64,000 nt of DNA, taken from assembly GCF_003855155.1 (NCBI RefSeq), contig NZ_CP034073.1, forward strand, positions 1,612,001-1,676,000, written 5' to 3'. Shown here in pieces: positions 1-64,000 of the stretch. The stretch comes from Shewanella psychromarinicola. Its GTDB lineage: Bacteria; Pseudomonadota; Gammaproteobacteria; Enterobacterales; Shewanellaceae. A program made the translations under genes and the position numbers. Each line of letters begins with the position of its first letter. The stretch's first letter is position 1. Below the pieces are notes generated by a model. The model searched no databases, had not been told where the DNA came from, and saw only the letters and a list, made by a program, of their open reading frames with translations.

Positions 1-906
1 AATGGCTTTATAAAAGGTGGTGTTGATAATGACCCGTTTGCAGCCTACTTGATATTCAGGTCGCAGCTTTTCCCGTAAGGCTTTGTCTTTGATGCTTAAT
101 CGTAAATTGGCTTTACACAAAAAATTTAACGCATACTTTTGGATAAAGTGTCCCGTGACTGCTTTGGTAAAAAAATGTTCTAGAAAAAACTTGCCCATAT
201 TGCGATGAATTTTGGTGATGATGGGAAAGCGAGCCATTAACTTTCTGCTGGTTTTTGAAAAGGTAAAATCGGGCAGGTGCATTAGCCATTGTGGTGTGCG
301 CTGAAAAACCGAGACCTTAGCACCCGTGTTAATCAATTCGGGTATGGCTTGTGCGGCGGTTGACCCTGTACCTATCACCCCAACCCGGGTTGCAGCGGAT
401 ATGTTGACGTCGTGGTTCCATTGGGCGGTATGAAATGTCGTACCTTTAAAATCTGCTAATCCGGGAATGTCTGGAAATTGCGGATGATGCAAAATGCCCG
501 TGGCGCACACTATAAAATCGGCAATATAGGTTTGCTGTTGGCTGGTTTTTACGGTCCATTTGCCATTGGCATATTGTGCGTCAGTAACCGCTTCGTTAAA
601 GCGTATGTCTCGTTTAACCTTATACTTATCTGCCACGTTCTCGAAGTATTGTTTAATCTCTGGTCCATGGGCAAAAAAGCGACTCCAGTTGGGATTGGGT
701 TCAAATGAATAGGTATACATGTGAGCGGGTACATCGCAGGCAGCCCCTGGATAGGTGTTTTCTCGCCACGTTCCGCCCACGCAGTCTTTTTTCTCTAGAA
801 CTACAATGTCAGTGATACCAGCTTGGCGCAGTTTAATGGTCATTAAGATGCCCGTCATGCCTGCGCCAATGATGACAACCGAAGGGTTTCGCTTTACTTG
901 GTTCAT
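1..906 (-). CDS. Flavin-containing (Baeyer-Villiger type) monooxygenase, C-terminus beyond window
   Basis: The reading frame starts at the ATG on the minus strand at 906 and runs off the left edge after about 302 codons. The protein opens with a Rossmann FAD-binding segment (VVIIGAGMTGI), then GGTWRENTYPGAACDVP, and a second dinucleotide motif GTGSTAAQAIP near residue 155. Just before that lies FKGTTFHTAQW, which fits the type I Baeyer-Villiger monooxygenase fingerprint FxGxxxHxxxW. Such NADPH/FAD enzymes insert oxygen into ketones or oxidise soft nucleophiles in the cytosol; the substrate here cannot be read. It is divergent from the AraC-type gene at 1105, a likely regulator. The family call is strong, the substrate unknown. 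Confidence 0.88.
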   Translation of the reverse strand, partial: MNQVKRNPSVVIIGAGMTGILMTIKLRQAGITDIVVLEKKDCVGGTWRENTYPGAACDVPAHMYTYSFEPNPNWSRFFAHGPEIKQYFENVADKYKVKRDIRFNEAVTDAQYANGKWTVKTSQQQTYIADFIVCATGILHHPQFPDIPGLADFKGTTFHTAQWNHDVNISAATRVGVIGTGSTAAQAIPELINTGAKVSVFQRTPQWLMHLPDFTFSKTSRKLMARFPIITKIHRNMGKFFLEHFFTKAVTGHFIQKYALNFLCKANLRLSIKDKALREKLRPEYQVGCKRVIINTTFYKAI

Positions 907-1104
907 CGGGACCCTCAATGATAACTATCGTTATTCGTTATTCGCTATCGCTGTTGTTATTGCTGATTTGAGTAATAATGCCTCTAAGCATTCAAAGAGT
1001 GTTAACGATTTGTATTATCTTTCCAGCATAGGAAACTATTGTTAATTGATCTACACGCTAAAGGGACGTATATTTGTGATTTTAAGACATGGCGGCCATC
1101 AGTT

Positions 1105-2112
1105 ATGACATTTCGCAGCATTACCAGTGTGCAAATTATTGTTTCTTATGGCATCGAGCTGGGTATTGATCAAGATCGGTTGCTGCAAGGGTCTGGGCTG
1201 GTAAGCGCCCAATTAGCAGATCACGACCAACTAGTTGAAGACAAACAAGAATTACAGGTGTTAAATAACCTCATGCTCAATACCCCATGCCCATTCAAGG
1301 TAGGAATGGCGTTAGGTTGCCGTTATCACCTGACCAGTTATGGCATCATGGGCTATGCCCTATTGGCTAGCAGTACTGCGAGAAAGGCGATTGAATTAGG
1401 CTTACGTTATCTAGATTTAACCTATGTTTTTTCACAGATAACATTAACTGAGCTTAAAGACGATTTATCCCTAAGGTTCTCATGCGACATTCCTGGCGAG
1501 TTAGGCGAACTGGTGTTAGTCAGAGACATGTTGGGCGCCGCTATGCTCCAACGAGAAGTATTTGAAAGTAACGACTGGCCGATACAATTGCAGTTTACGT
1601 CGCCCCAGCCCCCAGGCTTGTCACTCGAGGATATAAAGCAAAGACTGGGCGCTGAGATTGAGTTTAATGCCAGCTATAACGGTTTTGCTGGATTGGCACC
1701 GCTATTAGATTTGCCATTGATAAAAGCCAATGAAGCCACCGCCAGACTATGTGAAGCGCAATGCAGCCAACTACTGCAACAAAAGCAAAACTGGCAGCCT
1801 GTCGCTAAGTTGGTAAAAGACACCTTAGTACACTTAGGCTTAACAGCATCAATGCAAGACATCGCCCAGCATTTAGCGCGAACCACTCGCACTTTACATC
1901 GTCAACTAACACTAGAACAAACCAGTTGGCGCCAAGTGCGTGATGATGTTCGTTTTGGCATCGCCGAAGCGTTATTATTAACGCCGATACAACTTGATGA
2001 AATTGCTGAACGCCTTGGTTTTAGTGATGGGGCTAATTTTAGCCACAGCTTTAAGCGCTGCAAAAACATGACCCCAAGCCAGTATCGAAAGCAGGTAAAA
2101 AAACAGCGATAG
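1105..2112 (+). CDS. AraC-family transcriptional regulator
   Basis: This is a 335-residue regulator with an N-terminal arabinose-binding-like domain of the PF12625 type (about residues 1-200). The C-terminal AraC helix-turn-helix pair covers about residues 235-330; the second helix region reads IAERLGFSDGANFSHSFKR, typical of the family. The frame is open upstream to a TTG at 1039, but the ATG at 1105 begins at the usual position of the N-terminal domain, so it is preferred; its ribosome site is weak. The gene is divergent from the Baeyer-Villiger-type monooxygenase across about 200 bases. In this family that layout usually means local activation of the neighbour by a small hydrophobic ligand, which here is inference. 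Confidence 0.9.
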   Translation: MTFRSITSVQIIVSYGIELGIDQDRLLQGSGLVSAQLADHDQLVEDKQELQVLNNLMLNTPCPFKVGMALGCRYHLTSYGIMGYALLASSTARKAIELGLRYLDLTYVFSQITLTELKDDLSLRFSCDIPGELGELVLVRDMLGAAMLQREVFESNDWPIQLQFTSPQPPGLSLEDIKQRLGAEIEFNASYNGFAGLAPLLDLPLIKANEATARLCEAQCSQLLQQKQNWQPVAKLVKDTLVHLGLTASMQDIAQHLARTTRTLHRQLTLEQTSWRQVRDDVRFGIAEALLLTPIQLDEIAERLGFSDGANFSHSFKRCKNMTPSQYRKQVKKQR

Positions 2113-2149
2113 CCACCTGTGCGACATAAGCAAAGAGCCGCTAAAATTT

Positions 2150-2177
2150 AAAACATAGAGCTTAAAATATAGAGCTT
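2150..2177 (+). repeat. Two-copy 14-bp tandem repeat downstream of the AraC gene
   Basis: AAAACATAGAGCTT is followed directly by AAAATATAGAGCTT (one mismatch), then AGAGCC. It begins 38 bases past the AraC stop codon. It is one of several short tandem repeats located at gene 3' ends in this window. Confidence 0.6.
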
Positions 2178-2179
2178 AG

Positions 2180-2323
2180 AGCCAAAATAAGTGGGTGCGA
2201 GCTTATAAAAACTTGGCTAAACTGTTAATCGACTTAGTAAAAAGAGTGAGTGTATATCGGCGTAACCAAGATGGCAGCTTTGAAGATGTCTTTAGGGTAA
2301 CGTTATTTGAGCCCGAAAAATAA
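2180..2323 (+). pseudogene. Possible 3' remnant of an unidentified gene
   Basis: An open stretch of 47 codons ends at the TAA at 2321. It has no ATG; a GTG near the beginning is the only plausible start. Its C-terminal part (VSVYRRNQDGSFEDVFRV) looks like compositionally normal protein rather than random translation. I do not recognise the family. It may be the tail of a gene deleted upstream, or a very small gene; chance is not excluded. Confidence 0.25.
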
Positions 2324-2404
2324 AGATCTCAATTAGCTTAATAAAATCCTTTTGCCGTTTAGCAGCGTACAAAGGGATAAGGAATTTATCAAAAAGGACT
2401 ACAG

Positions 2405-2920
2405 ATGCGTTATTTAATGATTATTGCAAGTTTATTGCTACTTAGTGCTTGTAGCACTAGTTATCCAAATCAGGCTATTACAGGGCAAGCTTTCCCGTCT
2501 GTATCAGGGCAAAACCTTGAAGAAAAGTCTATGACCTTGCCTGACGATTTAAAAGGTGAAGTGGCGTTATTATTGATCGGTTACAAGCAAGACTCTCAGT
2601 TTGACATTGATCGCTGGTTGATTGGTTTAGATATGACCCAAACTCAAGTTTCGGTATTTGAGGTTCCGACAATACAGGGACTGTTTCCTAGAATGTTCAG
2701 TACATTTATTGATAATGGCATGCGTTCAGGAATACCTAAACCGCTTTGGAAAGGCGTAGTTACTGTCTATAAAGATGGTGAAAAAGTACAAGCCTTTACC
2801 GGTAATGAAAAACCAAACAATACTCGAGTGGTGCTATTAAATGCACAAGGTAAAGTGATTTACTTTTATGACCAAGGCTTTTCAGTTGATGCACTCAATC
2901 AGTTAAGAGCAATGCTGTAA
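2405..2920 (+). CDS. Lipoprotein with ATP10/thioredoxin-like fold
   Basis: A 171-residue protein with a lipoprotein signal (lipobox LLSACS, Cys at residue 16), preceded by AAAAAGGA nine bases before the ATG. The C-terminal half (WKGVVTVYKDGEKVQAF, then NTRVVLLNAQGKVIYFYDQGF) resembles the thioredoxin-like core of the ATP10/PF05176-type proteins, which lack the CxxC pair; none is seen here either. In mitochondria ATP10 assists ATP synthase assembly, but no such role should be assumed for this outer-membrane lipoprotein. It stands alone, convergent with the DMT transporter. Function unknown. Confidence 0.75.
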   Translation: MRYLMIIASLLLLSACSTSYPNQAITGQAFPSVSGQNLEEKSMTLPDDLKGEVALLLIGYKQDSQFDIDRWLIGLDMTQTQVSVFEVPTIQGLFPRMFSTFIDNGMRSGIPKPLWKGVVTVYKDGEKVQAFTGNEKPNNTRVVLLNAQGKVIYFYDQGFSVDALNQLRAML

Positions 2921-2929
2921 TTGCCAGCT

Positions 2930-3057
2930 AAGTAACTAGTCTAGTCACTCGCTTAATTTTTAGTCTATTAGTCACTAAGTTACTCGCTTAAAGGCTAGAG
3001 CGACTAGCTTAGTTACAAATCTAGTTACTCGCTAAGCGACTAATTTTAATCGCTAGC
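2930..3057. repeat. Degenerate short repeats between two convergent genes
   Basis: The 137-base gap between the stops at 2920 and 3058 is filled with variants of AGTTACTCGCTTA and CGACTAGCTTA in both orientations. The repeats are imperfect, with irregular periods of roughly 20-30 bases. The array ends directly at the stop codon of the minus-strand transporter gene. No protein or RNA gene is seen in it. Confidence 0.5.
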
Positions 3058-3939
3058 CTAAGTGCTGGGTATTCTTTGGCGTAACAACTGAATTAATGTT
3101 GGCGCGATAGAGGCTAAAATCATCCCGCTCATCAACAGATATTGCTGTGGTGTGTATGACTCACCCATTAATACCAGGCCGCAGACGATACCTGCTACTG
3201 GGTTGGCAATGCCGCCAAAAGTGAAGTCGACCACTGACATGCGTTGTAATAACCACACATACATACTGTAACCGAGTACGGTGTTGAGTAAGATTATCCA
3301 GCTGATGCCTAAACCATTAGTTAGACTAAATTGGTTTACCACATTGAGGTATTGCTCAGGTGAAAACAGTGCCTGAATACCTGCTGCAACCAATAAGAAT
3401 GCACCGCCGATAACGAGTTGCCAGGTTAATATTGTCCACCAATGAATCCGCGAACCTAACGATTTAGTTACCGTGCTGCCGATAATAATACAGCTGATAG
3501 CCGCCAGCATCGCCACTAATCCGATCGGATTTAAGCTGATCGAATTTGGATCAAACAGCATCCAAGCTAAGGCCATTAAGATAGCGCCAGAAAAGGCTTG
3601 CTGCAGATTCGGGCGCTTTTTACTGCTAACCCAATGAAATAACATCGCGAAAACCGGCACTGAAATCATACCAATACCAGAAATGGCCGACGGAAGTGTG
3701 AGTGCCATAATAAAAATCAAACTGAAAAATACCGCAATATTGATTGCGCCGAGTTTAATCAAAATGGGCCAGTCTGCCTTTAGAGGTCGGCTAGGTTTTA
3801 TTGCCAATAATATCAGTCCAGCAGGCAACGCACGTAGGGCACCGAGTAATAATGGTGGCCAGTCGGGCAAGGTGAACTGGGTCATCGCATAAGTGGTACC
3901 CCAAAAAAATGCTGGGATCATGGCCAGTAAAATATTCAT
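3058..3939 (-). CDS. EamA/DMT-family transporter
   Basis: A 293-residue integral membrane protein with about ten hydrophobic segments and the two-fold EamA repeat. The first half begins MNILLAMIPAFFWGTTYAMTQ and the second covers roughly residues 150-285, with GYSMYVWLLQRM near 225. Members export amino acids, metabolites or drugs through the inner membrane; the substrate cannot be told from sequence. The gene is divergent from a MarR regulator across 146 bases that contain palindromic candidate operators, so MarR-controlled export of a toxic compound is a reasonable reading. Confidence 0.88.
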   Translation of the reverse strand: MNILLAMIPAFFWGTTYAMTQFTLPDWPPLLLGALRALPAGLILLAIKPSRPLKADWPILIKLGAINIAVFFSLIFIMALTLPSAISGIGMISVPVFAMLFHWVSSKKRPNLQQAFSGAILMALAWMLFDPNSISLNPIGLVAMLAAISCIIIGSTVTKSLGSRIHWWTILTWQLVIGGAFLLVAAGIQALFSPEQYLNVVNQFSLTNGLGISWIILLNTVLGYSMYVWLLQRMSVVDFTFGGIANPVAGIVCGLVLMGESYTPQQYLLMSGMILASIAPTLIQLLRQRIPST

Positions 3940-3958
3940 TAACTACCTTTGTATTAAA

Positions 3959-3976
3959 TATCTTCACGTAAAGATA
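3959..3976. promoter_or_regulatory. Candidate MarR operator
   Basis: TATCTTCACGTAAAGATA is an 18-bp palindrome with a single mismatched pair, lying 20 bases upstream of the transporter start. A second copy of the left half, TATCTTTACATTAAG, lies at 4029-4043, closer to the MarR gene. Paired sites in a divergent promoter region are the usual MarR autoregulation layout. Binding by the neighbouring regulator is inferred. Confidence 0.6.
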
Positions 3977-4085
3977 AGTATCAATTCTGAACCGTTAAGT
4001 TATTTTTGTAAAGTACCTTTTTATGAAGTATCTTTACATTAAGTTTTTAACTTGTGTTTTGAGTGGCAAATGATAAGGGTGAGGT

Positions 4086-4577
4086 ATGGAGGATATTGAT
4101 AGAGTGGTAGCACAATGGGGCGAACAAAAGCCGCATTTAGATACGCTACCAATGGCGTTACTTGGGCGCTTTTTGCGTTTGCAAAAACACATTGAAGCCG
4201 AAATATCCGCTTGCCATAAACAGTTTGGCTTGACCATGGGTGAGTTTGATGTGCTGGCGACATTAAGACGTGCAGGTAAGCCTTATATCTTAACCCCTTC
4301 AGGGTTATTATCGTCAATGATGTTAACCTCTGGCGCGATGACAAATCGTTTAGATAAGCTTGAATATAAAGACTTAATTGCACGTGTACACAGCACTGAA
4401 GACAGGCGCAGTGTCTCGGTTGGCTTGACTGAAAAAGGTCTTGTCACCATAGATGAAGTGATTGAACAGCACGTGAAAATTCAGCACAAACTGGTCCAAA
4501 GCCTGTCTGATGCTGAAGTGCCCGAATTGAACCAACTACTCAAAAATTGGTTAACTGCTTTTGAGGGACGCCAATAG
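4086..4577 (+). CDS. MarR-family transcriptional regulator
   Basis: A 163-residue cytosolic winged-helix protein. The recognition region reads LLSSMMLTSGAMTNRLDKLE and the wing contains VHSTEDRRSVSVGLTEKG, the DxRS wing motif typical of MarR. A GTGAGG ribosome site lies directly before the ATG at 4086. It is divergent from the DMT transporter gene and probably represses both. The N-terminus has about 25 residues ahead of the usual domain start, seen in several MarR subgroups. The ligand is unknown. Confidence 0.92.
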   Translation: MEDIDRVVAQWGEQKPHLDTLPMALLGRFLRLQKHIEAEISACHKQFGLTMGEFDVLATLRRAGKPYILTPSGLLSSMMLTSGAMTNRLDKLEYKDLIARVHSTEDRRSVSVGLTEKGLVTIDEVIEQHVKIQHKLVQSLSDAEVPELNQLLKNWLTAFEGRQ

Positions 4578-4640
4578 TGGGTCTATTGTAAGTCAATAAC
4601 ACGCAGTTATCAGGTCAAAGTGCTGTTTAATAAACGTTTA

Positions 4641-4659
4641 TTATCCCGAGTTAAGATAT
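4641..4659 (+). repeat. Copy of short intergenic repeat (TTATCCCGAGTTGAGGTTA family)
   Basis: TTATCCCGAGTTAAGATAT matches most of a motif also found at 17302, 20520, 27832, 38511 and 60154. The preceding bases TAAACGTTTA are shared with the copy at 60145. It lies just before the shared terminator. Confidence 0.5.
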
Positions 4660-4664
4660 GCTAT

Positions 4665-4703
4665 AAAAAACGGCCAGTGTCTTTAAGACCCTAGCCGTTT
4701 TTG
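4665..4703. terminator. Bidirectional rho-independent terminator
   Basis: AAAAACGGC pairs with GCCGTTTTT around a loop of about 20 bases, with A and T runs on opposite sides. It therefore serves both the MarR gene (plus) and the DUF2999 gene (minus), whose stops flank it. Confidence 0.8.
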
Positions 4704-4730
4704 TTATTGCAGGTTGAAAAGGCTTTGCGC

Positions 4731-4982
4731 TTATGGCTGTAGCTGCGCTTTTGCTGCTTCAACTTTTGAAAAGTCTAAACCCAGTTCATCGACTGCTTCT
4801 TTGATTAAGGTTGGGTTTTGCATAACCATGCCCATCAATTGTTGTAGCTTATCCGCAGGGATCCCTAACTGGCCAATAGTCGCCATTGCGGCAAATGGGT
4901 TTTCAGTCAACGTCTGGAACAGCTCATTAATTTGCGCGTCACTGATATTGTGTTCTTTGAAGATGGCAAGAATAGGGTTCAT
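4731..4982 (-). CDS. DUF2999 family small protein
   Basis: An 83-residue soluble, helical protein (begins MNPILAIFKEHNISDAQINE) that I recognise as the DUF2999 family known from Shewanella and Vibrio. There is no signal peptide or membrane segment. The length agrees with the family. Function is unknown. It ends close to the terminator shared with the MarR gene and stands as a single-gene unit. Confidence 0.8.
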   Translation of the reverse strand: MNPILAIFKEHNISDAQINELFQTLTENPFAAMATIGQLGIPADKLQQLMGMVMQNPTLIKEAVDELGLDFSKVEAAKAQLQP

Positions 4983-5090
4983 TACGATACCTTGTGTGAT
5001 CGTTGATGTTAAACATAGGCTAATTCTACCACATAACTGCGGTAGTAAGTTTTCATGGCGCTGGATACCAAGCCGTTAAGCTTGATCTGT

Positions 5091-5133
5091 ATAAATGGCC
5101 CGACCGCAAGTGATATGCGCTCGGGCCATTTAT
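5091..5133. terminator. Stem-loop terminator downstream of the S41 operon
   Basis: ATAAATGGCCCGA at 5091-5103 pairs perfectly with TCGGGCCATTTAT at 5121-5133. It sits four bases past the stop of the lipoprotein gene at 5137. The T run is short, so it may also act to stabilise the transcript end. Confidence 0.65.
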
Positions 5134-5136
5134 CCG

Positions 5137-5520
5137 TTATTTTTCAGCGGCGCAACGTGCTTGCGACAACGAGGTGGTATTGCCGCTTTGCACATGACGC
5201 AATAGGCAATTATCGCCTTGTTTAAGCAGTTGCACAGTGACTGGCATCTCAGTACTGCGCCCCATTATGAGCAAACCATTAGCATCCTTGTGCTGCGCAC
5301 GTTCAATCACTTCTTGGCTCAACTGTGTGAAGGCATCGTCTGCGATTAATACATTACTTGCCCCTAACAAAGTTGCCAATGCTTGTTGTAACTCAGCATG
5401 GATTTGGCTGCTTGGGTTGGTCAGTGTTGCACGTTGCATTTGGGCTGGCGACTCGTTTGCCGTTGCACCACAGCCGCCCACCGCCAATATCGCCAGTATG
5501 CCAATTAATTGCTTTAGCAT
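5137..5520 (-). CDS. Small lipoprotein of unknown function coupled to the S41 protease
   Basis: A 127-residue protein with a lipobox (AVGGCG, Cys at residue 17). The mature part has two Cys near the C-terminus (NCLLRHVQS and QARCAAEK), possibly a disulfide. Its ATG shares one base with the stop codon of the upstream S41 protease gene (TAATG), so translation is very likely coupled and the two act together in the envelope. I do not recognise the family. Role as a partner or modulator of the protease is inference. Confidence 0.75.
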   Translation of the reverse strand: MLKQLIGILAILAVGGCGATANESPAQMQRATLTNPSSQIHAELQQALATLLGASNVLIADDAFTQLSQEVIERAQHKDANGLLIMGRSTEMPVTVQLLKQGDNCLLRHVQSGNTTSLSQARCAAEK

Positions 5521-7091
5521 TATTGCTCCAAAGCCAATGGCGTGAGAATACGGTTATTTTTAAGCACATTTTGATTACGTGTGTCTTGCAGCATAAAGCC
5601 TGGGTCGACAAAGGGATCTTGTGCTGGTGCGCGTGCGACTGCAGTTGCTGTCGATGGGCAGCGGTTGTTGTCGCGATAAAATAAGGCTGCACTCAATAAT
5701 CTTTCGTTGGTATCACCTAATGCGTGCCCAAGGTCGTCGGCTAGCTCGCAACCTGGTACTTCGCTGTCTACGGTTGGATTGGTTGATGGCATAAAACCGT
5801 CAGAATACTCGCCAAAGCCTTTATCATTTACCCCTTTAAACTGGATGGTAAAATATGTTGTGTCGCAGTTATTGGTGGGGTAAAAGCCGTATGGTTTTCC
5901 ACAGGTGGTCTCGCCGAGTTGAATTACCTCAACATCAATACCGCGAAGGGCATTCATTAAGGCTTCACTGGCAGAACAGGTACCTGGCGTTGTTAGTACA
6001 AATACCCGCTTAAGATTTAACGAAGGCAGTGGGACTCCGCTGCTAAGCAATGAAGTATTAAATCCAATTGATTCAGGAATAAACGGCATCGGCGTTAAGG
6101 CTTCGCGGGTAACGGGATTAACGGTAGGGTATTTGTCATTAAAGCTGGTGCGTTCAAATACTCGGTTGGCTGTAGCATTATCGCCGGCAATCATGTAGCC
6201 CATTTGGCTGGCGAGGGCTAACAATCCGCCGCCGTTATAGCGAATATCCACGACTAAATCGTCAACTTGCGCGTTGCTGAGCAAAGTCATGGCATCGTAT
6301 AAACCTTTTTCAGCGGTTGCGATGTGGGCGTTAAATTGTAAATAACCCACTTTGCCACTAGCCGTTTGAATGATTTTGGTGTTTTGTACTGGTGTTGATA
6401 CCACAGTGCTAGCAGAGAGTGTCACGGTGCGGTCTGTTTGTGCATCTAAATCACGAAGCGTAAACACGGTTTGCTTGCCACTGGTGCTGGGGAATAAACC
6501 TGCATTTATGGTGTCGATACTGCCGCTGTCATTGGCATCTGCGACGCTTACGCCGTCAACAGTGACAATAATAGCGCCACGGCTAATGTCTGCATCACTC
6601 GCTGGCGAGTTGGGTTCGTTGTAAGCCACAGTGACTTGTCGTGAAATACCTGCTGAAGCGTTACGCAAATTTAGCGTCATGCCATAACCAACCGAGGCGC
6701 CGGATCCATTGAGTAATTCCCATTCTGCTGTCGACATGGAAAAGTGAAAGTTATCTTTGAGGTTACCAGTGTCAGACAATTCTTCTGTTTTAAGCAGTTC
6801 AAAATATTCTGCTACGTTATAGGGCGCCGGATCGCGATCAATAATTTCGTTGTACCACAGGTAGGTGTCATTACTCCATGAGCGGAGCCACAGCTTTTGG
6901 GTTAATGGCGCGCTGCACTGATTTGCTAAGGTCGAATCGTCAGCAAATTGGCCTGCAACCCACTGAGGTGAGGTAGACCCTGTATTGGTGCTGTCATCGC
7001 CGCCAGATGAACCGCCACAAGCGGTTAATAGCAGCAAGCTGGCGCTGATAATCAATGGGGCTAATATGTGTCTAGGGAGTAACTTCATCAT
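5520..7091 (-). CDS. S41 family (C-terminal-processing type) peptidase, lipoprotein
   Basis: A 523-residue exported protein. The signal ends in a lipobox (LLTACGG, Cys at residue 25), followed by a Gly/Ser-rich linker. A PDZ-like segment lies around residues 135-215. The catalytic S41 domain follows, with the nucleophile segment TTPGTCSASEALMNALRG and the general-base lysine in GETTCGKPYG, matching the Ser-Lys dyad arrangement of CtpA-like proteases. It would cleave proteins at the outer membrane or in the periplasm. ATGs occur at 7091 and 7088, just after AAGG. It is followed by a translationally coupled small lipoprotein gene. Confidence 0.88.
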   Translation of the reverse strand: MMKLLPRHILAPLIISASLLLLTACGGSSGGDDSTNTGSTSPQWVAGQFADDSTLANQCSAPLTQKLWLRSWSNDTYLWYNEIIDRDPAPYNVAEYFELLKTEELSDTGNLKDNFHFSMSTAEWELLNGSGASVGYGMTLNLRNASAGISRQVTVAYNEPNSPASDADISRGAIIVTVDGVSVADANDSGSIDTINAGLFPSTSGKQTVFTLRDLDAQTDRTVTLSASTVVSTPVQNTKIIQTASGKVGYLQFNAHIATAEKGLYDAMTLLSNAQVDDLVVDIRYNGGGLLALASQMGYMIAGDNATANRVFERTSFNDKYPTVNPVTREALTPMPFIPESIGFNTSLLSSGVPLPSLNLKRVFVLTTPGTCSASEALMNALRGIDVEVIQLGETTCGKPYGFYPTNNCDTTYFTIQFKGVNDKGFGEYSDGFMPSTNPTVDSEVPGCELADDLGHALGDTNERLLSAALFYRDNNRCPSTATAVARAPAQDPFVDPGFMLQDTRNQNVLKNNRILTPLALEQ

Positions 7092-7335
7092 AATCCTTTA
7101 ATATACTCAGATGTCATGGTTAATTTGAGTCTTTTATTATTTACAACTTTATTACAATTGACTTGATTTGTAACTCGGTTTATTGAACAAAGATAAGATT
7201 TAACAACCATGCTATCTGCGGTGTAATGATACTTTTATACGAGGGCATCCGTTGCAATGTTCAGTTTATAGTTGCTGTTTAACTAAAGAGAGCATTACCA
7301 TGATAGGCCAACATAGAATAAAAAAAGGCGAGTCA

Positions 7336-8061
7336 ATGCGAGCTTCATTAATCAATATCTCGGCGCTATGCCGTCGGCAAGGTGGCGCGTCTGGGGTTAA
7401 ACTACTGCTGATTATTTTAGCGACCATGTTGGTGACTGTGGGATTAACATTTTTTATTATCCGCACTTATATCTTCCCGTCGCCGTTAACCCCCGTCACC
7501 TTAACGGCCAAAGAAACTCAACAGCTAGACCATAAACTGGCACAATTGGGCTGGCAAGCTGAGCCTAGCACTCAAGTGAGTCAATCGTCAGATCCCAACA
7601 AGCGAAGCAATCGTGGCAATAATAACAGCGCAGAGTTAACCCCACAGGCCTATCGAGAATTTGACGCCGACCGTCAGGTGACCTTTAGTGAAAAAGAAGT
7701 TAATTCAATGATTGGCCGCAATCCTGATTTTGCGCAGCGTGTCGCGATTGATTTTTCCAATAATTTAGCCAGCGCCAAAATGCTGATCCCCATCCCAGAA
7801 GATTTCCCGATTATGGCAGGGGAGATTTTACGAGTGAATACAGGGCTAGATATTCATTTAGACGCTAATCGTCGCCCGGTGGTCGCTCTGGTTGGCGTGA
7901 GCTTAATGGGCGTACCTATCCCGAATGCCTGGCTTGGGAATATGAAAAACGTCAATTTGGTGGGTGAGTTTGGCGATCGCGGCTTTTGGAATGCGTTTGC
8001 CGATGGTGTGGATGATATTCAAATTCGTGACGGTGAGCTGTCGATCAAACTGCGAGAGTAA
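7336..8061 (+). CDS. Single-pass membrane protein of unknown function
   Basis: A protein of 241 residues from the ATG at 7336, which has AAGGCGAG just upstream. An alternative ATG at 7300, also with a fair ribosome site, would add 12 residues. One transmembrane helix lies at residues 22-44 (GVKLLLIILATMLVTVGLTF); the rest is predicted periplasmic and starts with a Ser/Asn-rich linker. The C-terminal 130 residues form a compact domain with EKEVNSMIGRNPDFAQ and a closing DGVDDIQIRDGELSIKL. No catalytic motif is seen. It stands alone, divergent from the S41 operon. Family not recognised by me. Confidence 0.75.
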   Translation: MRASLINISALCRRQGGASGVKLLLIILATMLVTVGLTFFIIRTYIFPSPLTPVTLTAKETQQLDHKLAQLGWQAEPSTQVSQSSDPNKRSNRGNNNSAELTPQAYREFDADRQVTFSEKEVNSMIGRNPDFAQRVAIDFSNNLASAKMLIPIPEDFPIMAGEILRVNTGLDIHLDANRRPVVALVGVSLMGVPIPNAWLGNMKNVNLVGEFGDRGFWNAFADGVDDIQIRDGELSIKLRE

Positions 8062-8154
8062 ATTTTGTAAACCGAGGGTGTTTTGAAAAGTGGGCATTGA
8101 TATCAAGCCCACTATTTACCATTTACTTATCACAAGATTGTTCTGGACTGATTT

Positions 8155-8246
8155 ATTCTAAGAGCGACTCATGCTAAGAACGACTATTCTAGGTGCGACT
8201 CATTCTAAGATCGACCATTTCTAGGTACGAGTATTTCTAGGTGCGA
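8155..8246 (+). repeat. 16-bp tandem repeat grown from the 3' end of ppiC
   Basis: About six imperfect 16-base units of the form TTCTAGGTGCGACTCA run from 8155 to 8246. The last unit contains the final codons and the stop of the minus-strand ppiC gene (stop at 8237-8239). The other units therefore look like degenerate duplications of the gene's own terminal bases and stop codon extending into the downstream DNA. Confidence 0.75.
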
Positions 8247-8515
8247 TAAAGTACCTTCACCACATGCCAACCAAATTTGGTTTTGACTAAGTGTGGGGTA
8301 ATTAATTCACCGTTGAAACACACTTTGTCAAATGGTGGCACCATCTGACCTTTTTTGAACTCACCTAAGTTACCACCACTTTTAGCTGAAGGGCAGCTAG
8401 AATGCTTTTTGGCTAACACGTCAAACTTGGCGCCATTATTAAGCTGCTTGATGATGTCTTCAGCTTGAGTTTGGTGTTTAACTAATATATGTAATGCTGC
8501 TGCGGTTTTGGCCAT
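8237..8515 (-). CDS. ppiC: Peptidyl-prolyl cis-trans isomerase, parvulin type
   Basis: A 92-residue single-domain parvulin without signal peptide, the same size as E. coli PpiC. Diagnostic segments are [36 protein letters not shown] and the closing [11 protein letters not shown]. It catalyses proline isomerisation in cytosolic proteins. The gene is monocistronic, and its 3' end is the seed of the tandem repeat array that follows it. Confidence 0.95.
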
Positions 8516-8675
8516 GATGTCGGTCTTAGTGTCGCTGTAGTTAGCGCATTATTATACCTGCTTTGTCAGCTAAATTGGCAGTAGATCCTTACCCGAATAA
8601 TATATTCAATCCCATAAGGTCAAAGATGGTGAGCATTGAGTGATGTTTACACCATTATGTTGCCGGGTGACCAAG

Positions 8676-8969
8676 TCAATCTCTCGCCAAAAAAATCAAT
8701 TGTAAACACAGCACGAGAGTAAAGAGGATTACGCCAACAATAACGATTGCCAGCACGAATAATAAGCTTGAAAACTGAATACACGGTGAATCAAAATGCG
8801 CTAAACAGAATTGCGTAAATTGACTGAAAACTGCCAAAGTCTCATAGGTAAACATCAATAATAGTGTTGCAATAATGATCACTGGCAGGTAAAAACCATA
8901 TTGAGGTTTAGTCCAGCGTTGCCGCTTAGCTTTGCTCACAAAAAACGCATTCAAGAGTGTGTTTGACAT
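8676..8969 (-). CDS. Small two-helix membrane protein, hypothetical
   Basis: A 97-residue protein with two strong hydrophobic segments (YLPVIIIATLLLMFTYETL and a longer one around residues 65-92). A short loop between them contains two Cys (QFCLAHFDSPCIQ). No family is recognised. Start and length are not certain, but the membrane pattern and normal codon use support a real gene. There is no operon partner. Confidence 0.55.
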   Translation of the reverse strand: MSNTLLNAFFVSKAKRQRWTKPQYGFYLPVIIIATLLLMFTYETLAVFSQFTQFCLAHFDSPCIQFSSLLFVLAIVIVGVILFTLVLCLQLIFLARD

Positions 8970-9282
8970 GGGTATTTAGGCAGTCCAATGACGCGCTTAC
9001 TATGGCGCACTTTAGCGTAAGACAACCGTGTTGAGATTTGCATCGTTCATGCTTTTCTTAGGCTGAATACGCTTACAAGCTCAGTTAGCTATGGCATATT
9101 ATCTCATTGGGACTGGCCATTTTCGTGCCGTTGTCAGTGATATTCATTACGCTAACCAGTCAATCCGCTAGGCATAACTTGCTATCGTTTGCGCAAGTTT
9201 AGTGATTAAACACTGTTTAAATGGATTACAGTATTGGCAAGTTTATAAAATACCGCGAGCAGATAATGAAAAGGAAATTTTA
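8970..9282. other. Intergenic region without recognisable gene
   Basis: This stretch separates the start of the small membrane protein gene from the prolyl oligopeptidase start. It must hold both divergent promoters. I see no RNA gene, repeat or convincing operator in it. An open frame upstream of 9283 begins at a weak start and encodes no signal-like sequence, so it is treated as non-coding. Confidence 0.5.
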
Positions 9283-11376
9283 ATGCTTAAGCGAATCATA
9301 CCATTATGTATAGCGAGTGCGATGACTATGGCAACACCTGTTCATGCAGAAGAAGACAAATATATTTGGCTAGAAGATGTTGAAGGCGCAAAGCCAATGG
9401 AATGGGTTAAGCAGCAAAATGCCCTGTCTGCGGCCCACATTAAGGCGTACCCAGGTTTTGATAATCTGGTGGCAAACAGCCTAGAGATCTTAAACGATAA
9501 AGCGCGTATCCCTTATGCCAGCCGCATTGGCGATTATTTGTATAATTTTTGGAAAGATGAAACCCACCAGCGTGGCATTTATCGCCGTACCACGTTAGCT
9601 GAATTCGCCAAAGCGCAACCTAACTGGGAAACAGTGCTTGATATTGATGCCCTCGGTAAAGCCGAGGGGGTTAATTGGGTATTTAAGGGCATTGAATGCC
9701 AATATCCACAAAACGAGCGCTGCTTGGTGTCCTTGTCTCGCGGGGGTGCAGATGCTGCTGAAGTACGCGAATTTAATTTAACCACTAAATCTTTTGTCGA
9801 CAGTACTCAGCAGCCGTTTGTGTTGGCTGAGGCGAAGTCAATGCTAAGCTGGATTGATAAAGATAGCGTGTTTGTTGGTACTGATTTTGGTGATGGGCAA
9901 AGCATGACCGATTCAGGCTACCCAAGTGTGGTTAAATTGTGGCAACGCGGTACGCCATTGTCTGCCGCTAAATTAGTGTTTAGAGGCGATAAAACATCCG
10001 TTGCGGTGTCGGGTTATGTGATGTTTGATGATAAAACACCACTGAATATTGTCACCGAAAGCTTAACTTTTTACACTGCGAAACATTATGTTTATCAAAA
10101 TAAAAAGCTGGTCTCGCTGCCTATTCCTGAGGATGCAGATTTAAAAGGCTACTTTAAGGGGCAGCTGTATATTGAGTTAAAAAGTGATTTAGTCACTAAA
10201 AAAGGTACTTTTAAACAAGGTGCCATCGTCTACACCCCAGTCGATAAGCTGATTGCGCAAAAACCAGCGTTTAGTGAATTGGTATCGCCAACGAAGCACG
10301 CCTCTATTTCGCAAGTGTCATTTAGCCAGAATGCTATTTTTGTCACTTGGTTAGATGATGTAAAAAGCCAACTTGTACGCTACATGCAAAATGATAAAGG
10401 TGATTGGCAAAGCAAGCCGGTACCCTTTGAAGCCAATGGCACCTTAAGTGTGTTTGATGTTGAACGTGATAGTGATGACTTTTTTGTTAACTACACCAGT
10501 TTTTTAGAGCCTGCCAGTTTATATCGCTTAAATGGCGCAAGCTTAAAAACAGATAAAATTAAAGCGATGCCACAGCAATTTGGCGCCGATAAGTTTGTCA
10601 CCCAGCAGTATTTTGTCGAATCAAAAGACGGCACTAAAGTGCCTTATTTTGTGGTGATGGCTAAAGACATCAAACTCGATAACAGCAACCCTACGTTACT
10701 TTACGGTTATGGCGGTTTTGAAGTGTCTCGCTTGCCGGCCTATTCGGCCACTATTGGCAAAAACTGGTTAGAGCAGGGCGGTGTATACGTGCTTGCCAAT
10801 ATTCGTGGTGGTGGCGAATACGGCCCCGCTTGGCATCAAGCGGCGTTAAAACAACATCGTCATAAAGCGTATGAAGATTTTGAAGCCATTGCAGAAGACT
10901 TAATTGCCCGTAAAATCACCTCAAGCAAACATCTTGGCATTCAAGGTGGCAGTAATGGTGGCTTGCTAGTGGGCGCTGCATTTACTCGTCGCCCTGAGCT
11001 ATATAACGCCGTAGTGTGTCAAGTGCCGTTATTGGATATGAAACGCTACAATAAGTTATTAGCAGGTGCCAGCTGGATGGGTGAATACGGTAATCCTGAT
11101 ATTGCACAAGAGTGGGCGTATATTAAAACCTACTCGCCGTATCATAATTTAACACCAGGGGTTACATACCCTAAAGTGTTTTTTACTACCTCAACACGTG
11201 ATGATCGGGTTCATCCTGCACACGCGCGTAAAATGGTGGCTAAAATGGCAGATATGGGCATTGATGTGTTGTATTTTGAGAACATCGAAGGCGGCCATGC
11301 TGGCGCGGCAGATAACACTCAAGCTGCCGAGTTAAGCTCAATGGTTTACGCTTACTTAATGCAGCAGCTGCGTTAA
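9283..11376 (+). CDS. Prolyl oligopeptidase family (S9A) serine peptidase, secreted
   Basis: A protein of 697 residues from the ATG at 9283, which has AAGGAA nine bases ahead and begins a Sec signal (cleavage after PVHA). The frame is open 27 codons further upstream, but that would bury the signal peptide. The N-terminal half is the beta-propeller gate. The C-terminal hydrolase carries the nucleophile in GGSNGGLLVGA, the Asp in TSTRDDRVHPAHARKM and the His in EGGHAGAAD. The family cleaves short proline-containing peptides. A terminator follows, and the gene is monocistronic. Confidence 0.93.
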   Translation: MLKRIIPLCIASAMTMATPVHAEEDKYIWLEDVEGAKPMEWVKQQNALSAAHIKAYPGFDNLVANSLEILNDKARIPYASRIGDYLYNFWKDETHQRGIYRRTTLAEFAKAQPNWETVLDIDALGKAEGVNWVFKGIECQYPQNERCLVSLSRGGADAAEVREFNLTTKSFVDSTQQPFVLAEAKSMLSWIDKDSVFVGTDFGDGQSMTDSGYPSVVKLWQRGTPLSAAKLVFRGDKTSVAVSGYVMFDDKTPLNIVTESLTFYTAKHYVYQNKKLVSLPIPEDADLKGYFKGQLYIELKSDLVTKKGTFKQGAIVYTPVDKLIAQKPAFSELVSPTKHASISQVSFSQNAIFVTWLDDVKSQLVRYMQNDKGDWQSKPVPFEANGTLSVFDVERDSDDFFVNYTSFLEPASLYRLNGASLKTDKIKAMPQQFGADKFVTQQYFVESKDGTKVPYFVVMAKDIKLDNSNPTLLYGYGGFEVSRLPAYSATIGKNWLEQGGVYVLANIRGGGEYGPAWHQAALKQHRHKAYEDFEAIAEDLIARKITSSKHLGIQGGSNGGLLVGAAFTRRPELYNAVVCQVPLLDMKRYNKLLAGASWMGEYGNPDIAQEWAYIKTYSPYHNLTPGVTYPKVFFTTSTRDDRVHPAHARKMVAKMADMGIDVLYFENIEGGHAGAADNTQAAELSSMVYAYLMQQLR

Positions 11377-11401
11377 AAAACTTGGTTAGTGATTAATAAA
11401 G

Positions 11402-11436
11402 AAAGGGTTTCAGTGCTGCTGAAGCCCTTTTTTATA
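11402..11436 (+). terminator. Rho-independent terminator after the S9 peptidase gene
   Basis: AAAGGGTTTCAG pairs with CTGAAGCCCTTT around a short loop and is followed by a run of T, 25 bases past the stop codon. Confidence 0.85.
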
Positions 11437-11522
11437 TTTTAGAATTCAACGTTGATTTTTACGCTAATTCTCACAGTGATGTTCACATTAGTGCATCGAT
11501 GTTTAACCTACCCAATAATGAA

Positions 11523-11556
11523 AAAATTGCCGCAGTGAAGTACTGCGGCAAAATAG
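11523..11556 (-). terminator. Rho-independent terminator for the cytochrome-lipoprotein operon
   Basis: On the minus strand TTTTGCCGCAGT pairs with ACTGCGGCAA across a five-base loop, followed by six T. It ends the minus-strand transcript that includes the lipoprotein gene at 11622. Confidence 0.85.
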
Positions 11557-11621
11557 CCTGAAGCAAATGAGCGCGAGTGATCTTTTCGCGCCATTAGCTA
11601 GGGGGGTAGGCTCAATGACGA

Positions 11622-12191
11622 TTAATTAGTGGCGCTAATTAACTCAATATCATTACTTGCCAGTGTGCCATTGATTTTAATGGCGACCTGGTAAAGCAGC
11701 GTCGCATTATCCGATGCTTTGCTTTGTAAGTCGAGGTCATGGACATTAAACGTATATGTACCGGTTGTGTCGGTGGCTTCCAATGTTCCAGTGCACTCAT
11801 CGCTAGTTGAACTGTCGCATTGATAGCTTTGGGTGACATGCCAACGTTTCCAAGCCTTGGGTTTGGTTGACGCTGAGGCTGGGTCGGGAAAGCCAAAATA
11901 CACAATATCGTAATCGGCTACGTTAGTGAGTGCTTCGCCGTCACTATTGGCAACGGTGAATGATAGTGCGCCAGTGGTGGCATCAAATGTGTCGAGTTTA
12001 ACCACTACGCTGCTGGCATCATCGATACTAACGCCATCAATTACTGGCGGCACAACAACTGGCGGTACAACAACTGGAGGTACAACAACTACTGGTGGAT
12101 CAATAACAGCCACGTCGTCATCGTTATCACTATTACAGCCAAACATTAGCAATGAACTGGCTAATATGGCGCTGAGATATTTAACTTTCAT
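11622..12191 (-). CDS. Surface-type lipoprotein with Pro/Val linker, partner of the split-Soret-like cytochrome
   Basis: A 189-residue lipoprotein (lipobox LLMFGC). Two ATGs overlap the ribosome site AAGGAG; the one at 12191 has the better spacing. After an Asp-rich stretch comes a linker of repeated PPVVV units (about residues 32-51) encoded by a 15-bp tandem repeat. A beta-rich domain of about 130 residues follows, with one Cys pair (YQCDSSTSDEC). No haem motif is present. It starts 10 bases after the stop of the Tat-exported cytochrome gene, so the two form an operon. The domain loosely recalls N-terminal domains of outer-membrane decahaem cytochromes, but I cannot confirm this. Confidence 0.7.
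   Translation of the reverse strand: MKVKYLSAILASSLLMFGCNSDNDDDVAVIDPPVVVVPPVVVPPVVVPPVIDGVSIDDASSVVVKLDTFDATTGALSFTVANSDGEALTNVADYDIVYFGFPDPASASTKPKAWKRWHVTQSYQCDSSTSDECTGTLEATDTTGTYTFNVHDLDLQSKASDNATLLYQVAIKINGTLASNDIELISATN
12046..12090 (-). repeat. In-gene 15-bp tandem repeat coding the PPVVV linker
   Basis: Three near-identical 15-base units (GGCGGTACAACAACT on the plus strand) lie in frame inside the lipoprotein gene and give the alternating Pro-Pro-Val-Val-Val linker. The unit is a multiple of three, so copy changes would alter only linker length. Confidence 0.8.
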
Positions 12192-12201
12192 CATGCGCTC
12201 C

Positions 12202-13023
12202 TTAATTGTAATGGCCGGTATGACAAGTGGTGCATTCCATATCACTTTTCACGCTGGCGGCAGAACCCATGGTTTCGGTCACGCCATGACAAGACTGACA
12301 CGCTTGCGCTTCTACAGACGGTTTAGCTTCTGGTAATACTGAAATATCTTCGCCGCCATAAGCGCGGTTTAGCAGATCAACAATATGATAAGCCATGCTG
12401 GCAGAAAGGCGTTTGCAGCGCTCACCTTTGAGTGCAAACACTTTACCTGATGCTGCAGACCAATTACTAATAGATGAATGGCATAGTGGGCTATTAGCGA
12501 TTGAGGTTGCACCGACTTCTAATGATTTCTCTTCCGTAGAACCAATACCGGCAACGAACTCAGCAGAGGATAAAGGTAAATCTGTCGTTTCATAGTAGCG
12601 GAATGAAGCACCAATAATGGCACTGTTTTGGCCATTAATGTCATCTAGGAAATTGATTAACATACCCGATGCATTCAAGTTGCCACAAAGTGTTCCTTGA
12701 CCCACAACCCCTGCCCAACCATAACCGGCTAATGCGGTTGGTATGGTGGCAAATTTGCTGGCATCAGCACTACTAGATGCTGCAAGCATAGTGATAATGG
12801 CATGGAAAACTTGGTGCATACAGCCGCCGCCAGTTTCATAGGCTAATTTAGCGGTTGCCATTGCATCTAAAGGTACATATTTGAGTTTTTCACCTAACTC
12901 TAAGCGGTAGTTACCGGCTTCATCGGTGGCGGCAAATGCCGATGTACCTAATAGTGTTGCCCCAGCAGCTGCGGTGCTTAATCCAATAATTTTTGTTAAT
13001 GCTTGGCGTCTATTTATGCTCAT
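12202..13023 (-). CDS. Tat-exported split-Soret-like dihaem cytochrome c (C_GCAxxG_C_C family)
   Basis: A 273-residue protein with a twin-arginine signal (NRRQALTKIIGL, cleavage near residue 31). Four spaced Cys (C68 in GGGCMHQVF, C113, C181, C203 in ERCKRL) fit the C_GCAxxG_C_C/split-Soret framework, which in characterised members binds an Fe-S cluster. Two CxxCH haem motifs lie at the C-terminus (CQSCH at 242-246, CTTCH at 264-268). Tat export fits cofactor insertion before transport. It is the first gene of an operon with a lipoprotein and is divergent from a ToxR-like regulator. A periplasmic electron-transfer role is well supported; the partner and substrate are unknown. Confidence 0.85.
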   Translation of the reverse strand: MSINRRQALTKIIGLSTAAAGATLLGTSAFAATDEAGNYRLELGEKLKYVPLDAMATAKLAYETGGGCMHQVFHAIITMLAASSSADASKFATIPTALAGYGWAGVVGQGTLCGNLNASGMLINFLDDINGQNSAIIGASFRYYETTDLPLSSAEFVAGIGSTEEKSLEVGATSIANSPLCHSSISNWSAASGKVFALKGERCKRLSASMAYHIVDLLNRAYGGEDISVLPEAKPSVEAQACQSCHGVTETMGSAASVKSDMECTTCHTGHYN

Positions 13024-13486
13024 TGTGGTTACCCTCTATATCATTGTTGTTATATTCAAGCGCTAATATTTGTTATGGCTTAGGCTTGTTTTGACATTCG
13101 TTGCTGGCCTGAATATCGACAGCAACGCGATGACCTAACAATAATCAATAGGGTTATTAATGGTGTGATTTATGCCCGATAAAACTGTTTTTAAAAAACC
13201 ATTAAATTTAGCTAATAAACACTGACTATGACGGTCAAAAATAAATACCAAAAGCGCTTTTTTTGTGACAGTAGTCTTATTATTTATAAGATTTATGCAT
13301 ATTTATCTGTGTATTTATTGAAATTAACATCATGAAATTATGTGATTAACGTCTCAATTACATCATTGTTAGTCATTACACCTTACAAAATGTAAGGAAT
13401 AATAGTGTGAAGATATCGGGATCACAGATTTCATAAGATTTTCTGCATACACTTTATCAATTATTAACAGTATTGAGGCAGTTGAT
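13024..13486. promoter_or_regulatory. Divergent regulatory region between cytochrome operon and ToxR-like regulator
   Basis: These 463 bases hold no gene. Two structures stand out. A hairpin at 13099-13127 (CGTTGCTG paired with CAGCAACG) lies in the likely leader of the cytochrome gene. An inverted repeat at 13381-13397 (CCTTACAAAATGTAAGG) lies about 90 bases before the regulator start. The second is a candidate operator for the membrane-bound regulator; that is inference. Confidence 0.5.
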
Positions 13487-14275
13487 ATGCAATTGGGCCA
13501 TTGCAGGTTTGATATCGACAAAGGTGCTCTGATCAATCAGGAAAGTGGCGTGGTGTGGCATCTTCCCCGAGCAGAGCTACATGTGCTGACATTATTGGTC
13601 GAGTATCAAGGCAAAGTCGTTGCTAAACCCTTATTAGAATCTGGCTATGGTGATAAATCGCATTTAAGCAGTGCTTCGGTGGCGCGAGCCGTATTTACAT
13701 TGCGGTCTTTTTTTGGGCCACAGCAGGAATCTCTTATTGAAACGGTTAAAGGTCAGGGCTACTTACTGCGGCATCATCGTCCTCGTAAGCAAACCGCAAG
13801 TGTATTACCGTCGATTATTCGCCGTCATTCTGGATTACTAATCGTAACGGCAACAATACTAATCGTTTGTAGCATTGCTGCAGTGAAACTGATGCAGCCT
13901 ATTGTTACACCAACCCCGCCTTTGAGTGTCAATACCGTTAAACTCTTATCTGGAAGTACCGTTGATGTGATGCTCTATGCCCCATCAAGAACCAACAATG
14001 AGCAGTTGATTGAACTTGGGCAACAAATACAGCAAAGCTTTGCCGATTGTGACGTGAGCAGTTGGGAAAGAGTTTATTTATCATTGTCTCACGACAAGCA
14101 AGTATTGAACATTACCTTGCGGGGAGATCTCTTAGGGCAGTCTCTTATTCGTAATTTAAAAATCAGTGATTTAAGGCAGCCTAAACAGTTTGTTAATCGT
14201 GATTGGCTCAAGCAGGTGAATATTTGTGACACGATTAACGCACAGCCAGCCCAAACAAGTCAGCATTTGGAGTAA
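13487..14275 (+). CDS. ToxR/CadC-like membrane-anchored winged-helix regulator
   Basis: A 262-residue protein. Residues 1-95 form an OmpR-type winged-helix DNA-binding domain (ELHVLTLLVEYQGKVV, then SASVARAVFTLRSFFG and ETVKGQGYLL). A single transmembrane helix follows at about 115-137 and a periplasmic domain of about 120 residues. Two periplasmic Cys (SFADCDVSSW and VNICDTI) are placed like the disulfide pair of ToxR. The gene is followed seven bases later by a small membrane protein gene, as in ToxR/ToxS and MarT/FidL pairs. The divergent Tat-cytochrome operon is the probable target. The signal sensed is unknown. Confidence 0.88.
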   Translation: MQLGHCRFDIDKGALINQESGVVWHLPRAELHVLTLLVEYQGKVVAKPLLESGYGDKSHLSSASVARAVFTLRSFFGPQQESLIETVKGQGYLLRHHRPRKQTASVLPSIIRRHSGLLIVTATILIVCSIAAVKLMQPIVTPTPPLSVNTVKLLSGSTVDVMLYAPSRTNNEQLIELGQQIQQSFADCDVSSWERVYLSLSHDKQVLNITLRGDLLGQSLIRNLKISDLRQPKQFVNRDWLKQVNICDTINAQPAQTSQHLE

Positions 14276-14282
14276 TAATAGT

Positions 14283-14801
14283 ATGACTAGAAGTAGATTG
14301 TGGGCTATTAATATTATGATCTTAGTGTTATTGCTGGCCAGTATGGGAATTATTTATAGGCTTACTACACGTGTGCCAAGTTTTATGCTCAGTTGCAGTT
14401 CAGAATTATTTCATCGTAAGAGCGCGGCACAAGACCAACGTCATTATTTATTAGTCGATTTAGTCTCCAATGAAGGCCAAGCTCAGATTAATTATCGTTA
14501 TTTTGACTACGAGGGTAATTTGGCGGGTACATTATCAATGAAAGGAACTGTGGATAGAATTGATACCGAAAATCAAATCTACGATATTTCAGTGACCACC
14601 AAAAAAGAATTCCTGGCGAGTCACAACTCAAAAGTGCCACAGCATTTAGCGTACTTGTCTTATGTCAGTAGTTTAAATTTAAATAAAAAAGGGCTGCATT
14701 CGTTATCGCTTCAAGTTATTGAGCGAGACGAAGCAAAAGATTATGCGGTGGTCCTGTTTCAACCTAGCAATACCGTGTGTGGTTGTCGCTTAGTGCATTA
14801 A
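14283..14801 (+). CDS. Small membrane partner protein of the ToxR-like regulator (ToxS/FidL-like)
   Basis: A 172-residue protein with one N-terminal membrane helix (IMILVLLLASMGIIYRL), the rest periplasmic. The beta-rich segment NYRYFDYEGNLAGTLSMKG recalls FidL-like proteins. The size and position right after a ToxR-like gene match ToxS/FidL partners. A further upstream start at 14226 would overlap the regulator; the ATG at 14283, after GGAG, is preferred. Three Cys (LSCSSE and VCGCR) could pair with each other or with the regulator. Stabilising or tuning the sensor domain is the expected role by analogy. Confidence 0.75.
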   Translation: MTRSRLWAINIMILVLLLASMGIIYRLTTRVPSFMLSCSSELFHRKSAAQDQRHYLLVDLVSNEGQAQINYRYFDYEGNLAGTLSMKGTVDRIDTENQIYDISVTTKKEFLASHNSKVPQHLAYLSYVSSLNLNKKGLHSLSLQVIERDEAKDYAVVLFQPSNTVCGCRLVH

Positions 14802-14815
14802 TCAAACCCAATAAA

Positions 14816-14841
14816 AAGGTCGATGCAAATGCATCGACCTT
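14816..14841 (+). terminator. Stem-loop terminator of the regulator operon
   Basis: AAGGTCGATGC pairs perfectly with GCATCGACCTT across a four-base loop, 15 bases past the stop codon. The MITE-like element begins ten bases further on. Confidence 0.75.
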
Positions 14842-14851
14842 CTAGTGTCTA

Positions 14852-15117
14852 GGGCTTGTTGACCTTTCGTGTTCAAAGGGCTAAACGGTTTAGCGCTTTG
14901 AATAAAAATGCGGCGCCTAGCATTGTACGCTAATACCTTGCACAAACTCTTCGCTTACAAATAAGGACGACCGTTTAGCCGAACCCTTAGGGCTGCGTTT
15001 GTGGCTTCTTTGTACTGCGTTATCGCTTATTAATGTATAACAACATGTCATAAGCTCTGCCTTGGATAAAACTGCCACAAAATGCTGCAGCATTCACCTT
15101 CAAAGATCTACCGGCCC
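14852..15117. mobile_element. MITE-like element, copy 1 (266 bp)
   Basis: The element is flanked by TA on both sides (14850-14851 and 15118-15119). Its ends GGGCTTGTTGACCTTT and AAAGATCTACCGGCCC are imperfect inverted repeats. Internal sequence around TTTAGCCGAACCC, then ACTGCGTTAT, matches the copy at 24139 in opposite orientation. It codes for nothing. The ends resemble those of the IS5-type remnant at 59684, which suggests mobilisation by that class of transposase. Confidence 0.75.
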
Positions 15118-15130
15118 TAGTGACTACCCG

Positions 15131-15727
15131 TTATATTTTTATTGAGTTGAGCGAGACTTGTTTGGTCTGAGTGACTTCACCCACGGGCAAAATAGTACGG
15201 CCGTATTCGGCATTCAGTAACTGCGCCATAGCAAAATAAATGGCACTTGCTCCGCAGAAAATACCTTCAAATCCAGCGATAGTGCCAAGCAGGGCATTAT
15301 CGGTAAAGTCGTGTGCAGCCAGTAAGAAAAACAACACCGTCAATGAACCAAATATCACTTGTTTTGCTCGTGGATAACGTAAAGACCCGACAAACATAAA
15401 GGCGGTAAATATGCCCCATAAGGTTAAATACCAGCCCATAAAATGAGCGGGACTGGCGGCAACACCCATGTTTGGCATTAATATTAGCCCAACTAAAGTC
15501 AACCAAAACAAACCGTAGGAAGTAAATGCTGTTGTGCCAAAGGTATCGCCGCGCATAAAGCACATGATGCCCACAATCACTTGGCCAATGCCACCGTAAA
15601 AAATCCCCATTGCAAGGATCATCGAATCAATTGGAAAGTAACCCGCATTGTGAATATTCAGCAAAATGGTGGTCATGCCAAAGCCCATTAATCCCAGTGG
15701 CGCTGGGTTGGCCAGTTTTGTAGACAT
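15131..15727 (-). CDS. satP: Acetate uptake transporter, GPR1/FUN34/YaaH family
   Basis: A 198-residue inner-membrane protein with six hydrophobic helices. The family signature NPAPLGLMGFGMTT stands at residues 7-20, and the length matches E. coli SatP (YaaH). It takes up acetate or succinate with protons. An AGGGGAAC ribosome site precedes the ATG at 15727. The MITE-like element sits 13 bases past its 3' end. The leader carries a small hairpin at 15750-15772. Monocistronic. Confidence 0.93.
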   Translation of the reverse strand: MSTKLANPAPLGLMGFGMTTILLNIHNAGYFPIDSMILAMGIFYGGIGQVIVGIMCFMRGDTFGTTAFTSYGLFWLTLVGLILMPNMGVAASPAHFMGWYLTLWGIFTAFMFVGSLRYPRAKQVIFGSLTVLFFLLAAHDFTDNALLGTIAGFEGIFCGASAIYFAMAQLLNAEYGRTILPVGEVTQTKQVSLNSIKI

Positions 15728-15749
15728 TAAGTTCCCCTAGTGTAAAGGT

Positions 15750-15772
15750 CACTGAATCCTGTCGATTCAGTG
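15750..15772 (-). promoter_or_regulatory. Hairpin in the satP leader
   Basis: CACTGAATC pairs with GATTCAGTG around a five-base loop, 23 bases upstream of the satP start codon. It could be a protein site or an mRNA structure; no function can be assigned. Confidence 0.4.
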
Positions 15773-16257
15773 AGCGTTAATCTGTATCTTTATAGCGTAA
15801 GGCGCGCATTCTAGAGAAAGGGGGCCGGGGTCGCAATATGCCTGAAGAGGTAGCAGCATTGTAAAATGTAATAATTAATTATCATTAAAAACAAATACTT
15901 AAGCTCATTGTGAGTAATTGACATATTTGAATGAAAATTAATATTGTAGGAAGTTATTTGAATTCAATTAGATAGACAGACATCTTACAATGAGGGTGAT
16001 GGTATTCACCGTTTGAGTGGTAAGCGTGACCCCCATAATGTATCGCCTAAATAATCGCCAATTCGCCGCAGCAATAATGGGTTAAAGCCGCAGATATTTG
16101 TGATCATGCTTGGGTTAATGAGCTAAACTTGCTTAAGGCTACAAAACGTTAATAAAGTTTCTTTTAATGCTAAAAAGTGTGTCGTGACAGAGGTTGTTGT
16201 CAGTTAATGTCAGTTAATGTTAATTGATGCCAGCGCCGTTTTCGGTGTCTATCGGCT
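15773..16257. other. Non-coding stretch with possible gene debris
   Basis: This is part of an 880-base gap between satP and the ACT-domain gene. The only protein-like piece is a 33-codon minus-strand frame (16006-16107) containing NPLLLRRIGDYLGDTLWGSR, of no recognised family. A short direct repeat (TGTCAGTTAA twice, 16198-16217) lies beside the GGDEF remnant. The rest shows nothing I can support. Confidence 0.35.
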
Positions 16258-16455
16258 TATGATTCACTCAATATCACCTTATTTCGGGCGCTAATTTTGG
16301 ACTGAAGCAATCCGGCATCCGCAAGATCGATTGCTTACTCTATCGGTATGTCTTGGTCGCTGAGTTCAACTACCCCAAAATTGGTGATAATGTTAATTTG
16401 CTGTCCGCAATTGTCATTGGCATGAGTCGGACAATGACCGAGTATATTGAGGGCT
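16258..16455 (-). pseudogene. C-terminal remnant of a GGDEF (diguanylate cyclase) gene
   Basis: Read on the minus strand, the sequence gives FGVVELSDQDIPIE, a stop, then AIDLADAGLLQSKISARNKV and a final stop. This matches the end of GGDEF domains (a FGVA-like strand, then ADxALYxAKxxGRNxV). The internal stop and the missing catalytic half show a dead fragment. Similarity is by eye. Confidence 0.6.
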
Positions 16456-16608
16456 CTTTAAGGTATTGTTGGGCGAATTCAAATTATCTAATTTGTTTCC
16501 TAGGTCATAGATTAGCTTTCTAATGATAGTTAATCTGTGGTTAGCTCTTAACTAAAACCACATTAAATAGGTCAAAATCATTTTGGTTTATTTATCATCG
16601 GAGGTTAT

Positions 16609-17115
16609 ATGCAACATAAGTTTATCACTACGGTATTAGGCACTTTACAGCCCAATCTTCTGCAATCACTTGCTCAAGTCAGCCGTGAAATAGGCGCAAG
16701 TTGGGAAACCAGTAAAGTCATCAAACTCGACGGGCAATTTGTTGCAATGATGCGGGTTATGATAGATGTCGATAAGGAAGCTTCCTTAAAACAAGCATTA
16801 GAGCAGCAGTTTTCGCAATTGACTTTTGTCTATGCTGAGTTTGAACATCAATCTATACATTTATCTACAGAGTGTAAACTCACTTTAGATTGCAATGATC
16901 GTTCAGGTTTAACCCATGATATCAATGAAATTTTATCAGACCTTGATGTGAGTGTTGATCACCAAGAATGTTATCGTGTGCAAGTAAGCAGTTTAGGTAA
17001 AACGGTATATAGCGCGAAGATGACGTTAAGATTACCGGAGAACGTGACCAAAGCGCTGTTAGTATCTCAACTTGAAACCTTAAGCGATAATATTCGTATC
17101 GATGTTACTAAGTAA
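16609..17115 (+). CDS. Double ACT-domain protein, GcvR-like
   Basis: A 168-residue soluble protein with two ACT-type halves (about residues 1-80 and 85-168). The second begins KLTLDCNDRSGLTHDINEIL, the typical ACT ligand-loop pattern. It resembles GcvR, the protein that antagonises the glycine-cleavage activator GcvA, but is probably a paralogue; no gcvA lies near. A strong GGAGG site stands five bases before the ATG. Monocistronic. Amino-acid sensing is the expected role, with ligand unknown. Confidence 0.8.
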   Translation: MQHKFITTVLGTLQPNLLQSLAQVSREIGASWETSKVIKLDGQFVAMMRVMIDVDKEASLKQALEQQFSQLTFVYAEFEHQSIHLSTECKLTLDCNDRSGLTHDINEILSDLDVSVDHQECYRVQVSSLGKTVYSAKMTLRLPENVTKALLVSQLETLSDNIRIDVTK

Positions 17116-17155
17116 ACTCTGCTTAAGACAAGAAACGATTATCAGACAGCCATTT

Positions 17156-17320
17156 GTTATGCTATCTGAGTTGCATTGACTTGCAATAGGTTAACTATTG
17201 ACCCCGCGGTTAACACGTGAAAACGGCTTGTTAGCTAAACAAATGGCAAGTTTGATATGAAATAGATGAACTATGCTAATTTTTACCTATTTACCCCATG
17301 CTTAACCCGAGTTGAGGTTA
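17156..17320. repeat. Degenerate copy of the second intergenic repeat family
   Basis: It contains TGCTATCTGAGTTG, then CTTGTTAGCTAAACAAATGG, and ends in TTAACCCGAGTTGAGGTTA (17302-17320). The same three blocks in the same order occur at 27832-27985. The left end is not clear. It fills most of the 313-base gap between the ACT-domain gene and the kinase-like gene; nothing else is seen there. Confidence 0.55.
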
Positions 17321-17428
17321 AGTTGAGGTAGGGCAACCATTACGACTGTGTTTGTAAGCTGTCGACGGCAATAGTCGCCTTAGCCAATCGTGACAAATAG
17401 GTGGTTAATTAATTTACACTTATTGGTA

Positions 17429-18418
17429 TTACACCATAGTAAGTTGCTTAATCGCCTGCTCGGTTAGCGATTCGGTATAAGGGTTAATTTTGCAATGCTC
17501 AACACTCCAACCTTTGACAAAACGCTGAAAATCAGCCCAAGCCACGCAATATAAAGGCCGCCATTGCTGTTGTACATCAAGCGGATTTATTTGAGGGTGA
17601 AACGCTATGAGTCCTTGCGTTAAAGCGGCAAAGTAATGATTAAGATGGTCATTAATTAAGGCTTCTGGCTCTCGATAGTTCAGCACACTGCTTAACAGCA
17701 TGATCACGTCTTTCATGCCACAGCCCTGACCAATATATTGAAAGTCTACCGCAGCGGCGCGATCATCTGGGCTAAAGCAAAAATTAGCTAATTTTGCATC
17801 ACCGTGTACCAAGGTTTGGTACTTAGATTGCCTCAGCGCTTGGTCGATAAGGTGAGCCGCTGACTTAAGCGGGCTGTCGGGTAGGGCGGCTAATTCATCC
17901 GGTCGGGTGCCTAGATGCCAGTAAGTGCCTATAGGCCAAAGCCCATTAGGCTCGACATGCATGTATTTAGCATGAAAATGTCCCAACCAGGTTAAACACT
18001 CGCGCACAGTCGCGGGTGTGGCAGTTTTTCTTACTTGGGTAAAACCGATGTTATATAAATCTTGTAATATTAATAGGGTTTCATCGGCTTGTTGGTCGAC
18101 ATGTATGCAACGGGGCAACGGGCACATTGAGTGCTCTGCATGGGCATTAGCATAGTGTTGATACCAATTAACTTCTACTTGATACGACCGCAATTTACGT
18201 TGATGCGACAGCGGCGTGTTCCAACCTTTAGGATGTGATTCTGGTTGAGGGAAACAGATATATTTTACAATCACAGACGGGTATGGCTTGCCAGTGACAT
18301 AGGCTCGAAATAGCTGACCATACCCTCCCCAAAGCGGCTGTATTTTCTCGATATGATCTAGCGAAGTTGCACCTAGGGCATGGGTAATTCGCGTTAGTAT
18401 ATTAGGTGGAATACTCAA
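17429..18418 (-). CDS. Phosphotransferase, EcKL/DUF1679-like (aminoglycoside-kinase fold)
   Basis: A 329-residue cytosolic protein with the APH/choline-kinase fold. The catalytic loop reads VHGDAKLANF (HxDxxxxN) and the metal-binding segment AAAVDFQYIGQGCGMKDV corresponds to the DFG region. The N-terminal segment PLWGGYGQLFRAYV is the nucleotide loop. The best family fit is the ecdysteroid-kinase-like/DUF1679 group. The substrate is probably a small alcohol but cannot be named. Single gene, with about 250 AT-rich bases upstream that show no feature. Confidence 0.8.
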   Translation of the reverse strand: MSIPPNILTRITHALGATSLDHIEKIQPLWGGYGQLFRAYVTGKPYPSVIVKYICFPQPESHPKGWNTPLSHQRKLRSYQVEVNWYQHYANAHAEHSMCPLPRCIHVDQQADETLLILQDLYNIGFTQVRKTATPATVRECLTWLGHFHAKYMHVEPNGLWPIGTYWHLGTRPDELAALPDSPLKSAAHLIDQALRQSKYQTLVHGDAKLANFCFSPDDRAAAVDFQYIGQGCGMKDVIMLLSSVLNYREPEALINDHLNHYFAALTQGLIAFHPQINPLDVQQQWRPLYCVAWADFQRFVKGWSVEHCKINPYTESLTEQAIKQLTMV

Positions 18419-18673
18419 GGTGTTCTCGTGTTAGTGATGTTATCGATATGATTTTTTAATCGCGACCTTAGTCTTGTAATAATAGTAACAAATTTTGTTG
18501 GTTCAATTAAATATTCGCTAACATGCTAGCCAAGACTGGTTGAGGATATAGTCAATTTGATATTATTTTACTAAAAAATCATGATATTAAAGGTAGTGAA
18601 GAGACTATTTTATTCTTTTCAACAACAAGGCTGCCAATGGCAACTTTGTTGTTAAGTCATATTTATGAGTGGC

Positions 18674-19303
18674 TTACACCGTTGGGCGGTGTAAATCAAA
18701 GCGTAACTGGTCTGAAATACCATAATAGGCAGATGGACCGCCAGCACGTAATACCGGTTCAGCTAATGCCGTTTGATAAATCCCTTCGGCGCTGAGTAAG
18801 TGCTTTTCAATATGCACCGCCACGACTTCACCTAACACTAGCCAGCTATCAATTTTGTCACCATTTGCTGCCGTTAGCTGGATGCATTGCGACAGTTTGC
18901 ATTCGAAGCTAACAGGGCTTTGTGCAATACGATCAGCCTTAACTATGTTGCCTGCTATTGGGGTTAATCCTGCAAATTCAAATTCATCGGTGCCATGAGG
19001 TAATGCCGCAGAGGTTTGATTCATTTGCTCGGCTAAACTGCGGGTGGTTAAGTTCCACACAAACTCGCCGGTTTCAACAATATTGGCGACGCTGTCTTTC
19101 CAGCCGGTACTGGCAAAACCGATAATGGGCGGATCGTAATTAAAGCAGTTAAAGAAACTATAAGGCGCGAGGTTTCGCTGGCCTTGGGCATTACGAGAGG
19201 CAATCCAACCAATTGGGCGCGGGCCTATAATGGCATTTAGTGGGTTATGTGGTAGACCATGGCCTTTGCTTGGTTCATAAAAATAGCGATTATCAGCACT
19301 CAT
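18674..19303 (-). CDS. Flavin reductase family protein (FMN-binding split barrel)
   Basis: A 209-residue soluble protein. The N-terminal block PLNAIIGPRPIGWIASRNAQ, with NLAPYSFFN after it, is typical of DIM6/NTAB-type flavin reductase-like proteins that bind FMN in a split-barrel dimer. It may supply reduced flavin or oxidise a small substrate. It lies downstream of the TauE-type permease gene, separated by the 36-bp repeat array, which thus occupies its promoter region. Which monooxygenase it would serve, if any, is not indicated. Confidence 0.85.
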   Translation of the reverse strand: MSADNRYFYEPSKGHGLPHNPLNAIIGPRPIGWIASRNAQGQRNLAPYSFFNCFNYDPPIIGFASTGWKDSVANIVETGEFVWNLTTRSLAEQMNQTSAALPHGTDEFEFAGLTPIAGNIVKADRIAQSPVSFECKLSQCIQLTAANGDKIDSWLVLGEVVAVHIEKHLLSAEGIYQTALAEPVLRAGGPSAYYGISDQLRFDLHRPTV

Positions 19304-19410
19304 ATCTTCCCTTCTTTATATTGGTAAACTTAAATGACGTTATTAGGCATGACGATGTCATCAATATTTTGAAATCAATACGGTAAAATTAATATCATAT
19401 CATCAATATC

Positions 19411-19640
19411 ATGGCATTCATTATAGGGACAGATATGGCCATCGTTATGGCATTCATTATAGGGACTGATATGGCCATCGTTATGGCATTCATTATAGGA
19501 ACCGATATGGCCATCGTTATGGCATTCATTATAGGGACTGATATGACCATCGTTATGGCATTCATTATAGGAACCGATATGGCCATCGTTATGGCATTTA
19601 TTATAGGGACTGATATGACCATAGTTATGGCTTCATTATA
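19411..19640. repeat. 36-bp minisatellite, six full units
   Basis: Six contiguous 36-base units start at 19411, 19447, 19483, 19519, 19555 and 19591, each opening ATGGCATTCATTATAGG and closing ATGGCCATCGTT or a close variant. A partial unit follows. Units 3-4 and 5-6 share the same alternating variants, giving a 72-base higher-order period. Because 36 is a multiple of three, the array is open in a frame on each strand, but neither frame has gene-like context. The array adjoins the stop codon of the TauE-type gene, whose last bases resemble the unit. Confidence 0.95.
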
Positions 19641-19647
19641 AGGACAG

Positions 19648-20412
19648 TTATGCCATTAATGCAGTCCACAGCAATCGTAAACCGACTATTATCATTAAAC
19701 TGAGAATGATTTTCTTAAACTGTTTGTCGTTAAATTTATCTTGAATACGCAGCCCCAGTTTTACCCCAATCCAAGCGATAGGCGCCAACGATACAGATAT
19801 CAATAAATTGCTACCATTGATTTGTCCCAGCATGCTGTAGGGAATTAACTTGACCATATTTACCACTGCAAAAAAGACTACCGCAGTGCCCAAGTATTCT
19901 GTTTTGGCTAAACGCAGTGGAATTAAATAGGCATTTAATGGTGGCCCGCCGGCATGGGCTACAAAGCTAGTAAAGCCTGCAATAGTGCCGCAAACTTGGC
20001 CAATGAACGAGGACAGTTTACCTTGTGACCATTCACCTAAAGTGAGGCCATAAATACCAAACCCTAACGAAATCTCTCCTAATATACCGCGTAAATATTG
20101 CTCGTTAAGTTGATCAAATAACAGATAAGCCACCACGATACCGACAATGGCAGCAGGCAATAAAATCCACAGTTGCGCGGTATTGTGTTTTCCCCACCAA
20201 GAACGCACACTTAAAAAATCCATGTAAACTAATAACGGTAACATCACCGCTGCCGCGGTTGCTGGGCTAATCGCTAATGCCAACAACGGGACGGTTAATC
20301 CGCCTGCACCGCCAGCAAAACCTGATTTTGATATACCAGTGATTAACACTGCCGGAATAGCCACTAACCAAAATAACGGATCTGTTAACACCGATGCTCC
20401 CGCGCCAATCAT
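19648..20412 (-). CDS. Sulfite exporter TauE/SafE family permease
   Basis: A 254-residue inner-membrane protein with about eight hydrophobic segments and the TSUP signature GISKSGFAGGAGGLTVPLLA near residue 25, repeated weakly around residue 150 (FTSFVAHAGGPPLNAYL). The family carries sulfite, sulfonates or organic anions; the substrate here is open. Its 3' end is directly joined to the 36-bp repeat array. The promoter lies in the 176-base gap to the divergent hydrolase gene. Confidence 0.9.
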   Translation of the reverse strand: MIGAGASVLTDPLFWLVAIPAVLITGISKSGFAGGAGGLTVPLLALAISPATAAAVMLPLLVYMDFLSVRSWWGKHNTAQLWILLPAAIVGIVVAYLLFDQLNEQYLRGILGEISLGFGIYGLTLGEWSQGKLSSFIGQVCGTIAGFTSFVAHAGGPPLNAYLIPLRLAKTEYLGTAVVFFAVVNMVKLIPYSMLGQINGSNLLISVSLAPIAWIGVKLGLRIQDKFNDKQFKKIILSLMIIVGLRLLWTALMA

Positions 20413-20519
20413 TGCTATTGGCTATTGATATTAGATAATTGGAATTGGCTATTTGATATTGTTAGTCAGAGATAATATCACTGCCTTTTAGTATAGAGTC
20501 AGTTAATTAACACAATATA

Positions 20520-20538
20520 TAACCTCAACTCCAGATAA
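20520..20538 (-). repeat. Copy of short intergenic repeat (TTATCCCGAGTTGAGGTTA family)
   Basis: TAACCTCAACTCCAGATAA, the reverse complement of the shared motif, lies between the divergent permease and hydrolase genes. Confidence 0.5.
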
Positions 20539-20588
20539 GAGATATAACTCTACGGCACATAAACTATCAATGAAGGGATAACGAAACG

Positions 20589-21461
20589 ATGATCCAATTG
20601 AGCGAGTGGCAGCAGCAGGGACAATACCTTCTCATTAACGGTCAGCAAATTTTTACCCGTCAAGCGGGGGATTGTAAGGCGCCTGCATTATTGCTCATTC
20701 ATGGTTTTCCTAGCGCCAGTTGGGATTGGGAAGGCATGTGGTATGAATTAACCCAGCACTATTATGTGATCACTCTGGATATGTTGGGTTTTGGCTTATC
20801 AGATAAACCCAAAAATTCGGCATATTTAATAAGCGACCAAGCCGATATTTATCAGGCATGCTTATACAAGCTAGGTGTCAGTGAATATCATATTTTAGCT
20901 CATGATTACGGTGACACTGTCGCGCAAGAGTTGTTAGCGAGGCAAATTGACGGCTGTAGTCCATTGACCATCGAGAGTGTGTGCTTTTTAAATGGTGGTT
21001 TGTTTCCTGAAACCCATAAACCGCTATTCATTCAGAAGTTGTTGTTGTCGCCGTTAGGGGTTTTGGTGTCTAAACTGATCAACAAACAAAAGTTTGCCAA
21101 TAATCTACAACACATATTTGGGCCGTCGACACCACCTTCGCCAGAAGCGATCGACACTCTATGGCAATTATTAACCCACAATGACGGTTTGTCGGTGATG
21201 CATAAATTGATTCACTACATTACTCAGCGACAACAATACCGTGAGCGTTGGGTGGGTGCCATTATCAACAGTAAGATACCGATAAAGCTGATCGCCGGAG
21301 CGCTCGATCCGATCTCGGGTCAGCATATGATCGATCATTATCGAGATTTGATCCCCAATGCCAATGTCACTGAAATGCTAACCTTAGGCCACTACCCGCA
21401 CATCGAAGATGCACAAGCCATTACCACGGCCTATTTACAATTTAGACATAGCATTGAGTGA
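20589..21461 (+). CDS. Alpha/beta hydrolase closely resembling animal MEST/PEG1
   Basis: A 290-residue hydrolase without signal peptide. LLIHGFPSASWDWEGMW and LDMLGFGLSDKP are the oxyanion and early-strand blocks. The nucleophile elbow is ILAHDYGDTVAQELLAR, with Asp rather than Ser, as in haloalkane dehalogenases and epoxide hydrolases. NGGLFPETHKP and RERWVGA are shared with the vertebrate imprinted protein MEST as I remember it, and LGHYPHIED carries the His. Asp nucleophiles fit dehalogenase or epoxide hydrolase chemistry, though MEST itself has no settled reaction. The nearest plus-strand gene downstream is the broken phosphodiesterase. Confidence 0.88.
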   Translation: MIQLSEWQQQGQYLLINGQQIFTRQAGDCKAPALLLIHGFPSASWDWEGMWYELTQHYYVITLDMLGFGLSDKPKNSAYLISDQADIYQACLYKLGVSEYHILAHDYGDTVAQELLARQIDGCSPLTIESVCFLNGGLFPETHKPLFIQKLLLSPLGVLVSKLINKQKFANNLQHIFGPSTPPSPEAIDTLWQLLTHNDGLSVMHKLIHYITQRQQYRERWVGAIINSKIPIKLIAGALDPISGQHMIDHYRDLIPNANVTEMLTLGHYPHIEDAQAITTAYLQFRHSIE

Positions 21462-22672
21462 GGCTCAAAATATTGAAAAAAGACAGCATAAAGATGAATA
21501 AAGCTGTCATGTTTAATTGATATTATTAGCCGATATTCTTTAGATTTATTGAGTAAATCACAATGCGTGTAATTGCCATCATAAGTGTAGTTATTAGCTG
21601 CATATTTTTCAGTGTGAGTAGCTTTTTTTTATTGGCTCAGCCAATTGAAGCCGCAATAGCACAGCCCGAGAAACCCTATGTTTTGCTGATTTCTATTGAT
21701 GGCTATCGATACGATTACAACCGTCTGCATAAACCCAAACATCTGAGCGAATTTGCTCGCCATGCAGCGCAAGTGACTCGCTTTAAGCCATCGTTTCCCA
21801 CGGTAACGTTTCCTAACCACATTACCTTAGTCACAGGTTTGTATCCCGCCCATCACGGCATAGTGTCAAACCGTTTTTATAACCATACTCTGCAGCAGCC
21901 CTATGGGTTGAATATTAAACAAGCTTTGACCGATGGCCGCTTTTACCATGGGGTTCCATTATGGTCATTAGCGGGTCAACAAGGGTTAAAAAGTGCCAGC
22001 TATTTTTGGCCAGGTTCAGAAGCCAAAATTGCGGGTCACCGTCCAGATTATTGGCTGCCTTACAAAGATGATGCGGCAAATAATCAACGAGTACAGCAGG
22101 TGTTACAGTGGTTTAATTTGGCCGAAGATCAGCGTCCACAATTTGTGACCTTGTATTTTTCAGACGTTGATACTGCCGGGCATCTCTATGGTCCAACATC
22201 AGATAACACCTACCAAGCAGTGCAGAACGTTGACCAAGCCATAGGGCAATTACTGACTGGAATAAAAGCCTTACCCTTTAAAGTGAATGTAATTATCACC
22301 TCCGACCATGGCATGACTAAGGTTGACGGATTTGAACGTGTATATACCGACAAACTGTTTGCTGGCAATGAAACGTTAAAAGATAAATTTAGCTTTAACA
22401 ACGATGCCGCATTTTCGTTAGTGACTGCGACAGGGCAAAACAAACAGCAAGACTTAGCCGCGTTAGAAGCATTAACCCAAAAGGTACCCGGTTTACAGTT
22501 TTATCGTCAGCAAGATATACCGGCCAATTTACACTTTAGCGCGAATCCCTCTATTGAAGATGCGGTACTGATCAGTAATCAACACTACATTACTAGTAGC
22601 GATGCACGGGCAGGGCGCATTGGTAAGCACGGCTACGATGCCAATGTGATTACCGACATGAATACTGTGTTA

Positions 22673-23773
22673 TACCCGTGATCATTGAAAATGCTTGATT
22701 TTGTCCCAAATGGGATCATCATAGCCCCATGAAACAAATTACACTCTCGCCAGAACAAAAAGTAGCATTGGAAACTCGACATAAAAGCTCGAGTGATAGG
22801 CGTGAGTGTGATCGCATTAAAGCCATTTTACTACGCGATGAAAATTGGCCAACGCCAATGATTGCCCAAGCGTTACGTATTCACGAAACGACCGTAGTTC
22901 GATACATTGATGCCTATGCTCACGACCAAAAACTCACGTGTAATAGTGGCGGCTCCTTAAGTTATCTGAGTCAAGAGCAAACTGAACTATTGATTGCACA
23001 CCTGTGTGAGGTGACCTACTTGCATAGCCATCAAATAGTCGCTTATATCTCAGAACAATTTCAGATTAAGTACACAGTGTCAGGCCTCAATAAATGGCTG
23101 CATAAACATCAGTTCAGCTATAAAAACCCTAAAGGGGTTCCTCACAAATTTGATGAAGACAAACAAACGGCTTTCATTGAATATTATGAGCAACTAAAAT
23201 CCTCGTTAACCCCTGATGAACCGTTATTATTTATGGATGCGGTTCATCCGACCCAAGCCACAAAAATCACCGCTGGCTGGATAAAAAAAGGCGTTGATAA
23301 ACCGATAGAAACGACGGGAAGCCGAACCCGTATTAACGTGGTTGGTGCAATCCGACTTGGTCACTTAACAGAAGCGGTCATTGAGCAATATAGCAAAACG
23401 GTTAACGGTGCATCCATCATCGATTTTTTAAACCAAATTAGAGCGCGTTACTCAACAAGTGGTGTTATCCATTTGGTGCTTGATGGCGCTGGATACCATC
23501 GAAATGCCTTAGTGGTTAAAGAGGCTGAACATCTGAATATAACATTGCATTACCTGCCACCTTATAGTCCAAATTTAAACCCAATAGAACGATTGTGGAA
23601 GGTAATGAATAAGCATGCGAGGAATGGGCAATACTTCGCAACGACAAAAGAATTCCGACGAAAAATCACTGACTTTTTTAGCATCACCCTCCCCGATATT
23701 GCCGATACACTCGGTGATACAATTAATGATAACTTTCAGAAATTAAAAACTGCAGTTTGAATTCACTTGAGTA
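22673..23773 (+). mobile_element. IS630-family insertion sequence (1101 bp)
   Basis: The element is bounded by duplicated TA (22671-22672 and 23774-23775). The inverted ends start TACCCGTGATCATTGAAAAT and TACTCAAGTGAATTCAAACT, matching at about half or more of their bases. It contains one intact transposase. TA target duplication is characteristic of IS630/Tc1-mariner relatives. The clean target site suggests a recent insertion. Confidence 0.92.
22729..23760 (+). CDS. IS630-family transposase
   Basis: A 343-residue DDE transposase. The N-terminal part has a helix-turn-helix (MIAQALRIHETTVVRYIDAY). The catalytic core shows LFMDAVHPTQ (first Asp), HLVLDGAGYHRN (second Asp) and LPPYSPNLNPIERLWKVMNK (Glu), the classic IS630 pattern. 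No frameshift or stop is seen, so it is probably active. It fills nearly the whole element, starting 57 bases from the left end. It sits in the same direction as the gene it interrupts. Confidence 0.96.
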   Translation: MKQITLSPEQKVALETRHKSSSDRRECDRIKAILLRDENWPTPMIAQALRIHETTVVRYIDAYAHDQKLTCNSGGSLSYLSQEQTELLIAHLCEVTYLHSHQIVAYISEQFQIKYTVSGLNKWLHKHQFSYKNPKGVPHKFDEDKQTAFIEYYEQLKSSLTPDEPLLFMDAVHPTQATKITAGWIKKGVDKPIETTGSRTRINVVGAIRLGHLTEAVIEQYSKTVNGASIIDFLNQIRARYSTSGVIHLVLDGAGYHRNALVVKEAEHLNITLHYLPPYSPNLNPIERLWKVMNKHARNGQYFATTKEFRRKITDFFSITLPDIADTLGDTINDNFQKLKTAV

Positions 23774-23925
23774 TATATGCTCAAGGACCCGCGTTTAATC
23801 AAGTCACCATAGCCAATGCTGAAAACATCCATTTATATCCTCTTATCGCCCATATTTTAGGCTTAACCATAACAGAACCCATAGATGGCCAGTTAACCGT
23901 GTTAGCGCCTTTATTAGGCAAATGA

Positions 23926-24138
23926 TTACAGATAACACTCGTCGACGTGTGCCATGATTCATGCTTGTTTATCTCAATCAACATGGGATAAAAAAAGCTA
24001 AATAGACATTACGTCCAGTTGCAATATAAGATGATATTGTACAAATGAGTGGTGTTTTGGTGTTACGTTAAGCTTAGTTATTGCAATAACGTCAGCAGAT
24101 ATAACTGTACTACTCGCGTTTTTTTTATGGGCCTAATA
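23926..24138. other. Non-coding DNA between the broken phosphodiesterase and the MITE
   Basis: No gene, RNA or repeat is recognised here. With the MITE and the stretch 24414-24609, it makes up the 684-base gap before the isomerase gene. Confidence 0.4.
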
Positions 24139-24413
24139 GGGCCTGTTGATCTTTCAAGGTTGTTTTTGCAGCGAATTGTTGCTCATTACTTAAACATGAG
24201 CTATGAAGCAGAGGCTGTGTGGTGTAGTTATTCTACATAAAAAGCCAATAACGCAGTAGAAATGACCAACAAAAGCTGCCCGAAGGGTTCGGCTAAAAAC
24301 GTTTTACTCTTTGTTGAGCGAATTTTGCTTAGATTGCTAGGCAGCAATCCACTCGCCTCGATTAAAACGTTTTTATCTCGAACAAAATTTAACCAGCAAA
24401 GATCAACAGGCCC
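24139..24413. mobile_element. MITE-like element, copy 2 (275 bp)
   Basis: The element is flanked by TA at 24137-24138 and 24414-24415, with perfect 16-bp terminal inverted repeats GGGCCTGTTGATCTTT and AAAGATCAACAGGCCC. The interior has AACGTTTTA inverted repeats and CGAAGGGTTCGGCTAAA shared, reversed, with copy 1 at 14852. The right end read inward (GATCTTTGCTGGTTAAATTT) also resembles the left end of the IS5-type remnant at 59684. No coding capacity; open frames across it are chance. Confidence 0.88.
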
Positions 24414-24609
24414 TAGCTTTCAATGCAATATTTCTATTGGTGTAAAGCGTGACTATCTTCTGATGTCATCTGAGTTATTAAACCTGCCAACACCTGCTAT
24501 AGTTTGAGTAGCGATTACCCAGCACCGAATACAGTATGTTCAAGATGAATTTAAAATGAAATCATGGGGTCGTGTTAATTATCCCATTAACATAAAGGTA
24601 GTGCCAACC

Positions 24610-25206
24610 ATGACAACAGCAATAGATTATTACTTTACTAGCCTCTCTCCTTATACTTATTTAGGCCACAACACCTTTATCTCGTTGGCAAATAAGTACC
24701 ACTTAGGGATAAACTATAAGCCCATTAAACTGTCAAAATTATTTGCGGTATTAGGTGTGCTGCCTGTAAAACAGCGCCCACAAGCTCGACAAGACTATCG
24801 CTTAATAGAGCTAGCTCGCTGGGCAAAAAAGCGCCAATTACCGCTTAGTCTACATCCGGTTTTTTTCCCTGCAGACCCTAGTTTGGCAGATAAGTGCACG
24901 ATTGTATTACAGCAAGCTGGGCAAGAGGTCAGCGAGTTTGTCGGCAATGTGCTGGCAGCATGTTGGGCTGCAGATCAAAACATTGCTGATGAGGCAGTTA
25001 TTAGACAAATATTAACCTCGGTTAATATCGATGCAGACAGTGTTTTACAGCAAGCGCTATTAGCCGATATCGATGCAATATACGAAGCCAACACCTTAGA
25101 CGCTATCGAGAAAGGTTTGTTGGGTGTGCCAGCTTATGTGTATGAAAAAGAGCAATTTTGGGGACAAGATAGATTAGATTTACTTGATGATAAGCTGAGT
25201 GAGTAA
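24610..25206 (+). CDS. 2-hydroxychromene-2-carboxylate isomerase-like, DsbA-fold protein
   Basis: A protein of 198 residues from the ATG at 24610; the frame is open 18 codons further up but without family sequence. The start IDYYFTSLSPYTYLGHNTF and the ending KGLLGVPAYVYEKEQFWGQDRLDLL are typical of the HCCA isomerase/DsbA-like group. That group uses glutathione in aromatic degradation or acts on other thiol-dependent reactions. No aromatic pathway genes are nearby, so the substrate is open. Monocistronic. Confidence 0.85.
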   Translation: MTTAIDYYFTSLSPYTYLGHNTFISLANKYHLGINYKPIKLSKLFAVLGVLPVKQRPQARQDYRLIELARWAKKRQLPLSLHPVFFPADPSLADKCTIVLQQAGQEVSEFVGNVLAACWAADQNIADEAVIRQILTSVNIDADSVLQQALLADIDAIYEANTLDAIEKGLLGVPAYVYEKEQFWGQDRLDLLDDKLSE

Positions 25207-25387
25207 TGTTATTTAGATGACAGCCTAAAGCAAGATTGCAGTGACTATTTACTGCAGCCTGCATCGATCCCAATAGTTACAGAATGAGCATTGGTTATTT
25301 AACAACTTGTTTTAAAAGATAAGTTTAGCTGTATGCTCGACGTTAATGTGCAGTTCTTGCAACAAATAACCTTGCATATAAATAGGC

Positions 25388-25436
25388 ATAATAAGGCGTT
25401 AACAATAAATAATATTTATTGTTAACGCCTTATTAT
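25388..25436. terminator. Perfect 23-bp stem-loop
   Basis: ATAATAAGGCGTTAACAATA begins a 23-base arm at 25388-25410 that pairs without mismatch with 25414-25436, leaving a three-base loop. It lies between the convergent isomerase and DUF3185 genes. It could be a bidirectional terminator, although the stem is longer than usual and there is no clear T run. Confidence 0.7.
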
Positions 25437-25473
25437 CGTCAAATACTTTGCTAAGTGTTTAACCACAACAAAT

Positions 25474-25665
25474 TTACTTTAATTTTGTGATACCAATTAA
25501 CACGCAAATGATACCCCCCACCATTCCTGCCCAAGCTTCAATAGGCGCATCACCACTTAACGCTCGGCTAAATTGAGAGCCCGCTGAATCATAAATATTG
25601 TAGCCCCACATAGCTAAAAAAATACCCGCAATAACAAGCACGATCCCAATAATTTTATTATTCAT
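25474..25665 (-). CDS. DUF3185 family small membrane protein
   Basis: A 63-residue protein with two membrane helices (KIIGIVLVIAGIFLAMWGY and MVGGIICVLIGITKL) separated by a short polar loop containing SRALSGDAPIEAW. This matches the DUF3185 family by pattern and size. Function unknown. It has a good ribosome site (AGGAGT just before the ATG) and is probably monocistronic. Confidence 0.85.
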   Translation of the reverse strand: MNNKIIGIVLVIAGIFLAMWGYNIYDSAGSQFSRALSGDAPIEAWAGMVGGIICVLIGITKLK

Positions 25666-25889
25666 TCTTACTCCTGACTTTTAAGAGGTCACAGTTGATG
25701 AGGTTACAGATAATGGACCTGAAACTAATGGCACTTACGAAATCAATAACGTTTCGTTATTGGGGATCCCCGATAAATTTTCTGTCAATTTCCAGAGAAA
25801 TGATAGCTTCCATCGAGTCCATTTTAGCTAAAATTGGACTGACAAAAGCTAAACCACTATTACCTATATAAATTACGTTTGTAAATTTT

Positions 25890-26357
25890 TTATTGTTGTT
25901 CATATGCGTTAAATTTATTTCTAATTTGTTCTATTCGCTCCCGATTAACACCAAAGTCAGAGTGTCCGATACGTGAAGCTGATCTGACATGTATGGATAT
26001 TTTATCGGATATTGTAGATGGGAAATAAAACTCAACATCGTCAACAAACTGCAATACCTGAGAGGTAAACTCAACTCGAATATAATTTTCCTCAACCACG
26101 ACGATATTTGTTCGCTCCGAGGCCTTTAATATGTGTAAAAGGCGCACTTTCGCTTGTTGCTGCGTTCCGATGAAATCGATCGGTGCTATAAAATGTTCTT
26201 CATCTGCTGCTTGTTGACTATTGACACAGTTTGGCGAGTCAGGGCATGGCATTAATTGGCCATCATTTAAGCCCAATGTAGGTACAGTGCCAGAGCAACC
26301 CATTAACAGCATCATGCTGAGTGTAATAATTGAAATCTGTTTGTACATTGTTGTCAT
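25890..26357 (-). CDS. DUF1499 family lipoprotein
   Basis: A 155-residue lipoprotein (lipobox MLLMGCS). The mature part opens with CPDSPNCVNSQ and continues with VEENYIRVEFTSQVLQFVDD and the closing SASRIGHSDFGVNRERI, all typical of DUF1499. The family is widespread in bacteria and plastids without a settled function. The start is preceded by AGAGGATG. It forms its own unit; about 250 AT-rich bases separate it from the upstream gene. Confidence 0.9.
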   Translation of the reverse strand: MTTMYKQISIITLSMMLLMGCSGTVPTLGLNDGQLMPCPDSPNCVNSQQAADEEHFIAPIDFIGTQQQAKVRLLHILKASERTNIVVVEENYIRVEFTSQVLQFVDDVEFYFPSTISDKISIHVRSASRIGHSDFGVNRERIEQIRNKFNAYEQQ

Positions 26358-26611
26358 CCTCTAGTGTTGTCGTATTGTCTTTATGAGTTACGCTGTGTGC
26401 GAGGCATAAATCGTTTGTTAGGCTTGGTCGATACCTAGTCAATACTATTTAGTATTATTTAAAGATAGAAATTTGCTTTTTAAGGGGAGGTTAGTAATAG
26501 CTCACTCATTATTGGCCACCAAATTCGAGGTGATATTATTACCTCATAAGTGAGATTAGGCAATAAACAGTTATTTTTTAAGTATATGTTCATCAATATC
26601 GCTATTGTTGC

Positions 26612-27700
26612 TTAGGGTGCTTCTCCAGGCTTCGGCACATCATTCTTACTCACTTTCTGCTCTGCTGATACTGCTTTGGCCCACTCATGCTCACAAGCAC
26701 CGGCTTTAATACCTTCCTGGTTGGTACTTTGCGACGGAGTAAATGAGAGCCTAGTCAGTAGAGGGAAATGATCCGAACCAATCGAAGGTAAGCGTTGAAT
26801 GTTTTGCAAAGTAAAATGCCGACTGTGAAACAAATGATCCAAAGGCCAACGCAAGAGCGAGTAATCCACGTGAAAAGTGTTAAATGCTCCACGCCCCACG
26901 CGCGGATCAAGCAGGCCACTAATTTTACGAAAAAGACGAGTTGTGGCAGACCAAGCCACATCGTTAAGATCACCGGTTACAATCACAGGTTGGTCACTCT
27001 CGGCTACACTTCGAGCCACTATCACCAATTCAGCATCTCGCTCCGCCGATTCAGCGTTTTCTGTTGGGCTTGGGGGCGCTGGATGGAGAAAGTGCACGCG
27101 AATGTGATCTCCCGTACGTAACGTTAATGTTGCATGTATCGATGGAACATCCTTCTCAACCAAATAGCAGATTTCTTGCTCGCCTAACGGCAAGCGTGAA
27201 AACACATGCATACCATAAAGGTTATCCAGAGGACATTTGATGCTGTAGGGCATGTCAGTTTCTAATATCTTAAGTTTGTTTTCCCACCATTGGTCGGATT
27301 CCAGTGTGACTAGTACATCAGGCTTATGCTTGTTAACCAGCTGGATCAACGCTTCTGCATTGCGATTTGGTGTGAGTACATTCGATGTGATAATGCTGAG
27401 TTGATTGTCGGCATTGAATTCAGTGGAGGTTTTGACCTCCTTGGGAAATAAAAAAGTATAAGGCAATATCCAGCACAACTGCCAGATTAAACACAGCATA
27501 GTGACCAAAATCAGTGCCTGTGTATTGATCATTTGAGTGTCGAGAAAAACAACATCAGCGATCAACAGCACCGTTGCCAATATCGTCAACTGCAATCGAG
27601 GGAAATCCATGCCCCTGATAATCCAATGCGGATGTCGCGACAAAGGCAACAAAGTAGCTAGTAGGATCAATAGCGTACAAAATGTCAGTATCGTTAACAT
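26612..27700 (-). CDS. Membrane-anchored endonuclease/exonuclease/phosphatase (EEP) family protein
   Basis: A 362-residue protein with three N-terminal membrane helices (about residues 1-95) and a catalytic EEP domain. Its motifs are ITSNVLTPNRN, LVTLESDQWWENKL (Glu metal ligand), PVIVTGDLNDVAWS and the terminal GSDHFPLLTRL. The family hydrolyses phosphodiesters of nucleic acids, lipids or sugars. Bacterial membrane-anchored members of this layout have no agreed substrate. The C-terminal 45 residues are low-complexity and may be free. Confidence 0.9.
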   Translation of the reverse strand: MLTILTFCTLLILLATLLPLSRHPHWIIRGMDFPRLQLTILATVLLIADVVFLDTQMINTQALILVTMLCLIWQLCWILPYTFLFPKEVKTSTEFNADNQLSIITSNVLTPNRNAEALIQLVNKHKPDVLVTLESDQWWENKLKILETDMPYSIKCPLDNLYGMHVFSRLPLGEQEICYLVEKDVPSIHATLTLRTGDHIRVHFLHPAPPSPTENAESAERDAELVIVARSVAESDQPVIVTGDLNDVAWSATTRLFRKISGLLDPRVGRGAFNTFHVDYSLLRWPLDHLFHSRHFTLQNIQRLPSIGSDHFPLLTRLSFTPSQSTNQEGIKAGACEHEWAKAVSAEQKVSKNDVPKPGEAP

Positions 27701-27831
27701 AGAGAGCCTAGTTTTGTATGGATAATTTTAAGATAACACGACTCGCCAGATCCTCGTGGTTGATATTTTCGCCCAACGCTGGCGCGCGGTGCAGCCTTTG
27801 CTCGTTAGTGTTTGTCCAACGTCGGCATAAG

Positions 27832-27985
27832 TAACCTCAATTCTGGATAATAAAGCTTATCAAACAACCCTATATTTTGCTATCTGCCTTGTTAGCAAAA
27901 CACATGGCTAATTTGATATTACAGAGTTGAAGTAAACCCGTTTTTAACGATTTATCCCATCTATTATCCAGCGTCGAGGTGAGTA
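27832..27985. repeat. Intergenic repeat element with inverted ends (second family)
   Basis: The left end TAACCTCAATTCTGGATAA (27832-27850) is an imperfect inverted repeat of the right end TTATCCAGCGTCGAGGTGA (27964-27982). Interior blocks TGCTATCTG and CTTGTTAGCAAAACACATGG are shared with 17156-17320. At about 154 bases it looks like a small non-autonomous element. It directly adjoins the tail of a dead hydrolase gene. Confidence 0.65.
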
Positions 27986-27986
27986 A

Positions 27987-28180
27987 CAAAAGCTCCTTAA
28001 TCACCCATTCTGGTTCATCAAACTGTACCTAGTGTTCGCAGTTTTGCGCCAATACAGTTTTCTGTGTGGGAAAACGTGCGTCCAACCTTGCCATAGTTCG
28101 CCCCATATTTTGGATCTTTATTCGCGAAAAAACAGATACGCAGGCTTATTAGTGATTTTCTATGGAAGCAATCACAGATA
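27987..28180 (-). pseudogene. C-terminal remnant of an alpha/beta hydrolase
   Basis: Minus-strand translation gives MARLDARFPTQKTVLAQNCE, then H, a stop, and VQFDEPEWVIKELLL. The pattern of a fruitful C-terminal block with a catalytic His followed by QFDEP is that of alpha/beta hydrolases. The stop and the truncation at the repeat element show decay. Assignment is by eye. Confidence 0.45.
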
Positions 28181-28196
28181 GTGGTATATCGTTAAT

Positions 28197-28412
28197 TTAC
28201 GGATAATCAGGTAAGGGTTGTTTACTCCAAAAATTAACAAACTGACTCGACATGCTATTTTCCTTATCGGCAAGTTTGATCTGTGTTATCTCATGATGAC
28301 CTTGCTTCAGGTCTATTACGCGTAGCATATCAACATCATGCTCTGACGATGGCTCAAGTTCGTTTACGTTATTAAATGTGGTTTCCGTATAAACAGCAAA
28401 GGATAAAGCCAT
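28197..28412 (-). CDS. Small hypothetical protein, possibly start-less
   Basis: A 71-codon frame from an ATG at 28412. The frame continues upstream without ATG and reads like a signal peptide (KVSALRIHFEYLLIACMALS), preceded by ATA where an ATG would be expected. The downstream part is hydrophilic and unrecognised. It may be a small exported protein that lost its start, or a remnant. Low confidence that it is expressed. Confidence 0.35.
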   Translation of the reverse strand: MALSFAVYTETTFNNVNELEPSSEHDVDMLRVIDLKQGHHEITQIKLADKENSMSSQFVNFWSKQPLPDYP

Positions 28413-28691
28413 ACAAGCTATTAAAAGGTATTCAAAATGAATCCTTAACGCACTAACTTTTATTGAATGGATCGAATAATAAATTAGGCCGCATAAGTAA
28501 TTGATTTATTTCATATTTTATTGCTATGCCTTTGATGTGAATCTTCTAATCTTTTCTGTTTTACAGCAACAAAACGAGCCAGCACGATTAAAGTATTGAA
28601 CAAACCTTGAATTAATGTGCATTTCATTTGAAATCAATAGTCTAAATGTCTATATAAAAAAGTGCATGGGTTGATATTTTTGGTAGTCAAA
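28413..28691. other. AT-rich intergenic stretch
   Basis: Nothing recognisable apart from the possible upstream extension of the small frame at 28197-28412. Confidence 0.4.
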
Positions 28692-28754
28692 TGTGGCGGA
28701 GGGATAGCTTGCTTGTAATAAAGAGGAACCCGTGGGTTTAAATGCTACAGACAC

Positions 28755-28788
28755 AAAAAAGCCCTATCATTTCTGATAAGGCTTTTTC
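28755..28788. terminator. Terminator hairpin in the tRNA-Ser repeat block (distal)
   Basis: AAAAAAGCC and TATCA pair with TGATA and AGGCTTTTT around a four-base loop; A and T runs flank it, so it works in either direction. Confidence 0.7.
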
Positions 28789-28860
28789 ATTGAATGTGGC
28801 GGAGGGATAGCTTGCTTGTAATAAATAGGAACCCTGGGTTTAAAGTCCTATCTTTCGCCC

Positions 28861-28898
28861 AATAAAAAGGCCCGCTATAAATAGCAGGCCTTTTTATT
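28861..28898. terminator. Terminator hairpin directly after tRNA-Ser
   Basis: AATAAAAAGGCC pairs with GGCCTTTTTATT, the inner stem being GCTAT/ATAGC. It lies five bases beyond the CCA end of the tRNA on the minus strand and is its likely terminator. Confidence 0.8.
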
Positions 28899-28903
28899 TA
28901 AAT

Positions 28904-28994
28904 GTGGCGGAGGGATAGGGATTTGAACCCTAGAACGGGATAAACCGTTGCCGGTTTTCAAGACCGGTGCATTCGACCACTCTGCCATCCCTCC
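28904..28994 (-). tRNA. tRNA-Ser (anticodon UGA)
   Basis: The minus strand reads GGAGGGATGGCAGAGTGG at the 5' end, the anticodon arm CCGGTCTTGAAAACCGG with TGA, a long variable arm typical of serine tRNA, the T arm GGTTCAAATCC, and an encoded CCA end. All four arms pair. It decodes UCA and related serine codons. Confidence 0.97.
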
Positions 28995-29138
28995 GAACAG
29001 GGTGGATAATAAGGGTATTGGCGAAAATGTAAAGCCTTGAGGTGTTTAATGGCACAACAAATGTGCAAAATGACACAAATAAGCTCACGGTTGCGCAATA
29101 TTTATCCTGTATTACCCTGGTGACACTTTTATTATTAG

Positions 29139-29180
29139 TTAGCCTCTCGACGGGGTGAGTTACCAAAGTCGAGAGGCTAA
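29139..29180 (-). terminator. Terminator of the dcp gene
   Basis: TTAGCCTCTCGAC pairs perfectly (13 bp) with GTCGAGAGGCTAA around a 16-base loop, 14 bases past the dcp stop on the minus strand. The T run is weak. Confidence 0.7.
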
Positions 29181-29194
29181 TGACTTTTTCGTGA

Positions 29195-31351
29195 TTAGTT
29201 AACCAAACCACGGCGCTTTAATAAGGCGTCGGTAGTGGGTTTTTTACCGGTAAAGTCGATGTAGTCTTGCATCAGATCTTGGCTGTTACCTTTTGACAAC
29301 ACTGTGTCACGGTACTTTTGGCCATTCTCTAGGGTTAATCCACCATTTGACATCATGTAAGAGAATGAGTCAGCAGCAAACACTTCAGTCCATAGGTACG
29401 CATAGTAACCTGCTGAATAGCCGCCAGCGAAGCTGTGGCTAAAGTAGGTTGTTTTGTAGCGAGGTGGTACAGGCGTGTAATCTAAACCGTGTTTAGCCAG
29501 TGCTTGTTGTTCAAAGGCCGTAACGTCGGTGATTTCAGTTCCAGCAGCAATAGAGTGCCATTCCATATCAAGTAGCGCAGCGGCTAGGTATTCAACCGTA
29601 TTAAAGCCTTGGTTAAAGGTGTGTGACTTTAATACTTTTGCGAGTAACTCTGCTGGGATTGGTTCGCCCGTTTGGTAGTGCTTAGCGTAATTGGCAAGCA
29701 CTTGTGGGTCGACGCTCCAGTCTTCATTAGCTTGTGATGGAAACTCAACAAAGTCACGCGCGGTTGCGGTGCCCGCTAGGCTAGGGTAGTTAACTTGTGA
29801 GAACAATCCATGGATAGCATGGCCAAATTCGTGGAACATGGTGTTAACTTCGTCGAATGTCATCAGTGTTGGCTGACCTTCGGCTGGCTTAGGAATATTC
29901 AGCGCGTTATAGACCACAGGCTTAGTGTTTTGCAAGAATGACTGGGTGACAAGTTCGTCCATCCAGGCGCCGCCACGTTTACCTTGGCGAGCGTATGGGT
30001 CTAGATAGAATAAGCCAATTGAGCTACCGTCTTTGTTAAAGACTTCATAAGCTGACACGTCTTTGTGCCATACCGGTAAGTCATTGCGTGGTTTAATCGT
30101 GATGCCGTACAGTTTGTTCATGGCGAAGAACAAGCCATCGTTTAGTACGGTATTCATTTCAAAATACGGCTTAACTTGGTTGTCGTCTAAGTCATATTTG
30201 GCTTTACGTACTTTTTCTGCGTAGTACGCCCAGTCCCATGGCTGAAGTTTGAAATCTTTGCCATCTTTAACGATTTCGGCTTGGATGTCAGCGGCTTCGA
30301 CTTTGGCCTTAATCAGTGCTTTTGGTGCTAGGTCGTCAAGTATTCCATAAACCGCTTCTGGGTTTTTGGCCATTTGGTCGCCTAAGGAGTATGCCGCCCA
30401 AGTTGGGTAACCTAATAGTGTGGCTTTTTGTGCCCGCAGTTGAGCTATTTTGATGTTTAACGGCGCGTTAGTGTCCATGGCGCGATAGGCTGAGGTTTCC
30501 CACAGTTGTTTGCGAACATCACGGTTTTTAAGGCTAGACAGTAGCGGCTGAGTGGTGGTGTTCACTAGCGTGATCATGTAACCCGTTTTGCCAGCATCTT
30601 TTGCTGCAGCAGCTAATGATGCGATGTCGCTGTCTGACAAACCATCAAGTTGAGCTTTGTCTTCGATGACGATAACGTCAGCTGTAAATGATTTTAAAAC
30701 GTTTTGTGAAAAACTGGTTTCAAGTTTGGCTAACTCACCGTTTAGCTCACGCATTTTCGTTTTGTCTGCGACAGATAATTCAGCACCTGCGCGCACAAAA
30801 CGGTCGTAATACACTTCAACCAAGCGTAAATCTTCGCCTGTTAATGCGGCTTTGTTTTTATATATGACTTGGACGCGAGCAAACAGTTTTTCATCAAGGT
30901 AGATGTTGTCTTGGTGTGCGGTTAACTTAGGCACAATCTGTTCTTCAACGCTGATGAAGTTGTCGTCTGAAATAAGTCCTGAAAGATTGAAAAAAACACG
31001 TTGAGTTCGGTCTAGTGTGGCTCCGGTTTTTTCTAACGCGACAATGGTGTTGTCAAACGTGGCTGGTTCGCTGTTATTGGTGATAGTTGCGATTTCAGTT
31101 TTGTGCTCTAGCATTCCTTGCTTAAATGCAGGCAAGTAGTCGCTGGCTGTAAACTTGTCGAACTGCGGCGCCATGTATTGTAAAGGGCTGGGTGTTAACA
31201 GTACGTTGTTGGCAGTTGCAGGAGCTTTAGTCATTGTTTTTGTTGCCTCTGCGGCGGTTTTGTCTGCCATGGCAGTATCTACTGATGGCTCTGAACAGGC
31301 GCTGAGCATCAGTGCAGCACTCACTGCAGTGGTAATAAGTGTTTTGCGCAT
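29195..31351 (-). CDS. dcp: M3 family zinc metallopeptidase, peptidyl-dipeptidase Dcp-like lipoprotein
   Basis: A 718-residue protein with a lipobox (LMLSACS), so it is an exported, lipid-anchored Dcp rather than the cytosolic OpdA form. The zinc site is TMFHEFGHAIHGLFSQVNYP (HExxH), with the downstream third ligand region around YAKHYQTG and FVEFPSQANEDW. The family removes dipeptides from peptide C-termini. The length agrees with Dcp of related bacteria. Monocistronic between its own terminator and the gene at 31639. Confidence 0.93.
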   Translation of the reverse strand: MRKTLITTAVSAALMLSACSEPSVDTAMADKTAAEATKTMTKAPATANNVLLTPSPLQYMAPQFDKFTASDYLPAFKQGMLEHKTEIATITNNSEPATFDNTIVALEKTGATLDRTQRVFFNLSGLISDDNFISVEEQIVPKLTAHQDNIYLDEKLFARVQVIYKNKAALTGEDLRLVEVYYDRFVRAGAELSVADKTKMRELNGELAKLETSFSQNVLKSFTADVIVIEDKAQLDGLSDSDIASLAAAAKDAGKTGYMITLVNTTTQPLLSSLKNRDVRKQLWETSAYRAMDTNAPLNIKIAQLRAQKATLLGYPTWAAYSLGDQMAKNPEAVYGILDDLAPKALIKAKVEAADIQAEIVKDGKDFKLQPWDWAYYAEKVRKAKYDLDDNQVKPYFEMNTVLNDGLFFAMNKLYGITIKPRNDLPVWHKDVSAYEVFNKDGSSIGLFYLDPYARQGKRGGAWMDELVTQSFLQNTKPVVYNALNIPKPAEGQPTLMTFDEVNTMFHEFGHAIHGLFSQVNYPSLAGTATARDFVEFPSQANEDWSVDPQVLANYAKHYQTGEPIPAELLAKVLKSHTFNQGFNTVEYLAAALLDMEWHSIAAGTEITDVTAFEQQALAKHGLDYTPVPPRYKTTYFSHSFAGGYSAGYYAYLWTEVFAADSFSYMMSNGGLTLENGQKYRDTVLSKGNSQDLMQDYIDFTGKKPTTDALLKRRGLVN

Positions 31352-31638
31352 TGAAATATCCTTGGGTCTTTGCCCTTTTAGGTGTTTTTATGCCTATTCG
31401 AAATGTAGCTGTGGCGAACAATAGTGACAATAAAAACGTAATGAAATAACTACAATACAATAACAAGACTGCGTCTTGCAGCATAGGTTAAAGGGATAAA
31501 CTATGAATAATTATTGTAACGAAACTTACCAATAGTGATGTTTGTTAGGTTTTGGGGCATTCTTGGCGCAATTGTAGTGGCAATTTGTGGATATTCGCGT
31601 AGCTTAATAGTGATAAATAAGCACGATGAGGCTGATAG

Positions 31639-31899
31639 ATGAAAGTTGGTAAGCACGATACAAAACTGCTCAAGCTCGCGATGGAGATTGGCATGGGATA
31701 CGCGCAAAAGCGTGGTTTTGATGATTTTGGTAAAGGCATTTCGCCAAAAGATAAAGTCGAATGTATTTATCGATTATTGGTTCAAGACAACTTAATCCAA
31801 CCCTTAGCCGAAGATAAAGATGATGGTCCAAATCGCAAACATAAATTGATATTGTGGATTAGTAAGCAGCTGCCTAAAGAGCATGAATTGTTAAACTAA
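31639..31899 (+). CDS. DUF5062 family small protein
   Basis: An 86-residue soluble, charged protein (begins MKVGKHDTKLLKLAMEIGMG) that I recall as the DUF5062 family of Shewanella and Vibrio. No signal, membrane segment or catalytic motif is seen. It is followed by a good terminator and stands alone, divergent from dcp. Function unknown. The family name is from memory and should be treated as likely rather than certain. Confidence 0.72.
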   Translation: MKVGKHDTKLLKLAMEIGMGYAQKRGFDDFGKGISPKDKVECIYRLLVQDNLIQPLAEDKDDGPNRKHKLILWISKQLPKEHELLN

Positions 31900-31948
31900 T
31901 CAGTGTCCCTATGCGGAGGGTGTGTTAACACTTTGGCGCGCAAAGACT

Positions 31949-31986
31949 AAGCCTAAATGAAATATTGATTTCGCTTAGGCTTTTTT
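31949..31986 (+). terminator. Rho-independent terminator
   Basis: AAGCCTAAATGAAAT pairs with ATTTCGCTTAGGCTT and is followed by a T run, about 50 bases past the DUF5062 stop. Confidence 0.85.
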
Positions 31987-32027
31987 ATGTCAATTTTTAG
32001 TCGCTATTTGTTGAACTGGATGCAGAG

Positions 32028-32717
32028 TTAGCGCGACTCAATTTCGACAATTTTTAAACTTATCAACTGCTTTTGCCATTGCTGCTTATTAACACCTTCT
32101 ACCCATATAGTATCACTTTGGCGATGCTGACCATTACGTAGGTAAGTTTCTGGCATCCTGGGAATAGCTTCCCACGCTTGTAGGTTTTCTTGTTTGATCA
32201 GTTCACCTTGGTCGTTATAAAAGCTGGCTTCAACTTCAACCAGGGTGACATGCTCGTTACTGGTGCTGTCAAAATCAAACACTAAGCCGACGTTATCATC
32301 CTTCCATTTTGTGTCTACAAGGGTGATTTTAATGCCATCTTTGGCCGTGCTGCCTAACAGTTCTGGTTGTGCTAATGCCGCTGCCGTTAAGCGTGTGGTT
32401 GATACCTGAGTATTAATTGCTGCGGCAGTGGGCATGGTAACCGTTGGTGCTGCAACAGGTGTGGTCACTGCTGCTATTGACGCTGCAGATGCAATGGTAG
32501 GCTGTGTTACTACGTTTGCTTGCTTTGTGATGCCTGCTTTAGCGGCTTGCACTGGTTGACTGACGGTTTCGGTAATGATGTATTCCCAGGTAAAGTCATC
32601 TTTTAGGCGAACATTAGCGCCATTGTCTAAAGTGATGACTGCAACATCGGCGGCCATTGCTGCAGGGGCAAGCACCAACAATAGGGTCGATGCGATAACA
32701 TTAAGCTTGGTTTTCAT
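32028..32717 (-). CDS. DUF3157 family exported protein
   Basis: A 229-residue protein with a Sec signal (cleavage after PAAMA). The N-terminal block DVAVITLDNGANVRLKDDFTWEYI is the DUF3157 signature, followed by an Ala/Thr-rich linker of about 70 residues and a C-terminal domain (VDTKWKDDNVGLVFDF and a closing KQLISLKIVEIES). It probably works in the periplasm; function unknown. It is divergent from hcp. The low-complexity linker is unusually long. Confidence 0.82.
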   Translation of the reverse strand: MKTKLNVIASTLLLVLAPAAMAADVAVITLDNGANVRLKDDFTWEYIITETVSQPVQAAKAGITKQANVVTQPTIASAASIAAVTTPVAAPTVTMPTAAAINTQVSTTRLTAAALAQPELLGSTAKDGIKITLVDTKWKDDNVGLVFDFDSTSNEHVTLVEVEASFYNDQGELIKQENLQAWEAIPRMPETYLRNGQHRQSDTIWVEGVNKQQWQKQLISLKIVEIESR

Positions 32718-33032
32718 CTGTTCATCCTGATTGAAAATCTTTAATTAATTCTACTTGTTTTCATTGGGTAAATGGAACGTTTTTTAAAGACCGACTGTTA
32801 CTATCATATCGACTTATACTGACATTGATAATAGGCCTTGTTGTGGTACCTATCGGTGTTCATGCTTGAACAAGCTAGAAAAAAAGCTAATTACATTAGC
32901 GATCGCTGAAGGTGACGTAGCTCGTAAAATACAACATTGGTCTTAAAAATGGGTTTTGCTTTACGGTGTAAAGAGTAAACTCATTTATAACATGTAAACT
33001 TTATACATGAATAATATTTGAGGAGTAGAGTT
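32718..33032. promoter_or_regulatory. Divergent promoter region of DUF3157 gene and hcp
   Basis: These 315 bases hold no gene. The NsrR-like palindrome at 32991-33009 is the only clear site; a second imperfect palindrome-rich stretch (CTTTACGGTGTAAAG, 32960-32974) lies just upstream and could be another regulator site. Confidence 0.5.
32991..33009 (+). promoter_or_regulatory. Candidate NsrR operator upstream of hcp
   Basis: CATGTAAACTTTATACATG contains ATGTA-N7-TACAT, the spacing of the gammaproteobacterial NsrR half-sites (ATGYA-N7-TRCAT). It lies 23 bases before the hcp start, where binding would block transcription. hcp-hcr is a classic NsrR target, so nitric-oxide induction is likely. 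Site assignment is by eye. Confidence 0.6.
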
Positions 33033-34691
33033 ATGTTTTGTGTGCAATGTGAGCAAACCATTAGAACACCAGAAGGTAATGGCTGTAGTTACTCGCAAGG
33101 AATGTGCGGCAAGTTGGCGTCGACGTCTGATATTCAAGACTTATTAATTTATATGCTGCAAGGCGTGTCTGCTTACGCAATTAAAGCCCGCGAGTTCGGC
33201 ATTGTAGACAACGACATTGATGTCTTTGTTCCTAAGGCCTTTTTTGCCACACTCACTAACGTAAACTTTGACGATGAACGGTTAATTGATTATGCCTATC
33301 AGGCTCAAACCTATCGTGACCAATTAAAAGCCGCTTATATAGCTGCTTGTAAAGACAAAGGCATAGAGCCTGAAATAGTCAGCGCCCAAGGTGAGATATT
33401 ACTTGGTGCATCTAAGCCTGAAATTTTAGCTCAAGCGCCAATAGCACTGCCTAATCGTGGTGACGTGCATGAAGATATTCTTGGCTTACGCTTATTATGC
33501 TTATACGGCTTAAAAGGCGCGGCTGCTTATATGGAGCATGCTCGCGTATTAGACCAAACTGATGTTGATGTGGCTGCTGAGTTCCATAAAATCATGGCAT
33601 TTTTAGGTGAAGACTCAGTTGATGCTGACAAGTTATTTGCTACCTCAATGGAAATTGGCCAATTAAACTATCGCATTATGGCGATGTTAGATTTAGGCGA
33701 AACCACCTCATTTGGCCACCCTGAGCCAACGCAAGTGAATACAAAATCTGTTAAAGGCAAGGCGATTTTAGTGTCTGGCCACGACATGAAAGATTTAGAG
33801 CTTATTTTGCAACAAACCGAAGGCAAGGGCATTAATGTCTTTACTCACGGCGAAATGTTACCGGCTCTGGCTTACCCAGCCTTTAAAAAGTACCCGCATT
33901 TAGTCGGTAACTACGGCGGCGCTTGGCAGAATCAGCAAAAAGAATTTGCCACTTTCCCTGGTGCAGTGGTGATGACCTCAAACTGTATTATCGACCCTAC
34001 TGTGGGTGAATACTCTGACCGTATTTATACTCGTAGTATTGTCGGTTGGCCTGGTGTGACCCATGTTGAAGGTGATGACTTTAGCGAAGTGATTAATAAA
34101 GCACTCGCGCTTGAAGGCTTTATCTATGATGAAATCCCCCACATGATCACCATTGGTTTTGCTCGCAATGCATTAATGGCTGCAGCACCAACAGTGGTTG
34201 AAAACGTTAAGAATGGTTCTATTAAGCACTTCTTCTTAATTGGTGGTTGTGATGGCGACAAATTAGAGCGCAATTACTTTACAGACTTAGCTAAGTCTGT
34301 GCCTGATGATTCAATTATTTTGACCTTAGGTTGCGGTAAGTACAAATTCAATAAACTGGAATTTGGCGACATTAACGGTGTGCCACGCTTGCTAGATATT
34401 GGCCAGTGTAATGATGCATATTCTGCTATTCAGTTGGCGTTAGCGTTAAAGGACATTTTTGAATGTGACCTTAACGACTTACCGTTAAGCATAGTGTTGT
34501 CGTGGTTTGAGCAAAAAGCGATTGTAGTGTTGTTAACCTTGTTGTCTCTTGGGGTGAAAAACATTCGTACTGGCCCAAGTGCACCAGGATTCTTAACCGA
34601 AAACCTAGCAAACATTTTAGAGCAACAGTTTGGTTTACGCACCACTATCGATGTTGAAACAGACTTAAAAGCCATGATCAACGTGGCGTAA
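33033..34691 (+). CDS. hcp: Hybrid-cluster protein (hydroxylamine reductase / NO reductase)
   Basis: A protein of 552 residues from the ATG at 33033, which has AGGAG seven bases ahead; an alternative non-ATG start upstream is rejected. The N-terminal [18 protein letters not shown] with YSQGMCGK is the enterobacterial-type Cys pattern for the Fe-S cluster. Hybrid-cluster ligand regions include [31 protein letters not shown] and [14 protein letters not shown]. The enzyme reduces nitric oxide (and hydroxylamine in vitro) and is the source of protein S-nitrosylation in anaerobes. Hcr, its electron donor, follows. Confidence 0.97.
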
Positions 34692-34806
34692 TCTTGTTAT
34701 AACAATAGTGCATCTAAGCCCAGCTTATTTGCACTATTGCGATTAATGGCACTATGGGATTATCCATATTGCCACCTCTCTTTTTTACTGCGTTAAAGGC
34801 ATCAAA

Positions 34807-36003
34807 ATGAGTAGTACTCCCTCCGTTGGTTTTTCATTTTCACAAGCGCTTTCTGCCCAAACGGCTAAAAAGGTTACCCCAGTTAGTGATGCTCCACCTG
34901 TGGTTGAACCTGCTGTACTGGCAACTCCGAAAGCACTTTTGGCTGCCGATAACTGGCAACGAGGTGAAGTACAGCTTTGCTGTGTTGAAAAATGGAATGA
35001 AACCCACGATGTGGTCAGTTTTCGCTTTCAGGGACTTACACCGGTTAAATTTAATTTTAAACCGGGACAGTTTATTACCTTTAAATTAGCGATTAATGGC
35101 GACAAGGTTTACCGCAGTTACACTATTTCATCGTCACCTTCACGACCATTTTCATTAGTTGTCACGATTAAAAAAATCACTGGTGGCGTGGTGTCTAATT
35201 ACTTAACTGAGTCGCTGAACGTAGGCGATGAAGTGACTGTTACTGGCCCTGATGGGATATTTAACTTAGTCGATATTGAGGCCGATAAGTACTTATTTTT
35301 AAGTGCCGGTTGCGGCGTGACGCCAATGCATTCTATGTCGCGCTGGCTTTGCGATACCACCACCGACAGCGATATTGCCTTTGTACACAGTGCCAAAACG
35401 GTTGATGACATTATGTTTGCCAATTCAATGGCGTCGATGGCATCACGAAGCCCAAAATTCAATCTTAATTATATGCTTAAGTCGGATGACAATAGCCAAA
35501 TTCTCATTGATAAACATGAGGATACAGGCTTTGGTATTGGTCGATTAAACTTAGCAAGCCTAATCAAATTAGTACCAGATTATCAGCAGCGTACCGTATT
35601 TGTGTGTGGTCCTGAATCTTATATGAGCGACGTGAAATTAATGCTTGAAGCTGCCGAATTTGATATGAGCCAGTTCAATCAAGAAAGCTTTGGTGCAAGT
35701 AGTGCTATGGGGTTGAAAGCCGCGATGGAAAGTAATCCATCTACCGAGCAGTTTATGTTGAGCATTGGCGATAAACAGATCCCATTAACGGGCAATCAAA
35801 CGCTATTAGATGGTATTGAGTCTGCAAAGTTACCGATTATTGCTGCTTGTCGTTCTGGCGTATGCGGGGCGTGTAAATGTCAGGTTGTTTCGGGCACCAC
35901 TGAGTCGTCTAGTAAGATGGCATTAACGGCTGAAGAAATTGCGGCAGGTTTTGTGTTGGCATGTTCGACCAAAATAACCTCAAATGTGCGCTTACAAATG
36001 TAA
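34807..36003 (+). CDS. hcr: NADH oxidoreductase for Hcp
   Basis: A 398-residue protein. The order is a Pro/Ala-rich N-terminal tail (about 55 residues), an FAD domain (VYRSYTISSSP), an NAD domain (FLSAGCGVTPMHSM, VFVCGPESYMSDV) and a C-terminal plant-type [2Fe-2S] domain (CRSGVCGACKCQVV and a distal ACS). This is the Hcr layout: it passes electrons from NADH to Hcp. It begins 115 bases after hcp in the same direction with no terminator between, so co-transcription is likely. The N-terminal tail is longer than in E. coli Hcr. Confidence 0.95.
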   Translation: MSSTPSVGFSFSQALSAQTAKKVTPVSDAPPVVEPAVLATPKALLAADNWQRGEVQLCCVEKWNETHDVVSFRFQGLTPVKFNFKPGQFITFKLAINGDKVYRSYTISSSPSRPFSLVVTIKKITGGVVSNYLTESLNVGDEVTVTGPDGIFNLVDIEADKYLFLSAGCGVTPMHSMSRWLCDTTTDSDIAFVHSAKTVDDIMFANSMASMASRSPKFNLNYMLKSDDNSQILIDKHEDTGFGIGRLNLASLIKLVPDYQQRTVFVCGPESYMSDVKLMLEAAEFDMSQFNQESFGASSAMGLKAAMESNPSTEQFMLSIGDKQIPLTGNQTLLDGIESAKLPIIAACRSGVCGACKCQVVSGTTESSSKMALTAEEIAAGFVLACSTKITSNVRLQM

Positions 36004-36015
36004 TGGGTATGATCC

Positions 36016-36045
36016 AAGGGTGCGTCAGTTGACGTATCCGCCCTT
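36016..36045. terminator. Inverted repeat after hcr
   Basis: AAGGG...CGTCA pairs with TGACG...CCCTT within 30 bases, placed between the convergent hcr and EAL-protein genes. No T run, so terminator function is only probable. Confidence 0.4.
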
Positions 36046-36093
36046 AATGATGGTACATACTCTAATCCTGCTTTGTGTCCTAACTGGCGAAGG

Positions 36094-37992
36094 TTAAAAC
36101 AGTGGTGTCATTGAGGGAATGAGGTATTGCTGGGCAAAAGCATTGGCATCTACCGGTTTTCCCAGATAATAACCCTGCCATATATTGGCTCCTTGCTTGG
36201 CAACAAAATCGGCTTGAAATTGATTTTCGACCCCTTCTGCCACTAATGACAACTGTAAGTTATTGGCCATGGCGATAATGGTGTTCACCAACTGTCGGCT
36301 CTGTTCTGAGGTTTCAAGATTGTGAATAAAACTGCGATCAATTTTAATTGAGTTAAAAGGGTAATACTGCAAATAACTGAGTGATGAATAGCCAGTACCA
36401 AAATCATCTAACGACAAACGGATCCCCTTCCGATGTAACTTGCTCAGTACTTCTTGGGCATATGCGGCATCATGTATTAACGCATTTTCTGTTAGCTCAA
36501 TCTCAAGCAAATGGCCGGGTATTTTGTATAACTCAAGCAAGTTAACAATTTTATCGACCAAGTAGCTGTCTTTGAGTTGTACTGGAGACAAATTGATCGC
36601 CAGATAAAAATCTTGATTGTATATTTCGCGCCAATAAGCTAACTGTTTCAGAGCGCTTCTTAATACAAAATAACCGATTTCAATGATTTGCCCTGAATGT
36701 TCTGCAATTTCAATAAAGTCGACCGGTGAAACTTGGCCTAAAATTGGGTTATGCCATCTTATAAGTACTTCGGCGCCGACAACACTTTGGCTTTGGGTGT
36801 TTACAAAAGGTTGATAATGCAATGACAACTCATCGCGCTGCAGTGCCGCCCTTAATAATGATTCCATTTTTATACGACTAGACAGTTCAGATTCCATTTT
36901 TGGGTTAAAAAACTTATAGCTATTGTTATTACCCATTTCACAATTTGATAGCGCGGCGCTGGATTTTCTTGATAGGTCCATAAATCCACTACCATCATTG
37001 GGGTAAAATGCGACTCCCATTGCTGTGGTAATGGAGAGTGATAATTCATCAACATAAATATCTTGGCTAAATTGCTGACATAAGCGGCTGCAAAAAACCG
37101 CCATCTTGTTGGCATACTGCTGTTTTTTGGTCGGGATAATGATGCAGAATGTGGTTTCACTGAAAATGGCAAGATAGGTACTATTATTAGTAAAGAGTTG
37201 CAGTTTTTGGACAACGGTATTGCGCACTTTGTCACTTATGTCATAACCAAATCCGTCTTGAATTCTCTTTAGGTTAGTGATGCTGAAATGAATTATCGAA
37301 ATACTAGTCAACTCATTTTTTGCAATAAGTTTGTTAAACACTTTTTCGAGCTGGTTAAATTTAGGCAAACCAGTGACGGAGTCGAAACGTTGCTGGATAT
37401 CTAATAGTTTTTCCGCCGCGATGCGTGAATCGATTTCTTGCATTAAATCGCTGTTAAGCTTCTCTAATTCAAAGGTGCGCTGTGCAATACTGGTTTCTAA
37501 ATGTAAATTGGCTTGTGCAAGTTTTTCCTTTTGCGCTAACATTTCTAGATTACCTTCAATACAGCGACGAAAACACTCCATCAACATCATAAGGTCGCCT
37601 GAGTAACTATTTGCTTTTATGTCTAGCATGCAAATGGTGCCAAAAGGCTCCCCATCGGGCCAATTGAGGGGTAAGCCATAATAAGACATCATACCTACTG
37701 CAAGCGCAGGGTTTGTGCACCATTTGGGATCTTCTAGGGCATTTTCGACATGTAATTTAGTTTGTTGAACAATCACTGATTCGCAATATAAACCATGACC
37801 CAGCGAGTCCTTCATCCCAGCCGCAAATGGACTGTTAGTATTATTGTTGGCAACAAAGACTTCTAATTCATGAGTATGAAGTTTCATGATTAATGATGCT
37901 GGCACTTTAGCGACCTTGGCGATGAGGTCTACTGTGGTTTGCCAAGACGTTAGCATTTCTGCTGGTATCGCAATAGTGTTGTTTTTCAACAT
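36094..37992 (-). CDS. GAF - degenerate GGDEF - EAL cyclic-di-GMP phosphodiesterase
   Basis: A 632-residue cytosolic protein. Residues 1-160 form a GAF sensor domain, then a short coiled-coil-like stretch (to about 205). The GGDEF-like domain (about 205-365) has its GGDEF motif replaced (SETTFCIIIP), so cyclase activity is not expected. The EAL domain (about 380-620) keeps AEVLIRW, LSPVQL, LEIELTENALI, DDFGTGYSSL, KIDRSFI and VAEGVE, so it should hydrolyse c-di-GMP. EVL instead of EAL is a common tolerated variant. The GAF ligand is unknown. Single gene. Confidence 0.92.
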   Translation of the reverse strand: MLKNNTIAIPAEMLTSWQTTVDLIAKVAKVPASLIMKLHTHELEVFVANNNTNSPFAAGMKDSLGHGLYCESVIVQQTKLHVENALEDPKWCTNPALAVGMMSYYGLPLNWPDGEPFGTICMLDIKANSYSGDLMMLMECFRRCIEGNLEMLAQKEKLAQANLHLETSIAQRTFELEKLNSDLMQEIDSRIAAEKLLDIQQRFDSVTGLPKFNQLEKVFNKLIAKNELTSISIIHFSITNLKRIQDGFGYDISDKVRNTVVQKLQLFTNNSTYLAIFSETTFCIIIPTKKQQYANKMAVFCSRLCQQFSQDIYVDELSLSITTAMGVAFYPNDGSGFMDLSRKSSAALSNCEMGNNNSYKFFNPKMESELSSRIKMESLLRAALQRDELSLHYQPFVNTQSQSVVGAEVLIRWHNPILGQVSPVDFIEIAEHSGQIIEIGYFVLRSALKQLAYWREIYNQDFYLAINLSPVQLKDSYLVDKIVNLLELYKIPGHLLEIELTENALIHDAAYAQEVLSKLHRKGIRLSLDDFGTGYSSLSYLQYYPFNSIKIDRSFIHNLETSEQSRQLVNTIIAMANNLQLSLVAEGVENQFQADFVAKQGANIWQGYYLGKPVDANAFAQQYLIPSMTPLF

Positions 37993-38122
37993 CGTATTAT
38001 CCCTACTTTCATTGTCTTGTTACTCAATAAACAGACCGTTTGTATATTAAAAAACGTTAACAGCTTGCCATTTTGTAAGGTGCGCACATTCGAGTTAATC
38101 ACTAACAGCTATATTGTTAGCT

Positions 38123-38190
38123 CTATATATACCTATATAAAGGTATATAAAGGTATATAAAGGTATATAAACCTATATATTATTTTAATC
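38123..38190. repeat. 10-bp AT-rich tandem repeat with inverted ends
   Basis: AAGGTATATA occurs three times in a row at exact 10-base spacing and is flanked by ATACCTATATA and AACCTATATA, so the tract is also an inverted repeat. The period equals one helical turn. The tract could bend or melt; no protein site is known to me. Confidence 0.7.
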
Positions 38191-38510
38191 ACATATCAAC
38201 ATGCTATTACATAATGTGAGGCCATGAATGAAGGGGAAATACTGATCAGGTAATTTCTAAAGAGTCCATTCTGTTGCTACATAACAGGTCTAGCAATGTT
38301 AAGTGCAGTAGTTGCTCTTCTTCCATGAATCTCATATCGCTCTTTTACACCGTACGCTTACACAGCACTCTTACAACCTAAGATAAATGCTCTATAACAG
38401 TGTTAGTCATAAATATCGTTTGTACGCTTCAATCTATACGGTTTTTATTTAACTTTAACGCTCAATCAGCGACAGGATAAATAGATAAAAACCACTTTGA
38501 TAACCGACTA

Positions 38511-38529
38511 TTACCCCGAGCTGGGGTTA
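38511..38529 (+). repeat. Copy of short intergenic repeat (TTATCCCGAGTTGAGGTTA family)
   Basis: TTACCCCGAGCTGGGGTTA matches the shared motif at most positions; here substitutions make it nearly palindromic. Confidence 0.45.
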
Positions 38530-38558
38530 TTTATCAGCTTACTCAAATAAGTTGTGTT

Positions 38559-38675
38559 ATGCAAACATTAATTAAACTTATATTAGGTGATCCGAATTCA
38601 CTCTGTGGCAGAGCGAATACGGATATACAACTGAGTCGTCAGCGAGCCGTTAAATCTGTCCTCGATCGAGTATAG
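38559..38675 (+). pseudogene. Possible C-terminal fragment of an OmpA-like domain protein
   Basis: A 38-codon frame contains GRANTDIQLSRQRAVKSVLD, which resembles the N-x2-LSxxRAxxV helix of OmpA-like peptidoglycan-binding domains. No upstream part of the domain is present. Very short; chance is possible. Confidence 0.25.
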
Positions 38676-38915
38676 GCGGGTTAAGGGGTTGTTGTGACAT
38701 TTATGTTGTTTAATTTATTTAGTTAACATTTCATGGAACAATAATTTTCATGTTCTTTGTTATAACGGCTTATATCATCACCAGCTTAGGCCATTTTATA
38801 AAGTGGATTTGTTTGTGGGAGGCTAGCTTGGGACAAAAATAAGCCAGCAGCACCGAGTGTGTTCTGATGGCAAAGCCGGTTATCCTCTTGCGGCTTGCGA
38901 TCTTTTTTAGTGACT
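38676..38915. other. Non-coding remainder of the 38 kb gap
   Basis: No gene, RNA or structured repeat is seen between the possible OmpA-like fragment and the 13-bp tandem repeat. Confidence 0.4.
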
Positions 38916-38983
38916 AGATTTAGTACTTAGATTTAGTACTTAGATTTAGAGCTTAGCGTTAGTACTTAGATAAGTACTCGTTA
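38916..38983. repeat. 13-bp tandem repeat at the 3' end of the acetyltransferase gene
   Basis: AGATTTAGTACTT occurs at 38916 and 38929, then AGATTTAGAGCTT, AGCGTTAGTACTT and AGATAAGTACTC in exact 13-base register, running into the stop codon (38981-38983) of the minus-strand acetyltransferase gene. Confidence 0.85.
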
Positions 38984-39499
38984 GTTGCCGTTCAATAACA
39001 TGACATAACGATTAAAAGTAAATTCATCTCGTTGGAATTGAGAATGAAATGTCATGCCTAACTTAGTGGCCACGTTGATCGAGCCGCTATTGGCATCAAC
39101 AACATCGGCATAAACAAGGTCTAGTGACATGTGCTCTTTAGCGTATGCAATGCAGGCGAGATTGGCTTCTGTGGCTAAGCCAATACCCCAGTAGTCAGGG
39201 TGTAGGCGATAACCAATATCGATGGCATTAATACGAGTTTCATTTTTAAAACCGCAAAAACCAATCACAGTATTGGTTTCTTTAAATACCACAGCCCAAC
39301 GGCCAAAACCGTATTGCTGATATTCAACTAACCAAATATTGGCAATGATATTTTCGGCGTCGGTTAATGTTGTGCACATTCCTGCGTCACCGGTATAGAG
39401 GCTGACTTGTTCTGGAGTATTGAAGTGTAATACGGCTGGCGCGTCATCAAGGGTAAATTGTCGAATAATTAGCCTGGGTGTTTCAGTAATGACTGTCAT
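38981..39499 (-). CDS. GNAT family N-acetyltransferase (RimJ/RimL type)
   Basis: A 172-residue acetyltransferase of the Acetyltransf_3 group. TPRLIIRQFTLDDAPAVLHF is the typical N-terminus. VIGFCGFKNE, then DIGYRLHPDYWGIGLATEAN, form the acetyl-CoA-binding core. SINVATKLGM is the late conserved block. Acceptors of this group include protein N-termini, antibiotics and small amines; none can be named here. Monocistronic; its 3' end carries the 13-bp repeat. Confidence 0.9.
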   Translation of the reverse strand: MTVITETPRLIIRQFTLDDAPAVLHFNTPEQVSLYTGDAGMCTTLTDAENIIANIWLVEYQQYGFGRWAVVFKETNTVIGFCGFKNETRINAIDIGYRLHPDYWGIGLATEANLACIAYAKEHMSLDLVYADVVDANSGSINVATKLGMTFHSQFQRDEFTFNRYVMLLNGN

Positions 39500-39661
39500 T
39501 GGTTTCCCTTACTATTATTTTTATGTCCGCAATGACTTAATCACTATGCCACTACAAACCTTATCCCTTAATTGGCTTGGGGTTAACGAAAACCCATTAT
39601 AAAGTAGCTTAAGCTTATGCTAGATTAACATACTCAATTCCCGACAATTAAGAATAATAAT

Positions 39662-41002
39662 ATGACCTGCTTACGTGTTGCATATCCCTTATTGGCGTTA
39701 GTGTTTTCAGTTTCGTTGTTGTCATTTACGGTTAGCGCGAGCGATCTTGATCTCTCTGTAACTAAAGCATTACCTAAACTGGAGCAGCTTTATTTACACC
39801 TTCATCAACACCCTGAGTTGTCATATCAAGAAAAAGCCACTAGCCAACGCATGGCGCAAGAACTGAAACAATTAGGATTTGAGGTGACTGCTAATTTTGG
39901 CGGTTATGGTGTGGTCGGCATCGTTAAAAATGGTAAAGGACCAGTGGTGATGATCCGTGCTGATATTGATGGATTGCCTATTATTGAGCAAACCGGTAAA
40001 CAATATGCCTCAACGGTTACCACGCAAGATGCGAACAATAATACGGTTGGGATTATGCATGGTTGTGGCCACGATATTCACATGACCAGTTTAATTGGCA
40101 CTGCACAACAATTAATGCTTCACAAAGCTGATTGGCAAGGCACGTTAATGATGGTGGCTCAACCTGCAGAAGAGGTTGGCGGCGGCGCCAAAGCCATGCT
40201 CAAACAGGGTTTGTTTAGCCAATTCCCGACACCAGACAGCATTATTGGTTTGCATGTGAGTGCGTCAATCCCAGCGGGTAAAGTAGGTACCGTAAGTGGT
40301 TATGCCTTGGCGAATGTTGATTCGGTTGATATTACCATTAAGGGTAAAGGTGGCCATGGGGCTTATCCGCACGCCACCATCGATCCGGTAGTACTTGCTG
40401 CGCGCACCGTACTTGCACTGCAAACTATTGTGAGCCGCGAGGTGTCGCCGTTAGAGCCTAATGTGGTGACTGTGGGCTCGATTCATGGAGGCTCAAAACA
40501 CAATATTATTTCCGATGAAGTGAAGCTTCAGCTGACCTTGCGCTCGTATAATCCTAAGGTGCGTGAGCAGCAAATGGCGGCGATTAAACGTATTACTACA
40601 GGTATTGCATTGAGCGCAGGCTTAGCAGATGAGTTAATGCCTGTGGTGTATGTGCATGATGATGAAACCATTCCGTCAACCTATAATCATCCAGCGTTAG
40701 CCGCTAAGGTTAAAGCCAGTATCGAAGCCGAATTAGGCAGCGATAATGTACTGGTGGCGCCACCGGTAATGGCTGGCGAAGATTTTGGTTTATATGGACT
40801 GACACCAGAGAAACGCCCTATTACTTTATTTTGGCTTGGCGCGGTAGAACCTAGCCAGTATCAAGCAAGTGTTGAGTCGGGCGATACCTTGCCGTCTTTG
40901 CATTCTAGCCAGTTTGCGCCAGATTATCCGTTAACCATCCGAACAGGCGTTCGGGCAATGACGCGCACCGCGATGGATTTATTTAATCAGCCCGCCCAAT
41001 AA
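39662..41002 (+). CDS. M20 family amidohydrolase, exported (hippurate hydrolase-like)
   Basis: A 446-residue enzyme with a Sec signal (cleavage after TVSAS). The M20D pattern is clear: LHQHPELSYQE near the start, GCGHDIHMTSLIGTA (metal ligands), QPAEEVGGGAKAML (Glu catalytic/metal) and a dimerisation domain from about residue 215 (KGKGGHGAYPH). A C-terminal GEDFGLYG completes the metal site. The group hydrolyses N-acyl amino acids. Export to the periplasm suggests scavenging of acyl-amino acids. It is followed by a terminator and then ppiB. Confidence 0.92.
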   Translation: MTCLRVAYPLLALVFSVSLLSFTVSASDLDLSVTKALPKLEQLYLHLHQHPELSYQEKATSQRMAQELKQLGFEVTANFGGYGVVGIVKNGKGPVVMIRADIDGLPIIEQTGKQYASTVTTQDANNNTVGIMHGCGHDIHMTSLIGTAQQLMLHKADWQGTLMMVAQPAEEVGGGAKAMLKQGLFSQFPTPDSIIGLHVSASIPAGKVGTVSGYALANVDSVDITIKGKGGHGAYPHATIDPVVLAARTVLALQTIVSREVSPLEPNVVTVGSIHGGSKHNIISDEVKLQLTLRSYNPKVREQQMAAIKRITTGIALSAGLADELMPVVYVHDDETIPSTYNHPALAAKVKASIEAELGSDNVLVAPPVMAGEDFGLYGLTPEKRPITLFWLGAVEPSQYQASVESGDTLPSLHSSQFAPDYPLTIRTGVRAMTRTAMDLFNQPAQ

Positions 41003-41045
41003 GTGGAAAATGTAAAGGGCAGGGATTTCATTCAAGGATAAGCGT

Positions 41046-41095
41046 AATAGCCGCCTTCGGTACTATAGAATATACTGGCGGCTATTCTCATTTTT
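41046..41095 (+). terminator. Terminator between the amidohydrolase and ppiB genes
   Basis: AATAGCCGCC at 41046-41055 pairs perfectly with GGCGGCTATT at 41077-41086, followed by a T run at 41091-41095. It makes ppiB a separate transcript. Confidence 0.75.
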
Positions 41096-41110
41096 GGAAC
41101 ATGGCAGTAT

Positions 41111-41620
41111 ATGATTATCTTTAGCACCAACCTTGGCGATTTTACCGTAGAGCTTGAAATGGAACGTGCACCGGTTTCTTCAAAAAACTTTCTAAAATAC
41201 TGCCAAGACGGTTTTTATCAAGGCACTATTTTTCATCGGGTTATTAAAGGTTTTATGGTGCAGGGTGGTGGCTTAACCGCCAAAATGACAGAAAAACCAA
41301 CTCGCGACCCTATTGCCAATGAAGCCAATAAAGGCTTGAAAAACGTGTTGGGCACGTTAGCCATGGCGCGAACGGATTCGCCGCATTCTGCTACTGGGCA
41401 GTTTTTTATTAATGTCGCTGACAATGATTTTCTAGACCACGTTGCGACAACTAATGCAGGGTGGGGTTATGCGGTGTTTGCTAAAGTGACCGCGGGTATG
41501 GATGTTATCCAACAAATGGAGCGGGTTAACACCACGACTATTGCGGGCCATGATGATGTGCCGCGTGAGCCGATTGTGGTTGAGAAAGTAACGATAATTG
41601 ACGAGAAACCCGTTGCTTAA
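41111..41620 (+). CDS. ppiB: Peptidyl-prolyl cis-trans isomerase B, cyclophilin type
   Basis: A 169-residue cytosolic cyclophilin, the usual PpiB size. FHRVIKGFMVQGGG holds the catalytic Arg and surrounding pocket, followed by LAMARTDSPHSATGQFFINV and the closing GYAVFAKVTAGMDVI. It speeds proline isomerisation in protein folding. The promoter must lie in the short space after the upstream terminator. A 12-bp tandem repeat follows the stop. Confidence 0.96.
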   Translation: MIIFSTNLGDFTVELEMERAPVSSKNFLKYCQDGFYQGTIFHRVIKGFMVQGGGLTAKMTEKPTRDPIANEANKGLKNVLGTLAMARTDSPHSATGQFFINVADNDFLDHVATTNAGWGYAVFAKVTAGMDVIQQMERVNTTTIAGHDDVPREPIVVEKVTIIDEKPVA

Positions 41621-41643
41621 GCGCGGTGGTTTAAAGGGTTTGG

Positions 41644-41680
41644 TTTAAATGCTTGTTTAACTGCTTGTTTAAATGTGTTG
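41644..41680 (+). repeat. 12-bp tandem repeat after ppiB
   Basis: TTTAAATGCTTG, TTTAACTGCTTG and TTTAAATGTGTTG stand in exact register, starting 24 bases past the ppiB stop. Confidence 0.7.
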
Positions 41681-41760
41681 TTCAGCATTTGTCTTTTAAG
41701 CCTTGCGGCTTAGGTGTGCTAATTCAAGCGCGCGTTTTTGTCAGCTTAACAACAGCCATA

Positions 41761-41794
41761 AAAAAAGGTTCGACATCACTGTCGAACCTTTTTT
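41761..41794. terminator. Bidirectional terminator between ppiB and porin genes
   Basis: AAAAAAGGTTCGACA pairs perfectly with TGTCGAACCTTTTTT around a four-base loop, flanked by A and T runs. It serves both convergent genes. Confidence 0.9.
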
Positions 41795-41826
41795 GATCTG
41801 CTATTAATTTAATGTGCTATTTAGCA

Positions 41827-41850
41827 ATAGCACAGAGATATAGCACAGAG
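41827..41850. repeat. Two-copy 13-bp repeat before the porin stop
   Basis: ATAGCACAGAG occurs at 41827 and 41840 (13-base period), just past the 3' end of the minus-strand porin gene (stop at 41858-41860). Confidence 0.6.
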
Positions 41851-41857
41851 GTTCAGA

Positions 41858-43066
41858 TTAAAGCGTGTAGCGAAGACCGATGGCGATACCGTCATCTTCA
41901 GACACTTCCATTCTGGCTTGTTGTACTTTGTCTGCACTGGTAAAGTCACTGAAGTCACTACGAGTTTCAATGTATATCACCGTTTGAGGGTCAAATAAAT
42001 AGTGCAAACCTACTACCACAAATTGGCGCTTAAAGACGTCGTTAGGGTCTGCATTGTAGTTAGGTTGGATCACATAGTTAGATCCCGCATCCAGTACGTT
42101 GTATGACACAAAAGCACGAATGTCATTATCGAACTTGTATGAGAACAATGACTCAAGACCCACAGCGTCGTTAATTAACCGGCCGATGTTGTCGGTGTCG
42201 TGATTTTCGTTTTTATTCACGTTGGCAGCGGCATAAAAACCGTTTTGATCAAAGTTGCCCCACGTGATCCCCATACCGTAAATAAGATCAACCGCAGTGG
42301 ATGAGCCACCATCAGCAAAGTTCACATCAAACTCACCCCGGTTAACCCCAGCGGTTAACACTAACTTGTCGGTTGCTTGGTAAGTGACAGCACCGCCATA
42401 AGTATAATTGAATTCAACTTGTTGTGCTGCCGTTGAGCCAGAGTCCCACAATTCTTCACAGGCACTTTCGGTAATGTTTTCGACATCACAGGTATAAAAA
42501 GCAGAGTTTTTTAACTGGGCTTGCACTGCAAAACTGACGTCGCCAAAGCTGTTGCGATACTGAACTGTTTTGTCGCCACGACCGACACCATTTACGGCGC
42601 CGTCATCTTTGTTATAAGTGTAAACACCAGCAGTGTTACCGTCCCACACAAAACCATAGTTTGTGCTATAAACCACGTCATACCAAGCACCCCATTGCTT
42701 GCCAATTGTGATGCTACCGTAGGTGTCATGTGCGATACCGACATAACCTAAACGGTTATAAAAAAACTCTTCTTGGATTGATTCAAAGCGATTGTTGTAA
42801 ACAATGTCTGTGCTACCTACCGGATTTACACCCCATTCAAGCAAGGCGTAGGCTTTCCAGTCATTTTGTAGCTGACGATTAAAACCAAAATTAATGCGTG
42901 AAGCACCGTTAACAACTTCTGTTTCACCTTGAGTATTGATCACGCGCGCATCGATAAAGCCGCCAATTTTAACCGCATTGACATCATCTTTATAAATTTC
43001 GATTGCCGACGCTGAGGGTGCGATAAGAATGGTTGAAATTAATGCTGCAATTAATGTTCTGTTCAT
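41858..43066 (-). CDS. Gram-negative outer-membrane porin
   Basis: A 402-residue protein from the ATG at 43066 (the frame is open 11 codons further up). A Sec signal ends at SASA. The mature part is a series of amphipathic beta strands typical of general trimeric porins (VKIGGFIDARVINTQG, GYVGIAHDTYGSITIGKQWG) and ends with Leu preceded by GLRYTL rather than Phe. It mediates diffusion of small solutes. One Cys pair lies in an extracellular-loop region (YTCDVENITESACEEL). Substrate preference and regulation are not readable. Confidence 0.9.
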   Translation of the reverse strand: MNRTLIAALISTILIAPSASAIEIYKDDVNAVKIGGFIDARVINTQGETEVVNGASRINFGFNRQLQNDWKAYALLEWGVNPVGSTDIVYNNRFESIQEEFFYNRLGYVGIAHDTYGSITIGKQWGAWYDVVYSTNYGFVWDGNTAGVYTYNKDDGAVNGVGRGDKTVQYRNSFGDVSFAVQAQLKNSAFYTCDVENITESACEELWDSGSTAAQQVEFNYTYGGAVTYQATDKLVLTAGVNRGEFDVNFADGGSSTAVDLIYGMGITWGNFDQNGFYAAANVNKNENHDTDNIGRLINDAVGLESLFSYKFDNDIRAFVSYNVLDAGSNYVIQPNYNADPNDVFKRQFVVVGLHYLFDPQTVIYIETRSDFSDFTSADKVQQARMEVSEDDGIAIGLRYTL

Positions 43067-43435
43067 TTTAATCTCTTGTCTTGTTGTTTGAGTAAGCACA
43101 GCTTAGTCCGTTAAGATATCTTTCCATTAAGACGACGGAGAATATCAAACCTATGAGTGACTCACAAAGTGAAATATGCTCAAAAAAGGCGATATATCTC
43201 TTAAAATACATTGTTCAATGACTTAGCAAAATTGAGTGTTAACACTGGGTTGTAGTATGGTTAATAATTGTAAGGAGATGTTATATTGCGGTTGCTTATG
43301 CATTTAATATGAATTTTTATTTGCTTTATAACTAGTGTGTTTTTTAAGCGTTTATTTGATGTAGATCGCGACTTTATTTCACCAATGGCATACGCTTAAT
43401 TTAGCACTGTTATCGATTTTATCGGGGGCGACATT
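43067..43435. other. Divergent promoter region of porin and beta-CASP genes
   Basis: These 369 AT-rich bases hold no gene. No clear operator for OmpR, Crp or Fnr could be recognised by eye. Confidence 0.4.
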
Positions 43436-44896
43436 ATGGACATGACTTTGCAGTTTCACGGCGCAACTCAAGAGGTCACTGGATCTTGCCATTTACTCAC
43501 AGTCAAAGGGCAGCAAGTGCTGCTTGATTGTGGATTAATTCAAGGGAGTAAAGCTGACTGGTTACGTAATCACGATCCTTTTCCATTCAAAGCGCAAGAT
43601 ATCCATGCTGTGGTATTAAGCCATGCACATATTGATCATTCCGGTCGTCTACCTTATCTGATTAATCAGGGGTTTACTGGGCCTATTTATACTCAAAAAG
43701 CCACCGCGCAGTTATGTGATGTGATGTTGCGTGACGCGGCTATGCTGCAAGAAAGAGACACCGACAGACAAAATAAAAAACGTGCAAAACATGATTTAGA
43801 ACCGCTCGAGCCGCTATTTACCGAGGAGGATGTTGAGCAAGTTATGGCGCAGTTTGTGATGGTAGATTACGGTCAACGCGTCCAGGTTGCCGATGGGGTA
43901 GAGGTTTGTTTGTCCGATGCGGGACATATTCTGGGTTCTGCGGTGGTTGAGTTGTGGTTAGGCAATAAACCTCAACAGAAAAAACTGGTTTTTAGTGGTG
44001 ATTTAGGTCGTGCAGGTATGCCGGTTTTGGATGACCCAACGTTTATTGAACAAGCTGATTTAGTGCTAATGGAAAGTACTTACGGCGATAGGTTGCATCG
44101 CAGTTGGCAAGATACCTTGGTTGAACTGAAATCAATTTTCAAACGAACTATTCATGAAAGTAGGGGCAATATTTTGATCCCAGCATTTTCGGTGGGACGT
44201 GCTCAAGAGCTTCTTTATCTATTTCATTTATATGCCAAAGAGTGGGACTTATCACGTTGGCGTATTTGTTTAGACAGTCCAATGGCGATAAAAGCAACCG
44301 AGGTATATGTTAACAATTATCCATTGATGGACGATGACTTTAAGCGTTTTACCCGCTTATCTTCTGGGCAACATCCCTTGTTATCCAGTGCTGAATTTGT
44401 CTGTAGCACTGAAGAGTCGATAGAGCTGAACGATATTCATAAAGGATTAATCATTATTGCGGGCAGTGGTATGTGTAATGGCGGCCGCATTCGTAATCAT
44501 TTTGTGCATAACCTATGGCGTAAAGAAGCCGATATTATTATTTGTGGTTTTCAGGCAATGGGAACGCCAGGCCGAATACTCGTCGACGGTGCTGAAGAAC
44601 TGACGATTCATGGCCAGAGTATTAAGGTTGCTGCAAGTATCCATACGGTAGGTGGGTTATCAGCCCATGCCGACCAAGCCGAGTTATTGTCTTGGTATCG
44701 CCATTTTGAGCAATCTCCCGCAGTGATATTGGTACATGGTGAACTAGAAGCACAGCAAGTATTGATTGAAGCGCTTAATCAAGACAGTGCCAATAAACCG
44801 AAAAATAGCGCCATTGCTGAGCGAGGAGATTGCCTAGACTTAAACGCTTTACCTGAGTTCGTGTGGCTGAATAAGGCAAGTGGATCAAAAACTTAA
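43436..44896 (+). CDS. MBL-fold beta-CASP metallo-hydrolase (CPSF/RNase type)
   Basis: A 486-residue cytosolic protein. The metallo-beta-lactamase core has SHAHIDHSGRLPYL (HxHxDH), then LSDAGHILGSAVVEL and FSGDLGRAG. The beta-CASP insert has AFSVGRAQELLYLFH, DSPMAIKATEVY, and the late GSGMCNGGRIRNHF and HTVGGLSAHADQAELLSWY. This is the RNA-specificity layout of CPSF-73-like nucleases; many bacterial members of this exact length have no tested activity. A GGGGG ribosome site precedes the start. Single gene. Confidence 0.92.
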   Translation: MDMTLQFHGATQEVTGSCHLLTVKGQQVLLDCGLIQGSKADWLRNHDPFPFKAQDIHAVVLSHAHIDHSGRLPYLINQGFTGPIYTQKATAQLCDVMLRDAAMLQERDTDRQNKKRAKHDLEPLEPLFTEEDVEQVMAQFVMVDYGQRVQVADGVEVCLSDAGHILGSAVVELWLGNKPQQKKLVFSGDLGRAGMPVLDDPTFIEQADLVLMESTYGDRLHRSWQDTLVELKSIFKRTIHESRGNILIPAFSVGRAQELLYLFHLYAKEWDLSRWRICLDSPMAIKATEVYVNNYPLMDDDFKRFTRLSSGQHPLLSSAEFVCSTEESIELNDIHKGLIIIAGSGMCNGGRIRNHFVHNLWRKEADIIICGFQAMGTPGRILVDGAEELTIHGQSIKVAASIHTVGGLSAHADQAELLSWYRHFEQSPAVILVHGELEAQQVLIEALNQDSANKPKNSAIAERGDCLDLNALPEFVWLNKASGSKT

Positions 44897-44941
44897 TTCA
44901 AATAAATGTGTTATGAGGTGAACGATTGCTTAGCCTGCGGG

Positions 44942-45277
44942 CTAAGCATCAATTTCGTGTTGCAGCTTTTCGATGTCATCTAAAATGCGCATAAATTTTT
45001 GCCCAAATTCGGTCACTTGGTATTCCACTCTGGGTGGAATTTCAGGGTAATTAATTTTATTCAAAATGCCAAATTCGATGTTTTTCTTCAAACATTGATT
45101 AAGCACTTTAGTGCTGAGTCCTTCTACTGACTTTACCATTTCACCGGGACGGTTAATGTTATTGGCTAATAACTGATACACAGTTAAAGACCATTTACAG
45201 CCGTAAATGGTTTCGACCATACGGGCACTTTTTTCTGGGGCAGATTTTCGAGGGAATATTTTTTCTTTTGTATTCAT
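44942..45277 (-). CDS. HxlR-family transcriptional regulator
   Basis: A protein of 111 residues from the ATG at 45277 (a TTG three bases earlier is rejected). Features are a single Cys in the N-terminal helix (TIYGCKWSLTVYQLL), the winged helix GLSTKVLNQCLKKNIEFGIL and the wing NYPEIPPRVEYQVTEFG. HxlR proteins of this group sense aldehydes, quinones or other electrophiles through that Cys. It is divergent from an SDR gene, which it probably controls through the GTAC-containing sites in between. Confidence 0.92.
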   Translation of the reverse strand: MNTKEKIFPRKSAPEKSARMVETIYGCKWSLTVYQLLANNINRPGEMVKSVEGLSTKVLNQCLKKNIEFGILNKINYPEIPPRVEYQVTEFGQKFMRILDDIEKLQHEIDA

Positions 45278-45282
45278 CAATA

Positions 45283-45319
45283 TGTACCTAAAAGTACCTA
45301 TGTCACCGATTTGTACTTA
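45283..45319. promoter_or_regulatory. Candidate HxlR operator
   Basis: GTACCTA occurs twice (45284, 45294) and AAGTACC is mirrored by GTACTTA (45313-45319), all within the 105-base divergent region. Repeated GTAC half-sites are typical of HxlR-controlled promoters; binding is inferred. Confidence 0.5.
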
Positions 45320-45382
45320 CTATTCAATCGGATAGTTTACCCATAAGCTTAACACACTTACTCTTACATTAGGTGTGAACAC

Positions 45383-46150
45383 ATGACGAATTTACCCCAA
45401 GAAACAGCGCTAATTATTGGCGGCACAAGTGGTATTGGCTTTGAAACAGCAAAGCAATTAGTGGCTCAAGGTATCGATACTATTATTGTTGGTAACAAAG
45501 TCGATAAGCTCAATACCGCAGTGGCGCAACTCTCATCATTAGGCAGTGTAAGCGGGCTTCAAGCTAATTTATATGACTCACAAGACCTTGCCCGTTTGAT
45601 CAATATGATCAACTCAACAGACAAGAAGATTGCTTATTTGGTTAACGCAGCAGGGTCTTTTAATCCTAAGCCATTTTTAGACCATCAAGTAAGTGATTAC
45701 GATACTTACATGGATCTTAACAAAGCGATTTTTGTTATTTCGCAAGCGGTTAGCAACAACATGATTAAATATGGCGGTGGCAGCATTGTGAATATTGGCT
45801 CTATGTGGGCTAAACAAGCCATTAAAGCCACCCCATCAAGTGCCTATTCTATGGCTAAAGCGGGTTTGCATGCCTTAATGCAACACATGGCAATGGAACT
45901 GGCAGAGCACCATATTCGAGTTAATGCGGTATCACCCGCCGTGGTGAGTACACCTATTTATGAAGCCTTTATTGAACCTGAAGATATGGCTAGTGTGCTT
46001 GGAAGCTTCAATGCATTTCATCCTATCGGCCGAGTGGGTAGTCCGGCCGATGTCGCTAATAGCATAGTGTTTTTGCTATCAGAGCAAGCATCTTGGGTCA
46101 CGGGCGCCGTATGGGATGTTGATGGCGGCGTGATGGCAGGACGTAATTAA
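45383..46150 (+). CDS. Short-chain dehydrogenase/reductase
   Basis: A 255-residue SDR. The dinucleotide loop is [13 protein letters not shown], the NAD-region NAAG reads YLVNAAGSF, and the catalytic set is IVNIGSMW (Ser) with AYSMAKAG (Tyr, Lys). The C-terminus has the common closing [18 protein letters not shown]. The substrate is unknown; control by an HxlR regulator suggests detoxification of a carbonyl or quinone. Confidence 0.92.
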
Positions 46151-46445
46151 TCTACACCTGTTCACCGCAACACCGCGAGCCATGGTATTGACGGTTTAAC
46201 CATTGCTCAAATAATACAACAGGGTGTTTAACATCGGCTGCTTAGGGGGCGATCCGCTAAGGCGCTGTTTGAGGTATTTTTGTTTGAGGGGTTCTGTTTG
46301 GGGCGATCTTCGTCGCCCGGTCTTATCAGTCGGCCTATTTTGAGCGCCATTAGATTAAATCACACTTAATAAGCGTTAATATTTCATTCTATAAATAGGC
46401 GTGACACGTTAAGCTATGCACAAAATAAGAGATGTGAGTGGCGTG
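46151..46445. other. Intergenic stretch, no gene recognised
   Basis: It contains one small hairpin (GGGCGA paired with TCGCCC near 46301) that could end the SDR transcript. Nothing else is seen. Confidence 0.4.
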
Positions 46446-46970
46446 ATGAAGTTAGTCAACATAAATAAGAGCCAATATCGTTCGGCCAACAATTTAGTGC
46501 AGATAGGATTGCTGGCGACATTAGCCATTTTGTCGCTGATATTTGGTCAGTTGCTGATCTACTTTTTCGGTGTGAAACCATTACCAGGTGCAGAGTCGAC
46601 CGGTAATTTTCATTTGAATTTAACCGGGGTTATTTTGGCATTGATGGTGTGCAGTTTATTGGTGCGAAACCTACGTCAAAAACCGAAGTTTTATGAAGTG
46701 TATTATGTGTGGCAATTGAAACAGCTACAGAATAAAATTTTTCGTAAACTAAAATCGATTCAACAAGCCGCGAAAGATAATAATCGCGATGCATTGCTGA
46801 TACTGTGTTTTTATTATCAAAGCTTAGCGTTAGTTTATAATTTAGATAACAACACCTTAACCATGTCAAACGTGAACAATGAGTTAGATAAACTCCAAAA
46901 GTCTATTGACGCTGCTGGTTTTTCTATTGATGTGGATGAGTTTACTCCCGAAATGCTAAAAGACTTTTAG
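46446..46970 (+). CDS. DUF3087 family membrane protein
   Basis: A protein of 174 residues from the ATG at 46446; an ATG at 46416 would add ten. Two membrane helices lie at about residues 18-40 and 60-80 (GVILALMVCSLLVRNL), then a helical cytosolic domain (FYEVYYVWQLKQLQNKIFRK and further). I recognise it as DUF3087, a family of Shewanella and relatives without known function. Neither start has a strong ribosome site. Single gene. Confidence 0.82.
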   Translation: MKLVNINKSQYRSANNLVQIGLLATLAILSLIFGQLLIYFFGVKPLPGAESTGNFHLNLTGVILALMVCSLLVRNLRQKPKFYEVYYVWQLKQLQNKIFRKLKSIQQAAKDNNRDALLILCFYYQSLALVYNLDNNTLTMSNVNNELDKLQKSIDAAGFSIDVDEFTPEMLKDF

Positions 46971-47059
46971 ATCTATCATCTGCTGATAACCTTTTTTGCT
47001 GGCTCGACAGCTTGATTTTTTCAGTAGATGCCATCAATTCTTACCTTAAATAAGGAGCC

Positions 47060-48073
47060 ATGATGTCAATATTGGCAGATATTCCTTTCTCATTACTTGA
47101 ACTCGCGCCGATGCGTGAAGATTCCACTGTGTCAGAGACCTTACAAGACAGTTTACGTTATGCCCAGTACGCCGAACGCCTTGATGTGAACCGTTTTTGG
47201 TTAGCCGAACACCACAATATGCCGGGCATTATTTGCTCTGCCACCTCAATTTTAATCGGTTACATTGCCGGTGGTACTGAGCGCATTCGTGTTGGTGCTG
47301 GTGGGATTATGTTACCTAACCATCCACCGCTCGTGGTGGCAGAGCAGTTTGGCACCTTGGCCAGTCTGTATCCTGGACGAATTGATTTAGGCTTAGGCCG
47401 TGCACCAGGCAGCGATCCGGTCACAAGTTTAGCGTTCAATCGTGATAACCAACGGGCAGAACATTTTCCTGATGAGGTGCGCGAGTTGCAATCGTTACTC
47501 GGCCCACATGAACTGCGTCAACACAGTAACGGCAAAGCGGTGCGAGCGATCCCTGGTGAAGACACCAATGTGCCTATTTGGTTATTAGGCTCTAGCTTAT
47601 TCAGTGCGCAATTAGCGGCAGAGCGAGGCTTGCCTTATGTGTTTGCTGGCCACTTTGCGCCGCGTTTTCTGTCTGAAGCCCTTGCGCTTTATCGACGTAA
47701 ATTTACTCCTTCAGCTGTGCTGGATAAACCTTATGTGATGGTCGGCCTGCCTTTAGTTGCCGCGCCAACCGATGCCGAGGCAGAGCATCTTAGCACTACC
47801 TCTAAACAGCGTATTTTAGCGTTAATTCGTGGCCAAGAAATGTGGCTTAAACCGCCAATAGACAGCATGAATGGCCTGTGGAGCGAGCAAGAAAAAAACT
47901 ATGTTGATAGCTTTTTAAGTTTGTCTATCTGCGGCGGCCCAGTAACGATTAAGCATCAATTAGAGATGTTTGTAGAGCAATTTGGGGTAGATGAGTTGAT
48001 GTTTACCAATGACTTGTATGACAGCGAGCACCGTTTACGCGCCTTAGATATTTTAATGAGCGTGAAGCAATAG
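47060..48073 (+). CDS. LLM class (luciferase-like) flavin-dependent oxidoreductase
   Basis: A 337-residue TIM-barrel monooxygenase-like protein. FWLAEHHNMPGIICSATSIL and RIRVGAGGIMLPNHPPLVVAEQFG with GRIDLGLGRAPGSD are the signature of the MsnO8/YhbW-type group. It probably uses FMNH2 from a flavin reductase. An AAGGAG site stands directly before two consecutive ATGs (47060 and 47063). Monocistronic, followed by a terminator. Substrate unknown. Confidence 0.93.
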   Translation: MMSILADIPFSLLELAPMREDSTVSETLQDSLRYAQYAERLDVNRFWLAEHHNMPGIICSATSILIGYIAGGTERIRVGAGGIMLPNHPPLVVAEQFGTLASLYPGRIDLGLGRAPGSDPVTSLAFNRDNQRAEHFPDEVRELQSLLGPHELRQHSNGKAVRAIPGEDTNVPIWLLGSSLFSAQLAAERGLPYVFAGHFAPRFLSEALALYRRKFTPSAVLDKPYVMVGLPLVAAPTDAEAEHLSTTSKQRILALIRGQEMWLKPPIDSMNGLWSEQEKNYVDSFLSLSICGGPVTIKHQLEMFVEQFGVDELMFTNDLYDSEHRLRALDILMSVKQ

Positions 48074-48122
48074 CATACCCATTTGCTGCACAATTGCTTA
48101 GTTGATGGTGGCTAAAAGCATA

Positions 48123-48153
48123 AAAAAACCAAGACACATGTCTTGGTTTTTTT
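48123..48153. terminator. Bidirectional terminator
   Basis: AAAAAACCAAGACA pairs perfectly with TGTCTTGGTTTTTT around CATG. It lies between the convergent oxidoreductase and ohr genes. Confidence 0.9.
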
Positions 48154-48187
48154 GTCTGTCAGATCTAAACTGGTCAGCTCAAAAAGG

Positions 48188-48610
48188 CTAAATAGCTTGA
48201 CCATTTACAGTCAGTTTTACATCAATGTTGCCACGTACTGCGTTTGAGTATGGGCAAACTTGGTGAGCTGTTTTAACTAACTGTTCAGCTTCTGCTTGGT
48301 CCAGATCAAGTTCAACGGCTAGCGCAACTATTAATGCAAAACCACCACTATCATTGGCGCCTATACCCACAGTAGACGTGGTTGGAGCCGATTTGATCGC
48401 CACTTTAGTTTGACTCGCAACGTGCAGAATCGCGTTAGAAAAACACGCGGCATAACCTGCAGCAAATAACTGTTCTGGATTAGTAAACTCACCGCTGCCA
48501 CCCATTTCTTTTGGGTAACTTAACTGTAAATCAACTTTTTTGTCGTCAGTAGAAACTTGGCCATTACGACCTGCTAGTGCTGTAGCTGAAGTTGTGTATA
48601 ACGCTTTCAT
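48188..48610 (-). CDS. ohr: Organic hydroperoxide resistance protein, Ohr/OsmC family
   Basis: A protein of 140 residues from the ATG at 48610, preceded by GAGG. The two peroxidatic Cys of Ohr are seen in AAGYAACFSNAI and AHQVCPYSNAVRGN; the N-terminal KALYTTSATALAGRNGQV is also typical. It reduces organic hydroperoxides with lipoylated partners. No ohrR regulator gene lies beside it. A candidate regulator site is listed separately. Confidence 0.95.
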   Translation of the reverse strand: MKALYTTSATALAGRNGQVSTDDKKVDLQLSYPKEMGGSGEFTNPEQLFAAGYAACFSNAILHVASQTKVAIKSAPTTSTVGIGANDSGGFALIVALAVELDLDQAEAEQLVKTAHQVCPYSNAVRGNIDVKLTVNGQAI

Positions 48611-48739
48611 AATAGACCTCATAAAGTATGTTAAAAATATTGGTGGTAAAAATTCTGTTGATTGCTTTGGCTCATATCGACATCTTGTTGATGTTACTAA
48701 GTGATGATCATATCAAGTGATTAACGATATTAAGTTGCG

Positions 48740-48754
48740 CACAATCTAATTGTG
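48740..48754. promoter_or_regulatory. Possible regulator site upstream of ohr
   Basis: CACAATCTAATTGTG is an inverted repeat (six-base arms) about 130 bases before the ohr start. OhrR-type sites are AT-rich inverted repeats ending in ATTG/CAAT, so this is a weak candidate. Confidence 0.3.
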
Positions 48755-48881
48755 TTTACTATAACGCGAGGATTTAACTTTTGCAACTACATTGTGCACA
48801 ATTTAATTTTTTATTGTATCTACTTACCGTTATTTTATTGCCCCAATTCGTATCTGCACCTCGATATCAATATGATTAGTT

Positions 48882-48908
48882 TGTCATTATTTTGTCACCT
48901 TTATGTCA
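48882..48908 (+). promoter_or_regulatory. Candidate PHO box (three PhoB half-sites)
   Basis: TGTCA occurs at 48882, 48893 and 48904, exactly 11 bases apart, on the same strand and with AT-rich spacers. This is the direct-repeat geometry of PhoB sites. It lies about 93 bases before the phoD start and points to induction by phosphate starvation. Confidence 0.75.
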
Positions 48909-49000
48909 TCATTTGCTTTCACAATAGCGTCTCATTAGATCCCTTAGGCAGTGCTAAGCATCGCCGTATAAACAGCTAACGATAAAAATAAGGATAGGCT

Positions 49001-50761
49001 ATGAAACGGTTTGTGACTCGTCGTGATTTTCTGGCAATGTCAGCTAAAGGCGTAGGCGCGGTAGTCGTGTCGTATGGATTAATGGGCTGCAGTAGTGACG
49101 ATGCTATTTCAGGGCAGTTTTTACAAGGTGTTGCCAGTGGCGATCCCGCAACCGATGCCGTCATTTTATGGACCCGGGTCACGCCCGATGTTGAAGGTGA
49201 TATTACGGTTTCATGGCAAGTCGCCACCGACAGTAACTTTACTCAGCTAGTCACTAACGGCCAAATGGTGACGACTAAAGATCGTGACTATACCGTTAAA
49301 GTGGACGCGGTCGGTCTGGAGGCGGGTCAGCAGTATTTTTATCGTTTTACAGCCGGCGATACAGTGTCAGAAATTGGCCAAACGCGCACGTTACCCGAGG
49401 GCAGTGTTGCATCGGTAACATTAGCGGTAATGTCATGTGCTAATTTTCCCGCGGGTTACTTTAATGTATACGAAATGGCGGCGCAGCAAGATGATATAGA
49501 TGCTGTGGTGCATTTGGGTGATTATTTATATGAGTATGCCCGCGGTGAATATGCCAGTGAGCATGCCATTGAGCTGGATCGTGAAGTGTTGCCAGCCGGC
49601 GAGCTATTTCTATTAGACGACTATCGGACTCGTTACAGTCAGTATCGTAGTGACGCCAGTTTACAAAAACTGCATGCCAAAGTGGCGTTCATTACCGTGT
49701 GGGACGACCATGAAGTGGCCAACGATACTTGGAAAGACGGTGCCGAAAATCATAACGATAGTGAAGGCGATTTTGATCAGCGCAAAGAGGCGGCACTGCA
49801 AGCTTACTTTGAATGGCTGCCAATTCGCCCATGGAGCGAAGGTAATCATGAGGAAATCTACCGAAGCTTTAATTTTGGTAATTTGGTTGATTTGCATATG
49901 CTCGATACTCGGGTATTGGCTCGCGATAAGCAGTTAGAATATAGCCAATACATTGATGCGACGACGGGGGCATTTAACAACGTAACCTTTCTAGCCGATG
50001 TGACCGATACCAACCGCACTATGCTAGGCCAGACACAATTATTGTGGTTACAGCAAACCTTATTGCAGTCTACTGCTAAGTGGCAAGTGTTGGGTCAACA
50101 AGTGTTAATGGGTAAAATGTTAATGCCAGCGGCTATTGCCACCCAACAAATGAGTATTCCGCAGTTTGCAGAGCTCGCCGGATTAGCGCAATTAGCCGGT
50201 CGCGCCCAAGCGGGCGACCCGACATTAACCACACAAGAGTTGGCTTACCTACAAGCTAATCAAGACAAATTAACCCCTGAGGTTATTGCACTGCTACAAC
50301 TACCAGCCATTCCATACAACTTAGATGCTTGGGACGGTTATGCTTACGAGCGTGAAGTTATTTTAGCGACGGCAAAATCGTTAAATCATAACTTGGTGGT
50401 TATTGCCGGTGATACTCATAATGCATGGGCGAGTGATTTAACCGACAGTGGCGGGGAGATCGTGGGGATAGAATTTGCCACCAGTTCAGTATCGTCTCCT
50501 GGGCTGGAATACTATTTAGGATTGTCTGATGCTGAAATGCCAGCAACAGAAGCGGCGATCGTTGATTTGATCGCCGATCTTAACTACGCCAACTTAAAAG
50601 ACCGCGGTTACTTGCTACTGACATTTACTCAAGATGAAGTGCGCAGTGATTGGCAATATGTAGACACGATTTTAAATAAGACGTTTGCTCCGTTAGATGG
50701 GCGTGGTTACAGTGCCACTAGCGCGGCGGGTAGCCCTAAAGTGATGCCCGTTTCGTCATAG
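49001..50761 (+). CDS. phoD: PhoD-family alkaline phosphatase/phosphodiesterase, Tat-exported
   Basis: A 586-residue protein with a twin-arginine signal (TRRDFLAMSAKGVGAVVVS). The N-terminal beta domain (GVASGDPATDAVILWTRVTP) and the metallophosphatase core follow: VMSCANFPAGYFNVY, VHLGDYLYEYARGEY, TVWDDHEVANDTWKDGA and VIAGDTHNAWASDL, the PhoD metal ligands for Fe and Ca. It hydrolyses phosphomono- and diesters outside the inner membrane. The signal also carries LMGCSS, which might be lipidated. Three PHO half-sites upstream indicate Pho regulation. A good terminator follows. Confidence 0.95.
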   Translation: MKRFVTRRDFLAMSAKGVGAVVVSYGLMGCSSDDAISGQFLQGVASGDPATDAVILWTRVTPDVEGDITVSWQVATDSNFTQLVTNGQMVTTKDRDYTVKVDAVGLEAGQQYFYRFTAGDTVSEIGQTRTLPEGSVASVTLAVMSCANFPAGYFNVYEMAAQQDDIDAVVHLGDYLYEYARGEYASEHAIELDREVLPAGELFLLDDYRTRYSQYRSDASLQKLHAKVAFITVWDDHEVANDTWKDGAENHNDSEGDFDQRKEAALQAYFEWLPIRPWSEGNHEEIYRSFNFGNLVDLHMLDTRVLARDKQLEYSQYIDATTGAFNNVTFLADVTDTNRTMLGQTQLLWLQQTLLQSTAKWQVLGQQVLMGKMLMPAAIATQQMSIPQFAELAGLAQLAGRAQAGDPTLTTQELAYLQANQDKLTPEVIALLQLPAIPYNLDAWDGYAYEREVILATAKSLNHNLVVIAGDTHNAWASDLTDSGGEIVGIEFATSSVSSPGLEYYLGLSDAEMPATEAAIVDLIADLNYANLKDRGYLLLTFTQDEVRSDWQYVDTILNKTFAPLDGRGYSATSAAGSPKVMPVSS

Positions 50762-50790
50762 GTAGTGTCATTTTAATCTACATTGGATGT

Positions 50791-50818
50791 AAAAAAGCCA
50801 CCTTCAGGTGGCTTTTTT
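50791..50818 (+). terminator. Terminator after phoD
   Basis: AAAAAAGCCACC pairs with GGTGGCTTTTTT around a four-base loop, 30 bases past the stop codon. Confidence 0.9.
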
Positions 50819-50855
50819 ATTGCTAAAGCTGTTGGAAACAAGATCCGGATCGAGG

Positions 50856-51863
50856 TTAATTAATGGTCAGAGCGACAATTTTTAACGGATGATTATCATC
50901 AAATGACGGAAAATCTTCATAACAGTCGAGCCATTGATTATAAATAACTTTACGCCCTTGTTTTTCAACGCAGCGCACTAAACTGTCATACCATGCTTGG
51001 CGGTCCACTTTGGCGACATTATTACAGCATACTAAAGTGCCGCCGACTTTTGTCGCCAGAACAGCAGGTTTAAATAGGCCTTGGTAATCATTGACGAGAT
51101 CGACAATACCGAAGGCACTTTTGGCAAAACGTGGCGGGTCTAAAAAGACTAAATCAAATTGTGTTGCGCGCAGCTTGGGGTATTTTGGCAGTTTTTGATT
51201 GCGACGTCCGCCTATCGGTAAACCCGCCAATTGGCGCAGCGCCGGAAAGGCATCACTTTGGACAAATTCACACACATCAGTGACATTGTTTAACTCGGCA
51301 TTTGTTTGCCCAGCGGCCAATGCAAATGATGAAAAGTCGACATTCATCACTCTACGAGCGCCGCCCATAGCGGCGGCAATTCCAATCCCACAAGTGTATG
51401 AAAACAGGTTTAACACCGTCTTGCCTTGGCTATTATTACGAACATATTCGCGGCCAATACGCATGTCTAAAAATAATAATGGATCTTGACCTTCATGGCG
51501 CAGTTTTGACGTGAACAGAATGCCATTTTCTTGGATAACTTGGGTCGATTGCGCGTAGTCTTGGGCTTCATTTTCGGGATGATTTACCACCCGAGAATGA
51601 CTGCCAGAGCGGTCGTTGTAAACAATATGGTAGTCAGCATGGGCGGTAAGTAGGCTTGATATGTCTTCAAGTTGCTGCGCGGATAATGTTTGATGAAAGG
51701 TTTGGATTAGCCATGCATCACCGTAACGATCGATATTCAGGCCATTCTCACCTTCAACAGTGCCATGGAAAACGCGATAACAATCAGTATTATTGTGGGC
51801 CGCTTGCTCAAAAAAAGTGGCTCGTTTGGCTAACGCATCGGCTAAAACAGCTTGAATGGACAT
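50856..51863 (-). CDS. Class I SAM-dependent rRNA methyltransferase, RlmI-like without PUA domain
   Basis: A 335-residue protein. The RlmI/RlmK-type middle block (GTVEGENGLNIDRYGDAWLI) is followed by the methyltransferase core VLNLFSYTCGIGIAAAMGGA, the Asp of RVMNVDFSS and the late motif DLVFLDPPRFAKSAFG. E. coli RlmI has an N-terminal PUA domain and about 60 more residues; here that domain is missing. It probably modifies a cytosine of 23S rRNA, but the position cannot be read. Single gene, starting close to a G-rich ribosome site. Confidence 0.85.
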   Translation of the reverse strand: MSIQAVLADALAKRATFFEQAAHNNTDCYRVFHGTVEGENGLNIDRYGDAWLIQTFHQTLSAQQLEDISSLLTAHADYHIVYNDRSGSHSRVVNHPENEAQDYAQSTQVIQENGILFTSKLRHEGQDPLLFLDMRIGREYVRNNSQGKTVLNLFSYTCGIGIAAAMGGARRVMNVDFSSFALAAGQTNAELNNVTDVCEFVQSDAFPALRQLAGLPIGGRRNQKLPKYPKLRATQFDLVFLDPPRFAKSAFGIVDLVNDYQGLFKPAVLATKVGGTLVCCNNVAKVDRQAWYDSLVRCVEKQGRKVIYNQWLDCYEDFPSFDDNHPLKIVALTIN

Positions 51864-51938
51864 GGGAGCTCGTTAAATGGAGTGGCAATTGGCGCGGATT
51901 ATAGCAAACATTCCGATTTAGTGAAGTTGCGGCAGAGA

Positions 51939-52334
51939 CTATTCATCTGGCAGATGCACTTTAAAGGTTTTGTTGGCAATGATTTTACCGTTTAGCTCTA
52001 GCGTCATTCGCCAGTTACCGACTTTATTGGTGATGGGTGCCCAAATACAATCACCCAGATAAAAGCGCCAATCGTTTTGTTTAATAAACACTTCACCATC
52101 GAATGGCGGACGAATATTGCCATTGTTATCAGTAATATCCGGGTGGTAAATACAGTAGGTTAGCACTTGATTTTTGGCTTTACGGATGCGAGTGATAAAG
52201 CCAAATTCGGTATCGATAATAGCGGGCACATGAACCGTTGCCTGTAACAAGCGTGGCAGGTCGTCGTTCTGATTGTCCCATTGACTGAATATGCCACTGT
52301 AAATAATGCTCACATCCGCTGTTAACTTACTCAA
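51939..52334 (-). CDS. DUF3859 family protein
   Basis: A 131-residue soluble protein that is beta-rich and without signal (LTADVSIIYSGIFSQWDNQN and the end GNWRMTLELNGKIIANKTF). I recognise it as DUF3859, a small family without known function. It lies in the same direction as aroQ but 97 bases downstream, and no clear terminator is seen between, so co-transcription is possible. Confidence 0.75.
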   Translation of the reverse strand: MSKLTADVSIIYSGIFSQWDNQNDDLPRLLQATVHVPAIIDTEFGFITRIRKAKNQVLTYCIYHPDITDNNGNIRPPFDGEVFIKQNDWRFYLGDCIWAPITNKVGNWRMTLELNGKIIANKTFKVHLPDE

Positions 52335-52430
52335 GCGCTATCCTTTTGTTGATTTAGCAACAATTGCGACCCAATTGTGTTCGACGTAAATACCCAATGA
52401 GGCGGATCAATGGCGATTAAATCGTCGTTA

Positions 52431-52877
52431 TTAGTGTTGATCTGTTAAGTGTTTAATTGCCGCTTGCAACGCAAAGTCGTAGCCTTGGGCACCTAAGCCA
52501 CAAATCACCCCTAGGGCTTTATCTGAAAAGTACGAATGGTGCCTAAATGGCTCACGGGCATGTACGTTAGATAAATGCACTTCAATAAACGGGATCGAGA
52601 CACCGAGTATGGCATCACGCAAGGCGACACTGGTGTGGGTAAAAGCGGCAGGATTGATAATAATAAACTGCGCATCAGTCCCATGGATGGCATCAATCAG
52701 CTGGTACTCAGCATTAGACTGAATATGTTCCAGTTGAACCCCTGCTTGGACCGCACTTTTACTTAACGCTTCAACAATAGTGGTGAGCGTTTGGTGACCG
52801 TAATGTCCGGGTTCACGACGGCCGAGCAGGTTTAAATTGGGGCCGTTGATCAATAAAATTTTTGTTGTTTGGCTCAT
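52431..52877 (-). CDS. aroQ: Type II 3-dehydroquinate dehydratase
   Basis: A protein of 148 residues from the ATG at 52877, which has AGGA nearby; the frame runs 23 codons further up without family sequence. It carries [20 protein letters not shown] (Asn, Arg, Tyr of the active site), [25 protein letters not shown] and [19 protein letters not shown]. It dehydrates 3-dehydroquinate in the shikimate pathway as a dodecamer. Often found beside accBC, which is not the case here. Confidence 0.96.
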
Positions 52878-53035
52878 GACGGTTCCTGTAAAAATCGCAA
52901 CGTAAGTCGATTTAATCTGCAGCATAAATAGGTTTTTAACAAGCATTCTTACCGAAGATGGTTATCAGGTAAACCAAAAAATGCTCAACTAGCGTGTAAC
53001 CTTATTGATTGAGCGATGGCGGGCTCACTTTTTTA

Positions 53036-53452
53036 TTAATAGTCAGATTTATTTTGGCGCATCGCTTTGGTGGCACCGCGTTGTTTTTTGGTTTCAATGC
53101 GTCGCGTTTGGCTGCCTTTTGTTGCTCTAGTCGGGATACGTTTTTTTTGAACAATACCAACACCTTTTACCAGCTCAATAAATTGTTCCAGTGCCGTTTG
53201 ACGGTTAAAGTCTTGGCTGCGTGATTGCTGACATTTTATAATGACTTTGCCGCTTTTAGTAATGCGATGATCGGCTTTTTCAAGCAGCTTTTGTTGATAA
53301 AATTCGGGTAACGATGATGAGGCAATATCAAAGCTGAGTTGAGCGGCGGTCGACACTTTATTGATATGTTGGCCACCCGCACCACTTGAGCGGACAAAGT
53401 GCCATTCAATTTCATTGTCTTGCAATATGACTCGTTGAGTAATTTGTATCAT
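53036..53452 (-). CDS. arfB: Alternative ribosome-rescue factor ArfB (peptidyl-tRNA hydrolase)
   Basis: A 138-residue protein. The GGQ motif stands in SSGAGGQHINKVSTA, followed by the compact release-factor fold and a basic C-terminal tail (TRRIETKKQRGATKAMRQNK) that enters the empty mRNA channel. It frees stalled ribosomes lacking a stop codon in the A site. Same size and tail as E. coli YaeJ. Single gene. Confidence 0.96.
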   Translation of the reverse strand: MIQITQRVILQDNEIEWHFVRSSGAGGQHINKVSTAAQLSFDIASSSLPEFYQQKLLEKADHRITKSGKVIIKCQQSRSQDFNRQTALEQFIELVKGVGIVQKKRIPTRATKGSQTRRIETKKQRGATKAMRQNKSDY

Positions 53453-53825
53453 TGGGTTGTGATAGCCCCCTTCATTGACTGTCGATAAACCTATCGTTGT
53501 GCTTAAATGTCGCTAAGGCATGAGTGTTGATGTTGGGTGATGTAGGTCTATTCTACCGCAGACGCGGAAAATTTTCAGAGTTGTCTTATGGTGATATCTG
53601 TGTTGATGTTTCAATGACCCGTTAGCCTTTAGCCGCGGGGGCGTTAACCCTTGGTCTTTAACTATGGGCTTTGAACTAAAAAGCCTGACTGGCCTCTGAG
53701 TTATTACATATTTAATGAAATGAATAGAATAGTTTTGCTATCATAAGCGCCATTGTCGCTTTACACGATAACATCACCGTATAAAGTCTGTTCTATGGCC
53801 TGATTATAAGGCTGGAGTTGCCGTT
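53453..53825. other. Intergenic region without recognisable gene
   Basis: 373 bases between divergent arfB and the SpoIIAA-like gene. I see only a likely promoter region near 53710-53760 (AT-rich) and nothing else. Confidence 0.4.
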
Positions 53826-54191
53826 ATGTTATGTCAAATCCCCGATATTACCAAGGGTGTCATTAGTTTATTTGTCAGCGGCCGTTTATCGGCCCAAGAT
53901 TACCGAAGCCGTTTACAGCCCGCCATTAAGAGTTATCGTAAAGACTGGGATCAAGTGTGTCTTTACATTGAAGCGGATGTGTTATTAGAAGGCTGGGAAT
54001 TTGCTTCATTAACCGGCAGTGGTGAAGTACAGTTACCTGCGTTTGATGCCTTAGTGTTTGTGGGCGGCCCTGATTGGGTCGGTAATGCTGTTAGGTTAAT
54101 GGGGCCGTTTATGCAAGGTGAAGTCGCCTGGTTTCCATTAGAACGTAAACAAGATGCGGTTACTTGGATCACCAAACGATCGCAATGTTAG
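53826..54191 (+). CDS. SpoIIAA-like (STAS-fold) protein
   Basis: A 121-residue soluble protein with the SpoIIAA-like pattern (GVISLFVSGRLSAQDYRSR, VCLYIEADVLLEGWEF, DWVGNAVRLMGPFMQGEVAWF). Members of this PF11964-type group are small, often lipid- or nucleotide-related, with no agreed role in gammaproteobacteria. It is followed 33 bases later by a small lipoprotein gene in the same direction. Confidence 0.85.
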   Translation: MLCQIPDITKGVISLFVSGRLSAQDYRSRLQPAIKSYRKDWDQVCLYIEADVLLEGWEFASLTGSGEVQLPAFDALVFVGGPDWVGNAVRLMGPFMQGEVAWFPLERKQDAVTWITKRSQC

Positions 54192-54224
54192 TATTGATGT
54201 TATTACTTTAGAACAGGATAGCTT

Positions 54225-54401
54225 ATGTCATTATCAAAATTATTTGCCGTATCAAGTGCGTTATTGTTAACCCTTAGTTTAACGGCATGTGCACCAGAAG
54301 TCGGTAGCGAAGCATGGTGTAAGCAGATGAAAGAAAAACAAAGTGGTGATTGGACTGCCAATGAAGCAGCCGATTATGCCAAATACTGCGTCTTTAAATA
54401 A
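54225..54401 (+). CDS. DUF3012 family small lipoprotein
   Basis: A 58-residue lipoprotein (lipobox SLTACA, Cys at residue 22). The mature part VGSEAWCKQMKEKQSGDWTA then NEAADYAKYCVF matches DUF3012; two Cys may form a disulfide. AGGATA precedes the ATG. It is probably in one transcript with the SpoIIAA-like gene. Function unknown. Confidence 0.85.
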   Translation: MSLSKLFAVSSALLLTLSLTACAPEVGSEAWCKQMKEKQSGDWTANEAADYAKYCVFK

Positions 54402-54425
54402 ATTTATATCTGGTTTTATTTAAAA

Positions 54426-54462
54426 CAGGGGCATTTGTTATTAAAATGCCCTATTTTAATTT
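54426..54462 (+). terminator. Terminator after the DUF3012 gene
   Basis: AGGGGCATTT pairs with AAAATGCCCT across a short AT loop and is followed by ATTTTAATTTT. Confidence 0.75.
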
Positions 54463-54921
54463 TCAGTTTTTTGCAATAGTACTAAATTAATATAAAGAAA
54501 AATAATCCTTAAAGTATACACCCTCTCGAGATTTTCCTTTGTTAGCACTTGTACATAACCCTTCTAATTAATTTAATGTTCATCTTTAAATATGATAAGC
54601 AGTACATTCTGGCTATTTAAGCTATTTAAGCTATTTAAATGAATATTATTATTATTCTAATAACTTTTTGGTTGTTATTTATTGATTTTAATATTTTTAA
54701 GTAATATAAACACAAAAAATTGAATAAACATTGATCAGTTTGTTTGATATTTATTCTATTTTTTAGTGCCACCAAATTCATTGGATAATAAGTGATGTTA
54801 ATGTGAGCCAAACCACTTCTCATTAATAATAATTAATGTATATTGAGCGAATCGCTAGAAACAAATCTCTGTTATATCTTTATGTATTTTAAAGGTTTAT
54901 AAACTATTTAGGATGGAATTT
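54463..54921. other. AT-rich region upstream of the envelope operon
   Basis: A 459-base stretch, markedly more AT-rich than its left neighbours, with a short repeat (CTATTTAAG three times at about 54612). No gene is recognised. The operon promoter must lie here; such composition in an acquired region is a typical H-NS target, which is inference. Confidence 0.5.
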
Positions 54922-55995
54922 ATGAAGAAAGGACTCTTTGCGGCAACTGTCGCATGTGCAATATTATCTGGTTGCGTTAGTATCGAAAAAACCATTAATG
55001 ATAGCATGAAGACTTTAACTAACGCATTTAGTACACCTCAAATTCCAGTATCTGAATTAAAACCAGCACGAGAATCTAGCGCAAAAAACATGAAGCGTAT
55101 TGCGGTGATTCATGATCAACGCAGGCCTACGGGTGGTTCAATTCTAGAGACCAACCTTACCAACATTAAACTTAATAACTCCCCATACTTCACTTTAGTC
55201 GAGCGTTCTCAAATTGATGCTATTGTTAAAGAACAAAAGTTGAATGATGGCATATTAACTAATTCAGCGACTCGTATTAAATTAGGTAAGTTAACGGGTG
55301 CTGATACATTAATCAATGCAGGTTACTCTACTACAGTTGATTCATCTCGTTATTCAGAAAAAAGAAGTGAATGTACGGAAAAAGGTGATAATTGGTATAA
55401 GTGTAAAAAAAGTCGAAAATATACCGTTAGTTGTACCAAAAAAACTGCTGTTGTTATCTTGGAACCGAAAGCGGTTTCTGTAGAGTCTGGTCAAATTATA
55501 TTTTCAAACCATTATAGCGAAATTGCTGAGAGTAAGGTGTGTAATGATTCTAACGATGCACAACCAACAGATGAAGAATTAGTTGGCAGAGCTTTGGCTC
55601 GAGTTACTCATGAATTAAAAATTGATTTAGCGCCATTTACATTAACAACTGATGTCGACCTTATGGATGACGACAATTCTGACATGCCTGATGATGCTGA
55701 AAAAATGTTTGATATGGGCATTGAATTTACACAAGAAGGTATGTATAAAAATGCCTGTCAAATGTTTGCTAAAGCACAAACTAAATATTCATCATCTATT
55801 GCAATCACCTATAACAATGCAGTTTGTGCAGAGTTTCTAGCGGATGTTGAAATGGCTGACGCTTTCTATTCTAAAGCAACAACTATGACTGATGAAATTG
55901 ATGAATTGAAATTAGTTATGGAAGGTGAAACCCGTATTAAACAACGCTTAATTGATACGGAAGTGTTGAATAAGATAATCACAGAGCGTTTGTAA
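54922..55995 (+). CDS. CsgG-like lipoprotein with TPR-like C-terminus
   Basis: A protein of 357 residues from the ATG at 54922 (AGGA eight bases ahead; an ATG at 54913 lacks spacing). The lipobox is ILSGCV. Residues about 55-220 have the CsgG/LpoB-like pattern: KRIAVIHDQRRPTGGS, SPYFTLVERSQIDAIVKEQ and LGKLTGADTLINAGYS. An insert holds several Cys (RSECTEKGDNWYKCKKSRKY and VSCTKK). The C-terminal 110 residues form TPR-like helices (MFDMGIEFTQEGMYKNACQM). CsgG forms an outer-membrane export pore; LpoB activates cell-wall synthases. Which role applies is not decided. First gene of a five-gene operon. Confidence 0.78.
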   Translation: MKKGLFAATVACAILSGCVSIEKTINDSMKTLTNAFSTPQIPVSELKPARESSAKNMKRIAVIHDQRRPTGGSILETNLTNIKLNNSPYFTLVERSQIDAIVKEQKLNDGILTNSATRIKLGKLTGADTLINAGYSTTVDSSRYSEKRSECTEKGDNWYKCKKSRKYTVSCTKKTAVVILEPKAVSVESGQIIFSNHYSEIAESKVCNDSNDAQPTDEELVGRALARVTHELKIDLAPFTLTTDVDLMDDDNSDMPDDAEKMFDMGIEFTQEGMYKNACQMFAKAQTKYSSSIAITYNNAVCAEFLADVEMADAFYSKATTMTDEIDELKLVMEGETRIKQRLIDTEVLNKIITERL

Positions 55996-55997
55996 TA

Positions 55998-56849
55998 ATG
56001 GTTTCCTTTATTAATAAAGCACGACATCGTCGTGCTTTAAGTCTATCTATATTAACATTGGTTTTGGTTTGGCCGACGTCAGTAGTCGCTTGCAGCTGTG
56101 CTCAATATTATGCAGAACGCCCTCAGCCTGATTGGGTTACCTCCCAAACAGCTGATGGAATAACCTATATTGCAGCTGGGTCATCATTGTGTACGGGCCT
56201 CAAAAATTTAGATGAACGAAGAGTGGATAATGACGCTAGAGCGTCACTGACCAAAATGTTAAACACTTCGGTATCTACTCGCGAGAAAACATCTATTGGT
56301 GCAGTTGGTGATGCGGGTTACTCACGATATAAATCAAATACTGAATTAACAAGTGAACACATCTTAAAAAATGCCACTATTTTTGAGCGTTGGACTGATA
56401 ATCAAAACTGTATTGTTTATGCAGGGATTATGTTAAAACAAGCTGATCTCGATAAAGGTAAAACTGAACAACTAGAGGCACAGCAACAGCAGTTGGTGGC
56501 CCAAAATGCTTGTGTTGAAAGTTCTGGTGAGAATCGAGTCCATGTTAAAGAATGGATGATTGAACGCTTGTTACAGCAAGGGTTCGCATTTAATCCAGAC
56601 AAAACTTGTCAGGTAAAATATAGGCTTACGAGTAAGATTGTCAGTGCGCGTATCGATATGGTTAAAAATAATCTTATCGTTAAAGTGAGCAGAAATAATC
56701 AACCTATTTGGCATAAGACCTATTCAGGTAAAGCCATGAGTTACAGTCAAAGAAGCCGAAGTGAATTAACTCAATTAGCAATAAGCGACAGTTTAGATAG
56801 TTTCTTTGTTGATTTATCTTCGCTAAAACATAAAAAAATTACTCCATGA
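55998..56849 (+). CDS. LPP20-domain exported protein, envelope operon
   Basis: A 283-residue protein with an N-terminal signal (SLSILTLVLVWPTSVVACSC) that may be lipidated at the first Cys. It then has PQPDWVTS, a block like the P-x-WV start of LPP20 proteins, and DNDARASLTKMLNTSVSTRE. A coiled Gln-rich stretch (QLEAQQQQLVAQNACVES) and a C-terminal domain follow. The start lies two bases after the previous stop, so translation is coupled. Localised to the envelope; function unknown. Confidence 0.7.
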   Translation: MVSFINKARHRRALSLSILTLVLVWPTSVVACSCAQYYAERPQPDWVTSQTADGITYIAAGSSLCTGLKNLDERRVDNDARASLTKMLNTSVSTREKTSIGAVGDAGYSRYKSNTELTSEHILKNATIFERWTDNQNCIVYAGIMLKQADLDKGKTEQLEAQQQQLVAQNACVESSGENRVHVKEWMIERLLQQGFAFNPDKTCQVKYRLTSKIVSARIDMVKNNLIVKVSRNNQPIWHKTYSGKAMSYSQRSRSELTQLAISDSLDSFFVDLSSLKHKKITP

Positions 56850-57655
56850 CCAAGATGAAAAAAGCGGTAGCGCAGTTACTTACGGGTTCGACCATAGAAG
56901 AAGATGAAGGCCAAGTTGGTTTTTTTGCCAAAATGTCTCGTTTATTTATCTATATTGCATTTATTTTAATGGGGTTAGGTAATTGGTCTGATACTAAAGA
57001 GTTAATCACCGAAGGTTATCAAGGGTTTATTACTCATTTTACTGACAGAGTAGAACAAAAATCGCTTAATACCATCAGAGTGGGTAATTATCTAGCACAT
57101 GTTGAAGCCAACATTGGTATGCCAACGATAATAAAAAGCTCAAGCATCAATAGCGCTTTAAAGTATCGATACTATAAACAAGATAAGTACTTACTAACTT
57201 TAATTACAGAGCAGCAAAGAGTCTCTGGCGTTGTGGTTCATAGTTTATTTAATGACAGCGTAATATTAGATCGCTTTGCGCCGCAAATCCCCTTTACGGA
57301 CTTACATTTGCTAACCGATAGTATTGAATCAATTACGCAGCGAAGTAATGACTTTTTCTTTGATAGTAATAATTTAATTTACTTTATGACCACCACAGGT
57401 CTTGGTGCTGCTGGGATGCAGTTACAACTAACGGCTGGTTTTACAGAGTATGACGGACAACAAGATCATTTCAAATCTACTTTAGATGAATTAGGCCAGG
57501 TGTTGATGTTAGATGAAACTGAAAAGGTAGCACCGTTAGCTAAAAAACTCACAGTACAAGCCGCTAATTTTTATGCTGTATATGAGATAGATGAGCAAAT
57601 TATTGCCGACAGTTTATTAACTCGCTATGAATTTAATGCTTATTTCAAGGATTGA
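56846..57655 (+). CDS. Membrane-anchored protein of the envelope operon (ETEC_3214-like, tentative)
   Basis: A 269-residue protein. Residues 1-20 are cytosolic, one membrane helix lies at about 30-46 (LFIYIAFILMGLGNW) and the rest is periplasmic. No catalytic motif is seen. I tentatively associate it with the family named after ETEC_3214, from memory. It overlaps the previous stop by four bases (ATGA), so it is translated with it. As the only inner-membrane component of the operon it may anchor the assembly. Confidence 0.6.
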   Translation: MTKMKKAVAQLLTGSTIEEDEGQVGFFAKMSRLFIYIAFILMGLGNWSDTKELITEGYQGFITHFTDRVEQKSLNTIRVGNYLAHVEANIGMPTIIKSSSINSALKYRYYKQDKYLLTLITEQQRVSGVVVHSLFNDSVILDRFAPQIPFTDLHLLTDSIESITQRSNDFFFDSNNLIYFMTTTGLGAAGMQLQLTAGFTEYDGQQDHFKSTLDELGQVLMLDETEKVAPLAKKLTVQAANFYAVYEIDEQIIADSLLTRYEFNAYFKD

Positions 57656-57677
57656 TGTTTTCAAAGGATGAAGAAAC

Positions 57678-59036
57678 ATGGGCAAACGTGTGATATTAAA
57701 TAAAGCCAAACCGATTCTAATAAGCCTTTGCTTTATTGGTGTTGGCTTATCTGTCGGCTCACTGGTTGATGCTGCAGATAGTGATTTTGAGAAATTTAAA
57801 CAACAGCGTAAAGCTGAGGTTTCACAATTTAATCAATCTAAAAAAGCGGAATTTAAAAAATTCCGTGATGAGTACTTAGCTGAGTATGACGCCTACCGTG
57901 GTGAATTGCTGAAATTTTGGAGTGTACCAGAACAAAGCTCTTCCGAAGTAGAAGTTATTTATACACAAGATAAACAGACGCGCGTTAAAATTGATGCGTT
58001 AACTCAACAAGTGGTCATCGAAAATCTAACTGATGAAGTTATAGATCAAGACGTTATTATTAGTAAGTTGAAAGCCGACCCTAATACTCGCGTTTTATTA
58101 ACCAATATAAATAACCAAGCTTCGCTAACAGATGAAAAAAATATTGTTAATACGTTAATTGACCAACCTTCAGAAGTCGTGGCAGAAAAAGTCATTAACG
58201 AACAAATTGATACGCAACAGCAACAAATGCTGTCACAGCTTGATGTGCAACAAAGTATTGAAGAAATAGAGATAGAAATTGCGGCTAAAGTTACCCCTAG
58301 CAAGGCTAAATCTCTTGAGATAAAAAGTAAACTCAAGCAAGTTAACGAGATTAATAAGCAATCTCAAAAACGTAAAAAAATAGCCGATAAGCAAGTTGAG
58401 GCATTAGTTAAAATCAATCCTACGTATAAAAAAACTCAAGTAAATACCATGCGTTTACCTGAAGATTATTTGTACAAATTATCCAAGGATTATTTAAGTT
58501 TCTATCAAAAGCAATCTTCAGAAATGAATATTCCCTTATCGTTATTACTTGCTATTTCATATGCTGAATCAACTTTTGACCCAAAAGCAAAATCTCATAT
58601 TCCTGCATTTGGATTAATGCAAATTGTGCCAAGATCTGCAGGTATGGATGTTGCTAGAAAGTTTTATCGTAAAAATCAAGCTCCAACTTCGATAGAGCTG
58701 TATCAGCCTAATATTAACATTCGTTACGGCGCGGGTTATTTGTCCATTTTAAATGAACAATACCTTGATGGTATTGACGATCCAACAAGCAGGCAATATT
58801 GCGTTATAGCCGCTTACAATACTGGCGCAGGTAATATTGCAAAAACCTTTAATGGTGGAAATAATCGCTCTATAAAGCAGGCTTATAGCAAGATTAATGC
58901 GTTATCGCCCGATCAAGTCTATAGCAAATTAATGAAGCGTTTACCTTACCCCGAAACTCAAAAGTATTTAGCCAAAGTGTCTAAACTTGAAGCTAAATAT
59001 CAACATCAAATTAATCAATGGAATTTATCCGAATAA
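57678..59036 (+). CDS. MltC-like lytic transglycosylase, not lipidated
   Basis: A 452-residue exported protein (signal cleaved near VDAAD). It has no lipobox, unlike MltC. The N-terminal domain (FKQQRKAEVSQFNQSKKAEF, then FKKFRDEYLAEYDAYRGEL) is the MltC-type DUF3393 domain. A charged helical spacer of about 150 residues follows. The C-terminal SLT domain has the catalytic Glu in LAISYAESTFDPKAKSH, then FGLMQIVPRSAGMD and VIAAYNTGAGNIAKTFNGG. It would cut peptidoglycan glycan strands, opening the wall for an envelope-spanning structure. AAGGATG site before the ATG. Confidence 0.9.
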   Translation: MGKRVILNKAKPILISLCFIGVGLSVGSLVDAADSDFEKFKQQRKAEVSQFNQSKKAEFKKFRDEYLAEYDAYRGELLKFWSVPEQSSSEVEVIYTQDKQTRVKIDALTQQVVIENLTDEVIDQDVIISKLKADPNTRVLLTNINNQASLTDEKNIVNTLIDQPSEVVAEKVINEQIDTQQQQMLSQLDVQQSIEEIEIEIAAKVTPSKAKSLEIKSKLKQVNEINKQSQKRKKIADKQVEALVKINPTYKKTQVNTMRLPEDYLYKLSKDYLSFYQKQSSEMNIPLSLLLAISYAESTFDPKAKSHIPAFGLMQIVPRSAGMDVARKFYRKNQAPTSIELYQPNINIRYGAGYLSILNEQYLDGIDDPTSRQYCVIAAYNTGAGNIAKTFNGGNNRSIKQAYSKINALSPDQVYSKLMKRLPYPETQKYLAKVSKLEAKYQHQINQWNLSE

Positions 59037-59043
59037 GGGAATA

Positions 59044-59622
59044 ATGATGAAAAAAGTGCTACTAATTTCTGCATCTGTTTTAATGCTAGCGGCTTGTAAC
59101 AGTACGCCTCAATCACAATCTACATCTCTTGCGGACAATGATTCAGTGCCAAGTTGGGTATTTATGCCAACAAGTGAAAAAGGCTTAGCTTCTTCAAGTT
59201 GTGTTGCTTGGGGTGGGAATATGTCGGCAGCAAGAGCTCAAGCCATTGCCAATGCTAAAGCGGACCTTGCGCTACAAATTGAAACTCGTGCAAAAGTCAT
59301 GGATAAAACCATGAACTCACAATCTCAACAAGGTACTGAAGTTCAGAATAAATCGACGTTTAGTCAAGTGAGTAAACAAGTAGCCGAGCAAAGTTTAATT
59401 GGTGCCATTCCAAAAGAAGTGGCTTTTGCCTTAATCGATAATCAGAAACAACTTTGTGCATTGGTTGAGATGGAAAATACCCAACCCTTATTTGATAACT
59501 TATTGGCTTCCGCTGGTGTGTCGCTAGACCCGTCTTTAGAAGCGAATTTATACAAAGATTTTCGCACTACAAAAATTACTGAAGAGCTACAGGCTGAGTT
59601 GTCTGGAAAAGAATTTGACTAA
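59044..59622 (+). CDS. LPP20-family lipoprotein
   Basis: A protein of 192 residues from the first of two adjacent ATGs (59044 and 59047, AAGGG upstream). The frame overlaps the end of the previous gene further up, but that start has no signal. The lipobox is LMLAACNS. The core SARAQAIANAKADLALQIET with VPSWVFMP before it is the LPP20 signature. It ends the operon, seven bases after the transglycosylase stop. LPP20 proteins sit in outer membranes; several are flagellar or surface-associated. Function here unknown. Confidence 0.85.
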   Translation: MMKKVLLISASVLMLAACNSTPQSQSTSLADNDSVPSWVFMPTSEKGLASSSCVAWGGNMSAARAQAIANAKADLALQIETRAKVMDKTMNSQSQQGTEVQNKSTFSQVSKQVAEQSLIGAIPKEVAFALIDNQKQLCALVEMENTQPLFDNLLASAGVSLDPSLEANLYKDFRTTKITEELQAELSGKEFD

Positions 59623-59683
59623 AATTATCTGTTAAATAGGCCTGTAAATCAGTTAATTTATTGTTTTATACCTTTATAAATTA

Positions 59684-60143
59684 GGGGGCTGTTGATCTTT
59701 GTTTGAATTTTGTGCGAAGAAGGTAATCTCGTATAGTTCACTTCGCCAAAAACAAATACAACGAGATTACCATGCCCCGATTAATGCTTGCTGATGAGAT
59801 GTGGTCGAAGCTAAAAGCTATTCTGCTTGACGATAGCGTTTATAACAAGCGAGAGCATAGATATACGATGGAAGGGAGCCTCTATTGATTGCGTGTCGGC
59901 TGTCCTTGGCGCGATTTACCTGAATATTTTGGCTTATGGAATACGGTTTACCGTCGTTTTTTACTGTGGTCAAGAAAAGGTATTTTACTCAGATTGTTCA
60001 AGGCATTATCGACTGATAGCGATACAGCGTGGGAATGTCTTGAGGGGAGATATATTAAAGCACATCAACACAGTGTCGACGTGGCAATAACAGACCTATT
60101 GCAAGTCAATACAACACAGATAGCAGAACAACGAGCAGTTTGA
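59684..60143 (+). mobile_element. Truncated IS5-family insertion sequence
   Basis: The left end GGGGGCTGTTGATCTTT stands next to TA (59682-59683) and resembles the ends of the two MITE-like elements. A transposase frame follows. No matching right end is found before 60200, so the 3' part is lost. It marks the right border of the AT-rich envelope operon. Confidence 0.8.
59772..60143 (+). pseudogene. IS5-family transposase fragment with in-frame stop
   Basis: Translation gives MPRLMLADEMWSKLKAILLD and further to MEGSLY, a TGA at 59886-59888, then in the same frame RVGCPWRDLPEYFGLWNTVY, LLWSRKGILLRLF and GRYIKAHQHS. These are the first-frame blocks of IS5 (IS427-type) transposases; the catalytic second half is missing. 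An unrelated short tail ends at 60143. Confidence 0.9.
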
Positions 60144-60144
60144 T

Positions 60145-60172
60145 AAACGTTTATTATTTCAAGTTGAGGTTT
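60145..60172 (+). repeat. Copy of short intergenic repeat beside the IS5 remnant
   Basis: TAAACGTTTATTATTTCAAG then TTGAGGTTT matches the copy at 4631-4659 over its first half and the general motif over the second. It starts where the transposase remnant ends, so it may mark the deletion point. Confidence 0.5.
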
Positions 60173-60322
60173 CTTAGCAAAGAATAGGTTACAGGGGCAA
60201 AATCTTGTGTAAACTATTCTAGATTTTAATAAAAAGTGTGTATCATTACACTTTGTTGTTGTGGATTTCTCGTTGCTCAGGATTCTTTTATATTGTTGTC
60301 CAATTTACTTTCTCGCTTTTCA

Positions 60323-60733
60323 ATGGCTGGGATATCAAGATTACTAATTGCTATTGTGTTACTGCAATTTATGGGCGCCAATATGGGGGCGCATCAACTG
60401 CATGTGGGCAACAGCAACGAAGAGCAAAATAATCATTCACATCTGCAATTTACTACCGAAGTGATTACCCTTGCTGAATGTGTAGACTGTGCTTGTGCGC
60501 TAGACGGTTCACGTATTCATTCAGCTAATGATGATCATCAGCATGCTAATAACATCACCGAGATTGAGCAAGTTGATATCTGCTTAGATTGTCAGTGTCA
60601 TGGTGGCCATGTGGCACTGGTGACGCTTGGTGATAATGTTATCCGTGAACATTTTCATGATGCTTATGGCAATGTTAGCTTGCACTATATGGCGCCAGCG
60701 CCTTTCCCTGCTTATCGTCCTCCTACCGTTTAA
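60323..60733 (+). CDS. His/Cys-rich small exported protein of the metal-efflux locus
   Basis: A protein of 136 residues from the ATG at 60323; the frame is open upstream to a GTG at 60236. An N-terminal hydrophobic signal (MAGISRLLIAIVLLQFMGAN) is followed by a metal-ligand-rich body: ECVDCACALDGSRIHS, DDHQHANN, and DICLDCQCHGGHVA. No named family is recognised, but such proteins often precede czc/cus genes and probably bind or sense the metal in the periplasm. Next gene: the RND adaptor 180 bases on. Confidence 0.65.
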   Translation: MAGISRLLIAIVLLQFMGANMGAHQLHVGNSNEEQNNHSHLQFTTEVITLAECVDCACALDGSRIHSANDDHQHANNITEIEQVDICLDCQCHGGHVALVTLGDNVIREHFHDAYGNVSLHYMAPAPFPAYRPPTV

Positions 60734-60913
60734 TCCTTTTAAACACTTTTTTACTGTTTAGAACCCCCTCTTGATCCGCTCACATTGCGCCAATGAGTGC
60801 TGCTTTTGCATTCTATTATGACGTTATGTGAAGCTTTTAATGGCGGTGGCTAAACTTATTACCGTTGATGTCATATGTGGCTATCGACGGTCTAGATTGT
60901 TTTAGGATTAACC

Positions 60914-62212
60914 ATGAACACCAAATTAGTACCGCCTCTGTCTTTGCTGGCAGCATTAAATGCCAAATCTCTTGTGAATAATGCCGTGAGTCGTGTCGTG
61001 AGTAATACAGACACTCATGCTCAGTTAACAAGCCTGTTAAATCCCCTATTAAATGCTCGTAGCAATGCTCGTAGAAATAACCAAAGTAACTTAACTGTTT
61101 CTCGAGGATTATTGTTCGGCTCAGCGTTACTCGGTTCATTATTAATGTTATCTAGTTTGCCTGCTCAGGCAAGTAGTCAGCCAGCCGAAACTGACCACCA
61201 ACAGTCGTTACTAAGCTTAAATACTGAGCAGCGCCAATTAGCGGGGATAGAGGTGTCACAATTGAGTCTGCAAGCTTTTAATTTACAGGCTGTCGCTACC
61301 GCGCAATTAATCGTTGATAAAGATAAAACCATTACCATTGCACCGCAATTAGATATGCAGGTACTTAAGCGTCATGTGGTGCCTGGAGAGCAGGTGACAA
61401 AAGGCCAACCTTTGTTAACCATAGGCGGAGCGGAGATTGCTGCCGCCCAAGCGAACTACATTAATGCGGCGACGGAATGGGACCGAATAAAGCGCATGAG
61501 TCCTGGCACCATCAGTGCTAGCCAACGCATGCAAATCGAAGTGAATGCTGAGTTAAAACGGGCCATTTTAGAATCAATCATGATGACCCCAGCGCAAATT
61601 GCTGCGTTAGCCAAATCGCCGAGTTCGATTGGCCAGTTTCAGTTATTAGCTTCCATTAATGGCCGGGTACAACAAGATGTCGCGACCTTAGGCCAAGTGC
61701 TAATAGCGGGTACGCCTTTGATGCAACTGACAGATGAATCGTATTTATGGGTGGAGGCTGAGGTTACGCCTATGCAAGCGGATCAAGTCAATATGGGCAG
61801 CAATGTGTTGGTTCATGTTGGCAGTCGTACTCGTAATGGGGTCATTATTAGCCGCTCTCATGAAATTAATCCGCAAACCCGCACAGAACAAGTATTGGTG
61901 AGGATGGCTAATCCAGGCCATGAATTACATGCAGGTGAGTTTGCCGAATTATACCTAGCAGACGATCAGCAGGCGAAGTCTGCTGGTTTTATTGTGCCTG
62001 ATGCGGCCTTAACTCGCGGTGGTGATGGCGACTGGCAAGTGTTTGTTGAGCAAGAGGGTGGATTTAGCGCAGTAGAGGTCACTGTGGTTGAACGCCAACG
62101 TGGGTTGAGCTTTATTCGCGGTTTAGCTCCCCAAACACGAGTGGTTATTTCTGGGGCTTTTTTCTTAGCCTCAGAGCAAGCCAAAGCTGGTTTTGACATC
62201 CATAACCACTAA
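60914..62212 (+). CDS. Heavy-metal RND efflux periplasmic adaptor (CzcB/CusB type)
   Basis: A 432-residue membrane-fusion protein. The usual order is seen: barrel-sandwich strands (TIAPQLDMQVLKRHVVPGEQ), a short helical hairpin, LASINGRVQQDVATLGQVL, beta-barrel (LWVEAEVTPMQADQVNMGSN) and the membrane-proximal end GLAPQTRVVISGAFFLASE. It links the CzcA-type pump to an outer channel. The start is fixed by AGGA before the ATG; this leaves an unusual N-terminal tail of about 65 polar residues before the hydrophobic segment. No outer-membrane channel gene lies upstream. Confidence 0.92.
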   Translation: MNTKLVPPLSLLAALNAKSLVNNAVSRVVSNTDTHAQLTSLLNPLLNARSNARRNNQSNLTVSRGLLFGSALLGSLLMLSSLPAQASSQPAETDHQQSLLSLNTEQRQLAGIEVSQLSLQAFNLQAVATAQLIVDKDKTITIAPQLDMQVLKRHVVPGEQVTKGQPLLTIGGAEIAAAQANYINAATEWDRIKRMSPGTISASQRMQIEVNAELKRAILESIMMTPAQIAALAKSPSSIGQFQLLASINGRVQQDVATLGQVLIAGTPLMQLTDESYLWVEAEVTPMQADQVNMGSNVLVHVGSRTRNGVIISRSHEINPQTRTEQVLVRMANPGHELHAGEFAELYLADDQQAKSAGFIVPDAALTRGGDGDWQVFVEQEGGFSAVEVTVVERQRGLSFIRGLAPQTRVVISGAFFLASEQAKAGFDIHNH

Positions 62213-62228
62213 GCGCTAGGACATCATC

Positions 62229-64000
62229 ATGTTATATAAATTAATTGAGATTGCCGTTGAAAAGCGGTTATTGGTTTTACTTGGCTTACTCGCGACAGTG
62301 GTGGCTTCAATATTAATGCTGCCAAAGCTAAACTTAGATGCGTTTCCAGATGTGACTAACGTGCAGGTGAGCATCAACACAGAAGCCGAGGGCTTGGCGG
62401 CTGAAGAGGTTGAGAAGCTGATCAGTTATCCGGTTGAATCAGCCATGTATGCCTTGCCTGCTGTGACTGAAGTGCGTTCATTATCGCGCACGGGTTTGTC
62501 GTTGGTGACCGTAGTGTTTGCCGAAGGTACCGACATTTACTTTGCTCGCCAGCAAGTATTTGAACAACTACAAGCGGCAAAAGAGTCTATTCCCGCAGGT
62601 GTTGGTACGCCTGAAATTGGCCCGAATACCTCTGGTTTAGGGCAAATTTATCAATACATTTTGCGCGCCGATCCCGAAACCAATATCAGTGCTTCTGAAC
62701 TGCGTAGCTTAAATGACTACTTGGTGAAGTTGATATTAATGCCGGTGAGCGGCGTGACTGAGGTGTTGTCATTTGGCGGCGAAGTGTTGCAGTACCAAGT
62801 GCAAGTCGACCCCAATAAACTGCGCAGTTATGGCTTGTCGATGACCCAGGTTAGCCAAGCACTGGAAAGTAATAACCGCAATGCGGGCGGCTGGTTTATG
62901 GACCAAGGCCAAGAACAATTAGTGGTCCGTGGTTACGGTTTATTGCCAGCAGGTGACGCTGGCTTGCAAGCCATTGCCGACATTCCGTTAACCGAAATCA
63001 ATGGCACGCCAATCCGCGTGGCCGATATTGCTAACGTGGTATTTGGTAGCGAAATAAGAGTGGGCGCGGTGACCATGTCTCGCAGGCAGGCATCTGCTGA
63101 TACTGACTCATCATCCGATGTACAAGCATTGGGTGAGGTCGTTGCCGGCGTGGTGCTTAAGCGCATGGGCGCTAATACCAAAGCCACCATTGATGACATC
63201 AATTCACGAGTGAGTTTAATTGAACAATCCTTGCCAAAAGGCGTGTCATTTGAAGTGTTTTACGACCAGGCGGAGTTAGTTGAAAAAGCCGTGACCACGG
63301 TCATTGATGCGTTATTAATGGCATTTGGTTTTATTGTAATTATTCTGGCGCTGTTTTTGGTCAATATACGGGCGACATTGTTGGTATTGTTGTCGATCCC
63401 GGTGTCGATCGGTTTGGCGTTATTGATCATGTCTTACTATGGTATGTCGGCTAATTTAATGTCGTTGGGTGGTCTTGCGGTTGCGATTGGTATGTTGGTT
63501 GATGGCTCGGTGGTGATGGTTGAAAACATCTTTAAGCATGTCAGCGGGCAATCTGTGGCAAGTCAGCAGCAAGATGTCAACGCTAGCGATACGAGTGAGC
63601 CCAGCAGCATTGCGATTAGGATCATGCTGGCGGCAAAAGAAGTTTGCAACCCGATCTTTTTTGCCACGGCGATTATTATCGTGGTGTTTATGCCGTTATT
63701 TGCCCTTGAAGGCGTAGAAGGCAAGTTATTTCAGCCAATGGCGATCAGTATTATTTTAGCCATGATGGCGGCATTGGTGGTGGCGTTATTTGCGGTACCT
63801 GCATTAGCGGTATTCTTATTTAAACGCGGTATTGTGGTACGTCAAAGCAAAGTGCTAGCGCCCATTGATGCGGTTTATCGACGTATTCTTACGCTGGCGT
63901 TATCAAGCCCAAAATGGGTGATGATAGCCGCGGTGTGTTTGTTTGGGTTAAGCATGTTATTGCTGCCCAAGTTAGGTACTGAATTTGTGCCGGAACTCGA
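62229..64000 (+). CDS. CzcA/CusA family heavy-metal RND efflux pump (3' end beyond window)
   Basis: The gene starts at the ATG at 62229, 17 bases after the adaptor stop, and 590 codons are visible. MLYKLIEIAVEKRLLVLLGL is the first membrane helix, then LDAFPDVTNVQVSINTEAEG and EVEKLISYPVESAMYALPAV, typical of heavy-metal RND pumps. The helix-4 motif GMLVDGSVVMVENIFKH holds the charged residues for proton relay. It pumps divalent or monovalent metal cations out of the periplasm. The metal is not fixed by sequence. A Ser/Asp-rich insert (ASADTDSSSDVQ) after MSRRQ and another after KHVSGQ are unusual. Confidence 0.93.
   Translation, partial: MLYKLIEIAVEKRLLVLLGLLATVVASILMLPKLNLDAFPDVTNVQVSINTEAEGLAAEEVEKLISYPVESAMYALPAVTEVRSLSRTGLSLVTVVFAEGTDIYFARQQVFEQLQAAKESIPAGVGTPEIGPNTSGLGQIYQYILRADPETNISASELRSLNDYLVKLILMPVSGVTEVLSFGGEVLQYQVQVDPNKLRSYGLSMTQVSQALESNNRNAGGWFMDQGQEQLVVRGYGLLPAGDAGLQAIADIPLTEINGTPIRVADIANVVFGSEIRVGAVTMSRRQASADTDSSSDVQALGEVVAGVVLKRMGANTKATIDDINSRVSLIEQSLPKGVSFEVFYDQAELVEKAVTTVIDALLMAFGFIVIILALFLVNIRATLLVLLSIPVSIGLALLIMSYYGMSANLMSLGGLAVAIGMLVDGSVVMVENIFKHVSGQSVASQQQDVNASDTSEPSSIAIRIMLAAKEVCNPIFFATAIIIVVFMPLFALEGVEGKLFQPMAISIILAMMAALVVALFAVPALAVFLFKRGIVVRQSKVLAPIDAVYRRILTLALSSPKWVMIAAVCLFGLSMLLLPKLGTEFVPEL

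Follow-up and report, generated by a model that had tools for sequence, protein, structure and literature searches.

A repeatedly inherited five-gene cell-envelope set with an ETEC_3214 protein, an MltC-like transglycosylase and LPP20- and CsgG-type proteins in Shewanella

Layout and composition of the block

We analysed a 64,000-nucleotide stretch of contig NZ_CP034073.1 of Shewanella psychromarinicola (hereafter the window). Five open reading frames, g1 to g5, occupy its forward strand between positions 54922 and 59622 (Table 1). A first-pass annotation, made from the sequence alone, had described the gene starts as overlapping or lying 2-22 bases after the previous stop. Indeed, the gaps from g1 to g5 are 2, -4, 22 and 10 nt. 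An alternative start of g1 is possible at an in-frame ATG at 54913, and g5 has a second in-frame ATG at 59044.

The block had also been described as AT-rich and ending at a broken insertion sequence, and both observations were confirmed. The GC content of the five genes is 0.366 as compared with 0.421 for the window, which places them at the 3.4th percentile of 593 sliding windows. Downstream, the IS5-family remnant matched a transposase annotated as IS5 in tblastn (46.8% over 124 aa, E 5e-38), with one in-frame stop. The 1-kb windows covering the stretch upstream of g1 have GC values of 0.322 (54000-54999) and 0.312 (54500-55499). Sigma-70-like matches were rarer over the whole region than in shuffled sequence (15 versus 23.9), and therefore no promoter was assigned upstream of g1-g5.

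Table 1. Features of the five-gene block and its surroundings (window positions)
Feature	Position	Strand	Description
AT-rich intergenic stretch	54192..54912		Upstream of g1-g5; probable promoter region
g1	54922-55995	+	357 aa; lipoprotein with CsgG-type domain and C-terminal TPR-like helical region
g2	55998-56849	+	283 aa; Cys-rich, exported, LPP20-like; one further domain is unassigned
g3	56846-57655	+	269 aa; ETEC_3214-domain protein, one N-terminal membrane segment, BamE/BLIP-like tandem domain
g4	57678-59036	+	452 aa; secreted MltC-like lytic transglycosylase without lipobox; catalytic-type Glu297 kept
g5	59047-59622	+	191 aa; short LPP20-type lipoprotein
Degraded IS5-family transposase remnant	about 59772-60140	+	Downstream boundary, outside the gene set

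Families and predicted folds of the five products

The CsgG domain of g1 (PF03783) scored 38.5 bits against a cut-off of 20.8 (E 1e-9), and its lipobox reads LSGC. The TPR-like character of the C-terminus was weak by sequence and was seen by fold, TPR structures matching residues about 252-331. The VIA-align list for g1 was full of TPR proteins and says little on the CsgG part. A single-chain AF2 model, built from 14 alignment rows, was of moderate quality (mean pLDDT 71, pTM 0.54). Its first Foldseek match was CsgG (4uv2, E 2.1e-5), followed by the LPHT ring, GNA1162 and FlgT at E values up to about 20-fold higher; LpoB was also among the matches (E 7.1e-3). We take the fold of PelC to be akin to that of g1. 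Comparison with E. coli CsgG alone by hhalign was weak (6%), and the two LpoB models stayed below their cut-offs, with 18.1 of 22.3 bits for Pfam (E 0.0026) and 21.2 of 110.55 bits for NCBIfam (E 0.00024).

The g1 model contains one long hairpin (129-154/161-186). Its tip is charged, with 15/34 such residues in g1 and 8/29 to 17/34 across 13 rows, and carries three conserved Cys. At the site of the second hairpin of CsgG, between strand 198-207 and helix 217, there are 9 residues. By sequence length and the single-chain model (pLDDT 71), g1 does not have two membrane-type beta hairpins per subunit. The first-pass annotation had called g1 a CsgG-like pore former and had held that a lack of barrel hairpins, together with neighbours matching unrelated known pathways, would count against it. 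The CsgG-like fold stood, with the domain over its cut-off and CsgG as top fold match. The pore lost part of its ground, the moderate single-chain model having a single charged hairpin and no space for a second. Structure prediction and hairpin composition thus led us to downgrade the curli-like reading, and a curli-type export pore is weakly supported.

Two of the other products resemble LPP20. For g5, the LPP20 Pfam score was 16.8 bits, below the cut-off of 25.9, and the model matched 5/9 members of its family at E 0.1 (best E 4.2e-6). With the signal trimmed, hhalign gave 97.7% between g5 and a short LPP20 family, c2, which itself matches the solved LPP20 structure 5ok8 (E 1.2e-6). No Pfam model matched g2 alone; LPP20 was found weakly in 4/7 members of its family (best E 0.0015), and the signal-trimmed hhalign values were 84.0% against c3, a long LPP20 family, and 92.0% against g5. 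Family c3 matches structure 4kzs (E 1.4e-19), which we take to be HP1454. At one locus, L065, the long form scored 37.5 bits and the short form 25.2 bits with the LPP20 model. A further family, c9, showed no relation to g2, and hhalign gave 32.2% between c3 and c9. The Cys pair of g2 is also present in a relative (locus L016) in which no lipobox fits, so g2 may be a soluble periplasmic protein. Thus, where two or three lipoproteins had been counted, g1 and g5, the only products with a clear lipobox, remain, and g2 is the doubtful one.

The ETEC_3214 domain (NF043066) was recognised in g3 at 97.9 bits (curated cut-off 35). This NCBIfam domain is shared with ETEC_3214 of enterotoxigenic E. coli H10407. 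Unlike g3, the latter is presented in part of the source as a CfaD-activated gene of the T2SS/SslE island, whose function is not known (PMC5554520).

The SLT domain of g4 scored 81.7 bits, and Glu297 and the GLM and AAYN residues are invariant in 19/19 rows of its family. The family profile matched MltC structures at E 8.5e-74 to 9.7e-70. MltC was also the best NCBIfam model, but at 152.7 bits against a cut-off of 375, so that the equivalog level was not reached. The g4 protein shares with MltC the SLT domain and a catalytic-type Glu, and differs from it in being longer than the 359-position model, in a divergent N-terminal half and in a signal sequence without lipobox, that is, without lipoprotein anchor. 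Mltc_N had no match in g4 at E 1, and a profile match to the MltC N-domain reached 16 bits; among four relatives scanned, Mltc_N was over the cut-off at L126, slightly under it at L014 and L050, and not found at L004. Matches to phage-collection records covered at most 42% of g4, around the SLT domain. The earlier proposal that the five products cover the outer membrane, the wall and the inner membrane was supported by their sequences.

Co-occurrence and variants in other genomes

The five genes are a real, repeatedly inherited cell-envelope set. A search for the same genes elsewhere, suggested with the first-pass annotation, found them in identical order in other Shewanella and in Pseudoalteromonas, and permuted in P. 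xiamenensis; by locus, the order was the same at L004, L005, L010, L011, L012 and L016, and permuted at L017. The ETEC_3214 domain occurred in 29 of 394 genomes of the order. At 25 of the 29 loci, it clustered with an MltC-like transglycosylase and with short and long LPP20-type proteins. Most of these clusters (22/25) also held a lipoprotein, either CsgG-like (g1), matching by position (c4) or weakly LpoB-like (c8); the three others, type D, had a caspase-like protein and no g1, c4 or c8. In two of the four exceptions, the remaining parts lay at a second locus. ETEC_3214 stood alone at L047, at L060 and on a Priestia plasmid. It was undetected in three type C clusters (L115, L121 and L126), and the L121 genome has one at another locus.

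We then counted within 97 Shewanella genomes, a g4-type transglycosylase being defined as at least 277 bits, a cut set afterwards. It was present in 16/16 genomes with ETEC_3214 versus 2/81 without (Fisher P 1.9e-16, without phylogenetic correction). Because of these counts and the 25 of 29 loci above, a chance neighbourhood was set aside. Pairwise distances of four parts were correlated over 29 loci (r 0.62-0.87). The distribution is patchy, and GC was below that of the fetched flanks in 31/38 related loci. A contig scan with a single-protein query yielded no loci; repeated with an alignment query, it yielded four. ETEC_3214, a named family without known function or partners, is now linked with LPP20 proteins and one particular transglycosylase through changes in gene order.

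The lipoprotein that varies between clusters was compared with g1. For c4, hhalign fell from 94.3% untrimmed to 7.3% once the signal peptide was trimmed. We therefore dropped equivalence by sequence and regard c4 as the g1 counterpart by position only; CsgG or LpoB matched 0/10 of its members. LpoB matched c8 weakly, in 2/5 members, and comparison of g1 with c8 gave nothing. Profile searches of solved structures with alignments A1 and A6 gave nothing useful.

A possible lipoprotein scaffold and its alternatives

What might this set do? Our preferred reading, held tentatively and at rather less than an even chance, is that lipoproteins form a ring or scaffold of a trans-envelope kind, equipped with a wall-cutting enzyme and an inner-membrane anchor of its own, and closer to the flagellar H-ring or to PelC than to curli. 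The assembly would be modular and patchy in gammaproteobacteria, the block being one of its variants. We infer from the fold classes that g1 (CsgG/LpoB) and g5, probably with g2 (both LPP20), would form a ring or disk-like scaffold beneath the outer membrane. By cutting peptidoglycan locally, g4 would make way for inserting the scaffold or for its passage across the wall, and the BamE-like g3 would hold or guide it from the inner membrane, so bringing the two membranes into contact. It would act as the PelC collar or the H-ring/basal disk does, as a ring that lies under or holds another structure, and not as the CsgG channel does. The analysis found no partner that the set might transport or scaffold.

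Several known systems share part of this inventory. The H-ring/basal disk of Vibrio and Campylobacter (FlgO, FlgP and FlgT) likewise combines LPP20/SHS2-fold lipoproteins with a protein of the CsgG/FlgT fold class; relative to it, the five-gene set adds a transglycosylase and ETEC_3214. LPP20, FlgP and FlgT are described as having a common fold, and FlgP as forming rings, for which it has a hairpin insert, in the portion of PMC12222027 available to us. In Helicobacter pylori, the HP1454-HP1456 (Lpp20) operon likewise pairs a long LPP20-type protein with a short one, and the accessible text on it mentions neither a transglycosylase nor ETEC_3214. Each of the two proteins interacts with the disk protein FlgP, and no interaction was seen between the two; what these contacts signify is unclear according to the authors (PMC11756786). 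PelC of the Pel export complex is reported, in the text at hand, as a periplasmic non-barrel ring of 12 outer-membrane lipoproteins under another structure (PMC12141448), whereas a ring is only proposed here. Family scans of the five genes and three flanking ORFs found no PelB-like gene.

That the set represents an undescribed class of trans-envelope machine is possible, if rather doubtful. Such a class would comprise an inner-membrane ETEC_3214 protein, a dedicated transglycosylase and exchangeable LPP20 and CsgG/LpoB-class lipoproteins, with variants in which a caspase-like protein replaces the CsgG-type part, and would be a separate envelope structure comparable in standing to curli, Pel and the flagellar H-ring. 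As first noted from the sequence, no described system with these five parts surfaced, here in the open-access literature as far as it was accessible. The set is a concrete candidate complex, from environmental bacteria, for how lipoprotein assemblies pass peptidoglycan, and it suggests that LPP20 and CsgG-class folds are used together outside flagella and curli.

A different possibility was that the set controls peptidoglycan remodelling, an LpoB-like g1 crossing the wall and switching g4 (or a synthase) on and off jointly with g3 and the LPP20 proteins, with no large ring. The LpoB similarities of g1 and c8 and the tight linkage of the transglycosylase point that way. We nevertheless consider this unlikely, since every LpoB score lies under its curated cut-off and several structural proteins per enzyme would exceed what known activators need. 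The export or surface-assembly channel first envisaged, with g1 as a CsgG-type pore fed or supported by the other parts, seems more improbable still. With the curli channel (CsgG with CsgE and CsgF), g1 shares the CsgG Pfam domain, the best fold match and a long hairpin. However, it has one polar hairpin and an extra TPR-like region, although a barrel could form on oligomerisation of what was modelled as a single chain. Moreover, no c4 or c8 member matched CsgG at E 0.1, and a Pfam scan of the five genes and three flanking ORFs found no curli gene, as had been noted before.

Patchy distribution, low GC relative to flanks, neighbours of caspase-like and papain-like type in part of the variants and a ThsB-TIR gene adjoining g3-g4 at locus L014 would fit a horizontally exchanged module against envelope stress or antagonism (phage, predators, envelope attack). 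This we hold to be very unlikely: the variants do not share these neighbours, PADLOC matched none of the five products, and a search of 50,697 phage records for g3 relatives found none at E 1e-5. Least probable of all is an accessory ring of a flagellum or other appendage encoded elsewhere. The H-ring, too, uses LPP20 and CsgG/FlgT-type folds, H. pylori FlgP has LPP20-type binding partners, and g4 matched a flagellar transglycosylase model below its cut-off (58.2 of 234 bits, via the SLT domain). Yet none of the five products matched FlgO or FlgT models at E 1, in line with the absence of flagellar genes first noted. The flagellar H-ring proper was set aside because the same genome holds a separate set more than 2 Mb away, at 4.73 Mb, comprising flgT, flgO and, next to them, an LPP20 gene that is flgP by position.

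The genes of the window and their relations

The genome from which the window derives is a single contig of 5.13 Mb. The lipoprotein encoded by g1, the first of the five genes, combines a CsgG domain (38.5 bits against a cut-off of 20.8) with a TPR-like C-terminus, and g1 is the sole CsgG-domain gene found in this genome at E 0.001. The g2 product is LPP20-like and predicted to be exported, g3 carries the ETEC_3214 domain and, by sequence, one N-terminal membrane segment, g4 is an MltC-like lytic transglycosylase, and g5 is a lipoprotein of the short LPP20 type. In G073, a genome of the same genus, the five proteins were 99.6-100% identical to those of Shewanella mangrovi (NZ_JPEO01000001).

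Coordinates of the block and of neighbouring or related genes
Feature	Location	Strand	Remark
g1-g5 block	window 54922-59622	+	gaps 2, -4, 22, 10 nt
SpoIIAA-like gene	window 53826-54191		upstream of the set
CusB/HlyD-type membrane fusion protein	window 60914-62212		just past the IS5 remnant
Short gene	L005:11644-12039		downstream of the set
Short gene	L004:14599-14988		downstream of the set
Papain-family cysteine protease	L052:11794-13203		immediately 3' of a type B cluster; Pfam assignment made on this copy
Papain-family cysteine protease	L056:12005-13414		immediately 3' of a type B cluster
ETEC_3214-domain gene	L018:7965-8762		mobilizable Priestia megaterium plasmid
ThsB-type TIR-domain gene	L014:10598-11089	-	E 3.4e-11; directly after the g3-g4 pair, opposite strand

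Families were compared with each other with signal peptides trimmed. High scores linked g5 with c2, the short LPP20 family of related clusters (97.7%), g5 with g2 (92.0%), g2 with c3, the long LPP20 family (84.0%), and c2 with g2 (81.1%); c3 scored 62.9% with g5, 62.1% with c2 and 32.2% with the exported family c9, and all other pairs were at or below 7.3%. Solved structures were matched by c2 (LPP20, 5ok8, E 1.2e-6) and c3 (4kzs, E 1.4e-19). The score between g1 and c4, a lipoprotein family in a g1-like place, fell from 94.3% untrimmed to 7.3% trimmed, and none of the 10 c4 members matched CsgG or LpoB; their equivalence is therefore positional only.

Four architectures and shared inheritance

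NF043066, the NCBIfam model of the ETEC_3214 domain, was positive in 29 of 394 genomes of the order, spread over 10 of 114 genera. We compared the 29 neighbourhoods (26 newly retrieved, plus the window, G005 and G073) by ORF clustering followed by classification with profile models, and four architectures emerged. Type A is that of the window. Type B occurs in at least three gene orders and combines ETEC_3214, long LPP20, a c4 lipoprotein of ~340 aa and short LPP20 with the transglycosylase. In type C, the core is joined by two lipoproteins, c7 and c8, and by the exported protein c9. Type D comprises an LPP20 plus DUF4384 protein (c19), the transglycosylase, short LPP20 (c20), ETEC_3214, a caspase-domain protein (c17) and c18. 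The transglycosylase and both LPP20 forms accompanied ETEC_3214 at 25 of the 29 loci, 22 of these 25 additionally having g1, c4 or c8; the models had been trained on most of these proteins, whose family membership therefore rests on BLAST clusters. Outside the training set, the profile model recognized long LPP20 at L055 (E 2.8e-23), L070 (E 6.8e-9, only a 99-aa ORF of an apparently split gene) and L071 (E 7.6e-11, a copy that gave no match in the Pfam scan).

Within Shewanella, NF043066 was present in 16 of 97 genomes. A transglycosylase match of at least 277 bits, a line set post hoc with the scores already known and on a profile including rows from 4 of the 16 positives, was found in 16/16 positive versus 2/81 negative genomes (G001, 386 bits; G067, 325 bits; Fisher P 1.9e-16, no phylogenetic correction). 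Other matches stayed at or below 225 bits and started at profile position 186 or later, the exception being a second match in G032 (382 bits) that corresponds to the L121 cluster. The weakest positive, G062, matched only from position 234, and taking a match from the N-terminal part as the criterion gave 15/16 versus 2/81. A correlation (r 0.62-0.87) was also seen between the pairwise distances of four parts, namely ETEC_3214, the transglycosylase and the two LPP20 forms. It was computed over 29 of 44 loci, after removal of six taken to be near-duplicates and nine in which a part was missing. None of 2000 permutations reached as high a value for any of the six pairs; part of these associations could come from shared species history alone.

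Several loci departed from the set. ETEC_3214 had no other parts nearby at L047, L060, L062 and L064. At a second locus, the L062 and L064 genomes carry both LPP20 forms, a transglycosylase of full length and genes resembling c8 and c9. In the L047 and L060 genomes, no LPP20 was found and transglycosylase matches were limited to the C-terminal SLT part, so ETEC_3214 stands alone there. Conversely, ETEC_3214 was not detected in type C clusters L115, L121 and L126, which have the transglycosylase (G032, the genome of L121, has ETEC_3214 at a separate locus). L116 also lacks ETEC_3214 and groups a caspase-like gene with short LPP20, the transglycosylase and unlabelled ORFs. A class-wide sample yielded 3 positives in 274 genomes, window included; the others hold g3-g4 only (L014) or g3-g4-short LPP20 on a 4.5 kb contig (L015). 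On the Priestia plasmid, the ETEC_3214-domain gene lies amid HNH endonuclease and ATPase genes, the rest of the set being absent; its presence in a Gram-positive indicates that the domain is not tied to the outer membrane.

Additional genes were also noticed. In type D clusters L061, L063, L069 and L117, the caspase-domain protein, c18 and the LPP20-DUF4384 protein lie beside the transglycosylase and ETEC_3214, without g1, c4 or c8; the Pfam assignments come from the L069 representatives, in which c18 had no family over cut-off. In type C clusters L058, L115, L119, L121 and L126, the stretch separating c9 from the transglycosylase or ETEC_3214 encodes two proteins of ~430-450 and 237-253 aa. 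These had no Pfam family over cut-off in the L058 and L126 copies, and are candidates for further components or cargo. Proteases recur near clusters, namely papain-family, caspase-like and an M6 metalloprotease annotated beside L017.

A possible lipoprotein ring, and the origin of the set

The first-pass annotation had proposed a CsgG-like pore former serving export or surface assembly. We favour an outer-membrane lipoprotein ring or scaffold, as judged wholly from families and folds, because known ring builders use these folds. According to excerpts of the respective papers, an SHS2-type fold is common to LPP20, FlgP and FlgT, and the Campylobacter basal disk is built of FlgP (PMC12222027); PelC is a ring of 12 lipoproteins beneath PelB (PMC12141448). 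The LPP20-type H. pylori proteins HP1454 and HP1456 bind FlgP by two-hybrid and co-IP and do not interact with each other, a result whose meaning the authors leave open in the excerpt (PMC11756786). In such an assembly, g4 would let the ring or scaffold through the wall and g3 would be its inner-membrane partner. ETEC_3214 itself was named in a single paper of the literature searched, PMC5554520, an excerpt of which describes it as activated by CfaD, of function not known and located on the T2SS/SslE island. Searches of mainly open-access literature for LPP20 together with CsgG, transglycosylase, MltC or Shewanella gave no paper on the set among the matches listed; it is possibly described elsewhere, for example in subscription literature.

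The block is AT-rich (GC 0.366 versus 0.421 for the window), and in 31 of 38 related loci the set had a lower GC than the retrieved flanks. The distribution of the set is patchy and its flanks in the window are unlike those in G005 and S. mangrovi, consistent with horizontal spread. A boundary is marked by the degraded IS5-family remnant, which reveals no mechanism. Upstream, the window has a SpoIIAA-like gene; short genes of similar look, a resemblance by appearance, occur in L005 and L004, followed by a universal-stress-like gene, and this recurrence may be chance. The CusB/HlyD-type gene may be the first of a metal-efflux block.
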